Part shown: positions 1 to 64,000 of the stretch, piece after piece
Position numbering within the stretch: position 1 is the first letter of the stretch
Layout of the letters: each line of letters opens with the position of its first letter
Assembly (NCBI RefSeq): GCF_000526315.1
Contig: NZ_JAFV01000001.1
Span: 1,736,001-1,800,000 of the forward strand
Direction of reading: 5' to 3'
Length of the DNA: 64,000 bases
From: Methylopila sp. 73B
Lineage (GTDB): Bacteria > Pseudomonadota > Alphaproteobacteria > Rhizobiales > Methylopilaceae
Position numbers and translations under genes: made by a program
The notes under the pieces: generated by a model
The model's database searches: none
Told to the model about the DNA's origin: nothing
Seen by the model: only the letters and a program-made list of their open reading frames with translations

Positions 1-3996
<3,996 letters not shown>

Positions 3997-4132
3997 CGCC
4001 GTCTCCTTCCGCGTGACCCTGAGGCGCCGCCGCTCAACGCCGGCAAGGTCCGCTTAAAAATCCCAATGCAGCCCAGCGGGCGGACCCTGAGGTCCGTCCG
4101 CCGCACGATCGCTCCCCCGGAAGGAGCGACCG

Positions 4133-8251
<4,119 letters not shown>

Positions 8252-8277
8252 CGTCTTCCTCATCCATGCCGGAGGGG

Positions 8278-8331
8278 CACGCCTGATCCAAAGACCGTCG
8301 GACCCGCCGGACGGTCCTTGGGTCAGGCGTG
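8278..8331 (-). promoter_or_regulatory. Long hairpin just upstream of rpoB
   Basis: The arms 8278-8299 and 8310-8331 form a 22-position stem with one mismatch and one wobble around a 10-nt loop, ending 26 nt upstream of the rpoB start codon. The stem and its position are seen directly. In E. coli the rplL-rpoB gap holds an attenuator and an RNase III processing site; a similar role here is inference. No U-tract follows, so it is not a classical terminator. Confidence 0.5.
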
Positions 8332-8425
8332 GCGGAGCCGGACGGTCCCGGGTCTCCGCTTGTACGTCACGCCGCCGGGACAGTGCCCGGAAGGCGCTTA
8401 AGCCGCGTGGGACGAGACGCTCGAC

Positions 8426-8516
8426 GAGCGCCCCTTCCCCGCGGCTTTCGCGTGCCGCGGAAGCGCCCGAGGGGCGCTCCCGCGACGGCAGATCAGACGC
8501 AGGCCAAAAGCCTGCG
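8426..8516 (-). other. Stem-loops in the rplL-rpoB intergenic region
   Basis: Two further structures sit between rplL and rpoB. Arms 8426-8435 and 8470-8479 pair over 10 bp around an inner 7-bp stem (CCGCGGC/GCCGCGG), giving a branched fold. A 7-bp hairpin (CGCAGGC/GCCTGCG, loop of five) at 8498-8516 lies six bases after the rplL stop. Neither has a U-run. Together with the hairpin near rpoB, most of this gap can fold, as expected for a processing or attenuation region. Confidence 0.4.
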
Positions 8517-8521
8517 ACGGA

Positions 8522-8893
<372 letters not shown>

Positions 8894-8941
8894 TGTTCTA
8901 CGTCCTTGAGTTCGAACCAGTTTTTGAAATGAAAAACGGCG

Positions 8942-9460
8942 TCACGCCGCCTCGTCTCGCTTGGCGTAAGCCCCGAACACGCGCGCAAGCTTTGCGGCAG
9001 GCGCGGTGGAGAGCTGCGCGAGCTTGGTCGCGGGCGCCTGAATGAGGCCCACGAGCTTCGCGCGCAGTTCGTCCAGCGACGGCAGCGTGGCCAGAGCCTT
9101 CACGCCGTCGGGGTTCAGGGAGGTCGCGCCCATGGCGCCGCCCAGGATCACGAACTTGTCGTGCCCCTTGGCGAACTCCACCGCGACCTTGGGCGCCGCC
9201 ACCGGGTCCTCGCTGTAGGCGAGGATGGTCGGACCCGTGAGAAGGGATCCGATGTGGGCGACGTCCGTGCCATCGAGAGCGATCTTGGCGAGCCGGTTCT
9301 TCGCGACCTTCACGCTCGCGCCTGCGGCGCGCATCTGCCGACGAAGCGTCTGCATCTGGGCGACGGTCAGACCCGAGTAATGAGCGACGACGATGGCCCC
9401 GGAGTTCGAAAACACCGAGTTCAGCGTCGTGACCATTTCACGCTTTTCCGCGCGGTCCAC
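8942..9460 (-). CDS. rplJ: 50S ribosomal protein L10
   Basis: L10 anchors L7/L12 dimers to 23S rRNA. The 172-residue protein begins [17 protein letters not shown] from a GTG codon at 9460, preceded at good spacing by CCGGAGAGAG. The N-terminal rRNA-binding domain includes [20 protein letters not shown] and the C terminus carries the L12-binding helix. A 332-nt untranslated region separates it from rplA; in many bacteria L10-L12 binds such a leader to repress its own translation, which may apply here. Confidence 0.97.
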
Positions 9461-9792
9461 GTGCTCTCTCCGGTTGACGATCCGACCTTGTGGGCCGAAC
9501 CGCCGGGTTGCGACGACCGTTCGTCATGCGGGCCTGGAAGACCCGCTGGCGAACGGCGGCTTCAAGCCTGTCCGCGCGCGACGCGTGAACGCCGCGGCGA
9601 TGGTTCGAACCGGCAGGACGGGCCGCTCGCGCGGGCCGAAATCCGGTCGTCCCCGTCTCAGCAGGTCCCGGTGCTCCGGGCTTAAGCGGCCTCCCCGTGG
9701 AGGTGCGCCTGCTTTCTCGGACAGGTTCGGAGGGGCGGACGGATCCGACCCTCCTTTTCTCCCGGAGCGAACTCCGGGCGAAATCGGGTTGT
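9461..9792 (-). promoter_or_regulatory. rplJ leader region, possible L10 autoregulatory leader
   Basis: A 332-nt non-coding gap between rplA and rplJ. Near the rplA stop there is a perfect 7-bp hairpin with a TTCG loop on the coding strand (9761-9778), followed by AGAAAAGG rather than a U-run. Further folding is possible in the GC-rich remainder. The L10 leader is a known cis-acting RNA at this position in other bacteria; I did not identify its conserved core with certainty. An internal promoter may also lie here, but none stood out. Confidence 0.35.
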
Positions 9793-10494
9793 TCAGGCGC
9801 CGCCGACGACGGACGACGGCTCGACGTGCACGCCCGGGCCCATCGTCGAGGACACCGAGATCTTCTGCACGTACTGGCCCTTGGCGCCGGTCGGCTTGGC
9901 CTTCACCACGGCGTCCGCGAACGCCTTGATGTTCTGGACCAGCTTCTCGGCGTCGAACGAGGCCTTGCCCACGCCGCCGTGGATGATGCCCGCCTTCTCG
10001 ACGCGGAACTCCACCGCGCCGCCCTTGGCGGCCTTGACCGCGCCAGCGACGTCCATGGTCACCGTGCCGACCTTCGGGTTCGGCATCAGGCCGCGCGGAC
10101 CCAGCACTTTACCGAGGCGGCCGACGAGCGGCATCATGTCCGGGGTCGCGATGCAGCGATCGAAGTCGATCGTGCCGCCCTGAACGATCTCGAGCAGGTC
10201 TTCGGCGCCGACGATGTCCGCGCCGGCCGCCCTGGCCTCGTCAGCCTTAGGGCCGCGGGCGAACACGCCCACGCGCACGGTCCGGCCGGAGCCGTTCGGC
10301 AGCTGACACACGCCGCGAACCATCTGGTCCGCATGGCGCGGGTCGACGCCGAGGTTGATCGAGACCTCGATGGTCTCGTCGAACTTCGCCGTCGCGCGCT
10401 CCTTGACCAGGCCGATGGCCTCGTCGAGCGCATACAGCTTCAGGCGATCAACGCCCTCGCGGGATTTCGCGACGCGCTTTGCAAGCTTCGCCAT
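9793..10494 (-). CDS. rplA: 50S ribosomal protein L1
   Basis: L1, 233 residues, forms the mobile L1 stalk next to the ribosomal E site and often represses the L11 operon. It begins [19 protein letters not shown]. The two-domain signature is present: [20 protein letters not shown] in the N-terminal half, [20 protein letters not shown] in the middle, and the C-terminal segment containing [20 protein letters not shown]. It starts 2 nt after the rplK stop, so the two are translated together. Confidence 0.98.
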
Positions 10495-10496
10495 GA

Positions 10497-10928
10497 TCAG
10501 GCCTCCACCGTCAGACCCATGGAGCGGGCGGAGCCCGCGATCATCGCGACCGCCGAATCGACGGTGGCGCAGTTCAGGTCGGCCATCTTCTTCTCAGCGA
10601 TCTCGCGCAGCTGGGCCTGGGTCACCTTGCCGACGGGAGCCGCCTTGCCGGTGGTCTTGGAACCAGACTTGATGCCGGCGGCCTGCTTCAGGAAGTAGCT
10701 GACCGGGGGCGTCTTGAGCTGGAAGGTGAACGAACGGTCCGCATAGGCCGTGATCACGACCGGGATCGGCATGCCCTTCTCGAGCTGGCCGGTCTGGGCG
10801 TTGAACGCCTTGCAGAACTCCATGATGTTCAGGCCGCGCTGACCGAGTGCCGGGCCAATCGGCGGCGACGGGTTTGCGGAGCCGGCCGGCACCTGCAGCT
10901 TGATGTAGCCTGTGATCTTCTTCGCCAT
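10497..10928 (-). CDS. rplK: 50S ribosomal protein L11
   Basis: L11, 143 residues, binds the GTPase-associated centre of 23S rRNA. The N-terminal proline-rich segment contains [19 protein letters not shown] and the C-terminal RNA-binding domain ends [19 protein letters not shown]. The start at 10928 follows a clear AAGGAG. It lies 109 nt after nusG and 2 nt before rplA, the canonical nusG-rplK-rplA order. Confidence 0.98.
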
Positions 10929-11037
10929 TTAGATGCTCCTTGGACGGCGCTCGCATTCCGCCGTCGTTGTCCGTGGTGCGAACGGCGGCCCAGGCGAGCG
11001 AAGAGCCCGGCGCCTGTCTCCCACGGCGGGAAACGGA

Positions 11038-11598
11038 TCAGACCTTTTCGACCTGCCCGTACTCGAGATCGACGGTCGTCGCGCGACCGAAGATCGACAC
11101 GTCGATCTTGAGGCGCGCTCGCGCCTCGTCGACGTCCTGCACCACGCCCGAGAACGAGGCGAACGGACCGTCCGAAACCCGGACGTTCTCGCCGACCTCG
11201 AACGACACCGACGGCTTGGGCCGCTCGATGCCTTCCTGGACCTGCTGGATGATCCGGCCGGCCTCGGCGTCCGAAATCGGCGACGGCTTGTTGTCCGCGC
11301 CAAGGAAGCCGGTCACCTTCGGGGTGTTGCGGATCAGGTGGTAGGCCTGGTCCGTCAAGTCCATCTTCACCAGCACGTAGCCGGGAAAAAACTTGCGCTC
11401 GGCGTCGACCTTGCGGCCGCGACGCACCTCGACGACCTTTTCGGTCGGGACGAGAATTTCCTCGAAGAGATCCGAAAGCCCGGTCTGCTCCGCCTTCTCG
11501 CGGATCGACTCGGCCACCTTCTTCTCGAAATTCGAGTAGGCGTGGACGATGTACCAGCGCTTGCGCCGGCCGCCCACGGCCGTGTCGGTCGCGCTCAT
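11038..11598 (-). CDS. nusG: Transcription termination/antitermination protein NusG
   Basis: NusG links RNA polymerase to Rho and to the ribosome. The protein has 186 residues and starts MSATDTAVGGRRKRWYIVHA at the ATG whose bases overlap the secE stop (ATGA). The same frame is open further upstream, but that part lies over secE and reads as low-complexity sequence, so it is rejected. The N-terminal NGN domain (WYIVHAYSNFEKKVAESIRE) and the C-terminal KOW domain (VGENVRVSDGPFASFSGVVQ) are both clear. Confidence 0.97.
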   Translation of the reverse strand: MSATDTAVGGRRKRWYIVHAYSNFEKKVAESIREKAEQTGLSDLFEEILVPTEKVVEVRRGRKVDAERKFFPGYVLVKMDLTDQAYHLIRNTPKVTGFLGADNKPSPISDAEAGRIIQQVQEGIERPKPSVSFEVGENVRVSDGPFASFSGVVQDVDEARARLKIDVSIFGRATTVDLEYGQVEKV

Positions 11599-11792
11599 TG
11601 TCCGATTCCCAGAATCAGCGTGACGACGGTGCGGAGGATCATGTCGGCGAAAAAGAAAAACACGCTCGCCACGAACACGAACACGAACACCATGACGGTG
11701 GTGATCGTCGTCTCGCGACGAGTCGGCCACACCACTTTCGAGGTCTCGGCGCCCACCTCTTGAATGAACTCGACAGGACTGGTTTTCGCCAT
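11595..11792 (-). CDS. secE: Preprotein translocase subunit SecE
   Basis: A short single-span SecE of 65 residues, typical of alphaproteobacteria (E. coli SecE has three spans). An amphipathic N-terminal part (SPVEFIQEVGAETSKVVWP, then TRRET) precedes one hydrophobic helix at about residues 31-60. It clamps SecY in the inner-membrane translocon. Its stop overlaps the nusG start by 4 nt, so the two are translationally coupled. tRNA-Trp lies upstream on the same strand. Confidence 0.96.
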   Translation of the reverse strand: MAKTSPVEFIQEVGAETSKVVWPTRRETTITTVMVFVFVFVASVFFFFADMILRTVVTLILGIGQ

Positions 11793-11926
11793 AGCCTCAA
11801 TTCACGTCGAAAAGGGGCGCAGCCGACAGGTCCGCACCCCAGTATGTCGCTTCAGGTCGCATCGCCCGCAAGCGGGGCTCCCCAATTGGTCCGCGCATTG
11901 GCGAACCTAAAACCTTGATCCCACGC

Positions 11927-12003
11927 TGGCAGGAGTGGAGGGACTCGAACCCGCAACCTCCGGTTTTGGAGACCGGCGCTCTGACCAGTTGAGCTACACT
12001 CCT
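11927..12003 (-). tRNA. tRNA-Trp (anticodon CCA)
   Basis: On the minus strand the sequence starts AGGAGTGTAGCTCAACTGG, has a T arm GCGGGTTCGAGTCC and ends CACTCCTG followed by an encoded CCA. The anticodon loop reads CTCCAAA, giving anticodon CCA. The 7-bp acceptor stem AGGAGTG/CACTCCT is perfect. Its place between tuf and secE is widely conserved in proteobacteria. Confidence 0.96.
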
Positions 12004-12179
12004 AAGCGCAGGGGTCTTGGGCGGGGGCTTCATATGCCACGCCCAAGGGCCGTTCGCAACCACCTGGGCGCGGACGGATCACGAAAAGCGCCGACGTCAA
12101 CGCTTTCGAGAGCTTTGGCGCCGGCCGTCTGGTCGAACGGCCGGCGGTAACTTCGTTCGTCCCGCCCGAAGGCGGAGAA

Positions 12180-13370
<1,191 letters not shown>

Positions 13371-13416
13371 CAGCGGTATCCTGCGTGAAGTCTCGTGTTT
13401 GGCGAGAAGCGACGCT

Positions 13417-13445
13417 CCTCTAGGCGGGTTTCGCTCGTTTCACAA
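13417..13445 (-). promoter_or_regulatory. Candidate sigma-70-type promoter for tuf
   Basis: On the minus strand TTGTGA (13440-13445) and TAGAGG (13417-13422) are separated by exactly 17 nt. Transcription would start near 13410, giving a leader of about 40 nt before the tuf ATG at 13370. The -35 box is a fair match and the -10 box moderate. This is pattern matching only. Confidence 0.4.
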
Positions 13446-13616
13446 GCGGGAAAAACGCGGCCGTTTCAACGACGGCCGCAAGCTCCTGCGCCGCGCGCCG
13501 CTAAACAGCGAAAGCCTCCCCGCTAAGCCTTGGATATCAGACGGCGCCGGCTTTCCCAGCAAGACCTGAGATTGGCCTTACCTACCCTCGGGCCGAACGG
13601 CTCAGGCTGGAAGACT

Positions 13617-13690
13617 TGGAGCGGGTGAAGGGAATCGAACCCTCGTATTCAGCTTGGAAGGCTGCTGCTCTACCATTGAGCTACACCCGC
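13617..13690 (-). tRNA. tRNA-Gly (anticodon TCC)
   Basis: The minus strand begins GCGGGTGTAGCTCAATGG, shows the anticodon loop CTTCCAA (anticodon TCC), has a T arm GAGGGTTCGATTCCC, and ends CACCCGCT followed by an encoded CCA. The acceptor stem GCGGGTG/CACCCGC is perfect. It lies 19 nt downstream of tRNA-Tyr and upstream of tuf, a conserved proteobacterial arrangement. Confidence 0.96.
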
Positions 13691-13709
13691 GCGCGAGAGG
13701 GCCGGTGGA

Positions 13710-13794
13710 TGGTGGAGGGGGTTGGATTTGAACCAACGTAGGCTGAGCCAACGGATTTACAGTCCGTCCCCTTTAACCACTCGGGCACCCCTCC
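13710..13794 (-). tRNA. tRNA-Tyr (anticodon GTA)
   Basis: An 85-nt class II tRNA with a long variable arm. The minus strand begins GGAGGGGTGCCCGAGTGG, has the anticodon loop CTGTAAA (GTA), a variable arm containing GGCTCAGCC, and ends CCCCCTCCA with an encoded CCA. It is the first of the tRNA-Tyr/tRNA-Gly/tuf series. Confidence 0.95.
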
Positions 13795-13876
13795 ACAGTC
13801 CGGCCCGTAGGCTTGCCGCCTGCGGGACGATGCGAGCCGCGGCGCGTCCCAGGACGCAGCGCGTTTCGCGGCGCTG

Positions 13877-13905
13877 CTTTTGCGGGGCGGAGGCCGCGGT
13901 GTCAA
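13877..13905 (-). promoter_or_regulatory. Candidate promoter for tRNA-Tyr/tRNA-Gly
   Basis: A perfect -35 hexamer TTGACA (13900-13905 on the minus strand) is followed after 17 nt by CAAAAG (13877-13882), a weak -10. It lies between the dnaE stop (13973) and the 5' end of tRNA-Tyr (13794), where a stable-RNA promoter is expected. Alphaproteobacterial promoters often have a strong -35 and a loose -10. Confidence 0.45.
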
Positions 13906-13972
13906 CCGGAAAACATGTCTCCGTCCCCAACCGCCGGCCGAAGCGCGCCCGGCATGCCGGCCGCCGCCGGCG

Positions 13973-16900
13973 TCAGGCCGCCTCGACCGCCACGACCCCG
14001 GGCACCGTTCGCAACGCGCCGGCGATCTGGGGCGACACGCGGTAACGGCCCGGCAGGCGGATCTCGACTTCGGTCTCGCCCTCCTCGAGCATCAACACCA
14101 CCGCGACCTCCCCGTCGCCGCCGGGCTCGAGCCGCTTGGCCAGCGCGTCGATCGGCTCCGGCGCCCGCATGAAGACCCGCACCGACCGCTGCAGCTTCTC
14201 GGCCGCGCGGTCCAAGGGCTCGACGCTTTCCAAGCGCAGCCGGACCTCGTCGCCCTCCACCGCGGCGCTGACCGAGACGATCACCGGCGTGTTGGGCTCC
14301 AGCAGGTCCCGATGCTTGGCGAGCCCTTCCGAAAAGATCACGGCCTCGTAGTGGCCCGTCGGATCGGACAGCATGATCACGCCCATGCGATTGCCGGACT
14401 TGGTCTTGCGCTCCTGACGGGCGAGCACGGTGGCGGCGAGCCTCCCCGCCGTCGCGCCCTGTTTCGCAGCCGCGACGAAGTCGACATAGCTGCGCACCCG
14501 CAGCTTCGCGAGCAGCGGCTTGTAGTCGTCGAGCGGATGGCCGGAGAGGAAGAAGCCGACCGAGTCGTATTCGCGTTTCAGGCGCTCGCCGGTCGACCAA
14601 CTCTCATGCGGCGACGGGCGGATCGGGTCCGCCGAACCGCCGAACATGTCGTGCTGGCCGACCGCCGCCGAATCGCGGGTGCGCGAGGCGACGCCCATGA
14701 TGCCTTCGACGCAGGCGAGCGCCCGCGCCCGGTCCGGCTCCAGCGCGTCGAGCGCCCCGGCCTGGATCAGGCTCTCCAGCGCGCGTTTGGGCAGCGCCTT
14801 GGCGTCGAGCCGCCGGGCGAAGTCCGGCAGGTCCGCGAAGCGCTTGGCGCGGCTCGCGGCGACCAACCCTTCCACGGCCTGGCCGCCGACGCCCTTCAGC
14901 GCCGCCAGCGCATAGAGGATCGCGCCGTCGTCGACGTCGAAGGCGACCGCGGAGCGGTTGACGCACGGCGGCTTCACCGGGATGCCGAGGCGGATCGCCT
15001 CCTGGCGGAACTCCGCCAGCTTGTCGGTCGAGCCCATGTCGAGGGTCATCGAGGCCGCGAGGAACTCCACGGGGTGGTTCGCCTTGAGATAGGCGGTCTG
15101 GTAAGCGACGAGCGCATAGGCCGCCGCGTGGCTTTTGTTGAAGCCGTAGTCCGCGAACTTCGCGAGCAGGTCGAAGATCGTCGAGGAGTCCGCCTTGCCG
15201 ATGCCATTGTCGACGCAGCCCGTGACGAAGCGCTCGCGCTGGGCGTCCATCTCTGCGCGAATCTTCTTGCCCATCGCCCGGCGCAGCAGGTCGGCCTCGC
15301 CCAGCGAGTAGCCGGCGAGCGACTGCGCCGTCTGCATCACCTGCTCCTGGTAGATGATGACGCCAAAGGTCTCTCCCAGGATCGGCTCGAGCTTGGGATG
15401 CGGATACTCCGGCCTTTCCTGGCCGTGCTTCCGAGCGCAGTACACCGGGATGTTGGCCATCGGGCCCGGCCGGTACAGCGCGACGAGCGCGATGATGTCC
15501 TCGAACCGGTCCGGCTTCATGTCGGCCAGCGCGCGCCGCATCCCCGCGCTTTCCAGCTGGAACACGCCGACCGTCTCCCCGCGCGACAGCATGGCGTAGG
15601 TGTCGGCGTCGTCGAGCGGGATCTTGTCGAGCTCCACGGTCACCCCGCGCCGCTTCAGCAGGTTCACGGCGGTCGTCAGCGTCGTCAGCGTCTTGAGGCC
15701 GAGGAAGTCGAACTTCACGAGGCCCGCCGGCTCCACCCACTTCATGTTGAACTGGGTGACCGGCATGTCGGAGCGCGGATCGCGGTAGAGCGGCACCAAC
15801 TCCGACAGCGGTCGGTCGCCGATCACGATGCCGGCGGCGTGGGTCGAGGCGTGGCGGTAAAGCCCCTCGAGCTTGAGCGCGATGTCGAGCATGCGCCCGA
15901 CCTTCTCATCCTCCTCGCGCGCCTCCGACAGCTTGGGCTCGTCGGCGACCGCCTGCTTCAAGGTGACGGGATTGGCGGGGTTCTGCGGCACGAGCTTGCA
16001 GAGCTTGTCGACCTGGCCGTAGGGCATCTCGAGCACGCGGCCCACGTCGCGCATCACGCCGCGGGCCTGCAGCGTGCCGAAGGTGATGATCTGCGCGACG
16101 CGGTCGAGGCCGTAGCGCGCCTGGACGTAGCGGATCACCTCCTCGCGCCGGTCCTGGCAGAAGTCGATGTCGAAGTCCGGCATCGACACGCGCTCGGGAT
16201 TTAGGAAGCGCTCGAACAGCAGGCCGAACCTCAGCGGATCGAGGTCTGTGATGGTGAGCGAATAGGCGACGAGCGAGCCCGCGCCCGACCCGCGGCCGGG
16301 GCCGACCGGGATGCCCTGGTCCTTGGCCCATTTGATGAAGTCGGCGACGATCAGGAAGTAGCCTGGGAACTTCATCCGCTCGATGACGCCGAGCTCGAAG
16401 TCGAGGCGGCGCTCGTAGGTTTCGACGTCGAGCTCCGGGGCGGGCCCATGCGCCGCAAGGCGCGAGGCGAGGCCCTCGACCGCCTGGCGGCGCAGTTCGG
16501 CCGCCTCGTCCACGACGCCGTCGCCGACCGTGAAGCGCGGCAGGATCGGCTTCATGGTGCGCGGCCGGTAGGCGCAGCGGCGCGCGATCTCGACGGTGTT
16601 GGCGGTCGCCTCGGGCAGATCGGCGAACAGCCGCACCATCTCCGCGCGGGACTTCAGATTGTGGTCGGCCGTGAACTGGCGACGCTCGCTTTCCGCCAGC
16701 ACGCGGCCTTCGGCGAGGCAGATCAGCGCGTCATGCGCCTCGTGATCGCTTCGTTCCGCGAAGCGCGCGCCGTTGGTCGCGACCAGCGGAATCCCTTGGG
16801 CGTAGGCGAGGTCGACCAGCGCCCCCTCCACCGAACGCTCGTTCGCCGTGCCGTGGCGCTGGAGCTCCACGTAGAGGCCGTCGCCATAGAGCGCCGCCAG

Positions 16901-17413
16901 CGTCTGCAGGCGCGCGGCCGCGACGTCGTCGGCGCCTTCCAGCAGCATGCGGTCCACAGGGCCCTCGGGGCCGCCGCTCAGCGCGATCAGCCCGTCGCGG
17001 TGCGCCTCAAGCATCGCGAGGGTCGCGTGCGGGCCTTCGTTGACGTCGCTTTCGAGGAAGGCGCGGCTGCCGAGCGCCATCAGGTTGCGGTAGCCGGCCT
17101 CGGAGCGCGCAAGCAGCACGATGAGAGGGCGGCCCGCGTCCTTCATCGGGCGACCGGAGCGTTCCTCGCGGTCGGCGAACTCGACGTCAAGCGCCATGCC
17201 GATGATCGGCTGCACGCCAGCCGAGGCCATCTTCTCAGAAAACTCGAGCGCGCCGAACAGGTTGTCGTCGGTGAGCGCGATCGCCGGCATGTGGTCGGCC
17301 TTCGCCGCTGCGGCGATCTTCGCGACCGTCAGCGCGCCTTCGAGCAGCGAGAAGGACGAGCGCACGTGGAGATGGACGAAGCCGAGATCGCCCTTCAGTC
17401 CGCCGTCGGCCAT
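13973..17413 (-). CDS. dnaE: DNA polymerase III alpha subunit
   Basis: Replicative polymerase, 1146 residues, the usual DnaE1 size. The start MADGGLKGDLGFVHLHVRSS is chosen over a start ten codons upstream because GAGGGAGG precedes it and the PHP domain begins here (H14, H16). The polymerase core shows the catalytic aspartates in PDFDIDFCQDRREEVIRYV and the motif GPGRGSGAGSLVAY. C-terminal helix-hairpin-helix and OB-fold (KTKSGNRMGVIMLSDPTGHY) domains follow. It ends the birA-rnj-mce-proS-lol series on this strand; tRNA-Tyr follows on the same strand. Confidence 0.97.
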   Translation of the reverse strand: MADGGLKGDLGFVHLHVRSSFSLLEGALTVAKIAAAAKADHMPAIALTDDNLFGALEFSEKMASAGVQPIIGMALDVEFADREERSGRPMKDAGRPLIVLLARSEAGYRNLMALGSRAFLESDVNEGPHATLAMLEAHRDGLIALSGGPEGPVDRMLLEGADDVAAARLQTLAALYGDGLYVELQRHGTANERSVEGALVDLAYAQGIPLVATNGARFAERSDHEAHDALICLAEGRVLAESERRQFTADHNLKSRAEMVRLFADLPEATANTVEIARRCAYRPRTMKPILPRFTVGDGVVDEAAELRRQAVEGLASRLAAHGPAPELDVETYERRLDFELGVIERMKFPGYFLIVADFIKWAKDQGIPVGPGRGSGAGSLVAYSLTITDLDPLRFGLLFERFLNPERVSMPDFDIDFCQDRREEVIRYVQARYGLDRVAQIITFGTLQARGVMRDVGRVLEMPYGQVDKLCKLVPQNPANPVTLKQAVADEPKLSEAREEDEKVGRMLDIALKLEGLYRHASTHAAGIVIGDRPLSELVPLYRDPRSDMPVTQFNMKWVEPAGLVKFDFLGLKTLTTLTTAVNLLKRRGVTVELDKIPLDDADTYAMLSRGETVGVFQLESAGMRRALADMKPDRFEDIIALVALYRPGPMANIPVYCARKHGQERPEYPHPKLEPILGETFGVIIYQEQVMQTAQSLAGYSLGEADLLRRAMGKKIRAEMDAQRERFVTGCVDNGIGKADSSTIFDLLAKFADYGFNKSHAAAYALVAYQTAYLKANHPVEFLAASMTLDMGSTDKLAEFRQEAIRLGIPVKPPCVNRSAVAFDVDDGAILYALAALKGVGGQAVEGLVAASRAKRFADLPDFARRLDAKALPKRALESLIQAGALDALEPDRARALACVEGIMGVASRTRDSAAVGQHDMFGGSADPIRPSPHESWSTGERLKREYDSVGFFLSGHPLDDYKPLLAKLRVRSYVDFVAAAKQGATAGRLAATVLARQERKTKSGNRMGVIMLSDPTGHYEAVIFSEGLAKHRDLLEPNTPVIVSVSAAVEGDEVRLRLESVEPLDRAAEKLQRSVRVFMRAPEPIDALAKRLEPGGDGEVAVVLMLEEGETEVEIRLPGRYRVSPQIAGALRTVPGVVAVEAA

Positions 17414-17515
17414 CGCGCGCCTCCCTCGTGTCGTCGCGCCCACCCTACTCCGCCGCGAACCCAGGCGCGCCCCGGGAGACGCGGGTCTCCACAGGCGCGG
17501 GCGGAGATGCTCCCG

Positions 17516-17638
17516 TCAGACCGACCCTAAGGCGTCCGCCCAAAGCACCAGCGCGCCAAAAAAAACCATGACGGAGCCGAGCTCGATCGCGCCCCCTACT
17601 ACCCCTAGCACCAAGTTCCAACCGTCGGTCCGGTCCAT
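17516..17638 (-). CDS. Predicted 40-residue single-span membrane micro-protein
   Basis: A short frame read from ATG 17638 to TGA 17516, starting MDRTDGWNLVLGVVGGAIEL and ending VLWADALGSV. It has a Gly-rich hydrophobic stretch over residues 9-33 with two Phe in the middle, consistent with one membrane helix. GGGAG lies 7 nt before the start codon, and a TTGACC-N17-AAAATA promoter candidate lies about 35-60 nt upstream. It stands between lolD and dnaE on the same strand, about 100 nt before dnaE. I do not recognise the family. A competing 66-codon frame over the same DNA is Arg-rich and looks like a shadow. Confidence 0.5.
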   Translation of the reverse strand: MDRTDGWNLVLGVVGGAIELGSVMVFFGALVLWADALGSV

Positions 17639-17670
17639 GACGCACTCCCGTTCTGGACTTGTTATGTTCC

Positions 17671-17699
17671 TATTTTGTTTCTTCTCCACAGCCGGTCAA
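17671..17699 (-). promoter_or_regulatory. Candidate promoter upstream of the micro-protein and dnaE
   Basis: The minus strand has TTGACC (17694-17699), 17 nt, then AAAATA (17671-17676) in an unusually A-rich patch for this genome. It would drive the 40-residue protein and possibly dnaE. The -35 matches well; the -10 lacks the conserved first T. Confidence 0.35.
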
Positions 17700-17928
17700 G
17701 CGCTTTCGCACAGGGGCGGGAGCCGGAGGGTTGGGGGTGGTTAAGGAAAAGGTCGAAACGGCCTGGCGCGGGTTAACCGGCAGGGTGTGCTGGACGGACC
17801 GCGAAGCCGGGTGTCTACGACCAAGGCGTCGAGCTCTGCCCAAAGTCGCGCAGACCCGCGCGAAGGCGGGGGCATGACGGCGTGGCGATCTGAGCCTCTC
17901 ACGCTCCGCCGAAGCCGCTAGCTTGCGC
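17700..17928 (-). other. Gap between lolD and the micro-protein promoter, no gene seen
   Basis: No supportable gene. The part near 17844-17881 (CCCGCGCGAAGGCGGG, then GGCATGACGGCG) resembles the end of the palindromic repeat found between nuoE and nuoD and may be a decayed copy. No rho-independent terminator with a U-run was found after lolD. Confidence 0.3.
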
Positions 17929-18672
17929 TCACACCTCCACCAGCACCCCGTCGCGCAGGGTCACGCGGCGGTCAAGCGTCGCGGCGAGGTCGAGGTTGTG
18001 GGTCGCGACCATGGCGGAGAGGCCCGAAGCGCGGGCGAGCGCGGTCAGCGTCTGGAACACATGCGCCGAGGTGGTCGGGTCGAGGTTGCCGGTCGGTTCG
18101 TCCGCAAACAGCAGACGCGGCGCGTTGGCGACGGCGCGGGCGATGGCGACGCGCTGCTGCTCGCCGCCGGAGAGCTCCGCCGGCCGGTGGGTCAGGCGCT
18201 TGCCAAGCCCGAGGTAGCCGAGCAGGTCCCTCGCGCGGCTCTCCGCCTCGGCGGGGGCGAGGCCGCGGATGAGCTGCGGCATCACCACGTTTTCGAGCGC
18301 GGAGAACTCCGGCAGCAGGTGGTGGAACTGGTAGACGAACCCGATCTGGTTGCGGCGGATCGCGGTGCGGGCGTCGTCGGAGAGGCCCGAGGTCGGCTCG
18401 CCGTCGAGAAAGACCTCGCCGCTGTCCGGCCGCTCCAGCAGTCCGGCGACGTGCAGCAGCGTCGACTTGCCCGTGCCCGAAGGCGCGATCAGCGCGATCG
18501 ATTCGCCCGCGTTCATCACCATCGAGGCGCCGGCCAGCACCTCGAGGGTCGCCTCGCCCTGGCGGTAGCGCCGCACGACGCCGTCGAGCACCAGCAGCGG
18601 CGGGCGCTCCTCGTAGGGCGCCCCGGGGCCGCCGTCGTCCTGCGGATCGGTGTGGGTGTCGACGTCGCTCAT
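17929..18672 (-). CDS. lolD: Lipoprotein-releasing system ATP-binding protein LolD
   Basis: ATPase of the LolCDE complex, which extracts lipoproteins from the inner membrane for transfer to LolA. 247 residues from [10 protein letters not shown], an ATG that overlaps the lolC/E stop by 4 nt (ATGA). Walker A is APSGTGKST (63-71), the signature is LSGGEQQR, and Walker B is [12 protein letters not shown]. The region [20 protein letters not shown] is typical of LolD/MacB-type ATPases. The first 25 residues are a poorly conserved acidic extension. Confidence 0.95.
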
Positions 18673-19964
18673 TCGTAGCGCAGCGCCTCCACGGGATCGA
18701 GCTTGGCAGCGCGCCATGAAGGGTACAGCGTGGCGAGCACGGAGAGCGCCAGCGCCATCAGCACCACGGTCGCGGTCTCGCGCAGGTTGGGGTCCGCCGG
18801 CAGCTGGCTGAGGAAATAGACCTCGGGCGAGAACAGTTCGGTCCCGGTGAGGTAGGCCATGAAGGCGCGGATGGCCTCGATGTTCACGCACACGATCATG
18901 CCGAGGGCGAAGCCCGCCAGCGTGCCGACCACGCCGATGCTGGCCCCGGTGATGAGGAAGATCCGCATCACCGCCCCGCTGGTCGCGCCCATCGTGCGAA
19001 GGATCGCGATGTCGCGCCCCTTGTCCTTCACCAGCATGATCAAGCCGGAGATGATGTTGAGCGCGGCCACAAGCACGATCAGCGTGAGGATCAGAAACAT
19101 CACGTTCCGCTCCACCTCCAGCGCCGAGAAGAAGGTCTTGTTGCGGTCGCGCCAGTCCAGCAGGTAGACGGCGCGGCCGGCGGCGGCCTGCAGCTCGGGC
19201 TTGACCCTGTCGATGGCGTCGGGGTCGTCGAGGTAGATCTCCATCGAGGAGACGTCGTCCTCGCGGTTGAAGTAGGCCTGGGCCTCGCCAAGCGGCATGA
19301 AGACGATCGCGGCGTCGTACTCCGACATGCCGATCTCGAAGATCGCCGCCACGCGGTAGCCCTTGATGCGCGGCGTCACGCCCATGGGCGTCACCGCGCC
19401 GCGCGGGGTGACGAGCGAGATGGTGTCGCCGGCGCGCACGCCGAGCTGGTCGGCGAGGCGGCGGCCGATCAGCAGCCCTTCCCCGTCGTCGAAGCCTTCC
19501 AGCGTGCCCTCGCGGATGGTCCGCGAGACCAACGGCAGCTTGCCGAGCTCCTGCGCGCGCACGCCCCGCACCAGCACGCCGCCCGAGGCGGAGGGCGAGG
19601 ACACCAGCGCCTGCCCCTCCACCTGGGGAATGACGTACTTCACGCCGTCGACCTTCCCCAGCCGGTCGGCCAGCGCGAGGTAGTCCGTCAGCGGCCCGTC
19701 GATGGGCTGCACCACGGCGTGGCCGTTGATGCCGAGGATCTTGGAGAGCAGCTCGGTGCGGAAGCCGTTCATCACCGCCATCACGATGATGAGCGTGGCG
19801 ACGCCGAGCGTGATGCCAAGGAACGAGAAGCCGGCGATGACCGAGATGAAGCCCTCGCGCCGACGGGCGCGAAGGTAGCGGCCCGCGATCAGCCACTCGA
19901 AACGGGCGAAGGGCCGCGTCGCGCCGGGCGCGGCTCCGTCGGCGGCGTCGCGGGCGTCGGTCAT
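18669..19964 (-). CDS. lolC: Lipoprotein-releasing system transmembrane protein LolC/LolE
   Basis: Membrane subunit of the lipoprotein exporter, 431 residues. It has an N-terminal helix after [20 protein letters not shown], the large periplasmic domain, and the C-terminal FtsX-type membrane domain with three helices ending [20 protein letters not shown]. Only one LolC/E-type gene is present here, so the complex probably uses a homodimer, as reported for the single LolF-type protein of other bacteria (inference). It is coupled to lolD by a 4-nt overlap and lies 8 nt after proS. Confidence 0.94.
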
Positions 19965-19972
19965 GAGGGGCG

Positions 19973-21298
19973 TCAGCTCGCGGTCAGCGCGTTGAGGGCG
20001 GCGTCGACGCTCAGCTGCTCGGGCGCGCCCGGGCCGCGGCGTTTCAGCTCCACCACGCCGTTCGCAAGGCCCTTCGGCCCGACGACGAGGCGCCAGGGCA
20101 GGCCGATGAGGTCCATGGTCGCGAACTTCGCGCCCGCCCGGTCGTCGGTGTCGTCGTAGAGCACGTCGATGCCCTGCCCTTTGAGCTTGGCGTAGAGGTC
20201 TTCGCAGGCCGCGTCGCAGGCCGAATCCCCAGGCTTCAAGTTCACGAGCCCGACCTTGAACGGCGCGACCGCATCCGGCCAGATGATTCCGGCGTCGTCA
20301 TGGCCGGCCTCGATGATCGCGGCGGCGAGCCGCGATGGGCCGATGCCGTAGGAGCCCATGTGAACATGGACCTCCTTGCCGTCGGGGCCGGTCACCTTGG
20401 CGCCCATGGCCTCGGAGTACTTCGTCCCGAAGTAGAAGATGTGGCCGACCTCGATGCCGCGGGCCGAAAGCCGGCTCGCCTCCGGCGTCTCGGCGAACTT
20501 CGCCTCGTCGTGCATCTCCTCGGTCGCGGCGTAGAGGCTGGTCCACTTGTCCACGATCGCCTGCAGGCCCGCCGCGTCGTCGAAGTCGACGTCGAGCCCC
20601 GGCGTGTCGAAGCTCAGGTAGTCCTCGTGGCAGAACACGGCGCTCTCGCCGGTCTTCGCCAGGATGATGAACTCGTGGGAGAGGTCGCCGCCGATCGGGC
20701 CGGTGTCGGCCGCCATCGGAATCGCCTTCAGCCCGAGCCGCGCGAAGGTGCGGAGGTAGGCCGTGAACATGCGGTTGTAGGAGGTGCGGGCGGCCTCCTT
20801 GTCGAGATCGAAGGAGTAGGCGTCCTTCATCAGGAACTCGCGCGAGCGCATCACGCCGAAGCGGGGCCGCACCTCGTCCCGGAACTTCCACTGGATATGG
20901 TAGAGGTTCTTCGGCAGGTCCTTGTAGGAGCGGACGCTCGAGCGGAAGATCTCGGTGATCATCTCCTCGTTGGTCGGCCCGTAGAGCATCTCCCGATCGT
21001 GCCGGTCCTTGATGCGCAGCATCTCCTTGCCGTAGGCGTCGTACCGCCCGCTTTCGCGCCACAGGTCGGCCAGCTGGATGGTCGGCATCATCAGTTCGAT
21101 CGCGCCGGCCCGGTCCTGCTCCTCCCGGATCACGCGGCAGATGTTGTTCAGCACCTTCAGCCCGAGCGGCAGCCAGGCGTAAATGCCGGCGGCCTCCTGC
21201 CGGATCATTCCCGCTCGCAGCATCAGGCGGTGGGAGACGATCTCCGCCTCCTTGGGCGCGTCGCGCAGGATGGGCATGAAGTAACGGCTGAGGCGCAT
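19973..21298 (-). CDS. proS: Prolyl-tRNA synthetase (short, editing-domain-less type)
   Basis: Charges tRNA-Pro. The start [20 protein letters not shown] gives 441 residues; the frame is open for about 100 further codons upstream, but that part does not resemble ProS. Class II motifs are clear: motif 2 around [20 protein letters not shown] and motif 3 in [18 protein letters not shown]. The INS editing domain of E. coli-type ProS (about 570 residues) is absent, as is usual in alphaproteobacteria. A C-terminal anticodon-binding domain follows. lolC/E begins 8 nt downstream. Confidence 0.96.
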
Positions 21299-21932
21299 GA
21301 CGTCCGACGGCTCCGGGAGAGGGCGCGGGCGAAGCGGCAAATCGCGCGCCCGCGCGACGGCCGGAACGAAACCCGATGCCCCCGCAAAACACAAGCCGCG
21401 ACGTCGCCGCGTCGCCCTTCCCGCCGATTTCGTTGATTTCCGAGCGCGCGCGCACAGGATTTCAGGCCGCGAACTTTGGGCTCTTTTTTTTGGCGCCAGA
21501 TGCACAAATAGGTGACAACCCGTCGCAGGCGCGCTACGGTCTCGACATAACAAAGGGCCGCCCGGCGACGTTGCCACGCCGGGCCAAACAGCGGTCCAAG
21601 TCTTGGGAGGATGTCCGTTCATCGCGTCTTCGATGCGTTAGACGGTCGAAAAGCGCCGAAGTCCCGCACCGCTCGCGGCGCGTCGACCTAGAACGGGCTC
21701 GGAAAAAGAAACTCCAAAAAAGCAGGGCGCAGGCTCTGCTTTTTTTATTTGCGCGAGCGACGGCTCCCCCCAGGACGGCGCTCGACGCCGACGTCCCCGC
21801 CCTACGCCCAAGACCCCTCCCGACCTCGGCTCCGCCGAGGGCCACCCTCCCCACGCCTTCGGCGCGAGGAGGTATCCCCGCGCGTAAACGACTGGATGTG
21901 GCGGCTGAGGCGCCGGGCGCGAAAACCGTGTC
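21299..21932 (-). other. 634-nt gap between DUF1467 gene and proS
   Basis: No gene supported on either strand; the open frames here are Arg- and Pro-rich shadows. It contains one strong bidirectional terminator (listed separately) that isolates proS from the mce/DUF1467 genes, so proS should have its own promoter between about 21300 and 21700. No clear -35/-10 pair was found. There is an eight-T run (on the plus strand) near 21484-21491. Confidence 0.5.
21716..21747. terminator. Bidirectional rho-independent terminator
   Basis: A 13-bp stem including one G-T pair (arms 21716-21728 and 21733-21745) with a 4-nt loop, flanked by six A on one side and seven T on the other. It therefore reads as stem plus U-run on both strands. 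It lies about 185 nt after the stop of the DUF1467 gene and probably ends the mce/DUF1467 transcript. Confidence 0.85.
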
Positions 21933-22211
21933 CTAAACCTGCTCGAACTTGGGAAAGAACGGCACGTCGTCGAGCGTGAAGTGGCTTTGGGTCAGCAGCC
22001 AGACCACGAACAGGAACACCCCCGTCGCGGCGAGCGTGGTTAAGCCCACGATGCGCCAGCCGCGCAGGCGGACCGGGGCGCTGGGCTCGGTGCCGGGGAT
22101 CACTTCGCCGGCGTCGAACTGGGTGCGCATGCCGAAGGGCAGAATCGCGAACAGCGTGATCCACCAGATCACGAAATAGATCGCCGCCCAGCTGACCAGC
22201 GGGAAAATCAC
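21933..22211 (-). CDS. DUF1467 family small membrane protein
   Basis: A 92-residue protein with two predicted membrane helices (about 5-27 and 51-73) and the motif ILPFGMRTQFDAGEVIPGTE between them, characteristic of DUF1467. Function unknown. It overlaps the mce stop by 4 nt (ATGA), so it is translated with methylmalonyl-CoA epimerase. DUF1467 genes are commonly found beside mce and proS in Hyphomicrobiales. Confidence 0.85.
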   Translation of the reverse strand: MIFPLVSWAAIYFVIWWITLFAILPFGMRTQFDAGEVIPGTEPSAPVRLRGWRIVGLTTLAATGVFLFVVWLLTQSHFTLDDVPFFPKFEQV

Positions 22212-22612
22212 GCCTGCTCGAGCTCCACCAGTGTGCCCAGCATGTCCTTCGGATGAAGGAACAGCACCGGCTTACCGTGGGCGCCGATCTTCGGCTCGCC
22301 GGAGCCCAGCACGCGCGCGCCCTTGGCCTTCAGCTGGTCGCGGGCGACCAGGATGTCGTCCACCTCGTAGCAGACATGGTGGATACCGCCGGCCGGCGCG
22401 CGGTCGAGGAAGGCCTGGATCGGCGAGTTCGCGCCGAGCGGCGCGAGCAGCTCGATCTTGGTGTTCGGCAGTTCGATGAAGACCACCGTCACGCCGTGGT
22501 CCGGCTCGTCGGCGGCGGGCGTCACCTTCGCGCCCAGCGTGTCGCGATAGACCGCGGTCGCGGCCTCGAGGTCCGGCACGGCGATGGCGACGTGGTTCAG
22601 GCGGCCGATCAT
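22208..22612 (-). CDS. mce: Methylmalonyl-CoA epimerase
   Basis: Interconverts (R)- and (S)-methylmalonyl-CoA in propionyl-CoA degradation and in the ethylmalonyl-CoA pathway. A 134-residue glyoxalase-fold protein starting MIGRLNHVAIAVPDLEAATA. Probable metal ligands are H7, E54, H79 and E130, in the motifs LNHVAIAV, IELLAPLG, GGIHHVCYEVDD and GTLVELEQA. Translationally coupled to the DUF1467 gene. Upstream lies a palindromic repeat, then rnj. Confidence 0.93.
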   Translation of the reverse strand: MIGRLNHVAIAVPDLEAATAVYRDTLGAKVTPAADEPDHGVTVVFIELPNTKIELLAPLGANSPIQAFLDRAPAGGIHHVCYEVDDILVARDQLKAKGARVLGSGEPKIGAHGKPVLFLHPKDMLGTLVELEQA

Positions 22613-22624
22613 CTGCTTCGCTCC

Positions 22625-22733
22625 GTCATCCCGGCGGAGCGGCGAAGCCGCGAACAGCCGGGATCGTGATCAGGATCAGGCGCCTACCGACGGTCGGTCC
22701 CGGCTCTCCGCTCATCGCTTCGGCCGGGATGAT
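22625..22733. repeat. Palindromic intergenic repeat, family 1 (copy 1)
   Basis: Begins GTCATCCCGGCGGAGCGGCG and ends GGCCGGGATGAT, so the ends are inverted. Internal parts include GCCGGGATC and GGTCCCGGCTCTCCGC. Related copies occur at 45188-45297 and 50210-50325, each between genes. It resembles the mosaic palindromic elements (RIME-like) known from Rhizobiales. Confidence 0.7.
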
Positions 22734-22765
22734 GCGCTGTGCCGGCGGGCGCTCCTAGCGCTCGC

Positions 22766-24430
22766 TCATACCCCCACCACGCTGACGTGGCATATTGGCT
22801 TTTTGCCCCATACCGTCTGCAGCTCGCCGCGGACGGCGCGCTCGATCGCCTTCTCGACCAGGCCGGCGTCGCGTCGCTTCTGGCGCGACAGGCCGTCGAG
22901 GCAGTCCAGCACCGTGTCGCGCAGCACCTCGGGCATCAGGGTGCCCTCGTCGTCGCGCGGCGGCAGGCCGGTGAAGCGGATCGAGACCTCGCCCGCCACT
23001 TCGCCGCGCTCGTTGAAGCCGACCGCGATCGACACGACGCCGGCGAAGGCGAGCTTGCGGCGCTCGGGGATGGTCTGCTCGGTCGCGTAGATCATCACGC
23101 GGCCGTCCTTGAGCATCCGCCCGGTGGGGACGTTGTCCACGATCTCGACCGGCCCGCCCGCGAGGCGCACGATGTCGCCGTTGCGGACCCGCACGACCTT
23201 GGGCACGCCGACCGCCTTCGCGAACTCCGCGTGGCCGTCGAGGTGGACCTCTTCGCCGTGGACCGGAACCAGCGCCTGCGGCTTGATCCAGCCGTAGAGC
23301 ATGGCGAGCTCCTCCTGCCGGGGATGGCCGGAGACGTGGACGAAGTGGGTGCGGTCGGTGATGACGTCCGCGCCGCCCTCGACGAGCTTGTTGATGATAC
23401 GGCCGACCGCCTTCTCGTTGCCGGGGATGGCGCGCGAGGAGAAGATCACCCGGTCGCCCTTGGCGAGGGTGACTTCCGGATGGTCGCCCTCGGCGACGCG
23501 GGCGAGCGCGGCGCGCGGCTCGCCCTGGCTGCCGGTCATGAGCGCGACGACCTTGTTGCGCGGCAGGTAGCCGAAGGCGTCGGGGCTGAGGAAGTCCGGA
23601 ACGCCCTCGAGATAGCCGAGCTCGCGGGCGACGTCGGTGGCGCGCGCCATGGCGCGGCCGACCAGCACCACCTGGCGGTCGGCGGCGAGCGCCGCGTCGG
23701 CGACCGCGCGCAGGCGGCCGACGTTGGAGGCGAAGGTGGTGACGGCGACGCGCCCCGGGGCGGACTTGATGAGGCCCGCAAGACTCTCCGCGACCTCGGA
23801 CTCGGACCGCGAGATGCCTTCGCGCAGCGCGTTGGTCGAATCGCCGACGATCGCGGCGACGCCCTCCTCGCCGATCGCGCGGAAGCGCTCCTCGTCGGTG
23901 GGACGGCCGAGCACCGGCGTGCGGTCGATCTTCCAGTCGCCGGTGTGGATCACCGTGCCGGCCGGGGTGCGGATCGCGAGCGCGGTCGATTCCGGGATCG
24001 AATGCGCGACGGAGATCAGCTCGACGTCGAACGGCCCGACGGGGAAGCGCGAGCCTTCGGCCACCACGCGCACGTCGATCTTCGGGGCGTCGCGCTCGGC
24101 CGAGCGCTTGGCGGCCAGGAGGCCGGCCGCGAAGGGCGTGGCGTAGACCGGGCACTTCAGCTGCGGCCAGAGGTCGAGCAGCGCGCCGTAGTGGTCCTCA
24201 TGGGCGTGGGTGAGGATGATCGCCTCGAGCGCCCCGCCCTGCGCCTTGGCGAAGCGGATGTCCGGCATGATCAGGTCGACGCCGGGCGTCGTAACCTGAT
24301 CGCCGAAGGTGACGCCGCAGTCGACCATCAGCCAACGCCGCTTGCGACCCTCGCCGAAGCCGTAGAGGCCGGCGTTCATGCCGATCTCCCCGACGCCGCC
24401 GAGGGGAACGAAAACCAGATCCTGCGCCAT
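22766..24430 (-). CDS. rnj: Ribonuclease J
   Basis: Metallo-beta-lactamase/beta-CASP ribonuclease with 5'-exo and endo activity in mRNA turnover and rRNA maturation. 554 residues from MAQDLVFVPLGGVGEIGMNA; a TTG 14 codons upstream is less likely. The zinc motif HAHEDH gives H75, H77, D79 and H80; further motifs are HTGDWK and GHPRQEEL. It lies 8 nt after birA and is followed by a palindromic repeat before mce. Its place directly after nuoN-birA is common in Hyphomicrobiales. Confidence 0.94.
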   Translation of the reverse strand: MAQDLVFVPLGGVGEIGMNAGLYGFGEGRKRRWLMVDCGVTFGDQVTTPGVDLIMPDIRFAKAQGGALEAIILTHAHEDHYGALLDLWPQLKCPVYATPFAAGLLAAKRSAERDAPKIDVRVVAEGSRFPVGPFDVELISVAHSIPESTALAIRTPAGTVIHTGDWKIDRTPVLGRPTDEERFRAIGEEGVAAIVGDSTNALREGISRSESEVAESLAGLIKSAPGRVAVTTFASNVGRLRAVADAALAADRQVVLVGRAMARATDVARELGYLEGVPDFLSPDAFGYLPRNKVVALMTGSQGEPRAALARVAEGDHPEVTLAKGDRVIFSSRAIPGNEKAVGRIINKLVEGGADVITDRTHFVHVSGHPRQEELAMLYGWIKPQALVPVHGEEVHLDGHAEFAKAVGVPKVVRVRNGDIVRLAGGPVEIVDNVPTGRMLKDGRVMIYATEQTIPERRKLAFAGVVSIAVGFNERGEVAGEVSIRFTGLPPRDDEGTLMPEVLRDTVLDCLDGLSRQKRRDAGLVEKAIERAVRGELQTVWGKKPICHVSVVGV

Positions 24431-24438
24431 TCCCGCCC

Positions 24439-25230
24439 TTATTCCCGGACCGTCGCTGCGGTTCCGAAGCAAACCTCGCCAGCACTTACCGTGACAAGCG
24501 TTCCATCTGCGCCTCGTAGCACGAGGCGGCCGTCGTCATCGATCTTTTCGAACACGCCGCGCGCAATGCGGGCGCCCAGATCGACCGTGACCGTCGATCC
24601 CAGGCCCGCCGCGCGCGCCATCCAGCCTTTGCGCACCTGCGCGAAGCCGCGCCCGTCGTCCCATGTGTCGAACCACGCCGCGAAGGCGTCCGTCAACGCG
24701 ACGAAGAGCTGTTCCGCCGTCGTGTCGTCGCCGCGGGAGGCCAGCGAGACCCCCGGATAGGGTAGTCCTTCGGGCGCGGAGGCCACGTTGACGCCGATCC
24801 CGACCGCGATCGCGACCCGCCCCGGCGCCGACGTGTCGGCCTCCAGCAGGATGCCGGCGAGCTTCGCGCCGTCGACGATCACGTCGTTCGGCCACTTGAG
24901 CTCGGGCCGGGTGGTGGGCTGGCCGAGCGACGGCGCGACGGCGCGCAGCGCCTGCTCCAGCGCGAGCCCCGCCACGAATCCGAGCGTGGCGGCCGTCTGG
25001 GGGGGAATCGCCAGCGTCGCGCCGAAGCTCGCCGCCAAGTTCCCACGCCCCGTGGACCACGCCCTCCCCCGCCGTCCGCGCCCCGCCGTCTGCGCCCGCG
25101 CGACGACCCAGGCCGGCCCGCGGCCTTCGCGGGCGAGCGCCAGCGCCTCGGCGTTGGTGGAGCCGACCGTGTCATAGGCGTGCAGCGCGTGGCCGGCGGC
25201 GACCGCCGTGGGGCCGAGGGCGAAGGTCAT
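24439..25230 (-). CDS. birA: Biotin--[acetyl-CoA-carboxylase] ligase
   Basis: Attaches biotin to the carboxyl-carrier protein of acetyl-CoA carboxylase. 263 residues without the DNA-binding HTH of E. coli BirA, so a ligase only. The motifs GSTNAEAL (23-30), GRGRRGRAW (50-58), ELKWPNDVIVDGAKLAGILL and GIGVNV are all present. It follows nuoN after 244 nt containing a large inverted repeat and precedes rnj by 8 nt. Confidence 0.93.
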   Translation of the reverse strand: MTFALGPTAVAAGHALHAYDTVGSTNAEALALAREGRGPAWVVARAQTAGRGRRGRAWSTGRGNLAASFGATLAIPPQTAATLGFVAGLALEQALRAVAPSLGQPTTRPELKWPNDVIVDGAKLAGILLEADTSAPGRVAIAVGIGVNVASAPEGLPYPGVSLASRGDDTTAEQLFVALTDAFAAWFDTWDDGRGFAQVRKGWMARAAGLGSTVTVDLGARIARGVFEKIDDDGRLVLRGADGTLVTVSAGEVCFGTAATVRE

Positions 25231-25301
25231 GCGCGAGGAGCTTGCAGCTTCTGGTCGCCATCAAGCCCTGCGACGATCGGAACCGTTCCGCTCTCTTCGG
25301 C

Positions 25302-25433
25302 GCCACCCCCACCCCCAGCCCCTCCCCGCAAGGGGGAGGGGAGCGCGTGGAGCTTGGCTCGGAGGTCGGCTGATCGTCGCAATGCTGGCATCCCCCCTCC
25401 CCCCTGCGGGGAGGGGTAAGGGGTGGGGGTGGC
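25302..25433. repeat. Large inverted repeat between nuoN and birA
   Basis: Starts GCCACCCCCACCCCCAGCCC and ends GGGGTGGGGGTGGC. Each half contains its own smaller palindrome (CCCCTCCCCGCAAGGGGGAG and CCCCCCTGCGGGGAGGGG). It is related to the repeat at 44589-44741. Confidence 0.7.
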
Positions 25434-25474
25434 GGAAAATGAAGCTCCGCAGGCCCCGAAAGCCGCCCTCACCC

Positions 25475-26911
25475 TCAGAACAGCGACTGCGCGGCGGCGC
25501 CGGCGGCGGCGGTGAGCGGGCCGGGGTAGACGAAGTACAGCAGCGTGAAGCCGCCCGCGAGCGTCAGCACGGCCTTTGCGCCGAAGCTCATGGGCTCGAA
25601 GGCCACCGTCGGCTCGTCGAAGTAGATGATCTTGACGATGCGCAGGTAGTAGAACGCGCCCACCACCGACAGCACGAAGCCGGCGACCGCGAGCAGGTAG
25701 AGCCCGGCGTTCACCGCGGCGTAGAACACGTAGAACTTCGCGAAGAAGCCGGCGAGCGGCGGGATGCCGGCGAGCGAGAACAGGATCATCGCCAGCACGA
25801 AAGCCATGGCCGGCTTGGTGCGCGAGAGCCCCGCGAGGTCGGAGATGCTCTCGACGTAGGATCCGTCCTTGACCCGCATGGAGAGGATGCAGGCGAAGGC
25901 GCCGAGCGTCATGGCGACGTAGATCGCGAGATAGATCATGACGCCGCGGACGCCCTCTGGCGTGCCGGCGGCGAGGCCCACCAGCGCGTAGCCCATGTGG
26001 CCGATCGAGGAGTAGGCCATCAGGCGCTTGAGGTTCTTCTGGCCGATCGCCGCGAAGGAGCCGAGCGCCATCGAGGCGAGCGCCACGAACACCACCACCT
26101 GGCGCCACTCGGTCGTGACCGAGGGGAAGGCCTCCATGATCACGCGCACGAACATCGCCATGCCGGCGACCTTGGTGGCGGAGGCGAAGAAGGCGGTGAT
26201 CGGCGTCGGCGCGCCCTCGTAGACGTCCGGCGTCCACATGTGGAACGGCACCGCCGAGACCTTGAACGCGAAGCCCGAGATCAGGAACACCACGCCGAAG
26301 ATGAGCCCGAGCGAGGCCTCGCCGGACTTCAGCGCCTCCGCGATGTCGGCGAAGCCGACCGCGCCAGTGTAGCCGTAGACCAGCGACGCGCCGTAGAGCA
26401 GCATGCCGGACGACAGCGCGCCGAGCACGAAGTACTTGAGGCCGGCTTCGGTCGAGCGCTCGTCGTCGCGGTTGATGGCGGCGATGACGTAGAGCGCGAG
26501 GCTCTGAAGCTCGAGGCCGAGGTAGAGCGCGATCAGGTCGTGCGCCGAGATCATCAGCGACATGCCGAGCGTCGAGAGCACCACCAGGATGGCGTATTCG
26601 AAGCGGGCGAACTTCAGCCGCTCCATGTAGTCGAACGAGAGCAGCAGGGCCGCGTAGGCGCCGATGAAGGCGACGATCTTCATGAACCGCGCGAAGCCGT
26701 CCAGCACGAAGCTGCCGCCGAAGGTCACGGCGTCCGGCGCGACGACCACCGCGACGCCGGCCGCGGCCAGCAGCGCCAGCGCCAGGCCGTTGATCAGCTG
26801 CGTCGAGCGCTCGCCCATGACGGCGCCGATGAGCACGAGCGCGAGCGACCCGACCGCGAGGATGATCTCCGGCAGCGCAGGCGCAAGGGTGGGGAAAGCT
26901 GTGGCGTCCAT
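25475..26911 (-). CDS. nuoN: NADH-quinone oxidoreductase subunit N
   Basis: Antiporter-like proton-pumping subunit of complex I in the inner membrane, 478 residues with about 14 predicted helices. Typical segments are [20 protein letters not shown] (with [13 protein letters not shown] after it), [20 protein letters not shown] and [20 protein letters not shown]. The conserved helix lysines (in [21 protein letters not shown] and [12 protein letters not shown]) are present. It is the last nuo gene; birA follows. Confidence 0.97.
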
Positions 26912-26976
26912 TTCAAAGGGCCTTCGTCAGTTCGGCGATCCCAACCGGGCGCGCAGCACAAGCCACCGGCCCGCAA

Positions 26977-27135
26977 GCCCCCTCACCCGGCCCTTCGGGC
27001 CGACCTCTCCCCGCCGGGGAGAGGTGAAGCGCGGGCTTCCGCGCAATTTCCGCATACGGATCGCGCCACGCCGTCGCCGCGCACCTCTCCCCGGCGGGGA
27101 GAGGTCGGAGGGCGAAGCCCTCCGGGTGAGGGGGC
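26977..27135. repeat. Palindromic repeat, family 2, between nuoN and nuoM
   Basis: Starts GCCCCCTCACCCGG and ends CCGGGTGAGGGGGC. Inside are two copies of the smaller palindrome CCTCTCCCC-GGGGAGAGG. The same units recur between nuoJ and nuoI. It lies inside the nuo operon, so the mRNA there can form a long stem. Confidence 0.75.
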
Positions 27136-27154
27136 TGGACGCGGGTCATGGTCA

Positions 27155-28669
27155 TCACTGCCCCACCAGCGCAGCGGCCTTGCCGGCGCTCTCGATGGCG
27201 GCGGTGGTCTGCTGGAGCAGGCCGCCGATGGAGGCGGCGGAGAAGTCGATCACCGGCGCCGGCCACACGCCGAACAGGATGGTCAGGACCGCCAGCGGCG
27301 CGAGCAACGCGATCTCCCGGCGCGAGAGGTCAGGGATCCCGGCGAGCTCGGGCTTGTCGAGCGCGCCCAGCACCACGCGGCGGTAGAGCCAGAGCGCGTA
27401 GCCCGCCGAGAGGATCACGCCCGTGGTGGCGACCAGCGCGACCCAGGTGTTGGCCCGGAACGAGCCCATCAGCGTCAGGAACTCGCCGACGAAGCCGGAG
27501 GTGCCGGGCAGGCCGACATTCGCCATGGTGAAGACGAGGAAGGCCGCCGCGTACCACGGCATGCGGTTCACGAGGCCGCCGAAGGCCTTGATCTCGCGGG
27601 TGTGCAGCCGGTCGTAGACCACGCCGACGCAAAGGAACAGCGCGCCGGACACCACGCCGTGGCTGATCATCTGGAACACCGCGCCCTGCACCCCCTGCTC
27701 GTTCAGCGCGAAGATGCCCATGGTGACGAAGCCCATGTGCGCGACCGAGGAGTAGGCGATCAGCTTTTTCACGTCCTCCTGCATCAGCGCGACCAGCGAG
27801 GTGTAGACGATCGCGACGACGGACAGCGTGAACACGAAGGGCGCGAAGTACTCGCTCGCGAGCGGGAACATCGGCAGCGAGAACCGCAGGAAGCCGTAGC
27901 CGCCCATCTTCAGCAGGATGCCGGCCAGGATGACCGAGCCCGCGGTCGGCGCCTCCACGTGCGCGTCCGGCAGCCAGGTGTGGACCGGCCACATCGGCAT
28001 CTTCACCGCGAAGGAGGCGAAGAAGCCGAGCCACAGCCAGGTCTGCATCTCGGGCGAGAACTTGTAGGCGAGCAGCGCCACGATGTCGGTGGTGCCGGCG
28101 GTCCCGTACATCGCGAGGATGCCGACGAGCATCAGCAGCGAGCCGAGCAGCGTGTAGAGGAAGAACTTGAAGCTGGCGTAGACCCGGCGCTTGCCGCCCC
28201 AGATGCCGATGATGAGGAACATCGGGATCAGGCCGGCCTCGAAGAACAGGTAGAACAGCACGAGGTCGAGCGCGGAGAACACGCCGATCATCAGCGTTTC
28301 GAGCACCAGGAACGCGATCATGTACTCCTTCACCCGGTGGGTGATGGAGGTCCAGGACGCCAGGATGCAGAACGGCATGAGGAAGGCCGTCAGCACCACG
28401 AAGGGCGCCGAGATGCCGTCCACGCCGAGCTTGTAGTTGATCGAGGAGCCGAGCCATTCGGCCTGCTCGACGAACTGGAAGCCGGGCTCGGCGAGATCGA
28501 ACTTCGCCCACAGCACGAGCGAGACGACGAAGTTCACCACCGTCGTCCACAGCGCGACGTGCTTGACGTTGCGCAGGCTCGCCTCGTCCGTCCCGCGGAT
28601 CATCAGCAGGAAGAAGACGCCGACCAGCGGCAGGAACGTCAGCAGCGAAAGGATGGGCCAGCCGGTCAT
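27155..28669 (-). CDS. nuoM: NADH-quinone oxidoreductase subunit M
   Basis: Second antiporter-like membrane subunit, 504 residues. Diagnostic segments are [60 protein letters not shown] and [18 protein letters not shown]. The proton-path Glu in the FFEAGLIPM motif is present. It lies 4 nt after nuoL and is separated from nuoN by a 243-nt repeat-bearing gap. Confidence 0.98.
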
Positions 28670-28673
28670 AGCC

Positions 28674-30761
28674 TCACAGCCCCCGCATCAGGAACCAGGT
28701 GAAGAGGGCCGCGACGCCGATGAGCATCGCGAAGGCGTAGTGGTAGACGTAGCCGGTCTGCAGGCGGACGACGCGGTTGGTGACGTCGATCACGCGGGCC
28801 GAGATCCCGTCCGGGCCGAGCCCGTCGATGATCCGCCCGTCGCCGGTCTTCCAGAGGAAGCGGCCGATCCACTTCGCCGGGCGCACGAAGATCAGGTCGT
28901 AGAGCTCGTCGAAGTACCACTTGTTGAGCAGGAACTGGTAGATCAGCTCGTGCCGGCGCGCGAGCGCCGCCGGAATGCCGGGGCTCTTCACATAGAACAG
29001 CCAGGCCACGGCGAAGCCGACCACCATCATCACGAAGGGCGCGTACACCACCCAGGCCGGGACCTCGTGCATGTGGTGCAGGATCTCGTTGTGCTCGCCG
29101 GTGAACAGCGCGCCGTTCCAGAAGTCGTCGTACTTCTCGCCGATGAAGCGCGACTTGAACACGAGACCGGCGAACAGCGCTCCGATGGCGAGCACCAGCA
29201 GCGGCACCGTCATGACGCGCGGGCTCTCGTGCACGTGGCTCATGGTCTCGAGCGACGCCCGCGGCTCGCCGTGGAAGGTCAGGAAGATCAGGCGCCAGGA
29301 GTAGAACGAGGTCAGCAAGGCCGCGAGCACGGTGAGCGCGAAGGCGTACATGCCGGCGCTGGTGTGCGCGGCGTAGGCCGCCTCGATCACCGCGTCCTTC
29401 GAGAAATAGCCGGCGGTCAGCGGGAAGCCGGTCAGCGCCAAGGTGCCGATCACCATCATCCAGTAGGTCAGCGGGATCAGCCGGCGCAGGCCGCCCATCT
29501 TCCGCATGTCCTGCTCGTGGTGCATCGCGTGGATGACCGAGCCCGAGCCGAGGAACAGCAGCGCCTTGAAGAAAGCGTGGGTGAAGAGGTGGAACACCGC
29601 GACGCTGTAGGCCCCGACCCCGAGCGCCACGAACATGTAGCCGAGCTGCGAGCAGGTCGAATAGGCGATGACGCGCTTGATGTCGTTCTGGACCAGACCG
29701 ACCGTCGCCGCGAAGATCGCGGTCGTCGCGCCGACGATCGTCACCACGGTCAGCGCGTCCGGCGCGTGCTCGAACAGCGGGGACATGCGCGCAACGAGCA
29801 CGATGCCCGCCGTCACCATGGTGGCGGCGTGGATCAGCGCGGAGACCGGCGTCGGGCCCTCCATCGCGTCCGGCAGCCAGGTGTGCAGGCCGAGCTGCGC
29901 CGACTTGCCCATCGCGCCCATGAACAGCAGCAGGCAGATGACGGTGAGCGCGTGCCAGTCGTGGCCGAGGAAGTGGATCGTCTTCTCGGCGGCGCCCGGC
30001 GCGTCGGCGAAGATGGTCGCGAACTGCACGCTGTCGAAGATGACGTAGGTCGCGAAGATGCCGAGCAGGAAGCCGAAGTCGCCGACGCGGTTGACGACGA
30101 AGGCCTTGATGGCGGCGGCGTTGGCGGAGGGCTTCTGGTACCAGAAGCCGATCAGCAGGTAGCTCGCGAGGCCGACGCCCTCCCAGCCGAAGAACAGCTG
30201 CACGAGATTGTCCGCCGTCACCAGCATGAGCATCATGAAGGTGAAGAGCGAGAGGTAGCCGAAGAATCGCGGACGGTGCGGATCCTCGTGCATGTAGCCG
30301 ATCGAATAGAGGTGAACGAGCGCCGACACCGAGGTGACGACGACGAGCATCACCGCCGTCAGGGTGTCGATCCGGAACGCCCAGTCGATCACGAGGCTGC
30401 CAGAAGTGATCCAGCGCAGCACCGTGACGTGCGCGTCGTTGCCCGACAGGCCGACGTCGATGAAGGCGATCCACGACAGCGCCGCCGACACCATCAGCAG
30501 GCCGGTGGTGATCAGCTCCGCGAGCCGCGAGCCCTGCGCCGCCGGCTCGACCGGGCCGTGGTCGTCGTGCCCATGGTCGTCATGGCCATGCGCGTCATGG
30601 CCATGCGCGGCGTGACGCCCGGCGTGGCCATGGTCGTGCGCGTGGTGGAACGCATCAAGCGGGCCGACCGCGCCGGGGTTGCGCCGGCGCGCGCCCGCGA
30701 GCGCGATGACCCCTGCGAGGATCGCGCCAAGAAGGGGGAGAAAGACGATCAGATGGTACAT
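28674..30761 (-). CDS. nuoL: NADH-quinone oxidoreductase subunit L, with His-rich insert
   Basis: Largest antiporter-like subunit, 695 residues including the C-terminal amphipathic lateral helix that braces the membrane arm. Core motifs are [40 protein letters not shown] and [20 protein letters not shown]. Unusual is a loop at residues 39-69, between the first and second membrane helices, with 13 histidines in about 30 residues plus Asp and Gly (for example [17 protein letters not shown]). It is in frame and not at an edge, so it is part of the protein. nuoK lies 28 nt upstream. Confidence 0.97.
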
Positions 30762-30789
30762 CAGCGGTCCGTCGGGGCTGAGACGCCCC

Positions 30790-31098
30790 TCACCCCTTCA
30801 TCCGGTTGATGTCTTCGACCGCGATGGTGCCGCGGTTGCGGAAGTAGACGACGAGGATCGCGAGGCCGATGGCGGCCTCGGCGGCCGCGACCGTCAGCAC
30901 GAACAGCGCGAACACCTGGCCCTTGAGGTCGCCGATGTGCGTGGAGAACGCCACCAGGTTGATGTTGACGGCGAGCAGGATGAGCTCGATCGACATCAGG
31001 ATGACGATGACGTTCTTGCGGTTGAGGAAGATCCCGAGCACGCCGAGCGTGAACAGGATCGCCGCCACCGTGAGGTAATGTCCGAGCGCGATCGCCAT
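30790..31098 (-). CDS. nuoK: NADH-quinone oxidoreductase subunit K
   Basis: 102 residues with three membrane helices, homologous to mitochondrial ND4L. It begins [20 protein letters not shown] and carries the conserved glutamates within [17 protein letters not shown] and [20 protein letters not shown] that form part of the proton path. It starts 2 nt after the nuoJ stop. Confidence 0.97.
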
Positions 31099-31100
31099 GG

Positions 31101-31730
31101 TCAGACCCCCGTCTCCGAAAGGCCCTGGCCCGGGCGCACCTTGACCACCTCGATCGCGGTCGCGGGGCCGCGCGCGACCTGGGCCGCGATGTCCTGCCGC
31201 TTCACGCCGACCCGGCGCTCGCGCAGCGTCAGCACGATCGCGCCGATCATGGCGGTCAGCAGCACGAGGCCGGCGGCCTGAAACAGCAGCAGGTGGTCGG
31301 TGTAGAGCACGCGGCCGAGCGCCTCGGCGTTGGTGACGTCGGTCGGGATCGGCGCCTTCGCGACCACCGTGTGCGGCGCGCCGCCGACGCCCCAGGTCCC
31401 GACCACCAGCACCAGCTCGACCAGCACGATCAGCCCCACCAGCGCGCCGATCGGCAGGTACTGCAGGAACCCGTCGCGCAGCTCGGCGAAGTCCACGTCC
31501 AGCATCATGGTCACGAACATGAACAGCACCGCGACGGCGCCGACGTAGACCACGACCAAGATCATCGCCAGGAACTCGGCGCCCATCAGCACGAACAGGC
31601 CCGCGGCGTTCACGAAGGCGAGGATGAGGAACAGCACCGAATGCACGGGATTCTTTGACGAAATCACCATGAACGCCGACGCGACGGTGACGCCCGCGAA
31701 CAGGTAAAAGAACAGCGCTGGCAGGGTCAT
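31101..31730 (-). CDS. nuoJ: NADH-quinone oxidoreductase subunit J
   Basis: 209 residues, five predicted helices, homologous to ND6. It contains [20 protein letters not shown] and the helix-3 region [20 protein letters not shown], where the pi-bulge transition occurs in complex I. The C-terminal tail (about residues 165-209) is polar. It is separated from nuoI by a 226-nt gap filled with inverted repeats. Confidence 0.97.
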
Positions 31731-31777
31731 GCGCGAACGTCCTTGCGCGGCAGGTCAGGGCGGGCGCGGCGGGCGGC

Positions 31778-31913
31778 CTTCACCTCTCCCCGGGGGGGAG
31801 AGGTCGGCGCGCAGCGCCGGGTGAGGGGGAGCCCCACACGCCAGGCGGGCAAAGCCCCCTCACCCGCGAGGCTGACGCCTCGCGACCTCTCCCCGCCGGG
31901 GAGAGGTGAAGGC
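31778..31913. repeat. Inverted pair of family 2 repeats between nuoJ and nuoI
   Basis: Two opposite units: 31778-31833 (CTTCACCTCTCCCC to GGGTGAGGGGGA) and 31853-31913 (AGCCCCCTCACCC to GGGGAGAGGTGAAGG). They share their units with the repeat between nuoN and nuoM. The arrangement could fold into a long hairpin with each arm also palindromic. Confidence 0.75.
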
Positions 31914-31956
31914 TGCGCCTGACGCCCGGCTAATTGAACACTCGTCATTGCGCCCC

Positions 31957-32445
31957 TCACCGGTACGGCGCGTCGAGGGCGATGCGGCGCGCGATCTCGC
32001 GCTCCCAGCGGTCGCCGTTCGCGAGCAGGCGCTCCTTGTCGTAGTAGAGCTCCTCGCGGGTCTCGGTCGCGAACTCGAAGTTCGGGCCCTCGACGATCGC
32101 GTCCACCGGGCAGGCCTCCTGGCAGAAGCCGCAATAGATGCACTTCACCATGTCGATGTCGTAGCGGGTCGTGCGCCGCGTGCCGTCGTTGCGGCGCGGG
32201 CCGGCCTCGATGGTGATGGCCTGCGCCGGGCAGATCGCCTCGCACAGCTTGCATGCGATGCAGCGCTCCTCGCCGTTGGGATAGCGGCGCAGGACGTGCT
32301 CGCCCCGGAAGCGCGGCGAGATCGCGCCCTTCTCGAAGGGGTAGTTGATGGTCGCCTTCGGCCGGAAGAAGTAGCGCATCGACAGAAAGAACGCCGACAC
32401 GAACTCCTTCAGGAACAGCGAGCGGGCCGCTTGATCGAGCCGCAT
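31957..32445 (-). CDS. nuoI: NADH-quinone oxidoreductase subunit I
   Basis: 162 residues; carries clusters N6a and N6b in the peripheral arm. Two ferredoxin motifs are clear: [16 protein letters not shown] and [16 protein letters not shown]. An N-terminal amphipathic helix ([20 protein letters not shown]) contacts the membrane arm. It starts 27 nt after the second of two small membrane-protein genes that separate it from nuoH. Confidence 0.98.
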
Positions 32446-32472
32446 CTCAACCCTCGTTTCGTTTGCGAGCCG

Positions 32473-32709
32473 TCATCGGCCCGCCAGCAATTCCGCCGCC
32501 ACATAGCCCACGACCGCGATCTCCACGATCGTCGTGACGATGACGATCGGACCGGCGAGCCGGCGGACCGTCGTGAACTTCCTGGCGTCCTCGGGGGACG
32601 CCTTCTCGATCTGCCGGTCGACGCCGGCGTTGATCGCCTTCGCGCCGAGCCAACCCAGCAACGCGCCGACGGCCGCGCCCAGAACGGCCCCGGCCAGTCC
32701 CGGCGTCAT
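32473..32709 (-). CDS. Small two-helix membrane protein B in the nuo operon
   Basis: 78 residues, [20 protein letters not shown] at the N terminus. A glycine-zipper-like helix (4-24), a charged loop (AGVDRQIEKASPEDARKF), and a second helix (about 50-72). Its ATG overlaps the stop of the preceding small gene (ATGA), and nuoI begins 27 nt later. Function unknown. Alphaproteobacterial nuo operons, for example that of Paracoccus denitrificans, are known to contain unidentified reading frames; whether this matches one of them is not established here. Confidence 0.75.
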   Translation of the reverse strand: MTPGLAGAVLGAAVGALLGWLGAKAINAGVDRQIEKASPEDARKFTTVRRLAGPIVIVTTIVEIAVVGYVAAELLAGR

Positions 32710-32939
32710 CCGCCGAGATACCCGCCGAGCGCTGCGCCGCCGACGGCGCCCCCGACCGCGAACAGGCCCGGAAACACGATGCCGTAGACCCGCCGGGTCG
32801 GACCCTCGAGCAGGTCCGGCCGCCGGATGCCGCCGCGGCGGCGCTGCTGCTCCAGCACGCGCGGCAGCGCCACGCGCCCGAACAGCATGCCGAGCGCCAG
32901 CCCCAGCATGAGGCCGACGAGGCCCCCGACGAAGGTCAC
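32706..32939 (-). CDS. Small two-helix membrane protein A in the nuo operon
   Basis: 77 residues starting from GTG at 32939, which overlaps the nuoH stop (GTGA). N-terminal Gly-rich helix ([19 protein letters not shown]), a basic loop with [11 protein letters not shown], and a C-terminal Gly-rich helix ([19 protein letters not shown]). The frame stays open far upstream over nuoH, but that part is a shadow. It ends in a 4-nt overlap with gene B, so nuoH, A and B are translationally chained. A and B share the same helix-loop-helix plan and may be an ancient duplication. Confidence 0.7.
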
Positions 32940-33943
32940 GGCGCCCACCCCGTGAACTGCAGCACCGCCGCCACGATCACGACCATCGCGAGCGAGATCG
33001 GCAGGAACACCTTCCAGCCGAGCCGCATCAGCTGGTCGTAGCGGTAGCGCGGCACGAAGGCCTTCACCATGGCGAACATGAAGAACACCAGGCACATCTT
33101 CCCGACGAACCAGAACACGCCGGGGATCCAGGTGAAGGGCGCGAAGGGGATCGGCGACAGCCAGCCGCCGAGGAACAGGATCGTCGTCAGCGCGCACATG
33201 GTCATGATGGCCACGTACTCGCCGAGCATGAACAGCAGGTACGGCGTCGAGGCGTACTCGGTCATGAAGCCCGCGACGAGCTCCGACTCCGCCTCCGGGA
33301 GGTCGAACGGCGGGCGGTTCGTCTCGGCGAGCGCCGAGATGAAGAACACCACGAACATCGGGAACAGCGGCAGCCAGTACCAGCCGAACACGCCGGCGGC
33401 GGTGTCCTGGGCGCGCACGATGTCGGAGAGGTTCAGCGACCCGACGCAGAGCAGCACGCAGATGATCACGAAGCCGATCGAGACCTCGTAGGACACCATC
33501 TGCGCGGCCGAACGCAGCGCGCCGAGGAACGGGTACTTCGAGTTCGACGCCCAGCCGCCCATGATGACGCCGTAGACGCCGAGCGACGAGATCGCGAACA
33601 CGTAGAGGATGCCGACGTTGAGGTCGGCGATCGCCCAGCCCTCCGCGAGCGGGATGACCGCCCAGGCGCCGAGCGCGAGGAAGCAGGTCACCAGCGGCGC
33701 GAGCAGGAACACGCCCTTGTTCGCGCTGGACGGGATCACCGGCTCCTTCAGCACGAACTTCAAAAGGTCGGCGAAGGACTGGAACAGGCCGAACGGCCCG
33801 ACCACGTTGGGGCCGCGGCGAAGCTGCACCGCAGCCCAGACCTTGCGGTCCGCCAGCAGGATGTAGGCGATGAACACCAGGAGCGCGACGAGCAGCGCGA
33901 CGCTCTGGAGCAGGATCAGCAGGATCTGGAGAACGGTGTCCAC
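32936..33943 (-). CDS. nuoH: NADH-quinone oxidoreductase subunit H
   Basis: 335 residues, homologous to ND1, eight predicted helices; forms the quinone-binding chamber with NuoB and NuoD. Signatures are [40 protein letters not shown] and [19 protein letters not shown]. It lies 3 nt after nuoG, and its stop overlaps the start of the small membrane protein A. Confidence 0.98.
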
Positions 33944-33946
33944 GAC

Positions 33947-36019
33947 TTACTCCGCCGCCTGCGCGAGCGACCCGCGCTTGAGCGCGCTCATCTCGGCCAT
34001 GATGGCCGAGGCGCGCGCGATCGGGTTCGTCAGGTGGAAATCGGCGACGGCGTTGACGAAGGCGTCGCCGGACAGCGATCCGACCGCGTAGCCCGATAGA
34101 TCCGCCGGCTCGCCGGCCGCGATCTCGTCCACGGCCGCGAAATGCGCATGAGCCGCGTAAAGCGCAGCCCGCAGCTGCGGCAGCGAGTCGTAGGGCAGCC
34201 GCGCGCCGACGGCGTCCGACAGCGCCCGCAGGATCGCCCAGTCCTCGCGGCCTTCGCCGGGCGGGAAGGTCGCCCGGTTCGCGACCTGCACGCGGCCCTC
34301 GGTGTTCACATAGGTGCCGGACTTCTCGACATAGGCCGCGCCCGGCAGGATGACGTCGGCGCGGTGCGCGCCCCGGTCGCCATGGGTGCCGAGGTAGACG
34401 ACAAAGGCGCCGGGGGCGATCTCGATCTCGTCCGCGCCCAGCAGGAAGGCCACGTCGAGCGCGCCGGGCGCCGCCATCTCGGCGGCGGTTTTGCCTCCCT
34501 GCCCCGGCGTGAAGCCGAGGTCGAGCGCGCCCACGCGCGACGCCGCGGCGTGCAGCACCGACAGGCCGTTCCAGCCCGCGGCGACGTTCGCGCCGGACGC
34601 GAGCTTGGAGGCCGCAGCGAGCACGGCGAGGCCGTCGGCCCGCGCCAGCGCGCCCGCGCCGACGATGACGAGCGGCCGCGCGGCCTTGGCGAGGACCTCG
34701 GCGAAGCCGCTCTTGCCCTCGACGATCTCGGTCAGCGAGCCCGTGCCGGCGCCGAGGTGCTCGGCGCCGTAGGTCAGGTCCGCGCGCTCGCCCACCAAGC
34801 CCACGCGGACCTCGCCGAGGCGCCAGCGCTTGCGGATGCGGGCGTTCAGAACCGGCGCCTCCAGGCGCGGGTTCGTCCCGATGAGCAGGATCGCGTCGGC
34901 CTGCTCGACGCCGGCGATGGTCGCGTTGAAGAGGTAGCTCGCGCGGCCGAGCGAAGGATCGAGCGCCGAGCCGTCCTGGCGGCAGTCGAGGTTCGTCACG
35001 CCAAGCCGTCCGAACAGATCCTTGAGCGCGAAGATTTCCTCAACCGCGGCGAGGTCGCCGACGATCGCGCCCACGCGCTCCTTGTCGGCGCCCTTGATCT
35101 TCGCCGCGACATGGCCGAGCGCCTCGGGCCAGGAGGCCGGCCGCAGCCGGCCGTTCTCACGCACGTAGGGGCGGTCGAGCCGCTGGGTGCGCAGGCCGTC
35201 CCAGATGAAACGGGTCTTGTCGGAGATCCACTCCTCGTTCACGTCCTCGTTCGTGCGCGGCAGGATGCGCATGACCTCGCGTCCGCGGGCGTCGACGCGG
35301 ATTGCGCTGCCGAGCGCGTCCATCACGTCGATCGACTCGGTCTTCGAGAGCTCCCACGGACGCGCCTGGAAGGCGTAAGGGCGCGAGGTCAGCGCGCCGA
35401 CCGGGCAGAGATCGATGACGTTGCCCTGGAGCTCCGACGACATGGCGGACTCAAGATAGGTCGTGATTTCCATGTCCTCGCCGCGGCCGATGGCGCCGAT
35501 CTCGGCGCAGCCGGCGACCTCCGCCACGAAGCGCACGCAGCGGGTGCAATGGATGCAGCGCGTCATCGTCGTCTTCACGAGCGGGCCGATGTACTTGTCT
35601 TCGACCGCGCGTTTGTTTTCGTGGAAGCGCGAGCCCGAGACGCCGTAGGCCATGGCCTGGTCCTGCAGGTCGCACTCGCCGCCCTGGTCGCAGATCGGGC
35701 AATCCAGCGGGTGGTTGATGAGCAGGAACTCCATCACCCCCTCGCGCGCCTTCTTCACCATCGGCGAGCGGGTGGAGACGACCGGCGGCTCGCCGTTCGG
35801 GCCGGGGCGCAGATCGCGCACGCCCATGGCGCAGGAGGCCACCGGCTTCGGCGGCCCGCCCTTCACCTCGACGAGGCACATGCGGCAGTTGCCGGCGATC
35901 GACAGCCGCTCGTGGAAGCAGAAGCGCGGAATCTCTGCTCCAGCCGCCTCACAGGCCTGCAGGATCGTGTATTCGGCCGGGACGTCGACTTCGGCGCCGT
36001 CGACGATGATCTTGGTCAT
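33947..36019 (-). CDS. nuoG: NADH-quinone oxidoreductase subunit G
   Basis: 690 residues, largest subunit of the peripheral arm. The N-terminal [2Fe-2S] domain ([20 protein letters not shown]), the His-Cys motif ([18 protein letters not shown]) and a [4Fe-4S] motif ([17 protein letters not shown]) are followed by a molybdopterin-oxidoreductase-like domain without cofactor. The length matches the short alphaproteobacterial/mitochondrial type. A coiled-coil gene lies between nuoF and nuoG, ending 12 nt before this start. Confidence 0.97.
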
Positions 36020-36031
36020 GGTCTCAGAGCC

Positions 36032-36241
36032 TCAGTGCGCAACATCAGATAGCTCGAGCCGTCGTTCGATACGATCGACTCGAATTTCCAGGCGATCGAG
36101 CCTGCGATTCACCCCCGCGAGACCTTCCTCAACGGCGGTCATCCGAACTTTCAAATCCACGATGTCGTCGCGGGTGCGCTGCGTGGTCTCGTCAATGCGC
36201 CGAAGCATGGCGAGCACCAGATTGTCGGGTTCGTCAGCCAT
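36032..36241 (-). CDS. Small coiled-coil protein between nuoF and nuoG
   Basis: 69 residues, MADEPDNLVLAMLRRIDETT at the N terminus, then a continuous heptad-like stretch (about 20-65, VNRRLDRLEIRVDRIERRL). No Cys, no membrane helix. It starts 6 nt after the nuoF stop behind GTGAGGGGCG and stops 12 nt before nuoG. A protein of the same design lies between nuoB and nuoC, with a similar first 18 residues and a similar start region. Function unknown; a role in complex I assembly is speculation. Confidence 0.75.
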   Translation of the reverse strand: MADEPDNLVLAMLRRIDETTQRTRDDIVDLKVRMTAVEEGLAGVNRRLDRLEIRVDRIERRLELSDVAH

Positions 36242-36247
36242 CGCCCC

Positions 36248-37549
<1,302 letters not shown>

Positions 37550-37553
37550 GGCG

Positions 37554-38432
37554 TCACGCTCCCTTCTCGGACGGGGCGACGCCAGGCGACGCCGGCGTCT
37601 TCGGCGAGGTTCCGACCGTGGTCGAGCCGGACGAGGTGTCCTCGGTCACGGCGGGCGCCGTCTTGGCCTTGTCGCTGGTCTGGCCCTCGGCGTCCTTGCC
37701 GCTTTTCGCGACCGTCGCTTCGGGACGGCTGTTCTGCTCCGGACGGCCGGCCGTCTCCGTCACGGTCGCGTCGCCCTTGCCGTGCTCCTCGCTGAAGCGG
37801 CTCTTCCACGAGCCGACCACCGAACCGTCGTAGAGGGTCTCGTCGGTCAGCGAAGTGTCGCCTCCAAGCGGCGCGGAGCAGGAGCGGCCGGTCTGCGAGC
37901 CGGTCTTCACCGGCCGGCCCGCGCGCAGGTCCTCAAGCAGGGCCTCGAAGCTCTCCGGCGTGAGGTCCTCGTAGTAGTCGAAATTGATCTGCACCATCGG
38001 GGCGTTGGAGCAGGCGCCGAGGCACTCGACCTCGAGCCAGCTCAGCTTGCCGTCCGCCGTGACGTGGTTCTGCTCGCCGATGTGCGTCCTGCAGACGTCC
38101 TTGAGCGCGTTCGCGCCGCGCAGCGCGCACGGGGTCGTGCCGCAGAGCTGGACGAAGTGCTCGCCGACCGGGCGCAGATTGAACATCGTGTAGAAGGTCG
38201 CGACCTCCATCACGCGGATCGTCGGCATGCCGAGCATCTCGGCGATGCGCCGGATCGCGGGCTCGGGCAGCCACCCGCCGTGCTGCTCCTGCGCGCGCCA
38301 CAGCAGCGGGATCACGGCCGAGGCCTGCCGGCCTTCCGGATATTTGGCGATCTGCCCTTCCGCCCACTGCAGGTTGTCCTGCGTGAAGGCGAAGTCGGCG
38401 GGCTGGACCTCGGCGAGACGGCGGACGGACAT
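37554..38432 (-). CDS. nuoE: NADH-quinone oxidoreductase subunit E with long disordered tail
   Basis: 292 residues. The thioredoxin-like domain (about 1-175) binds the off-path [2Fe-2S] cluster N1a through C97, C102, C137 and C141 (CGTTPC and CLGAC). Residues 176-200 ([20 protein letters not shown]) look like the usual alphaproteobacterial continuation. Residues about 201-292 are rich in Ser, Thr, Lys, Glu and Ala with no predicted fold, longer than the bacterial core of about 165-220. The start [20 protein letters not shown] fits the family. Confidence 0.96.
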
Positions 38433-38448
38433 CAGGCCATTCCCTCAA

Positions 38449-38537
38449 CGTCATGCCCGGACGCAGTCCGGGTATCCACGACTTCCCGAAGCCGCGGCGT
38501 GTCCAAGTCGTGGATGCCCGCAAGGGCGGGCATGACG
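38449..38537. repeat. Palindromic repeat between nuoE and nuoD
   Basis: Starts CGTCATGCCCGGACGCAG and ends GGGCGGGCATGACG, with inner arms ATCCACGACTT and AAGTCGTGGAT. A nearly complete long palindrome of 89 nt inside the nuo operon. Related in its ends to family 1 but with a different core. A possible decayed copy follows lolD near 17844-17881. Confidence 0.75.
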
Positions 38538-38556
38538 GCGCGTGCGTGACGGAGCC

Positions 38557-39741
38557 TCACCGGTCCACCTCGCCGAACACGATGTCGAGCGAGCCGAGGA
38601 TCGCGGAGACGTCGGCCAGCATGTTGCCGCGGCACAGGTGGTCCATGGCGGAGAGATGCGCGAAGCCGGGCGCCCGGATCTTGCAGCGGTACGGCTTGTT
38701 CGTGCCGTCGGAGACCAGGTAGACGCCGAACTCGCCCTTGGGCGCCTCGACCGCGGCGTAAACCTCCCCCTCGGGCACGCGGTAGCCCTCGGTGTAGAGC
38801 TTGAAGTGGTGGATGAGCGCCTCCATCGAGCGCTTCATCTCGGCCCGCTTCGGCGGCGCAACCTTGCCGTCGAGCGTCGCGATCGGCCCGCGCTCGGTCT
38901 TCAGGCGCGCGCAGCACTGCTGCATGATGTGAGCGGACTGCCGCATCTCCTCCATGCGGATGAGATAGCGGTCGTAGCAGTCGCCGTTCTTGCCGATCGG
39001 AATGTCGAAGTCGAGGTCGGCGTAGCACTCGTAAGGCTGCGACTTGCGCAGGTCCCACGCCGCGCCGGAGCCGCGCACCATCACGCCGGAGAAGCCCCAC
39101 TCCCAGGCCTCGCTCAGCGGCACCACGCCGATGTCGACGTTGCGCTGCTTGAAGATGCGGTTCTCGGTGAGGAGCTGGTCGATGTCGTCCAGCGCCTTGT
39201 AGAAGCCGACGCACCAGCGGTCGATGTCCTCGACGAGCTGGTCAGGCAGGTCCTGGTGCACGCCGCCCGGCCGGAAATAGGCCGCGTGCATGCGCGAGCC
39301 CGACGCCCGCTCGTAGAACACCATCAGCTTCTCGCGCTCCTCGAAGCCCCACAGCGGGGGCGTCAGCGCGCCGACGTCCATCGCCTGCGTGGTGACGTTG
39401 AGGAGGTGGGAAAGGATCCGGCCGATCTCGCTGTAGAGCACGCGGATGAGCTGCGCGCGCATCGGGATCTCGACGCCGAGCAGGCGCTCGGTCGCGAGGC
39501 AGAACGCGTGCTCCTGGTTCATCGGGGCGACGTAGTCGAGCCGGTCGAAATAGGGCATCGCCTGCAGGTAGGTCTTGGCCTCGATCAGCTTCTCGGTGCC
39601 GCGGTGCAGCAGGCCGATGTGCGGATCGACGCGCTCGACCACCTCGCCGTCGAGCTCCAGCACCAGGCGCAGCACGCCGTGCGCCGCGGGATGCTGCGGG
39701 CCGAAGTTGATCGTGAAGTTGCGGATGTCCTGCTCAGCCAC
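38557..39741 (-). CDS. nuoD: NADH-quinone oxidoreductase subunit D
   Basis: 394 residues; the 49-kDa homologue that forms the quinone site with NuoB. The start is GTG at 39741 (reading [20 protein letters not shown]); AGGAG lies 11 nt upstream, and other starts would lie inside the preceding gene. The motifs [20 protein letters not shown] and [20 protein letters not shown], and the C-terminal [14 protein letters not shown], are typical. The gene ahead of it is a GFA-family gene, not nuoC as is usual. Confidence 0.97.
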
Positions 39742-39746
39742 CGGCG

Positions 39747-40172
39747 TTAAGACTCCTGGGCCTTGGCCATGAACTCTTCGCCGGTGACCTTGCGGGTCGC
39801 GTTGGCGAAGGCGTAGTTGCCGGGCTTCTCGTCGACGAAGATCTCGCTCGCGAACGGGAACCGCCCCGAGTCGTCGACCGCCTGGGCCGAGACGTCGGCG
39901 GTCGAGCCGTCGGCCGTGCGCCAGAACAGCGACGAGCCGCAGCGTGCGCAAAAGCCCCGCTCGCCCCACTCCGACGAGCGGTAGACCGAGAGCGCGTCGC
40001 CGCCGCGAACGTCGAGCGAGCCCGCGTCGACGGCCAGATAGGTCAGCATGCCGCCCGTCCACCGGCGGCACATGGAGCAATGACAAACGTGCATCGCGCC
40101 GTCGGTCAGCGTGGCCTCGAAGGTCACGGCCTCGCACAGGCACTTGCCGGAGATGCGTTCGCCCGCCGCCAT
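39747..40172 (-). CDS. GFA family protein inserted between nuoC and nuoD
   Basis: 141 residues with the GFA/CENP-V zinc-fold motifs: CLC (C11, C13), CHCSMC (C30, C32, C35) and CARC (C75, C78), followed by GSSLFWR. The family includes proteins annotated as S-(hydroxymethyl)glutathione synthase, but most members have no proven activity. It begins 11 nt after nuoC behind GAGGGGCGGGG and ends 5 nt before the nuoD start, so it is embedded in the operon. A link to complex I is not known to me. Confidence 0.85.
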
Positions 40173-40183
40173 CGCCCCGCCCC

Positions 40184-40798
40184 TCAGTTCGGCTGCTTCG
40201 CCTTCTCGTCCCCGGGCAGCACGTAGTCCGTGCCCTCCCAGGGCGAGAGGAAGTCGAAGTTGCGGAACTCCTGGTTCAGCCGCACCGGCTCGTAGACCAC
40301 GCGCTTCGCCTCGTCGTCGTAGCGGACTTCGACGAAACCGGTGAGCGGGAAGTCCTTGCGCAGGGGATAGCCGTCGAAACCGTAGTCCGTCAGCAGGCGG
40401 CGCAGATCCGGGTGTCCGGAAAACAGCACGCCGTAGAGGTCATAGGCCTCGCGCTCGAACCACAGCGCGCCGGGGAAGACGCCCGTGATGGACGGCACCG
40501 GCGTCTCGTCGTCCGCTTCGAGCTTCACGCGTACGCGCAGGTTCTTCGCCGGCGACAGCAGATGGTAGACCACGTCGAAGCGCTTCTCGCGCGAAGGGTA
40601 GTCCGCGCCGCAGACGTCGATGAAGCAGATGAAGCGGCACGCCGGGTCGTCGCGCAGGAAGGTCATGACCTCGACGATGCGCGCGCCATCCGTTTTCAGC
40701 GTCAGCTCGCCGAAGGCGACCGAGGTCGAGACGATCGCGGAGCCGAGCCCCTGGGCGATCGTCGCCCCGAGGTCGTGGAGGTGATGGGGCTCGGTCAT
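40184..40798 (-). CDS. nuoC: NADH-quinone oxidoreductase subunit C
   Basis: 204 residues, 30-kDa homologue in the peripheral arm, separate from NuoD (fused in E. coli). Diagnostic C-terminal segment: [20 protein letters not shown], then [20 protein letters not shown]. Its ATG overlaps the stop of the coiled-coil gene upstream by 4 nt, so translation is coupled to that accessory gene. Confidence 0.97.
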
Positions 40799-41046
40799 TT
40801 CGAGCTTTCCAATTCGCGGACCTTCCGCTCGAGCGCTTCGATCTGCTCCTCGAAATCACCCGTCACAAGTTTGCCGAACAGCGTTTCGGCAGTCTGAGCG
40901 TGCTCGGACGACCTGTGCTGCGCCTCAAGCGCCTTCAAGCGCTCTTCGGCTCGGTCGAAACGATGATCGATTTTCCCGTCGAGCGCCTCGATCGAGGTTC
41001 GGATCTGCTGAAGCATCGGAATGATGAGATCGCTTGGCTCAGCCAT
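40795..41046 (-). CDS. Small coiled-coil protein between nuoB and nuoC
   Basis: 83 residues, [20 protein letters not shown] at the N terminus, with two heptad stretches (about 17-45 and 66-83). It starts 9 nt after the nuoB stop behind AGGGAAGG and overlaps the nuoC start (ATGA). The first 18 residues and the start region (GTGAGGG...GCGATGGCTGA) match those of the small protein between nuoF and nuoG, which suggests the two are paralogues. Function unknown. Confidence 0.75.
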
Positions 41047-41055
41047 CGCCTTCCC

Positions 41056-41625
41056 TCACCGCTCGATCGTGCCGATGCGGCGGATCTTCTTCTGCAGAAG
41101 CAGCACGCCGTAGAGCAGCGCCTCCGCGGTCGGCGGGCAGCCAGGGACATAGATGTCCACCGGCACCACGCGGTCGCAGCCGCGCACCACGGCGTAGGAG
41201 TAGTGGTAGTAGCCGCCGCCGTTGGCGCAGGAGCCCATGGAGATCACGTAGCGCGGCTCCGGCATCTGGTCGTAGACCTTGCGGAGCGCGGGAGCCATCT
41301 TGTTGGTCAGCGTGCCGGCGACGATCATCACGTCCGACTGCCGCGGACTGGCTCGGGGAGCAAACCCGAAGCGCTCCACGTCGTAGCGCGGCATCGAGAC
41401 CTGCATCATTTCCACAGCGCAGCACGCCAGGCCGAAGGTCATCCACATCAGCGAGCCTGTGCGGGCCCAGGTGATGAGGTCCTCGGCCGAGGTGACGAGG
41501 AAGCCCTTGTCGGAGAGCTCGGCGTTCACCTCGCGGAAGAAACGGTCGTCGCGGCCGATCGGCCGGCCGGAGGCGTCGACGAGGCCCTTGGGGGCGTCGG
41601 CGACCAGGGTCTGGTTCGCGGTCAT
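41056..41625 (-). CDS. nuoB: NADH-quinone oxidoreductase subunit B
   Basis: 189 residues; holds cluster N2, the last iron-sulfur cluster before quinone. The ligands are the adjacent cysteines in [10 protein letters not shown], the Cys in [20 protein letters not shown] and that in [14 protein letters not shown]. The region [20 protein letters not shown] is typical. It lies 4 nt after nuoA. Confidence 0.98.
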
Positions 41626-41629
41626 CGGG

Positions 41630-41995
41630 TCAATCCCACTCGAGGGCGCCCTTGCGCCACTCGTAGACGAAGCCGATCGTCAGAACGCCGAGGAAGGCCA
41701 TCATCGACCAGAAGCCGAACAGGCCCACCTCCTTGAACGCGACCGCCCAGGGGAACAGGAACGCGACCTCGAGGTCGAAGATGATGAAGAGGATCGCCAC
41801 GAGATAGAACCGCACGTCGAACTTCATGCGGGCGTCGTCGAAGGCGTTGAAGCCGCACTCGTAGGCCGAGAGCTTCTCGGGATCCGGATTCTGGTAGGCG
41901 ATCAGGAACGGCGAGGCCAGAAGCGCGACGCCCACGACGAGCGCCACAGCGAGAAAAATGACGAGAGGCAGGTAGTCGGCCAGCAGGTTCGTCAT
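41630..41995 (-). CDS. nuoA: NADH-quinone oxidoreductase subunit A
   Basis: 121 residues, three helices, ND3 homologue; first gene of the operon. The start [20 protein letters not shown] is chosen; a Met 25 codons upstream is in frame, but its extension does not resemble NuoA. The conserved loop [20 protein letters not shown] contains the cysteine exposed in the deactive state of the mitochondrial enzyme. The second helix has [20 protein letters not shown]. Confidence 0.97.
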
Positions 41996-42106
41996 CGCGC
42001 GCCTGAACCTTCCATCTGTGTCGAAGACCGGACGAGACAGCGCCGCGGCCCACGATCCAAGCTCGAACATGCGCCAAATCGGCGCGCGTCGCTCCGCACA
42101 TCGGGA

Positions 42107-42135
42107 GCCTTAGACCCGTGCCACTTTAGGCGCAA
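42107..42135 (-). promoter_or_regulatory. Candidate promoter of the nuo operon
   Basis: On the minus strand TTGCGC (42130-42135), 17 nt, TAAGGC (42107-42112). Transcription would start near 42100, about 100 nt before the nuoA ATG. It lies between a terminator for the upstream gene and nuoA. The boxes are moderate matches. The rest of the gap 41996-42297 has nothing else I can support. Confidence 0.4.
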
Positions 42136-42230
42136 GACGTCCACGGGTCCGAAACGTAACAATTCCAAACTTGCAGCGGCGCGAGGCTTCCACGCAGGGG
42201 AAAACCTCCTGCTAGATGTAGGTCTTACGT

Positions 42231-42258
42231 AAAAAAAGACGCGCCGGATCGGCGCGCC
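42231..42258 (-). terminator. Rho-independent terminator after the CwlJ-like hydrolase gene
   Basis: On the minus strand GGCGCGCCG, loop ATC, CGGCGCGTC form a 9-bp stem with one G-T pair, followed at once by seven T. It lies 40 nt after the stop at 42298 and insulates the hydrolase gene from nuo. Confidence 0.9.
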
Positions 42259-42297
42259 TTTTCAACATCCCAGCGATAGATATTTTCTATCGATTGA

Positions 42298-43260
42298 TCA
42301 GCGTACGCCTTCCGAAGCCGCGATCAGATCCTCGATCGAGCGGGCCTTCTGCCGGGGCGCGGGCCGCGTCTCCGGAGCGATCGAGACGGGGCCGACCGAC
42401 GCCATGACGGGCGCCTCGTCGAGCCTCACCGTCCGGCGGGGCGCCTCGTAGGTCGGCTCTGGACGCGCCTCGTAGACCGGCTCGCGGCGGGCCTCGACGA
42501 CGGGCTCGTCACGCGGATCGTAGATCGCCTGCGGGCGCACCGCCGGTTCGCGGCGCGGCTCCAGCCGGGCTTCGCGCCAGGTCGGCTCCGGCGCGGCGCG
42601 GCGGGCCGCCGGCGGCTGATAGCCGAAGGCCTCGACGTCGCGGGCCGGGGCGCGGCTGGGACGGGCGTCGGCCACCACGATCGGCCGTTCGCGCACGGCG
42701 TTGGACGACGACCAGACGGTCGACGCGGTCAGGCTGCCGGCGGCCGCCATCTGCTGGCGCATCACGTCGTCCTGAGAGGCCATGACCAGTTCGGGCTTGC
42801 GCTTCTCGTAGAACGAGTTGCCGCCGGCCACGGCCACGTAGTGCATGTTCCGGTAGGGGAACCGGTAGCCTGCGGTGTGGAAGAACATGGACTTGCGACC
42901 GACGCGCGGGTGCCGGGCGCCGGACAGCACCGCCTCCGCCATGCGGAACGCGCGCGGGCGGCCGCTGTCGGTCATCGGTTTGGTGAGCACGCCGGGAGCG
43001 AACTGGTTGGGCTGGCCGACGACGCCGCAGACGGTGCGGGGATAGCGCCCCGACTCCTTGCGGTTCATGACCACGGTGCCGACGGCGAGCATGCCGTCGT
43101 CGCTCGACCGGTTCGACTCGAAGTACATGACGCGGGCCATGCACTCGCGGTCGCTCAGGCTCACGCGTCGCACCTTCGACGTGGAGCCGCAGCCCGCGAG
43201 AAACAGGGGAAGCAGGACGAGCGCGAAAACCTTCGCCCGTCGTTCGAAAACGCTACGCAT
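42298..43260 (-). CDS. SleB/CwlJ-type cell wall hydrolase, predicted lipoprotein
   Basis: 320 residues. A basic N terminus (MRSVFERRAKVF) and hydrophobic stretch end in a lipobox LAGC (C24), so it is probably a lipoprotein. The hydrolase-2 domain (about 35-170) has CMARVMYFESNRSSDDGMLA (likely catalytic Glu), AVGTVVMNRKESGRYPRTVC and FFHTAGYRFPYRNMHYVAVA, typical of Gram-negative CwlJ/SleB-like peptidoglycan lytic enzymes. The C-terminal 130 residues are Pro/Arg/Glu-rich with repeated REP-type motifs. A GTG four codons upstream is an alternative start. It has its own promoter candidate and a strong terminator. Confidence 0.85.
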   Translation of the reverse strand: MRSVFERRAKVFALVLLPLFLAGCGSTSKVRRVSLSDRECMARVMYFESNRSSDDGMLAVGTVVMNRKESGRYPRTVCGVVGQPNQFAPGVLTKPMTDSGRPRAFRMAEAVLSGARHPRVGRKSMFFHTAGYRFPYRNMHYVAVAGGNSFYEKRKPELVMASQDDVMRQQMAAAGSLTASTVWSSSNAVRERPIVVADARPSRAPARDVEAFGYQPPAARRAAPEPTWREARLEPRREPAVRPQAIYDPRDEPVVEARREPVYEARPEPTYEAPRRTVRLDEAPVMASVGPVSIAPETRPAPRQKARSIEDLIAASEGVR

Positions 43261-43325
43261 ACGTTTACTCACACGCTTCGAAGCCGTTCGGGCCCCCGTG
43301 ACCGCTCGGCAACGCTCCTCGACTG

Positions 43326-43354
43326 TCTCTAAAAGGCCTGCGGGGAGTCATCAA
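43326..43354 (-). promoter_or_regulatory. Candidate promoter for the CwlJ-like hydrolase gene
   Basis: On the minus strand TTGATG (43349-43354), 17 nt, TAGAGA (43326-43331). Expected start near 43319, about 60 nt before the ATG at 43260. The remaining part of the divergent gap up to 43532 holds no clear promoter for the aldo/keto reductase. Confidence 0.4.
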
Positions 43355-43532
43355 AGGCTTAACGACTCGCCGGAATCTGCGGCCTTCCACCGATAACTGC
43401 GCGAGGCGCGCCCACCGCGCCTCCGAACGGGATGGCTGGACCGCGCCGGCGGCGGTTTCCCCGGCGTAGGCCACGCCCTATCGTGCCGCCGCCCGCGCCG
43501 ACTTGGCGGGGCGCAGGATCGGGAGACCCGCC

Positions 43533-44513
43533 ATGGACTATGTGAAGCTCGGCCGCACCGGCCTTGAGGTCTCGCGCATCGTGCTCGGCTGCATGACCTA
43601 CGGCGTTCCGGACCGCGGCAACCACGCCTGGACCCTGCCCGAGGACGAAAGCCGCCCCTTCCTCGCCAAGGCGCTCGATCTCGGGATCACCACCTTCGAC
43701 ACCGCGAACAGCTACTCCGACGGCACCTCCGAGGAGATCCTCGGCCGCGCCCTGAAGGACTACGTCGCCCGCGACGAGGTTGTGATCGCCACCAAGGTCT
43801 ACTTCCCCATGAGCAAGGGCCCGAACGGCGGCGGGCTGTCGCGCAAGGCGATCTTCGCCTCGATCGACGCGAGCCTGAAGCGGCTCGGGACCGATTTCGT
43901 CGACCTCTACCAGATCCACCGCTGGGACTACGGCACGCCGATCGAAGAGACGATGGAGGCGCTGCACGACGTGGTGAAGGCCGGCAAGGTCCGCTACCTC
44001 GGCGCCTCGTCGATGTACGCGTGGCAGTTCGCCAAGGCGCTGTCGACCTCGCGCCTCAACGGCTGGACCGAGTTCGTGTCCATGCAGAACCAGCTGAACC
44101 TGCTCTACCGCGAGGAGGAGCGCGAGATGCTGCCGCTCTGCGCGGACGAAGGGATCGGCGTGCTGCCGTGGAGCCCCCTCGCCCGCGGCCGGCTGACCCG
44201 CGAGGCCGGCGCGTCGAGCGGCCGGCAGGACACCGACGTCGTGGGCAAGTCGCTGTTCGAAGCCACGGAGGCGGCGGACGCGAAGGTGATCGACGCCGTG
44301 GGAGAGATCGCAAAGGCGCGCGGCGCGCCGCGGGCGCAGATCGCGCTGGCCTGGGTGCTCGACAAGGAGGAGGTCACCGCGCCGATCGTCGGCGCCTCGA
44401 AGCCGCACCATCTCGAGGACGCCGTGGCCGCGCTGTCGCTCGACCTCACCTCCGAGGAGATCGAGGCGTTGGAGGCGCCCTACGCGCCGCACGCGGTGGC
44501 GGGGTTTTCGTAA
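43533..44513 (+). CDS. Aldo/keto reductase
   Basis: 326 residues from MDYVKLGRTGLEVSRIVLGC, behind GGGAGA; the ten codons before it are not part of the family. NADPH-dependent (beta/alpha)8 oxidoreductase with the catalytic tetrad D56, Y61, K88 and H129 (FDTANSYSDG, ATKVY, YQIHRWDY). Closest in design to the YajO/Tas-like AKRs acting on sugars or other carbonyls; the substrate cannot be told. It is the only plus-strand gene before the sensor kinase and stands alone, divergent from the hydrolase gene. Confidence 0.92.
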   Translation: MDYVKLGRTGLEVSRIVLGCMTYGVPDRGNHAWTLPEDESRPFLAKALDLGITTFDTANSYSDGTSEEILGRALKDYVARDEVVIATKVYFPMSKGPNGGGLSRKAIFASIDASLKRLGTDFVDLYQIHRWDYGTPIEETMEALHDVVKAGKVRYLGASSMYAWQFAKALSTSRLNGWTEFVSMQNQLNLLYREEEREMLPLCADEGIGVLPWSPLARGRLTREAGASSGRQDTDVVGKSLFEATEAADAKVIDAVGEIAKARGAPRAQIALAWVLDKEEVTAPIVGASKPHHLEDAVAALSLDLTSEEIEALEAPYAPHAVAGFS

Positions 44514-44588
44514 GTCTGATCGTCGAGACGTGAAGCCTCTCGCCCCAGCCTCCTTGGTCGCGGTTAGCTTGTCGAGGAACGGGCCCTC

Positions 44589-44741
44589 TTCCCCTCCCCC
44601 TTGCGGGGAGGGGGTAGGGGTGGGGGGGGTTCCGGATGAGCCTCTCAGGCCGACGCCGCTCGCGCCGCCCGAGACACATCATGGCCGACAGCTCTAGTTT
44701 GCGCGCCCCACCCCTAATTCCTCCCCGCAAGGGGGCGGGAG
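44589..44741. repeat. Inverted G/C-rich repeat between the aldo/keto reductase gene and fmdB
   Basis: Left part CTTCCCCTCCCCCTTGCGGG running to TAGGGGTGGG (44589-44628), right part CCCCACCCCTAATTCCTCCC running to GGGCGGGAG (44706-44741). The outer halves are inverted relative to each other and related to the repeat between nuoN and birA. The gap 44514-44835 lies between two converging genes and contains no supportable gene. It may act in place of a terminator. Confidence 0.6.
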
Positions 44742-44835
44742 ACAAAGGCCGCGCGGGAGTCAGCTCAGGCGCGAGAACTCGGCAAGCCCAGAAAGTCAGG
44801 GATACCGCCCTGCCGGGCGAGACCCCGCGCGGCTT

Positions 44836-45171
44836 TCAGTGGCTAATCATCCAGGGCCGCGCGTTCGGGAAGCTTTTGGCGGCGGGCGGCTGGGCGGCGG
44901 CGCTCGCCGGCGTCTTCAGGCCGCGGCCGGAGCAGCAGCCGCAACCGGGCGCGTGGCTTTTCGAGCTCTTCGGCGCATGCGACGAGCGTTCGTTGGTGGC
45001 CATGGCGATGCGGCGGGAAGGGTCCATGCCGGCGAGCGCCGGCGCGGTCAGCATGACCCGCGGGGCCTCGTCGCCGCAGAGCGGGCAGGCGTGCGGGTCC
45101 TGGAACGCCGCCATCGGGCGCAGCGCCGTGAAAGGTCCGCAGTCGTCGCAGGCGTATTCGTAGACGGGCAT
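44836..45171 (-). CDS. fmdB: FmdB family zinc-ribbon protein
   Basis: 111 residues. The FmdB zinc ribbon is at the N terminus: C8, C11 and C29, C32 (CDDC and CPLC). A second Cys cluster, CGCCSGRG, lies near residues 77-84. FmdB was proposed as a regulator of formamidase in Methylophilus methylotrophus, but its biochemical role is unknown. It lies after fmdA on the same strand, separated by a 160-nt gap with a palindromic repeat. Confidence 0.88.
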   Translation of the reverse strand: MPVYEYACDDCGPFTALRPMAAFQDPHACPLCGDEAPRVMLTAPALAGMDPSRRIAMATNERSSHAPKSSKSHAPGCGCCSGRGLKTPASAAAQPPAAKSFPNARPWMISH

Positions 45172-45187
45172 TTGAAATCTCCCAGGG

Positions 45188-45297
45188 CGTCATCCCGGAC
45201 AGGCGGCGGAGCCGCGCTGATCCGGGATCGTTTTTCGAGAGAGCGCCTTTCCGGGAAACGATCCCGGCTCGCAGCTTGCGCTGCGGCCGGGATGACG
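45188..45297. repeat. Palindromic intergenic repeat, family 1 (copy 2)
   Basis: CGTCATCCCGGA at one end and CCGGGATGACG at the other; internal parts GATCCGGGATCG and CGATCCCGGCTC. Lies between fmdA and fmdB. Same family as 22625-22733 and 50210-50325. Confidence 0.75.
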
Positions 45298-45331
45298 GCT
45301 GTCTCCTAGGCCGCAGCGCTGAAACCGCCGT

Positions 45332-46561
45332 TCAGAGATCCGGCGCGATCGGCATCTGGATCGAGCCGTCGATGAACTTCACCGGGCCGGCCGCGGTCGG
45401 GTTGATGTCGAACTCGAAGATCTTCGTCGGCAGCCACAGCGTGGCGCAGGCGTTCGGGATGTCGACGACGCCCGAGATATGGCCCTGCACCGGGGCGGTG
45501 CCGAGGATCGAGTAGGCCTGGGCGCCGGAGTAGCCGAACTTCTTCAGGTACTCGATGGCGTTGAGGCAGGCCTGCCGGTAGGCGACGCCGACGTCGAGGT
45601 AGTGCTGCTCGCCGTACTCGTCGACCGAGATGCCCTCGAAGATCAGGTAGTCGTCGTACTTCGGGGTGATCACCGACGGCTTGAAGATCGGGTTCTTGAT
45701 CCCGTACTTCGACATGCCGTCCTTGATGACGTCGACCTTGAGATGCAGCCAGCCGGCCATCTCGATCGCGCCGCAGAAGGTGATCTCGCCGTCGCCCTGG
45801 CTGAAGTGCAGGTCGCCCATCGAGAGGCCGCCGCCCGGCACGTAGACGGGGAAGTAGATCTTGGAGCCGCGCGACAGATCCTTGATGTCGCAGTTGCCGC
45901 CGTGCTCGCGCGGCGGAACGGTGCGCACGGCTTCGGCCGCGGCTGCGGCCTTCGCGTCGCCGGTCAGCCGTCCCATGTGCGCGGTCGGGGCGAACGGCAC
46001 GGTTCCGACGGCCGGCACGCGGTCCTTGTGCTTCTCGACGAACGGGATCTCGCGGTCGTTCCAGGTCTTGAGCAGCTTCGGGTCCGGCAGGCAGCCGATC
46101 AGGCCGGGATGGATCAGTCCGGGGAAGCGCACGCCGGGGATGTGGCGCGACTTGGTGAACATGCCCTCGAAGTCCCAGATCGACTTCTGCGCCGAGGGGT
46201 AGTGGTCGGTCAGGAAGCCGCCGCCGTTGTTCTTCGAGAAGAAGCCGTTGAAGCCCCACTGGCTCTCGGCCTTGGCGCCGATGTCGAGCAGGTCGACCAC
46301 CAGCAGGTCGCCCGGCTCCGCGCCCTCGACGCCGATCGGGCCCGACAGGAAGTGGACGATCGAGAGGTCGATGTCGCGGACGTCCGAGGCGTCGTCGTTG
46401 TTTTTGACGAAGCCGCCGGTCCAGTCGTAGGTCTCGATGATGAAGTCGTCGCCGGGCTTCACCCAGGCTACGATCGGGATGTCCGGGTGCCAGCGGTTGT
46501 GCACCATGTCGTTGTCGTAGGCCGACTGGGTCAGGTCGACCTTGATCAGCGTTTCGGTCAT
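45332..46561 (-). CDS. fmdA: Formamidase
   Basis: Hydrolyses formamide (and more slowly acetamide) to ammonia and the carboxylate in the cytoplasm. 409 residues, close to the 407 of the Methylophilus enzyme, of the FmdA/AmdA acetamidase/formamidase family. Typical parts are HNRWHPDIPIVAWVKPGDDF, IETYDWTGGF, FPGLIHPGLIGCLPD and GGNCDIKDLSRGSKIYFPVY. GGGGAGC precedes the start. It follows urtE by 59 nt, so importer and amidase are probably one transcript. Confidence 0.95.
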   Translation of the reverse strand: MTETLIKVDLTQSAYDNDMVHNRWHPDIPIVAWVKPGDDFIIETYDWTGGFVKNNDDASDVRDIDLSIVHFLSGPIGVEGAEPGDLLVVDLLDIGAKAESQWGFNGFFSKNNGGGFLTDHYPSAQKSIWDFEGMFTKSRHIPGVRFPGLIHPGLIGCLPDPKLLKTWNDREIPFVEKHKDRVPAVGTVPFAPTAHMGRLTGDAKAAAAAEAVRTVPPREHGGNCDIKDLSRGSKIYFPVYVPGGGLSMGDLHFSQGDGEITFCGAIEMAGWLHLKVDVIKDGMSKYGIKNPIFKPSVITPKYDDYLIFEGISVDEYGEQHYLDVGVAYRQACLNAIEYLKKFGYSGAQAYSILGTAPVQGHISGVVDIPNACATLWLPTKIFEFDINPTAAGPVKFIDGSIQMPIAPDL

Positions 46562-46620
46562 CTGGCAGCTCCCCTTTTTCAGTTTGTGCGTGACGTGCGT
46601 AAGACGCGGTCTGGCGCGGC

Positions 46621-47310
46621 TTACACCGACAGGTATTTGGACACCTGAGCCTCATCGACGTCGGCGCGCTGGGCGTCGTGGACGATCTCGCCGTTCTCGA
46701 CGACCAGCACCCGATCGGCGACGTCGAGGGCGAAGCTCAGCACCTGCTCGGAGACCACGATCGACAGGCCGCGGTCGTCGCGGATGCGGCGGAGCGTGCG
46801 GGCCATCTCGCGGATAATCGACGGCTGGATGCCCTCGGTCGGCTCGTCCAGCAGCAGCACCTTCGGCTTGGTGGCGAGCGCGCGGGCGATGGCGAGCTGC
46901 TGCTGCTGGCCGCCGGAGAGGTTGCCGGCGCGGCGCCCCTTCATCTCCAGCAGCACGGGGAACAGCTCGTAGATGTCGTCGGGCACCTTGCGGTCGCCGG
47001 AGGCCACCAGCCCGGTCTCGATGTTCTCCTTCACCGTCATGGTGGAGAACACCATGCGGCCCTGCGGCACGTAGGCGACGCCCTTCTTCACCCGCTGGTG
47101 GCTCTTGAGGCCGTTGATGTCCTCGCCGCCGAGCCTGATCGAGCCCGCCGTGGTCGGCAGGATCCCCATCATGGCCTTCATCAGCGTGGTCTTGCCCATG
47201 CCGTTGCGGCCCATGATCGCGACGATCTCGTTCGGCGCGACGGAGAAGTTCATGCCATGCAGCACTTCGCTCTGGCCGTAGGCGACGCGCAGGGAATCGA
47301 CGTCCAGCAT
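46621..47310 (-). CDS. urtE: Urea/amide ABC transporter ATP-binding protein UrtE
   Basis: 229 residues from MLDVDSLRVAYGQSEVLHGM; upstream open sequence overlaps urtD and is a shadow. Walker A GRNGMGKTT, signature LSGGQQQQLAIARAL, Walker B LLLDEPTEG. The phrase MMGILPTTAGSIRLGGEDIN and the EPTEGIQPSIIREMARTLRR segment are characteristic of UrtE rather than LivF. It starts 11 nt after urtD. Confidence 0.93.
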   Translation of the reverse strand: MLDVDSLRVAYGQSEVLHGMNFSVAPNEIVAIMGRNGMGKTTLMKAMMGILPTTAGSIRLGGEDINGLKSHQRVKKGVAYVPQGRMVFSTMTVKENIETGLVASGDRKVPDDIYELFPVLLEMKGRRAGNLSGGQQQQLAIARALATKPKVLLLDEPTEGIQPSIIREMARTLRRIRDDRGLSIVVSEQVLSFALDVADRVLVVENGEIVHDAQRADVDEAQVSKYLSV

Positions 47311-47321
47311 CGCTTCGCTCC

Positions 47322-48080
47322 TCAATGGCCGAGATAGACTTCGACGACCTTCGGGTCGGTCTTCACCTTCTGCATGGACCCTTCCGAGAGGATCTTGCCC
47401 TGGTGGAGCACCGTCACCTTGTGCGCGATGTCTTCGACGAACTTCATGTCGTGCTCGATGACGAGCACCGAGCGGTTCTTGATGATGGTGTTGAGCAGCT
47501 CGGCGGTCTTGATGCGCTCGCTCACGCTCATGCCCGCGACCGGCTCGTCCAGCATCAGCAGCTCCGGGTCCTGGATCAGCAGCATGCCGATCTCGAGCCA
47601 CTGCTTCTGGCCGTGGCTCAGGAACGCGGCGCGCTCGTGCAGCTTGTCCTTGAGGAAGATGATCTCGGAGACCTCCTCCACCCGGTCCTTCACCGCCTGG
47701 TCGCGCTTGAAGGTCAGCGCCCCCCAGACTGACCGGCCCTTCGGGTAGGAGATCTCGAGATTCTCAAAGATCGTCAGGTCGTCGTAGATCGACGGCGTCT
47801 GGAACTTCCGGCCGACGCCCGAGAGCACGATCTGGCTCTCGCTCATCTTGGTGAGCTCCGCCCCGCGGAAGCGGATGGAGCCGGTGGTGGCCTTGGTCTT
47901 CCCGCAGATGAGGTCGAGCACTGTGGTCTTGCCGGCCCCGTTCGGGCCGATGATCACGCGGATCTCGTTCTCGTCGACGTAGAACGACAGGTCGTTCACC
48001 GCCTTGAAGCCGTCGAAGGAGACGGTGAGAGCCTCGACCGCAAGCAGGTAGTCCTTGGCGGGGGTTCCGATGGTGGTCAC
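47322..48080 (-). CDS. urtD: Urea/amide ABC transporter ATP-binding protein UrtD
   Basis: 252 residues. Walker A GPNGAGKTT; the altered signature LSHGQKQWLEIGMLL, a marker of UrtD, replaces LSGGQ; Walker B LLMLDEPVAGM. It pairs with UrtE to energise import. It lies 10 nt after urtC. Confidence 0.94.
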   Translation of the reverse strand: MTTIGTPAKDYLLAVEALTVSFDGFKAVNDLSFYVDENEIRVIIGPNGAGKTTVLDLICGKTKATTGSIRFRGAELTKMSESQIVLSGVGRKFQTPSIYDDLTIFENLEISYPKGRSVWGALTFKRDQAVKDRVEEVSEIIFLKDKLHERAAFLSHGQKQWLEIGMLLIQDPELLMLDEPVAGMSVSERIKTAELLNTIIKNRSVLVIEHDMKFVEDIAHKVTVLHQGKILSEGSMQKVKTDPKVVEVYLGH

Positions 48081-48090
48081 GGGGCCATCC

Positions 48091-49236
48091 TCACTCGGCG
48101 GGGGCGGTGGAGGCCGCCTGCTTGGCGACGTCGTCGCCCGGGCGCCTGGGGCGAAGCTTAAGCGCGCGGTCGACGTGGGGCTGGACGTAGTCGTTCCAGA
48201 TGCCGGCGAGGCCGTTCGGGAAGGCGAGCACCACCGCGATGAACAGGCCGCCGAGGCCGAGCAGCCAGAGCTCCGGGAAGCTCTCGGACAGGCTGGTCTT
48301 GGCGAAGTTGACCGCGAGGGTCCCGTAGATCGCCCCGAACAGCGACATCCGCCCGCCGACGGCGGTGAAGATCACCATCTCGATCGAGGGCACGATGCCG
48401 ACCAGCGAGGGCGACATGAACCCGACCTGCAGGGTGAACATCGCGCCGCCGAGCGCCGCGAACACGCCGGCGAGGCAGAACACGAAGATCTGGAAGTTCG
48501 CGACCGAGTAGCCGGAGAACCGCACGCGGTCCTCCTTCTCGCGCATCGCCACCAGGATGCGGCCGAGCTTCGAGGCGCGGACGAACAGGGCGAGGCCGAC
48601 CACGCTCAGCAGCAAAGCGACGTTCACGAAGTAGAGAATGAACTTCGCGCTGTCGGTGCGGATGTCCCACCCGTGCAGCGTGCGCAGGTCGGTGATGCCG
48701 TTGACGCCGCCGGTGTAGCCCTGCTGGCCGATGATGAGGATGGTCGCGATCGCCGCAATCGCCTGGGTGATGATCGCGAAGTACACGCCCGACACGCGAC
48801 GCTTGAACATCGCCGAGCCGATCACGAAGGCGAAGAACGCCGGCGCCAGGATGATCAGCAGGATCGTCAGCGGCAGCGAGTGGAACGGCTGCCAGAAGTA
48901 CGGAAGCTCGGTGAGCTGGTTCCAATCCATGAAGTCCGGGATGCCGGGCGTGGACTGGATCTTGGTGTTCTCGACCGACGAGGCCTCGAGCTTGAGGTAC
49001 ATCGCCATGCCGTAGCCGCCGAGCGCGAAGAACACGCCCTGGCCGAGCGACAGGATGCCGCCGTAGCCCCAGCACAGCACCAGGCCGACCGCCACGAAGG
49101 CGTAGGTGAGGTACTTGCCGACGAGGTTCAGCCGGAACCCGTCGAGCAGGACGGGGAACACGATGAGCAGGAGGGCTGCGACGACCGCCAGGGCGAGCAT
49201 GTCCCGGCGGTTGAGGAAGGAGGGCGCGGTCTTCAT
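48091..49236 (-). CDS. urtC: Urea/amide ABC transporter permease UrtC
   Basis: 381 residues from MKTAPSFLNRRDMLALAVVA, about ten membrane helices. Of the LivM-like permease family; the segments LCWGYGGILSLGQGVFFALG and QGYTGGVNGITDLRTLHGWD fit UrtC. The C-terminal tail (RPRRPGDDVAKQAASTAPAE) is polar. It starts 14 nt after urtB. Confidence 0.93.
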   Translation of the reverse strand: MKTAPSFLNRRDMLALAVVAALLLIVFPVLLDGFRLNLVGKYLTYAFVAVGLVLCWGYGGILSLGQGVFFALGGYGMAMYLKLEASSVENTKIQSTPGIPDFMDWNQLTELPYFWQPFHSLPLTILLIILAPAFFAFVIGSAMFKRRVSGVYFAIITQAIAAIATILIIGQQGYTGGVNGITDLRTLHGWDIRTDSAKFILYFVNVALLLSVVGLALFVRASKLGRILVAMREKEDRVRFSGYSVANFQIFVFCLAGVFAALGGAMFTLQVGFMSPSLVGIVPSIEMVIFTAVGGRMSLFGAIYGTLAVNFAKTSLSESFPELWLLGLGGLFIAVVLAFPNGLAGIWNDYVQPHVDRALKLRPRRPGDDVAKQAASTAPAE

Positions 49237-49250
49237 CTGGGTGTCGCTCC

Positions 49251-50177
49251 TCAGCGCCGAACTTTGAGGGTGAAGAGGCCCTGCGGCCGCAGCATCAGGA
49301 TGGCGACGACGGTCAGCAGCGTGATGACCTTGGCCATCGAGCCGGACAGGAAGAATTCGAGCGTCGACTGCGTCTGCGAGATCGAGAAGGCCGAGGCGAT
49401 GGTGCCGAGCAGGCTGGTCGCGCCGCCGAAGACCACGATCAGGAAGGTGTCGACGATGTAGAGCTGGCCGGAGGTCGGGCCGGTCGAGCCGATCATCGTG
49501 AAGGCGGAGCCGGCGACGCCCGCGATGCCGCAGCCGAGCCCGAAGGTCAGGCGGTCGACCTTCTCGGTGTCGATGCCGACGGCGCCGGCCATAACCCGGT
49601 TCTGCACCACGGCGCGGACCTGCTGGCCCCAGCGCGACTTGTACATGAGCAGCGCGACCGTGACGGTGATCAGCGTCGTCAGGCACATGACGAAGACGCC
49701 GTTGATCGGCACTTCGATGGTGTCGGTGAGCGGCAGCGAGCCCAGCAGCCAGTCCGGCAGCACCACGCCGACCTCGCGCGGGCCGAACACGGAACGGTAG
49801 GTCTGCTGAAGAATAAGGCTGAGGCCCCACGTCGCCAGCAGCGTGTCGAGCGGCCGCTTGTAGAGCCGCTTGATCAGGGTCCACTCCACCAGCATCCCGA
49901 GCGACCCGGACGCGACGAAGGCGAGCGCCATGGCGACAAAGAAGTAGGCGGGGAACAGCGAGGGCAGCTGAGCCTGGAAGAATTCCGAGCAGAAGTAGGT
50001 GACGTAGGCCCCGAGGATCATGAACTCGCCGTGAGCCATGTTGATCACGCCCATCTGCCCGAAGATGATCGCGAGACCCAGCGCCATCAGGACGTAGACG
50101 GAGAACAGGATCAGGCCGGCGAAGCCCTGCATCGCGAAGATCGAGCCGAGATCGCCAAGAGAGTAGTCGCCGAACAT
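49251..50177 (-). CDS. urtB: Urea/amide ABC transporter permease UrtB
   Basis: 308 residues from MFGDYSLGDLGSIFAMQGFA, behind GGAG; a start 29 codons upstream lies in the palindromic repeat and is rejected. LivH-like permease with IIFGQMGVINMAHGEFMILG, WGLSLILQQTYRSVFGPREV and VVFGGATSLLGTIASAFSIS. About eight helices. E. coli-type UrtB is longer (about 500 residues) because of an N-terminal periplasmic part; the short form is seen in formamide/urea clusters such as this. Confidence 0.92.
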   Translation of the reverse strand: MFGDYSLGDLGSIFAMQGFAGLILFSVYVLMALGLAIIFGQMGVINMAHGEFMILGAYVTYFCSEFFQAQLPSLFPAYFFVAMALAFVASGSLGMLVEWTLIKRLYKRPLDTLLATWGLSLILQQTYRSVFGPREVGVVLPDWLLGSLPLTDTIEVPINGVFVMCLTTLITVTVALLMYKSRWGQQVRAVVQNRVMAGAVGIDTEKVDRLTFGLGCGIAGVAGSAFTMIGSTGPTSGQLYIVDTFLIVVFGGATSLLGTIASAFSISQTQSTLEFFLSGSMAKVITLLTVVAILMLRPQGLFTLKVRR

Positions 50178-50209
50178 GCCATGGTCTCCAGTCCCGATGG
50201 GAAGAAAGG

Positions 50210-50325
50210 CGTCATCCCGGACGGCCGAGGCCGAGCCGGGATCGTCGTCCGGAAAGCCCTTCATCGAAGGGCGCCATGTTCGGAGAACGATCCCGGCTCT
50301 GCGCTGCGCTTCGGCCGGGATGACG
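50210..50325. repeat. Palindromic intergenic repeat, family 1 (copy 3)
   Basis: Starts CGTCATCCCGGACGGCCGAG, contains GAGCCGGGATCG and CGATCCCGGCTC in inverted order, and ends GGCCGGGATGACG. Lies between urtA and urtB inside the transporter operon. Confidence 0.75.
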
Positions 50326-50350
50326 CGTGTCGTCGATCGGCCTCAGCCGA

Positions 50351-51613
50351 TCACTGGTAGCCCTTCGGGAAGGGGTTCGGCTCGATGAGCTCGGGGCTCT
50401 CGTAGACCACCTTGAACTGGCCATCCTTCTGGGCGAGGCCGACGCGGGTCTTGGACCAGAGGTGGTGGTTCGCGTGGACCTTGACGTAGCCTTCCGGCGC
50501 CTTGGTGAACTCGATGCCCTCCGAGGCCACGGCGATCTTGTCGACGTCGAAGGAGCCCGCCTTCTCGACGGTCATCTTCCAGATCCACGGGCCGAGATAG
50601 GCGGCCTGCGTCACGTCGCCGATGACGGTCTTCTCGCCCCACATCTTCTTGAACGCCGCGACGAACTCCTTGTTGTTCGGGTTGTCGAGCGACTGGAAGT
50701 ACTTCATGCAGGAGTAGGCGCCGGCGATGTTGTCGCCGCCGATGCCGTCGATCTCGTCCTCGGTGACCGAGATCGTGATCAGGGTCTGCTTCTCGAGGTT
50801 GATGCCGGCGGCCTTCAGCTGCTTGTAGAACGCCACGTTCGACCCGCCGACCACGTCGGTGAAGATCACGTCCGGCTTGGTCAGCTTCAGCTTGTTGATG
50901 ACGGAGTTGAACTGGGTGTGGCCGAGCGGGAAGTACTCTTCGCCGACGACCTTGGTGCCCTTCAGGAAGTTTTCGATGTGCTTGCGCGCGATCTTGTTCG
51001 ACGTGCGCGGCCAGATGTAGTCCGAGCCGATGAAGTAGAAGGTCTTGGCGCCCTTCTCCTTGACGACCCAGTTCAGCGACTCGAGGATCTGCTGGGTGGC
51101 TTCCTGGCCGGTGTAGATGACGTTCTTCGACTGCTCGAGGCCCTCGTAGAAGGTCGGATAGTACAGCATGCCGTTGTACTGCTCGATCACCGGCAGCACG
51201 GCCTTGCGCGAGGCCGAGGTCCAGCAGCCCATGATGGCCGCGACCTTGTCCTGCACGAGCAGCTTCTTGGCCTTCTCGGCGAAGGTCGGCCAGTCGGACG
51301 CGCCGTCTTCCTGGATGAACTTGATCTTGCGGCCGAGCACGCCGCCCATCTCGTTGATCTGCGCGATCGCGAGCTTCTCAGCCTGGATCGAGCCGGTCTC
51401 CGAGATCGCCATCGTGCCGGTGGCGGAATGCAGGATGCCGACCGTCACCTCGGTGTCCGTCACCGCGAGGCCGGTGGTGTTGACCGCCGCCGTCGCCGGC
51501 GTCTGCGCGAACGCCGTCTTCGGCATCATCCCGGCGAAAGGCGCCGCCGCCATGCCCATCAAGAGCTTGCGGCGGAGCGGCGAATGAAATCCCGTCTTGT
51601 CGTCGCGCGACAT
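50351..51613 (-). CDS. urtA: Urea/amide ABC transporter substrate-binding protein UrtA
   Basis: 420 residues, periplasmic. The N terminus has SPLRRKLLMGMAAAPFAG and a cleavage-type site TAFAQ near residue 36, a twin-arginine-like signal. The mature part has VTVGILHSATGTMAISETG, AIMGCWTSASRKAVLPVIEQ and QFNSVINKLKLTKPDVIFTD, the UrtA/FmdD type. In Methylophilus the orthologous importer takes up short-chain amides and urea. First gene of the operon, divergent from the sensor kinase. Confidence 0.94.
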   Translation of the reverse strand: MSRDDKTGFHSPLRRKLLMGMAAAPFAGMMPKTAFAQTPATAAVNTTGLAVTDTEVTVGILHSATGTMAISETGSIQAEKLAIAQINEMGGVLGRKIKFIQEDGASDWPTFAEKAKKLLVQDKVAAIMGCWTSASRKAVLPVIEQYNGMLYYPTFYEGLEQSKNVIYTGQEATQQILESLNWVVKEKGAKTFYFIGSDYIWPRTSNKIARKHIENFLKGTKVVGEEYFPLGHTQFNSVINKLKLTKPDVIFTDVVGGSNVAFYKQLKAAGINLEKQTLITISVTEDEIDGIGGDNIAGAYSCMKYFQSLDNPNNKEFVAAFKKMWGEKTVIGDVTQAAYLGPWIWKMTVEKAGSFDVDKIAVASEGIEFTKAPEGYVKVHANHHLWSKTRVGLAQKDGQFKVVYESPELIEPNPFPKGYQ

Positions 51614-51693
51614 CAGCGTCTCCGTCAGTCACCCGGCTCGTCGGCGAGCCCCCGAATGCCGGAGAGACTGCGGTTTGTTTCGCAGCGCAGCAT

Positions 51694-51711
51694 ATACGTC
51701 GGTTGACGTAT
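51694..51711. promoter_or_regulatory. Perfect 7+7 inverted repeat in the urtA/kinase divergent region
   Basis: ATACGTC, spacer GGTT, GACGTAT: a perfect dyad, 83 nt before the urtA start and 170 nt before the kinase start. It is the most symmetric and AT-containing element of the gap, and overlaps a TATATG sequence on the urtA strand. A likely operator, possibly for the LuxR-type regulator encoded nearby (inference). Confidence 0.5.
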
Positions 51712-51880
51712 GTCGGTCGCGCCGCGGCCGGCCCTAGGCTGCCCGACGCTTGTCCGCCGCTCCCATCATTGGGACTTGATCAGGACGGCCAATTTCTTGC
51801 ATGCCACGTTCGGACGTCGGCCTGGGCCCGGCGACGAAGGGATGCACAAGCGACATGGCCATCGGCCCCAGGCGGACGGC

Positions 51881-54800
51881 ATGACCGGGCGGCAGCGCAT
51901 CGTGCCTGCGCGGCGCCAATACAACCAGTGGGTCGCCGACGAGACGCTCGAGGATTACGCGCTCCGCTTCACCGCGAAGAGCGCGCGCCGTTGGTCCGCC
52001 GTTCGCGTCGGCAACACCGCGCTCGGCGCCGTGTCGTTCCTCGCGCTCGAGGCGATCGGCGGCGCCATCACGCTAAGCTACGGCTTCGACAACGCGGTCG
52101 TCGCGACGCTGGTCGTCAGCGCGCTGCTGCTGCTGACCGGCCTTCCCATCGCCTATTACGCCGCCCGCGACGGAGTCGACATCGACCTGCTCACCCGCGG
52201 CGCCGGCTTCGGCTACGTCGGCTCGACCGTGACGTCGCTGATCTACGCCTCCTTCACCTTCCTGCTGTTCGCGATCGAAGCCGTGATCATGGCTCTCGCG
52301 CTCGAGCTCTGCCTCGGGGTGCCGCTCGCGCTGGGCTACGTCATCAGCGCCCTCGTGGTGCTGCCGATCGTCACGCACGGCATCAACTGGATCAGCCGCT
52401 TCCAGCTCTGGACCCAGCCGATCTGGCTCGTGCTGCACCTGACGCCGATCGTGTTCATCGCCTTTCAGGACACCTCGGCCTTCGCCGACTGGACCGCGTT
52501 CCAGGGGACAAGCCCGAACGGCGGGACGCTGAACCTCATCGCCTTCGGCGCGGCGAGCTCCGTGGTGTTCGCGCTAATCGCGCAGATCGGCGAGCAGGTC
52601 GACATCCTGCGGTTCATGCCTGCGAAGACGCGCGAGAACCGGCTGGCGTGGTGGTCGTCCCTGCTCGCCTCCGGCGCCGGCTGGATCGTGCCCGGCGCGC
52701 TCAAGCTGCTGCTGGGCTCGTTCCTCGCCGTGCTCGCGCTCAACCACGGCGTGCCGGCCGAGCGCGCGAGCGAACCGACGCAGATGTACGACGTCGCCTT
52801 CGGCTACGTGACCTCGTCGCCGCAATTCGCGCTGGCGCTCACCGGCGTCTTCGTCGTGCTGTCTCAGCTCAAGATCAACGTGACCAACGCCTACGCCGGC
52901 TCGATCGCCTGGTCGAACTTCTTCTCGCGGCTGACGCACGCCCATCCCGGACGAATCGTCTGGCTGGTGTTCAACGTCGCCATCGCCCTCATCCTGATGG
53001 AGGCGGGCATCTACAAGACGCTCGAGCACACGCTCGGGCTCTACTCGATCGTCGCCGTCGCCTGGGTCGGCGCGCTGGTGGCCGATCTCGCCGTGAACAA
53101 GCCGCTTGGCCTCTCGCCGCCGCGAATCGAGTTCAAGCGCGCGCACCTCTACGACGTCAACCCGGTCGGCGTCGGCGCCATGGCGCTCGCGACCCTCGCC
53201 GCCTTCCTGGCCTATTCCGGCGCCTGCGGTCCTACCGCAAAGGCGCTCGCGCCCTTTGTCGCCCTCGGCGTCGCCTTCGTGACGGCGCCCGCGATCGCGA
53301 TCGCGACCCGCGGCAAGTTCTATCTCGCCCGCAAGCCGCGGGCGCACTGGCGCCTCCAGCCGACGCTGCGCTGCTCGATCTGCGAGCACGGCTTCGAGTC
53401 CGAGGACATGGCGCATTGCCCGGTCTATTCCGGCCCGATCTGCTCGCTTTGCTGCTCGCTGGACGCGCGCTGCCGCGACGGCTGCAAGCCGCACGCCCGC
53501 CTCTCCAGCCAGGTGGTGGGCGCCTTGACCGCGGTGCTCCCCGCCTGGGCGGTCGGGGGCCTGAACTCGCGCGCCGGGCACTACGTCGGCGTGATGACGC
53601 TGCTGGGCGGCGCGCTCACGCTGGTGCTGCTCATCGTCTACGTCCAAGCGGCGGCCGAGGCGCCCGAGCAGACCACCGTGATCGCCGGCGCGCTCTCCGC
53701 CGTCTTCCTGATCCTCATGATGATCGCCGGCATCGCCGCCTGGCTGTTCGTGCTGGCGCATGAAAGCCGGGAGATCGCGCAGGACGAGTCGGGCCGCCAG
53801 ACGGCGCTCCTGATGAAGGAGATCGAGGCCCACAAGCGCACCGACGCCGCGCTCCAGCGGGCGAAGGAGGTGGCGGAGGCCGCAAACGTCGCCAAGAGCC
53901 GCTATGTGGTGGGCATCAGCCACGAACTGCGGACGCCGCTCAACGCCGTCATGGGCTACGCCCAGCTGCTCGACAACGACGAGACGCTGCCCCCCCGCGG
54001 CCAGAAGGGGGTGCGGGTCATCCGGCGCTCAGCCGAGCACCTGTCCGGCCTGATCGACGGCCTGCTTGACATCTCGAAGGTCGAAGCCGGCCGGCTGGAG
54101 CTCGCCCGCAACGAGGTGCGAACCCGCGACTTCCTCGACCAGCTCGCCGACATGTTCCGCCTCCAAGCCAACGCCAAGGGCCTCGAGTTCCGGTTCGACG
54201 GCGCCGAGCGCCTGCCCGCGGTGGTGCGCTGCGACGAGAAGCGCGTCCGGCAGATCCTGATCAACCTGCTGTCGAACGCCGTGAAGTTCACCGACGCGGG
54301 CCATGTGGCGCTGCGCGTCTCCTACCGCAGCCAGATCGCGGAATTCGCCGTCACCGACACGGGCGCAGGCATCCGCGACTCGGATCGCCAGCGGATCTTC
54401 GAGCCGTTCGAGCGGGGCGAGGCGACGCGCGCCAAGCTCCAGCCGGGGATGGGGCTAGGGCTCACGATCACGAAGCTGCTGGTCGAGATCATGGGCGGCG
54501 ACCTCGTGCTGGAAAGCGTCGAGGGCGCGGGCAGCACCTTCCGGGTGAAGCTGATGCTCTCCCAGGTCGCCGCGCCGCGCCCCTCCCCCGCCCCGCAGGC
54601 GCGCGTGGTCGGCTACGAAGGGCCGCGCAAGCTGGTGCTTGTGATCGACGACGACGCCGACCACCGCGAGCTGATGCGCGAGGCCCTGGAGCCGATCGGC
54701 TTCAACGTGATCGCGGCGCCGGACGGCGTGGCCGCCCTGACGTTGGTCGACGAATGCCGGCCGGACCTGTTCCTGCTCGACGTCTCGATGCCCGGCATGT

Positions 54801-55252
54801 CGGGCTGGGACGTCGCCCGCAGGCTGCGGGAAACCGGGCATGCGGCGCCGATCCTCATGATGTCGGCGAACATCGGGGACTTCGCGTCGAAGGCCGTCGA
54901 AACGCCGGACCATGACGGCGCCCTGCCGAAGCCTTGCGACCTCGGCGCCCTGCTTCGCCAGATCGAGACGCTGCTTGGCCTCGTCTTCGTCTACGACGCG
55001 CCGCTTCCGGCCGCGCCCCCGGTCCGGGCGAAGCCCGAGTTGCCCGGCTCCCGGCATGTGGGCGACCTGCGGAGGCTCGGCGAGATGGGCTACGTCCGCG
55101 GGATCGAGGCCAAGCTCACGGAGCTCGAGCAGACCGAACCCGAGGCGGCGCCCTTCGTCGCCGAGGCGCGGGAGCGGCTCCGGGCGTTCGACATGAACGG
55201 CTACATGGCCCTGCTCGGGACCCGCGCGCCGGAGGAGACCGCCGATGGCTGA
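51881..55252 (+). CDS. NCS1-transporter/histidine kinase/receiver fusion protein
   Basis: 1123 residues from MTGRQRIVPARRQYNQWVAD; earlier in-frame starts have poor ribosome sites. Residues about 10-480 form a 12-helix NCS1 (nucleobase/allantoin-type) transporter domain. Residues 498-535 carry eight cysteines in the pattern CxxC-x11-C-x7-CxxCC-x5-C-x3-C. Further helices (about 545-635) lead to a coiled linker, then HisKA with H681 (GISHELRTPLNAVMGYAQLL), the ATPase N-box (N799 in NLLSNAVKF) and glycine boxes, and a receiver domain with D967 (LLDVSMPGMSGWD). The C-terminal ~110 residues are of unknown type. A hybrid sensor whose input is a transporter fold. It overlaps the response regulator gene by 8 nt and is divergent from urtA. 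Confidence 0.9.
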   Translation: MTGRQRIVPARRQYNQWVADETLEDYALRFTAKSARRWSAVRVGNTALGAVSFLALEAIGGAITLSYGFDNAVVATLVVSALLLLTGLPIAYYAARDGVDIDLLTRGAGFGYVGSTVTSLIYASFTFLLFAIEAVIMALALELCLGVPLALGYVISALVVLPIVTHGINWISRFQLWTQPIWLVLHLTPIVFIAFQDTSAFADWTAFQGTSPNGGTLNLIAFGAASSVVFALIAQIGEQVDILRFMPAKTRENRLAWWSSLLASGAGWIVPGALKLLLGSFLAVLALNHGVPAERASEPTQMYDVAFGYVTSSPQFALALTGVFVVLSQLKINVTNAYAGSIAWSNFFSRLTHAHPGRIVWLVFNVAIALILMEAGIYKTLEHTLGLYSIVAVAWVGALVADLAVNKPLGLSPPRIEFKRAHLYDVNPVGVGAMALATLAAFLAYSGACGPTAKALAPFVALGVAFVTAPAIAIATRGKFYLARKPRAHWRLQPTLRCSICEHGFESEDMAHCPVYSGPICSLCCSLDARCRDGCKPHARLSSQVVGALTAVLPAWAVGGLNSRAGHYVGVMTLLGGALTLVLLIVYVQAAAEAPEQTTVIAGALSAVFLILMMIAGIAAWLFVLAHESREIAQDESGRQTALLMKEIEAHKRTDAALQRAKEVAEAANVAKSRYVVGISHELRTPLNAVMGYAQLLDNDETLPPRGQKGVRVIRRSAEHLSGLIDGLLDISKVEAGRLELARNEVRTRDFLDQLADMFRLQANAKGLEFRFDGAERLPAVVRCDEKRVRQILINLLSNAVKFTDAGHVALRVSYRSQIAEFAVTDTGAGIRDSDRQRIFEPFERGEATRAKLQPGMGLGLTITKLLVEIMGGDLVLESVEGAGSTFRVKLMLSQVAAPRPSPAPQARVVGYEGPRKLVLVIDDDADHRELMREALEPIGFNVIAAPDGVAALTLVDECRPDLFLLDVSMPGMSGWDVARRLRETGHAAPILMMSANIGDFASKAVETPDHDGALPKPCDLGALLRQIETLLGLVFVYDAPLPAAPPVRAKPELPGSRHVGDLRRLGEMGYVRGIEAKLTELEQTEPEAAPFVAEARERLRAFDMNGYMALLGTRAPEETADG

Positions 55253-56156
55253 GGGCGCGCCCGTCGTCGTGCTGGTCGTCGACGACAGTCCGGAGACGCT
55301 CGGGATGCTCACCGAGGCGCTCGAGCGCGCCTCGTGGACGGTGCTGGTCGCGCCCGGCGGCGCGGAGGCCCTGCGCGTGGTCGACCGCGTGACCCCCGAC
55401 GTGGTGTTGATGGACGCGGTGATGCCGGAGATGGACGGCTTCGAGGCCTGCCGGCGCCTGAAGCGGCGGCCAGACATGGCGCATGTCCCGGTGATCTTCA
55501 TGACCGGCCTGCGCGAGACCGGCCACATCGTCCAGGGGCTAGAGGCGGGCGGAGTCGACTATGTCGCCAAGCCCGTGGCGCTGGACGAGATGATGGCGCG
55601 CATCCGCGTCCACATCGGCAACGCGCGGCTCTCCAGCAGCGCCCGGGCGGCGCTCGACACTACGGGACGCTATCTGCTGGCGGCAGGGGAAGACGGCCGG
55701 CTGCGCTGGGCTACGCCTCAGGCGGGGCGGCTGCTGGCCCGCGCCTTCTCGGGGTTCGACCAGGATTCGTTCGATCTACCGGAGCCGGTGCGAGCCTGGC
55801 TGGCGGCGCGCGTCACGGGTCGGACAGAGCAGCCCTCGACGCCGCTGTCCGGGGACGGCCCGGCTCAGCTTACGCTCGCTTTCGTTGGGCGCACCGAACG
55901 CGGCGAGACGCTGCTGCGGGTGACCGAGGAGGCGCCGTCGGGGGAGTGGCCGACGCTGCGCGAAAAGCTCGGCCTCACCGCCCGCGAGGCCGAGGTGCTG
56001 CTCTGGATCGCGCGCGGAAAGGCCAACCGCGATATCGCCGAGATTCTCGGCATGAGCCCGCGCACGGTGAACAAGCACCTCGAGCAGATCTACGTGAAGC
56101 TCGGAGTGGAGAACCGCGCCGGCGCCGCTGCGATCGCCGTCCGCACGCTGGGCTGA
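55245..56156 (+). CDS. Response regulator, receiver plus LuxR-type HTH
   Basis: 303 residues. Receiver domain (1-125) with D13, D14, phospho-acceptor D57 (VVLMDAVMPEMDG), T87 and K109. A middle stretch of about 100 residues of unclear fold follows, then a LuxR/FixJ HTH (about 240-300: LTAREAEVLLWIARGKANRD, SPRTVNKHLEQIYVKLGVEN). It overlaps the kinase gene by 8 nt, so the two are a cognate pair in all likelihood. Target unknown; the divergent urt-fmd operon is the natural candidate. Confidence 0.93.
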   Translation: MAEGAPVVVLVVDDSPETLGMLTEALERASWTVLVAPGGAEALRVVDRVTPDVVLMDAVMPEMDGFEACRRLKRRPDMAHVPVIFMTGLRETGHIVQGLEAGGVDYVAKPVALDEMMARIRVHIGNARLSSSARAALDTTGRYLLAAGEDGRLRWATPQAGRLLARAFSGFDQDSFDLPEPVRAWLAARVTGRTEQPSTPLSGDGPAQLTLAFVGRTERGETLLRVTEEAPSGEWPTLREKLGLTAREAEVLLWIARGKANRDIAEILGMSPRTVNKHLEQIYVKLGVENRAGAAAIAVRTLG

Positions 56157-56289
56157 CACGTGGCGGAAAGGACCCGGCCTTCGACGAGCTCGAAGCCGTG
56201 CTCCGCCGATTTGCGAGGACCGCGCTGGCGATCCGCATCAACGGCCTGATTGCGCTCGCAGACGTCGGACTGGGCCCGGGCCCCCGGCC

Positions 56290-56508
56290 TCACCCCTCCG
56301 AGCGTTCACGGTCCAGCGTCTCGATGTCCGGGGACGCGACGCCGTCATCGTTCGGCGTCGGCCCCGCGGCGATCTTGTGCCCGGTCTGCTCGGCCGCGAT
56401 CCCCGCCGCCTCCCGCGACGCGTAGACTTCGCCGGACGGCACGTCGCCGAACCGGTAGGACCAACGGCCTCCCTCGACCTCGAAAAGTTCGTAGTTTGGA
56501 TCTGACAT
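56290..56508 (-). CDS. Small 72-residue protein with stress-type promoter
   Basis: Starts MSDPNYELFEVEGGRWSYRF; the core (about 5-45) has an alternating beta/helix appearance (GDVPSGEVYASREAAGIAAE) reminiscent of DUF2188-like small proteins; the tail is acidic. No Cys, no membrane helix. An excellent ribosome site AAAGGAGAG precedes the ATG, and a GGAAC-N16-CGTT element lies directly upstream. It converges with the response regulator gene. Function unknown; the promoter suggests a general stress protein. Confidence 0.75.
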   Translation of the reverse strand: MSDPNYELFEVEGGRWSYRFGDVPSGEVYASREAAGIAAEQTGHKIAAGPTPNDDGVASPDIETLDRERSEG

Positions 56509-56528
56509 GGCGCTCTCCTTTGAAGGAG

Positions 56529-56553
56529 AACGGCTCCTGCGGCGCTATGTTCC
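56529..56553 (-). promoter_or_regulatory. EcfG-type (general stress response) promoter
   Basis: On the minus strand GGAAC (56549-56553), exactly 16 nt, CGTT (56529-56532). This equals the consensus of alphaproteobacterial EcfG-dependent promoters (GGAAC-N16/17-CGTT). It lies 21 nt before the start codon of the 72-residue gene, leaving a short leader with the ribosome site. The further stretch 56554-56838 up to tRNA-Asp shows no supportable gene. Confidence 0.7.
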
Positions 56554-56838
56554 GGCGACGCGGGGCAAGTCCCGTCAGATCTCTCGGACCTGCTCGTCGG
56601 CCTTCGCGCAGCCTCGCCCTTCGGTAAACCCGCATCGGCCGAGGCCCTGAAAGGGCCTCGCGCCCGACCTGCGAGCGGTCCATCCTGCCGTCGACCCGCG
56701 ACCGGAGACAGTCGACGCCGCCCGCGGTCTTGGCCGTGAGCGCCTTCCATCGGAACACCAAACCGGGAGAGATAAAACTCGGGGATGTGGGACGTTGAAA
56801 CTCTCGGCCGCCTGTCACGCGGTGTGTCGAGAGATACT

Positions 56839-56915
<77 letters not shown>

Positions 56916-57060
56916 AAATCGGGGCGCGCCCCGATCAAGTGAGGCGGTTGGTACGGGACCCCGCCGAGGCTGTCAAGCAGCCCCGGAACGGTTTTGCGTC
57001 GGGGCTGGGGAAAAGGTCGGCGCGGTTTTCGAAGCCTTCGCGCTCGGGCTGAGCCGAACG

Positions 57061-57090
57061 AAAAAGGGCCCGGCGTCGGCCGGGCCCTTT
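57061..57090 (-). terminator. Rho-independent terminator after the DAHP synthase gene
   Basis: On the minus strand AAAGGGCCCGGC, loop CGAC, GCCGGGCCCTTT followed by two further T: a 12-bp stem with a T-run, 4 nt after the stop at 57095. Confidence 0.92.
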
Positions 57091-57094
57091 GGTC

Positions 57095-58480
57095 TCATTC
57101 CGCCGCGACGACCTGCCGTGGCCCGCGGGCGATGCGCTCGGTCTTGAGCTGCTCCGCCACCAGGAAGGCCAGCTCGATCGCCTGCTCGGCGTTGAGCCGC
57201 GGGTCGCAGTGGGTGTGGTAGCGCGAGTGCAGGTCCGCGTCGGAGATCGCGCGGGCGCCGCCCGTGCACTCCGTCACGTTCTTGCCCGTCATCTCGATGT
57301 GGATGCCGCCCGCGTAGGAGCCCTCGGCGCGGTGCACGTCGAAGAACGCCTTGACCTCCGCCAGGATGCGGTCGAACGGCCGGGTCTTGTAGCCGGACGC
57401 CGCCTTGATGGTGTTGCCGTGCATGGGATCGCACGACCACACGACGTTGCGGCCTTCCGTCTTGGTGGCGCGCACCAAGCCCGGCAGGTGGTCGAAGACC
57501 TTGTCGTGGCCGAAGCGCGCGATCAGCGTCAGGCGGCCGGGCTCGTTGTCCGGGTCCAGCGCCTCGATCAGCCGCATCAGCTCGTCCGGCTTCAGCGAAG
57601 GGCCGCACTTCAGGCCGATCGGGTTCTTGATGCCGCGGAAGTACTCGACATGCGCGTGGTCGAGCTGGCGGGTGCGGTCGCCGATCCAGATCATGTGGCC
57701 GGAGGTCGCGTACCAGTCGCCGGTCGTCGAATCGACGCGGGTCAGCGCCTGCTCGTAGCCGAGCAGCAGCGCCTCGTGGCTCGTGAAGAAGTCGGTGGTG
57801 CGCAGCTCCGGATGCGACTCCGGGTCGATGCCGCAGGCGCGCATGAAGTCGAGCGACTCCGCGATCCGGTCCGCCACCTCACGGTAACGGCTGGACTGCG
57901 GGCTCTCCTTCACGAAGCCCAGCATCCACTGGTGCACGAAGTCGAGATTGGCGTAGCCGCCGTTCGCGAACGCCCGCAGCAGGTTCAGCGTCGCCGCCGA
58001 CTGGCGGTAGGCCTCGAGCTGACGGCGCGGGTCCGGAATACGAGACTCCGGCGTCGCGTCGGTGCCGTTGATGATGTCGCCGCGGTAGATCGGCAGCTCG
58101 ACGCCGTCGACGACCTCGGTCGGCGACGAGCGGGGCTTCGCGAACTGGCCCGCGATGCGGCCCACCTTCACCACCGGCGAGGCCGCGGCGTAGGTCAGCA
58201 CCACCGCCATCTGCAGGAGCACGCGGAAGAAGTCGCGGATGTTGTCAGCCGAATGCTCGGCGAAGCTCTCGGCGCAGTCGCCGCCCTGCAGCAGGAAGGC
58301 TTCGCCTTTCGCCACCTTGGCGAGCTGCCGCTTCAGCTTGCGCGCCTCACCGGCGAACACGAGCGGAGGAAAGGTCGCGAGCTGGCTCTCCACCGCCGTC
58401 AGAGCGGCGGCGTCGGGATAGGTCGGGGCCTGGACGATGGGCATGTCGCGCCAGGTCGAGGGGGTCCAACGCTCGGACAT
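57095..58480 (-). CDS. aroG: 3-deoxy-7-phosphoheptulonate synthase, class II
   Basis: First step of the shikimate pathway: phosphoenolpyruvate plus erythrose 4-phosphate to DAHP. 461 residues of the plant-like class II type, not the E. coli AroFGH type. The start is the ATG reading [20 protein letters not shown], with GGAG eight bases upstream; a GTG three codons earlier lies in that ribosome site. Motifs include [40 protein letters not shown] (active site and metal region), [17 protein letters not shown] and [11 protein letters not shown]. It ends in a strong terminator. Confidence 0.96.
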
Positions 58481-58617
58481 TGTCTTCACTCCAGGTGCCG
58501 GAAACGGCCCGGCCGGCGACCGCCTTCGGTCGTCCGCGCGTCATATGGCCGCTCGTGCGGCGGGCTTCTAGCACCCCCCCGGCGTTTAGACCACCTGCGG
58601 GACGCGCAGGTCGGCCT

Positions 58618-60078
58618 TCAGCTTTCGACGGAGACCGGGTCCAACGTGTCGCGCAGCGGCCGCCGGGGCATGGCGACGAGGCAGGCCAGCGCCACCGCGG
58701 TGGTGCCGATCGCGATCAGGAAGGCGACGCGGAAGTTCGTTGGGTCGATCGCGACGCCGCGCGCGGCGGCCCCACCCTCTTCCGGCCCGAGCCCCGCACC
58801 CAGCACCGCGGCGCCGAGGATCGCGACGCCCGCCGCCGAGCCCAGCGACCGCATGAAGGCGAGCAGCGCCGTCGCGGCGCCCAAGTCGTGGCGGCCGACC
58901 GCGTTCTGGACGCTGACGGTCGTGGTCGGGAACATGGTGCCGATTCCGAAGCCGTAGACGCAGAGCAGCGCCTCCGCCAGCCAGAACGAGCGCAGGTCGA
59001 GGGTGGCGGCGAGCGCGGCCAGCATGACGATCGCGAGCGACAGGCCGGCCAGCGCCGGGGCCTTGTAGCGCCGCGCCTTCACGAGAAAGCGCGCCGCCGT
59101 CATGGCGCCGAGCACGGTGCCGATCGCGAGCCCCACGAGGCCCAGCGCGGCCACGTCCGGGCGGAAGCCGGCGATCGTCTCGAAATAGATCGGGACCAGC
59201 GTAGACAGGCCGAGATGGCCGAGGACGCCGAAGAACACAGTCGCCACGCCGAAGGCGACCACTGGGTCCTTCAGCACCCCGAGGGGGATCAGCGGCTCGG
59301 CGAAGGTCCAGAGCCGGATCGCGAACAGCACGGCGCCGACGGCGGCGGCTGCGGCGAGGCCGAGCACGGCGGGCGAGGTCCAGTCGCCGCCGGTGCGCCC
59401 GATCGAGAGCGCGAGCATGGCGAGCGAGGTGGCGGCCACCACAAGACCGGCGCCCGCCACGTCGAGCCGGTGCGACTTCGGCCGGAACGGCAGGTCGCGC
59501 AGCGGCGCGTTCATGACGAACAGCGCCGCGAGGCCGAGCGGGATGTTGACCCAGAAGATCAGCGACCAGTGCAGATGCTCGGCGAACGCCCCGCCGACGA
59601 TCGGCCCCGCGACGCCGGACACCGCCCACATGCCGGAGATGTAGGCCGCGTAATTGCCGCGCTGCTTCGGCGGCACGATGTCGCCGATCACCGTCTGCGC
59701 GAGCGCCATCAGCCCGCCGCCGCCCAGGCCCTGCAGGGCGCGGCCGACGATCAAGACGGGGAGATTGGGCGCCAGCGCGCAGACGACGGACGCCGCCATG
59801 AAGATGGAGACGGCGGCGATGATGACGGGGTGGCGGCCGTAGACGTCGGCGAGCTTGCCGTAGAGCGGGGTGACGGCGGTCGCCGTGACCAGATAGGCCG
59901 ACACGATCCAGGGCAGGTACTCGGCGTGGCCGAGCGTCTCGCCAATGGTCGTCATGGCCGGCGCGACGATGGTCTGGTCGAGGGCTGCGAGCAGCATCGC
60001 CGTCAGCACGCCGACGATGATCTGGCGGCGGCGACGGTCGTCGATGGGGGCTTCGGCGGCGGCGTGCGGGCCGTCCAT
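58618..60078 (-). CDS. MFS drug/proton antiporter, DHA2 (14-helix) type
   Basis: 486 residues with about 14 membrane helices. The motif LDQTIVAPAMTTIGETLG in helix 1, LYGKLADVYGRHPVI (motif A) and RALQGLGGGGLMALAQTVIG, with SGVAGPIVGGAF (motif C), mark an EmrB/QacA-like exporter. Substrate unknown. It begins 37 nt after gor and ends 137 nt before the DAHP synthase gene; no HlyD-type partner gene is adjacent. Confidence 0.92.
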   Translation of the reverse strand: MDGPHAAAEAPIDDRRRRQIIVGVLTAMLLAALDQTIVAPAMTTIGETLGHAEYLPWIVSAYLVTATAVTPLYGKLADVYGRHPVIIAAVSIFMAASVVCALAPNLPVLIVGRALQGLGGGGLMALAQTVIGDIVPPKQRGNYAAYISGMWAVSGVAGPIVGGAFAEHLHWSLIFWVNIPLGLAALFVMNAPLRDLPFRPKSHRLDVAGAGLVVAATSLAMLALSIGRTGGDWTSPAVLGLAAAAAVGAVLFAIRLWTFAEPLIPLGVLKDPVVAFGVATVFFGVLGHLGLSTLVPIYFETIAGFRPDVAALGLVGLAIGTVLGAMTAARFLVKARRYKAPALAGLSLAIVMLAALAATLDLRSFWLAEALLCVYGFGIGTMFPTTTVSVQNAVGRHDLGAATALLAFMRSLGSAAGVAILGAAVLGAGLGPEEGGAAARGVAIDPTNFRVAFLIAIGTTAVALACLVAMPRRPLRDTLDPVSVES

Positions 60079-60115
60079 CAGGCGCAGCCGGATACCGACC
60101 GAGAGGCCGAACCGC

Positions 60116-61477
60116 TCACGACGGCGTCCACTTGGTGCGGAGCGTGACGAGCTCCTCGGCGGCGCTCGGATGCAGCGCGACGGTGTCGTCGAAGTCGGCC
60201 TTTGTCGCGCCCATCTTCACGGCGACCGCCGCAAGCTGGATCATCTCAGCCGCCGCCTCGCCCACGACATGGACGCCGAGCACGCGGTCGGTGGCCGCGT
60301 CCACGACGATCTTCATCAGCACCTTCTCGTCGCGGCCCGAGAGCGTCGCCTTCATGGCGCGGAAGCGCGTCTTATAGATATCGATCTCAGCGCCCTTCTC
60401 ACGCGCCTGCGCTTCGGTCAGGCCCACCACCCCGACCTCCGGCGTCGCGAACACCGCAGTCGCCACGTTCGTATAGTCGACCGCCGTCGGCTTGTTCCCA
60501 AACACCGTGTCCGCGAAGGCGTGGCCCTCCCGGATCGCGACGGGGGTCAGGTTGAGACGATCGGTGACGTCGCCCACGGCGTAGATCGACGGCACGTTGG
60601 TGCGGGACGCCGCGTCGACCATGATCGCGCCGCGGTGGTCGCGCATCACGCTGGGGGCGTCGAGGCCGAGGTCCGCGGTCAACGGCGCGCGGCCGATCGC
60701 GAGCATGACCTGGTCGACGTCGAGCGTCACGCCGGCCTTTGTGGTGACGCGCCGCGCGCCCTCGAAGGCGGCGACCTCGACGATCTCGTCCCCGAGCAGC
60801 AGCGTCACGCCGCGCTTCTTCAGGCCCTCGGCGACTTCGTCACGCACATCCTCATCAAACCCGCGCAACAGCTTGTCGCCGCGGTGAATAAGCGTCACGT
60901 CCGCGCCGAGACCCGCGAAGATCCCAGCGAACTCGATCGCGATGTAGCCGCCGCCGTTAACCACGATTCTCGTAGGGAACTCAGGAAGATCGAAGGCTTC
61001 GCTGGATGAAATTGTTAATTCCGCGCCGGGGAAATCGCCGCGGGTCGCCCCGCCGCCGGCGGCGATCAGGATGACGCCCGCCGTCACCTCGGTTCCATCC
61101 GCGAGCCGGACCGCATTGTCGCCCGTGATCACGGCGCGCTGCCTGTGGATCGCGACGCCCGCCTTGCGGAGATTCGTCTCATAGATTTCCGACAGCCGGG
61201 TGACCTCCGCCTCCTTTGCCGCGACGAGCCGTTCCCAGGAGAAGCTCGCCTCGGGCACGGTCCAGCCGAAGCCTGCGGCGTCCTCGAACTCGTCGGCGAA
61301 GCGGCTGGCGTAGACATAGAGCTTCTTCGGCACGCAGCCGCGGACCACGCAGGTGCCGCCGATGCGGTACTCCTCGGCGATCGCGACCCTCGCGCCGTAG
61401 CCGGCCGCGATCCGCGCGGCCCGGACGCCGCCCGAGCCGGCTCCGATCACGAAGAGATCGACGTCATAGTCCGCCAT
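60116..61477 (-). CDS. gor: Glutathione-disulfide reductase
   Basis: FAD enzyme that reduces glutathione disulfide with NADPH. 453 residues from MADYDVDLFVIGAGSGGVRA; a start 13 codons upstream is not needed. The redox pair is C43 and C48 (GGTCVVRGCVPKKL), the second dinucleotide site lies in RIVVNGGGYIAIEFAGIFAG, and the C-terminal catalytic His is in VALHPSAAEELVTLR. Divergent from the tct genes. Confidence 0.94.
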   Translation of the reverse strand: MADYDVDLFVIGAGSGGVRAARIAAGYGARVAIAEEYRIGGTCVVRGCVPKKLYVYASRFADEFEDAAGFGWTVPEASFSWERLVAAKEAEVTRLSEIYETNLRKAGVAIHRQRAVITGDNAVRLADGTEVTAGVILIAAGGGATRGDFPGAELTISSSEAFDLPEFPTRIVVNGGGYIAIEFAGIFAGLGADVTLIHRGDKLLRGFDEDVRDEVAEGLKKRGVTLLLGDEIVEVAAFEGARRVTTKAGVTLDVDQVMLAIGRAPLTADLGLDAPSVMRDHRGAIMVDAASRTNVPSIYAVGDVTDRLNLTPVAIREGHAFADTVFGNKPTAVDYTNVATAVFATPEVGVVGLTEAQAREKGAEIDIYKTRFRAMKATLSGRDEKVLMKIVVDAATDRVLGVHVVGEAAAEMIQLAAVAVKMGATKADFDDTVALHPSAAEELVTLRTKWTPS

Positions 61478-61670
61478 CGGAGTGCTCCCTGCCCGCGCGT
61501 CGCCGCCCCGCCGCAATAGGCGGATGCTCGGGACCGGGCAAGATGGGAAGCGGGCGGACGGGCGACAACTTCGGGCTCGACATCACAGCTCCGCGATTGC
61601 AACCTTCGCGACGAACGGTCGCGGACAACGCACCCCCGGCCGAACCAAGACGCCTCGCCCGGAGACGCAG

Positions 61671-62633
61671 ATGCCACCCCTCATGCGCCGCCTGCTCGCC
61701 GCCGCCGCGGTCCTCGCCGTGGCCGCGACCGGCGGACCCGCCCTCGCCGCGAACCTCAAGATCATCGCCCCCGCATCGCCCGGCGGCGGATGGGACCAGA
61801 CCGCCCGCGCCATGCAGCAGGCGATGCAGGGCGAGAAGATCGCGGGCTCCGTGCAGGTGGAGAACGTGCCGGGCGCCGGCGGCACCATCGGCCTCGCGCA
61901 GTTCGCGAACCGCGCCAAGGGCGATCCGCACCAGCTCATCGTCGGCGGCTACGTGATGGTGGGCGCGATCATCATGAACGACGCGCCGGTGACGCTCGAC
62001 GCGGTCACCCCGCTCGCCCGTCTCACCGGCGAGTACGAGGCGATCGTGGTGGCGACCAACTCGCCCATCAAGACGATCAACGAGGTGATCGCGAAGCTGA
62101 AGGCCGATCCGGGATCGGTGTCGTGGGGCGGCGGCTCGGCCGGCGGCACCGACCACATCGCGGCCGGGCTCATCGCCAAGGCCGTCGGGGTCGATCCCAC
62201 CAAGGTCAACTACATCCCGTTTTCCGGCGGCGGCGAGTCGCTCGCGGCCGTGCTCGGCGGCCAGACCACGGTCGGCGTCTCAAGCTACGGCGAGTTCGAC
62301 GCGCAGGTGAAGTCCGGCAAGCTCCGCGTGCTCGCCATCACCGCGCCCGAACGGGTCCCGGGCATTGACGCGCCGACCATGAAGGAGAGCGGCGTCGACG
62401 TGGAGGTGCAGAACTGGCGCATGGTCGCCGGCCCACCGGGACTGACGCCTGAAGGCAAGGCCGAGATCCTCAAGACCATCGACGACATGGCGAAGACCAA
62501 GACCTGGCGGGACACGTTGAAGACCAAGGGCTGGACCGACACCTATCTCGCGGGCGACGCCTTCACGGCCGAGCTCAAGGAGGACATCGCCAAGGCGCGC
62601 ATCGTGCTGCGCGACATCGGGCTGGCGGAGTGA
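61671..62633 (+). CDS. tctC: Tripartite tricarboxylate transporter substrate-binding protein
   Basis: 320 residues from MPPLMRRLLAAAAVLAVAAT (behind CGGAGACGCAG), with a Sec signal peptide to about residue 27 (ALAA). The TctC fold is indicated by KIIAPASPGGGWDQTARAMQ, VENVPGAGGTIGLAQF and WGGGSAGGTDHIAAGLIAK. It captures an organic anion in the periplasm. It overlaps tctB by 4 nt. Confidence 0.93.
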   Translation: MPPLMRRLLAAAAVLAVAATGGPALAANLKIIAPASPGGGWDQTARAMQQAMQGEKIAGSVQVENVPGAGGTIGLAQFANRAKGDPHQLIVGGYVMVGAIIMNDAPVTLDAVTPLARLTGEYEAIVVATNSPIKTINEVIAKLKADPGSVSWGGGSAGGTDHIAAGLIAKAVGVDPTKVNYIPFSGGGESLAAVLGGQTTVGVSSYGEFDAQVKSGKLRVLAITAPERVPGIDAPTMKESGVDVEVQNWRMVAGPPGLTPEGKAEILKTIDDMAKTKTWRDTLKTKGWTDTYLAGDAFTAELKEDIAKARIVLRDIGLAE

Positions 62634-63109
62634 GCGCCCCGCAGGAGGGCTCCGGGCGCAGGCTCGGGGCGATCGTCGTCGCGGTCGCGCTGATCGCGGT
62701 GGCGGGGATCGTGGCCGCGGACGCGATCCGTCTGGGCTCGGTGCGCACCTTCGGCCCCGGCATCGGCCCGCGGGCGTTTCCGTGGGCGATCGCCATCGGC
62801 CTCGCGCTGCTTGGGCTCGCGAACCTCGTGGTCGCGCTCAGGGGCAAGGCCGTCGAGGCGGCGCCGGTGGAGATGGGGCCGGCGCTCTGGGTGATCGGCG
62901 GGCTCGTGGGGCAGATCGTGCTGCTCTCGTTCGCGGGCTTCTCCATCGCCACCGGCGTGCTGTTCGGCATGACGGCCCGCGGCTTCGGGCGCGGCCCGCT
63001 TTGGCTGACGATCCCGATCGGCGCCGCTTTGTCCTTCGTGCTCTACATCATCTTCACCAAGGCCCTGGCGCTGACGTTGCCGGCGGGCCCGCTCGAAAAG
63101 CTGGTCTGA
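62630..63109 (+). CDS. tctB: Tripartite tricarboxylate transporter small membrane subunit
   Basis: 159 residues starting at a GTG that overlaps the tctC stop (GTGA). Four predicted helices; [20 protein letters not shown] near the N terminus is typical of TctB. Partner of TctA in the membrane. Confidence 0.9.
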
Positions 63110-63119
63110 GGAGCGACCG

Positions 63120-64000
63120 ATGGACGCCTTCGTCTCGCTCGCCGGCGGCCTCGCGGTCGCGCTGCAGCCCTCGAACCTGTTGTTCTGCCTGATCGGCGTG
63201 ACGCTCGGCACCGCCGTCGGCGTGCTGCCGGGCATCGGGCCGGCGCTCACCGTCGCGCTGCTCCTGCCGGTCACCTTCAAGCTCGACCCGGCGGGCTCGC
63301 TCATCATGTTCGCCGGCATCTACTACGGCGGCATGTACGGCGGCTCGACCTCGTCGATCCTGCTCAACACGCCGGGGGAAAGTTCGTCGATCGTCACCGC
63401 GCTCGAGGGCAACCTGATGGCCCGCTCGGGCCGCGGGGGACCTGCGCTCGCGACCGCCGCCATCGGCTCCTTCGTCGCGGGGGCGATCGCGACGCTCGGC
63501 CTCGCGCTGCTCGCGCCTTACGTCGTCAGCGTGGCGCTGGCGTTCTGGCCGGCGGACTATTTCTCGCTGATGATCCTCGCCTTCGCGACGGTGTCCGCCG
63601 CCTTCGGCGACTCGGCGCTGCGCGGCCTCACCAGCCTGTTCCTGGGCCTCGCGCTCGGCCTCGTCGGCATCGACCTGATGTCCGGCCAAGCGCGGCTCGA
63701 CTTCGGCGTGCCAGACCTGCTCGACGGCGTCGAGGTGACGACCGCCGCCGTCGCGCTGTTCGCCATCGGCGAGACGCTGTTCGTGGTCTCCCGCAAAGGC
63801 GCGGCCGACGAGACCATCGAGCCAATCAAGGGCTCGCTCTGGATGACGAAGGAGGACTGGAAGCGCTCGTGGAAGCCGTGGCTGCGCGGCACCGCCTTCG
63901 GCTTCCCCATCGGCGCCATGCCGGCCGGGGGCGCGGAGATCCCGACCTTCCTCAGCTACGCCACCGAGCGGCGGCTGACCAAGCATCCGGAAGAGTTCGG
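63120..64000 (+). CDS. tctA: Tripartite tricarboxylate transporter large permease (3' end outside window)
   Basis: The frame from ATG 63120 (behind GAGGAGCGACC) is open to the window edge: 293 codons of the usual ~500. It begins [20 protein letters not shown] and contains the TctA signatures [20 protein letters not shown] and [20 protein letters not shown], then [12 protein letters not shown]. It lies 10 nt after tctB. Confidence 0.95.

Follow-up and report, generated by a model that had tools for sequence, protein, structure and literature searches.

What does a histidine kinase sense when its sensor resembles a transporter, and which genes does it control? This question is raised by a locus in a 64,000-nucleotide stretch of Methylopila sp. 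73B DNA (the window), where the gene for such a kinase overlaps that of a LuxR-type regulator by 8 nt and lies head to head with urtABCDE-fmdAB across a divergent intergenic region of 267 bp. The answer that we favor, and consider quite probable on the strength of sequence comparisons, is a two-component system for urea and short amides in which the sensor domain would be a captured permease and the regulator would switch on urt-fmd by way of a palindrome. The genes, in window positions, are as follows.

44836–45171, minus strand: fmdB, small zinc-ribbon-type protein (111 aa; read from the frame; conserved beside fmdA)
45332–46561, minus strand: fmdA, formamidase (NF045496, 744.8 bits, above the cut-off; also PF03069)
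46621–47310, minus strand: urtE, ATPase (TIGR03410 from ORF residue 99)
47322–48080, minus strand: urtD, ATPase (TIGR03411, above the NCBIfam cut-off)
48091–49155, minus strand: urtC, permease (TIGR03408 from ORF residue 244; upper bound homology-based, start not fixed)
49251–50264, minus strand: urtB, permease (TIGR03409, above the NCBIfam cut-off)
50351–51613, minus strand: urtA, substrate-binding protein (TIGR03407, 537.5 bits against a cut-off of 492.75)
51881–55252, plus strand: hybrid sensor kinase gene, 1123 aa (ATG at 51881, stop at 55252)
55245–56156, plus strand: LuxR-type response regulator gene, 303 aa (receiver D57, helix-turn-helix 244–298)

The kinase frame remains open further upstream, as far as an ATG at 51710, but most homologues start near 51881. 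All five proteins of the UrtABCDE urea importer exceed their NCBIfam cut-offs, and a formamide/urea role is possible for them in the window. The kinase is of the hybrid type, with a HisKA domain bearing its histidine, a HATPase_c domain, and a receiver bearing its aspartate; the positions of H681 and D967 were checked in the translation. Its partner is a LuxR/NarL-type response regulator, in which a receiver with D57 (Response_reg, residues 9–121) and a GerE/LuxR helix-turn-helix (residues 244–298) flank a middle part without a domain match. Coordinates, Pfam, and NCBIfam thus bear out the initial annotation with respect to the kinase architecture, H681, D967, the overlap with the regulator gene, and the head-to-head urt-fmd operon. 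This architecture and arrangement are not due to chance.

The permease domain and its cysteine tail

The kinase gene encodes the following parts.

51953–53335, plus strand: divergent NCS1-type permease domain, residues ~25–485 (profile-profile comparison, CodB match, and fold search)
53372–53485, plus strand: eight-cysteine module, a zinc-ribbon-like tail, residues 498–535
53570–53755, plus strand: two additional membrane helices, predicted at 564–593 and 595–639, that separate the Cys module from the kinase (moderate-confidence model)
53894–54091, plus strand: HisKA domain (Pfam, residues 672–737; H681 codon 53921–53923)
54233–54559, plus strand: HATPase_c domain (Pfam, residues 785–893)
54635–54964, plus strand: receiver domain, Response_reg (Pfam, residues 919–1028; D967 codon 54779–54781)

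The protein had also been credited with an NCS1 transporter domain. Homology by profile and by fold upholds this assignment, although the NCS1 model PF02133 itself gives no match. In single-sequence Pfam searches, the permease domains of the window sensor and of six further sensors do not reach the PF02133 gathering score, and a single-sequence phmmer search matched no PDB chain; profiles were therefore used. A profile of 78 rows, composed of 76 sensors and two PF02133-type permeases, matches the cytosine permease CodB (7qoa; E 0.0016) as the sole PDB chain listed at E ≤1, and a clean profile-profile comparison of 34 sensors with four PF02133 proteins yields 96.7% probability (E 3.1e-10, 374 columns). 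A fold search with a moderate AlphaFold model (pLDDT 65, pTM 0.59) is headed by the NCS1 entries CodB (2.5e-5) and Mhp1 (4.9e-5), followed in third place by the sodium/iodide symporter NIS, an SLC5 protein (1.6e-4); TM-scores of the best matches are 0.38–0.40 when normalized by query length. Pfam finds no SLC5 (SSF) domain in the sensor. As judged from the profiles and the model, the domain is a divergent NCS1 homologue that shares the core and fold of this family but is not a PF02133 member.

The tail that follows has the pattern C-x2-C-x11-C-x7-C-x2-CC-x5-C-x3-C. Of 95 rows, 93 show it, the exceptions being a free permease and a 240-aa fragment; all eight cysteines are kept in each of the 76 aligned sensors, and related Cys tails occur in eight permease-domain relatives that exist as free-standing proteins. 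The module occupies the position of STAC in other kinases, and the Pfam scan, in whose library a STAC model is unconfirmed, gave no STAC match. We predict that the module is probably zinc-bound and cytoplasmic; a structure model of the module alone, made from one sequence, has a pLDDT of 50 and is not informative.

One possibility is that the NCS1 domain is now a vestigial permease serving as an anchor, and that the same regulon responds to a cytoplasmic signal (ammonia status, or metal or redox state at the Cys module) or to one delivered by another protein. The invariance of the Cys module fits this reading, as does the fact that all 42 matches to the module in 299 genomes lie within this kinase, but a full copy is also found in one free permease (L267). 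In addition, a mere anchor would be expected to drift, whereas the permease region (cut for these figures so as to take in part of the Cys module) matches the kinase in conservation: the mean is 0.71, compared to 0.67 for HATPase and 0.73 for HisKA, and conservation of at least 98% is seen in 101 of its 496 columns, compared to 17 of 109 and 5 of 66. Moreover, the predicted pocket residues E133, L232, Q235, E238, Q239, K331, N333, and N336 are identical in 76 of 76 sensors and in 8 of 8 free-standing relatives. We consider an anchor role unlikely.

Neighboring genes and the likely ligand

If the kinase serves urea and amide metabolism, its homologues should keep urt/fmd neighbors, as the initial annotation had proposed. 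The refuting outcome named in advance, a majority of genomes with homologues next to unrelated genes, did not occur: urea or short-amide genes lie within ~10 kb of the kinase at 86 of the 92 informative loci, which represent 52 of 56 genera. These 86 loci comprise 57 with FmdA, 19 with urease, 3 with UC/AH, 1 with a nickel permease only, and 6 with urt only. Six loci in four genera have no urea/amide neighbors (L034 is visible on one side only). Candidate positions dividing amide from urea contexts were rejected as confounded by ancestry.

We examined eight of the free-standing relatives, one of them from Arthrobacter (L255); they are 41–52% identical to the permease domain and have the same predicted pocket. 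Six adjoin urease, fmdA, or amidase genes, and two are without such neighbors. Because these relatives are mostly found beside urease, fmdA, or amidase genes, the sensor ligand is likely urea or a short amide rather than a nucleobase.

The signals originally suggested were nucleobases, allantoin, or hydantoins, whose breakdown gives urea. NCS1 homology speaks for such ligands, as do the annotations of some free-standing relatives as allantoin or cytosine permeases, but three of the four relatives so annotated adjoin urease or fmdA. Furthermore, two tryptophans flank the ligand in Mhp1, and this pair is replaced in the sensors by F/L129 and L232. Purine, pyrimidine, and hydantoin genes are also absent from the 30 Pfam-named neighbor representatives (~29 of 199 clusters). 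These findings argue against the suggested signals, which we now regard as very unlikely.

We speculate that the NCS1-like subgroup with a zinc-ribbon-type tail, currently annotated as allantoin or cytosine permeases or as hypothetical proteins, consists of unrecognized urea/short-amide permeases. One branch would have become joined to a hybrid kinase, with its tail turning into a coupling module, and a small number of pocket-side changes would have made the transporter a receptor. The pocket-side differences are F53, E57, A134, and A339 in sensors, compared to Y, F/Q, G, and S in permeases. We see the chances for and against this scenario as evenly balanced. If it is true, a Methylovirgula protein that is free-standing, carries all eight cysteines, and shows 52% identity would be an intermediate between permease and sensor. 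Since the free-standing relatives have the same predicted pocket, what makes a receptor out of a transporter is open to residue-by-residue comparison.

A predicted operator

The intergenic region between kinase and urtA contains one further feature.

51694–51711, no strand assigned: predicted operator ATACGTCGGTTGACGTAT, located ~80 bp from the start of urtA within the divergent intergenic region (267 bp)

This palindrome, with the consensus ATACGY-N6-RCGTAT, was first noticed by eye, both in the window and in the very loci that later served to count it. The perfect form occurs once in the window genome, between urt-fmd and the kinase; a second 16-mer site, at genome position 3126189, was rejected because it fails the 18-mer pattern. 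Upstream of the kinase, the palindrome is perfect at 43 of 91 loci and has at most one mismatch at 58 of 91 (31 of 55 genera), compared to shuffle means of 0 and 0.2, respectively. Other 450-bp blocks carry it in 9 (perfect) or 19 (at most one mismatch) of 3,722 cases. Among 12 named loci outside the motif definition, which partly overlap in genera with the motif-defining loci, nine have a site with at most one mismatch upstream of the kinase (five are perfect), and a tenth has a site ~97 bp beyond a urtA match 8 kb away.

Away from the kinase, the palindrome with at most one mismatch precedes some fmdA, urtA-type, and allophanate-hydrolase (AH) genes; three genomes have remote copies at urtA operons, and a fourth has one at amiE. 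A one-mismatch scan of 12 genomes gave, among the matches listed, counts mostly near each genome's own control (e.g., 11 against 18), and such sites were therefore counted only upstream of urea/amide genes or the kinase.

We infer that the palindrome is the predicted operator of the LuxR-type regulator. Alternatively, it could be the site of another regulator, with the kinase pair a mere neighbor that controls something else, as might be argued from the 33 of 91 kinases that have no upstream site at one mismatch or fewer. However, sites track the presence of the kinase: none of the 28 urtA homologues from relatives without the kinase has the palindrome with up to two mismatches, whereas kinase genomes also carry sites at urtA genes remote from it. 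We rate control by another regulator as the least probable of the readings considered. Gene neighborhood and a palindrome shared between this locus and sites elsewhere support the original proposal that a transporter-derived sensor controls urt-fmd, whereas its nucleobase-type signal is not supported.

Within kinase loci, the palindrome (at most one mismatch) accompanies 47 of 56 genes of the UrtA type and 8 of 17 of the UrtA-prime type, and 7 of these 17 kinase-linked UrtA-prime genes are without a site at up to two mismatches. There is no site upstream of the kinase where a urease cluster adjoins or faces it (L154, L155, L157, L160, L161, and L166–L168), nor at L271. Because urease-adjoining kinases have no upstream site, the regulator may not act on urease itself. 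Three strong urease alpha matches occur in the window genome, none with a perfect palindrome.

Proposed mechanism and comparison with known systems

In the favored two-component system, the central pocket of the NCS1-type domain would bind urea or a short amide, for example formamide, and the change would be relayed to the kinase through the membrane-proximal Cys module and the two extra helices. The motifs present in both proteins suggest that H681 would then be phosphorylated and that the LuxR-type partner would receive the phosphate, with D967 or a distinct phosphotransfer protein as a possible intermediate. Comparative genomics points to binding of the regulator to ATACGY-N6-RCGTAT, which in annotated loci lies ~75–210 bp ahead of the divergent gene. 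Binding would switch on urtABCDE and fmdAB; depending on the species, further targets would be amiE, an urt operon linked to urease, or allophanate hydrolase/urea carboxylase.

The sensor system is widespread. Of 398 genomes sampled from the phylum, 52 (the window's own among them) have a sensor-like match below 1e-100, and matches below 1e-60, including free permeases, are present in 520 of 72,556 plasmid records. A 99% identical counterpart exists in Methylopila capsulata DSM 6130 (L029).

Formamide/urea clusters are known to be substrate-inducible. The fmdCABDEF cluster of Methylophilus methylotrophus, which like that of the window combines a formamidase with a short-amide/urea importer, is induced by formamide and urea, and a putative positive regulator is mentioned for it in the available text of a review (PMC10781810). 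This review names no kinase for such clusters, and neither “histidine kinase” nor “two-component” occurs in its main text. The same holds for both terms in the main text of the paper on UTS (UrtABC/AmiF) of Klebsiella CG307, another pairing of urt with a formamidase (PMC13060141). A Klebsiella plasmid urtABCDE-amiF cluster, which we infer to be UTS, likewise carries this kinase pair, along with a site at one mismatch; its AmiF is a CN_hydrolase, whereas the window formamidase is FmdA. No report of an NCS1-fused kinase or a urea/amide kinase was found among the literature matches listed, from a search with most subscription journals outside its range. For formamide/urea clusters, the locus offers a sensor candidate together with a partner regulator and a short predicted operator.

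Relative to the NCS1 permeases Mhp1 and CodB (PF02133), the sensor domain has a homologous core by profile and fold, and N318 of Mhp1 corresponds to N336. In contrast, W117, Q121, W220, and S312/T313 of Mhp1 are replaced by F/L129, E133, L232, and L330/K331, and the domain differs from PF02133 permeases in going unrecognized by that model and in bearing a Cys tail and a kinase.

The window sensor is a transporter-fused kinase akin to CbrA and CrbS, with an NCS1-type permease. As in the SLC5/STAC kinases CrbS/CrbR, RpuS/RpuR, and CbrA, a LeuT-fold permease is joined to an (often hybrid) histidine kinase. The partner is of the LuxR type, as in CrbS/R and RpuS/R, and the inverted-repeat operator, here predicted, precedes nutrient-use genes and is absent where the kinase is absent, as for CrbS/R (available portions of PMC5715377, PMC9100948, PMC13022988, and PMC7096432).

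For CbrA, the available text of PMC7096432 states that kinase activities are not influenced by the transported histidine, an observation that counts against a ligand-sensing explanation.

The window sensor differs from the SLC5/STAC kinases in having an NCS1-type rather than an SLC5 permease, and apparently a Cys module with two helices where those kinases have STAC (and PAS). The operator sequence also differs, and the associated genes concern urea and amides rather than acetate, pyruvate, or histidine. The sensor represents a second, separately built case of permease-kinase fusion.

Architecture and NCS1 homology of the sensor

Frames and domains read in the window, G000:C1:1736001-1800000, bear out the initial annotation of a transporter-shaped kinase and a regulator divergent from urtABCDE-fmdAB:

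51881-55252, + strand: hybrid histidine kinase (1123 aa) with an N-terminal permease domain
55245-56156, + strand: LuxR-type regulator

Pfam matches and a structure model order the kinase as permease domain, Cys module (eight cysteines, residues 498-535), two helices, HisKA, HATPase and receiver. In three kinases (L166, L167, L168), the match is broken between query residues ~485 and 497, where additional residues precede the Cys module. NCS1 proteins have a twelve-helix core with both termini cytoplasmic, and the Cys module and kinase would therefore be cytoplasmic, provided that this topology applies. The closest named relatives among the matches listed are Methylopila (98-99% identity over the sensor domain). 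In the regulator, ~120 residues between the receiver and the helix-turn-helix (window 55608-55973) have no Pfam match and may form a second sensing part.

The proposed NCS1 domain holds up as homology, but not as a match to PF02133. This family gave no Pfam match for the window's sensor, for six diverse sensors, or anywhere in the window genome. It is matched by two permeases that align with the sensor domain at 21-30%, and a 78-row sensor profile that includes these two permeases finds CodB. A clean profile-profile comparison of the sensor domain with NCS1 gave an E value of 3.1e-10 over 374 columns, and a fold search (query model pLDDT 65) returned CodB, Mhp1 and then the SLC5 protein NIS as top entries. 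The permease domain is a divergent NCS1 homologue outside PF02133 membership.

Association with urea and amide genes

A sensor-like match (E below 1e-100, the window's own genome counted) was obtained for 18 of 61 relatives, for 20 of 289 genomes across the class and for 52 of 398 across the phylum; unfiltered tallies of 19, 21 and 58 take in weak or partial matches. Removal of 8 duplicates left 95 loci, 94 with a complete or partial sensor and a single locus (L169) with a free permease. Flanking genes formed 199 clusters, and 30 representatives were given Pfam names. With L169 and the short contigs L098 and L165 excluded, and with L092 and L124 added (urt genes missed by clustering, detected by tblastn), urea/amide genes lie near the kinase in 86/92 loci, as expected if the initial annotation is right to link this architecture to urt/fmd-type neighbours. 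These comprise 57 loci with FmdA, 19 with urease, 3 with urea carboxylase/allophanate hydrolase, 1 with a nickel permease only and 6 with urt only. No such neighbours were found at L032, L034, L108, L109, L111 and L112.

In a tree built from 70 permease-domain rows, in which 17 of 67 inner branches are open, urease and urt/fmd contexts fall in several separate clades, so the sensor's link to urea/amide metabolism seems to have persisted while its partner genes changed. A shorter kinase (~880 aa) accompanies fmdA, fmdB and an AmiS/UreI channel gene at L162 and L164, where the adjoining genes do not match the window's regulator; the gene after the kinase encodes a separate protein of one cluster, which in L164 is a receiver, HisKA and HATPase protein of 422 aa. 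The gene next to the kinase on plasmids of Klebsiella and E. coli is annotated amiF or formamidase; at L256 it encodes a CN_hydrolase unrelated to FmdA.

Klebsiella-type plasmids (L256, L259 and plasmid listings) carry the kinase pair, urt genes and a formamidase gene, the kinase often being annotated as ATP-binding protein or ArcB. Among 520 matching plasmid records, 340 are Klebsiella, some possibly matching via a free permease, and 303 are predicted conjugative. Two 329-379 kb entries classified as Acinetobacter phage (CAKLQF020000001.1, CAKLQH020000001.1) hold a 51% identical sensor-domain copy annotated arcB, and may not be phage. On a Thioclava plasmid (L258), urtABCDE lies downstream of the kinase pair and convergent with it.

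Permeases without a kinase were also considered. Eight were hand-picked, non-randomly, from two match listings (8 from the best 18 rows of one, several others being Acinetobacter), and urease, formamidase or amidase genes adjoin six of them:

Neighbours of free-standing relatives
Arthrobacter U41: followed by aliphatic amidase and acetate-CoA ligase
Tsukamurella: fmdA
Acinetobacter johnsonii: urease genes
Klebsiella: urease genes
Moraxella osloensis: fmdA, fmdB
Methylovirgula: amidase; hybrid kinase/regulator pair just upstream
Streptomyces angustmyceticus and Arthrobacter NicSoilB11: no urease, formamidase or amidase

These relatives (L254, L255, L262-L267) are annotated as allantoin permease, cytosine permease or hypothetical. 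Over sensor residues 30-480 they share 41-52% identity and 67 invariant positions with the sensor domain; nine positions at least 97% fixed in sensors (31, 53, 57, 98, 120, 134, 171, 339, 410) differ in all eight. Their tails hold part of the Cys module, or all of it in Methylovirgula, and most of its cysteines are gone in the two Arthrobacter proteins and the Tsukamurella protein. Since the tail reads CxxC...HxH...CxxC in three relatives, zinc is favored over an iron-sulphur cluster, and we place weak to moderate confidence in zinc binding.

A predicted operator

The following element lies between urtA and the kinase gene:

51694-51711: palindrome ATACGTC-GGTT-GACGTAT

The pattern ATACGY-N6-RCGTAT, derived from the window plus an initial inspection of other loci, is present within 450 bp upstream of the kinase as a perfect site in 43/91 loci and with at most one mismatch in 58/91. 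Dinucleotide shuffles of these regions gave 0 perfect sites and 0.2 within one mismatch, and other 450-bp blocks in the same loci gave 9/3722 and 19/3722, many of these sites preceding a gene for FmdA, a UrtA homologue or allophanate hydrolase. The window genome holds one perfect 18-mer; when one mismatch is allowed, the count is four versus one in a reversed control. L109, L111 and L112, of one genus, lack urea/amide neighbours, yet the palindrome precedes their kinase gene in perfect form.

Among 12 named loci outside the motif definition (some sharing genera with the defining set), the site precedes the kinase in nine, perfectly in five, although L256 and L259 share an identical site sequence and are not independent. 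At L253 it lies ~97 bp beyond a urtA match, itself 8 kb away from the kinase. No site was found at L258, where the whole locus showed none within one mismatch, or at L271.

Sites also occur away from the kinase. In three genomes of family f216 whose kinase faces urease, a remote urtA operon is preceded by one (L190, L191, L192); in genome G566 one stands upstream of amiE (L198), and L267 and L268 have one-mismatch sites upstream of aliphatic amidase genes. The same survey of remote sites gave no such target gene for L193-L197.

As a control, 28 urtA homologues from 23 relatives that lack the kinase were read over 630 bp (262 bp for one of them), and none showed a site with two or fewer mismatches. 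These genes encode UrtA-prime proteins (33-45% identity) and are best set against kinase-linked UrtA-prime, where a site is present in 8/17 at one mismatch and 10/17 at two. For kinase-linked UrtA above 60% identity the figure is 47/56 at one mismatch; no UrtA of this kind was found among 42 kinase-less relatives searched. Taken together, we infer with strong confidence that the regulator pairs with the predicted operator. Urease alpha has three strong matches in the window genome (G000:C1:33562, 1683854, 4230351), with no perfect site near any.

Predicted pocket and relation to known kinases

Mhp1 positions were mapped onto the sensor via L228 and two alignments (A3, A1). We take W117, Q121, W220, S312/T313 and N318 of Mhp1 to have ligand and sodium roles. 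In 76 aligned sensors, W117 is replaced by F (63) or L (13), and Q121, W220 and N318 correspond to E133, L232 and N336 in 76/76; S312/T313 correspond to position 330, most often L, I or V, and to K331, a lysine in 76/76. The loss of both tryptophans argues against a flat-ring ligand, and the lysine at the sodium site suggests that the domain would operate without sodium coupling. The architecture, its conservation, the gene neighbours, and the palindrome with its distribution are direct findings. There is good reason to propose that urea or a short amide activates the system, and we hold with moderate confidence that the permease domain is the receptor.

The SLC5/STAC kinases (CrbS/R, RpuS/R, CbrA) are closest in design. 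They likewise join a permease to a kinase, two of the three have a LuxR-type partner, and the CrbR site is an imperfect inverted repeat (PMC5715377, PMC13022988, PMC9100948, PMC7096432). Because the component parts differ, the system described here is a variant of the SLC5/STAC kinase design that lies outside that family.
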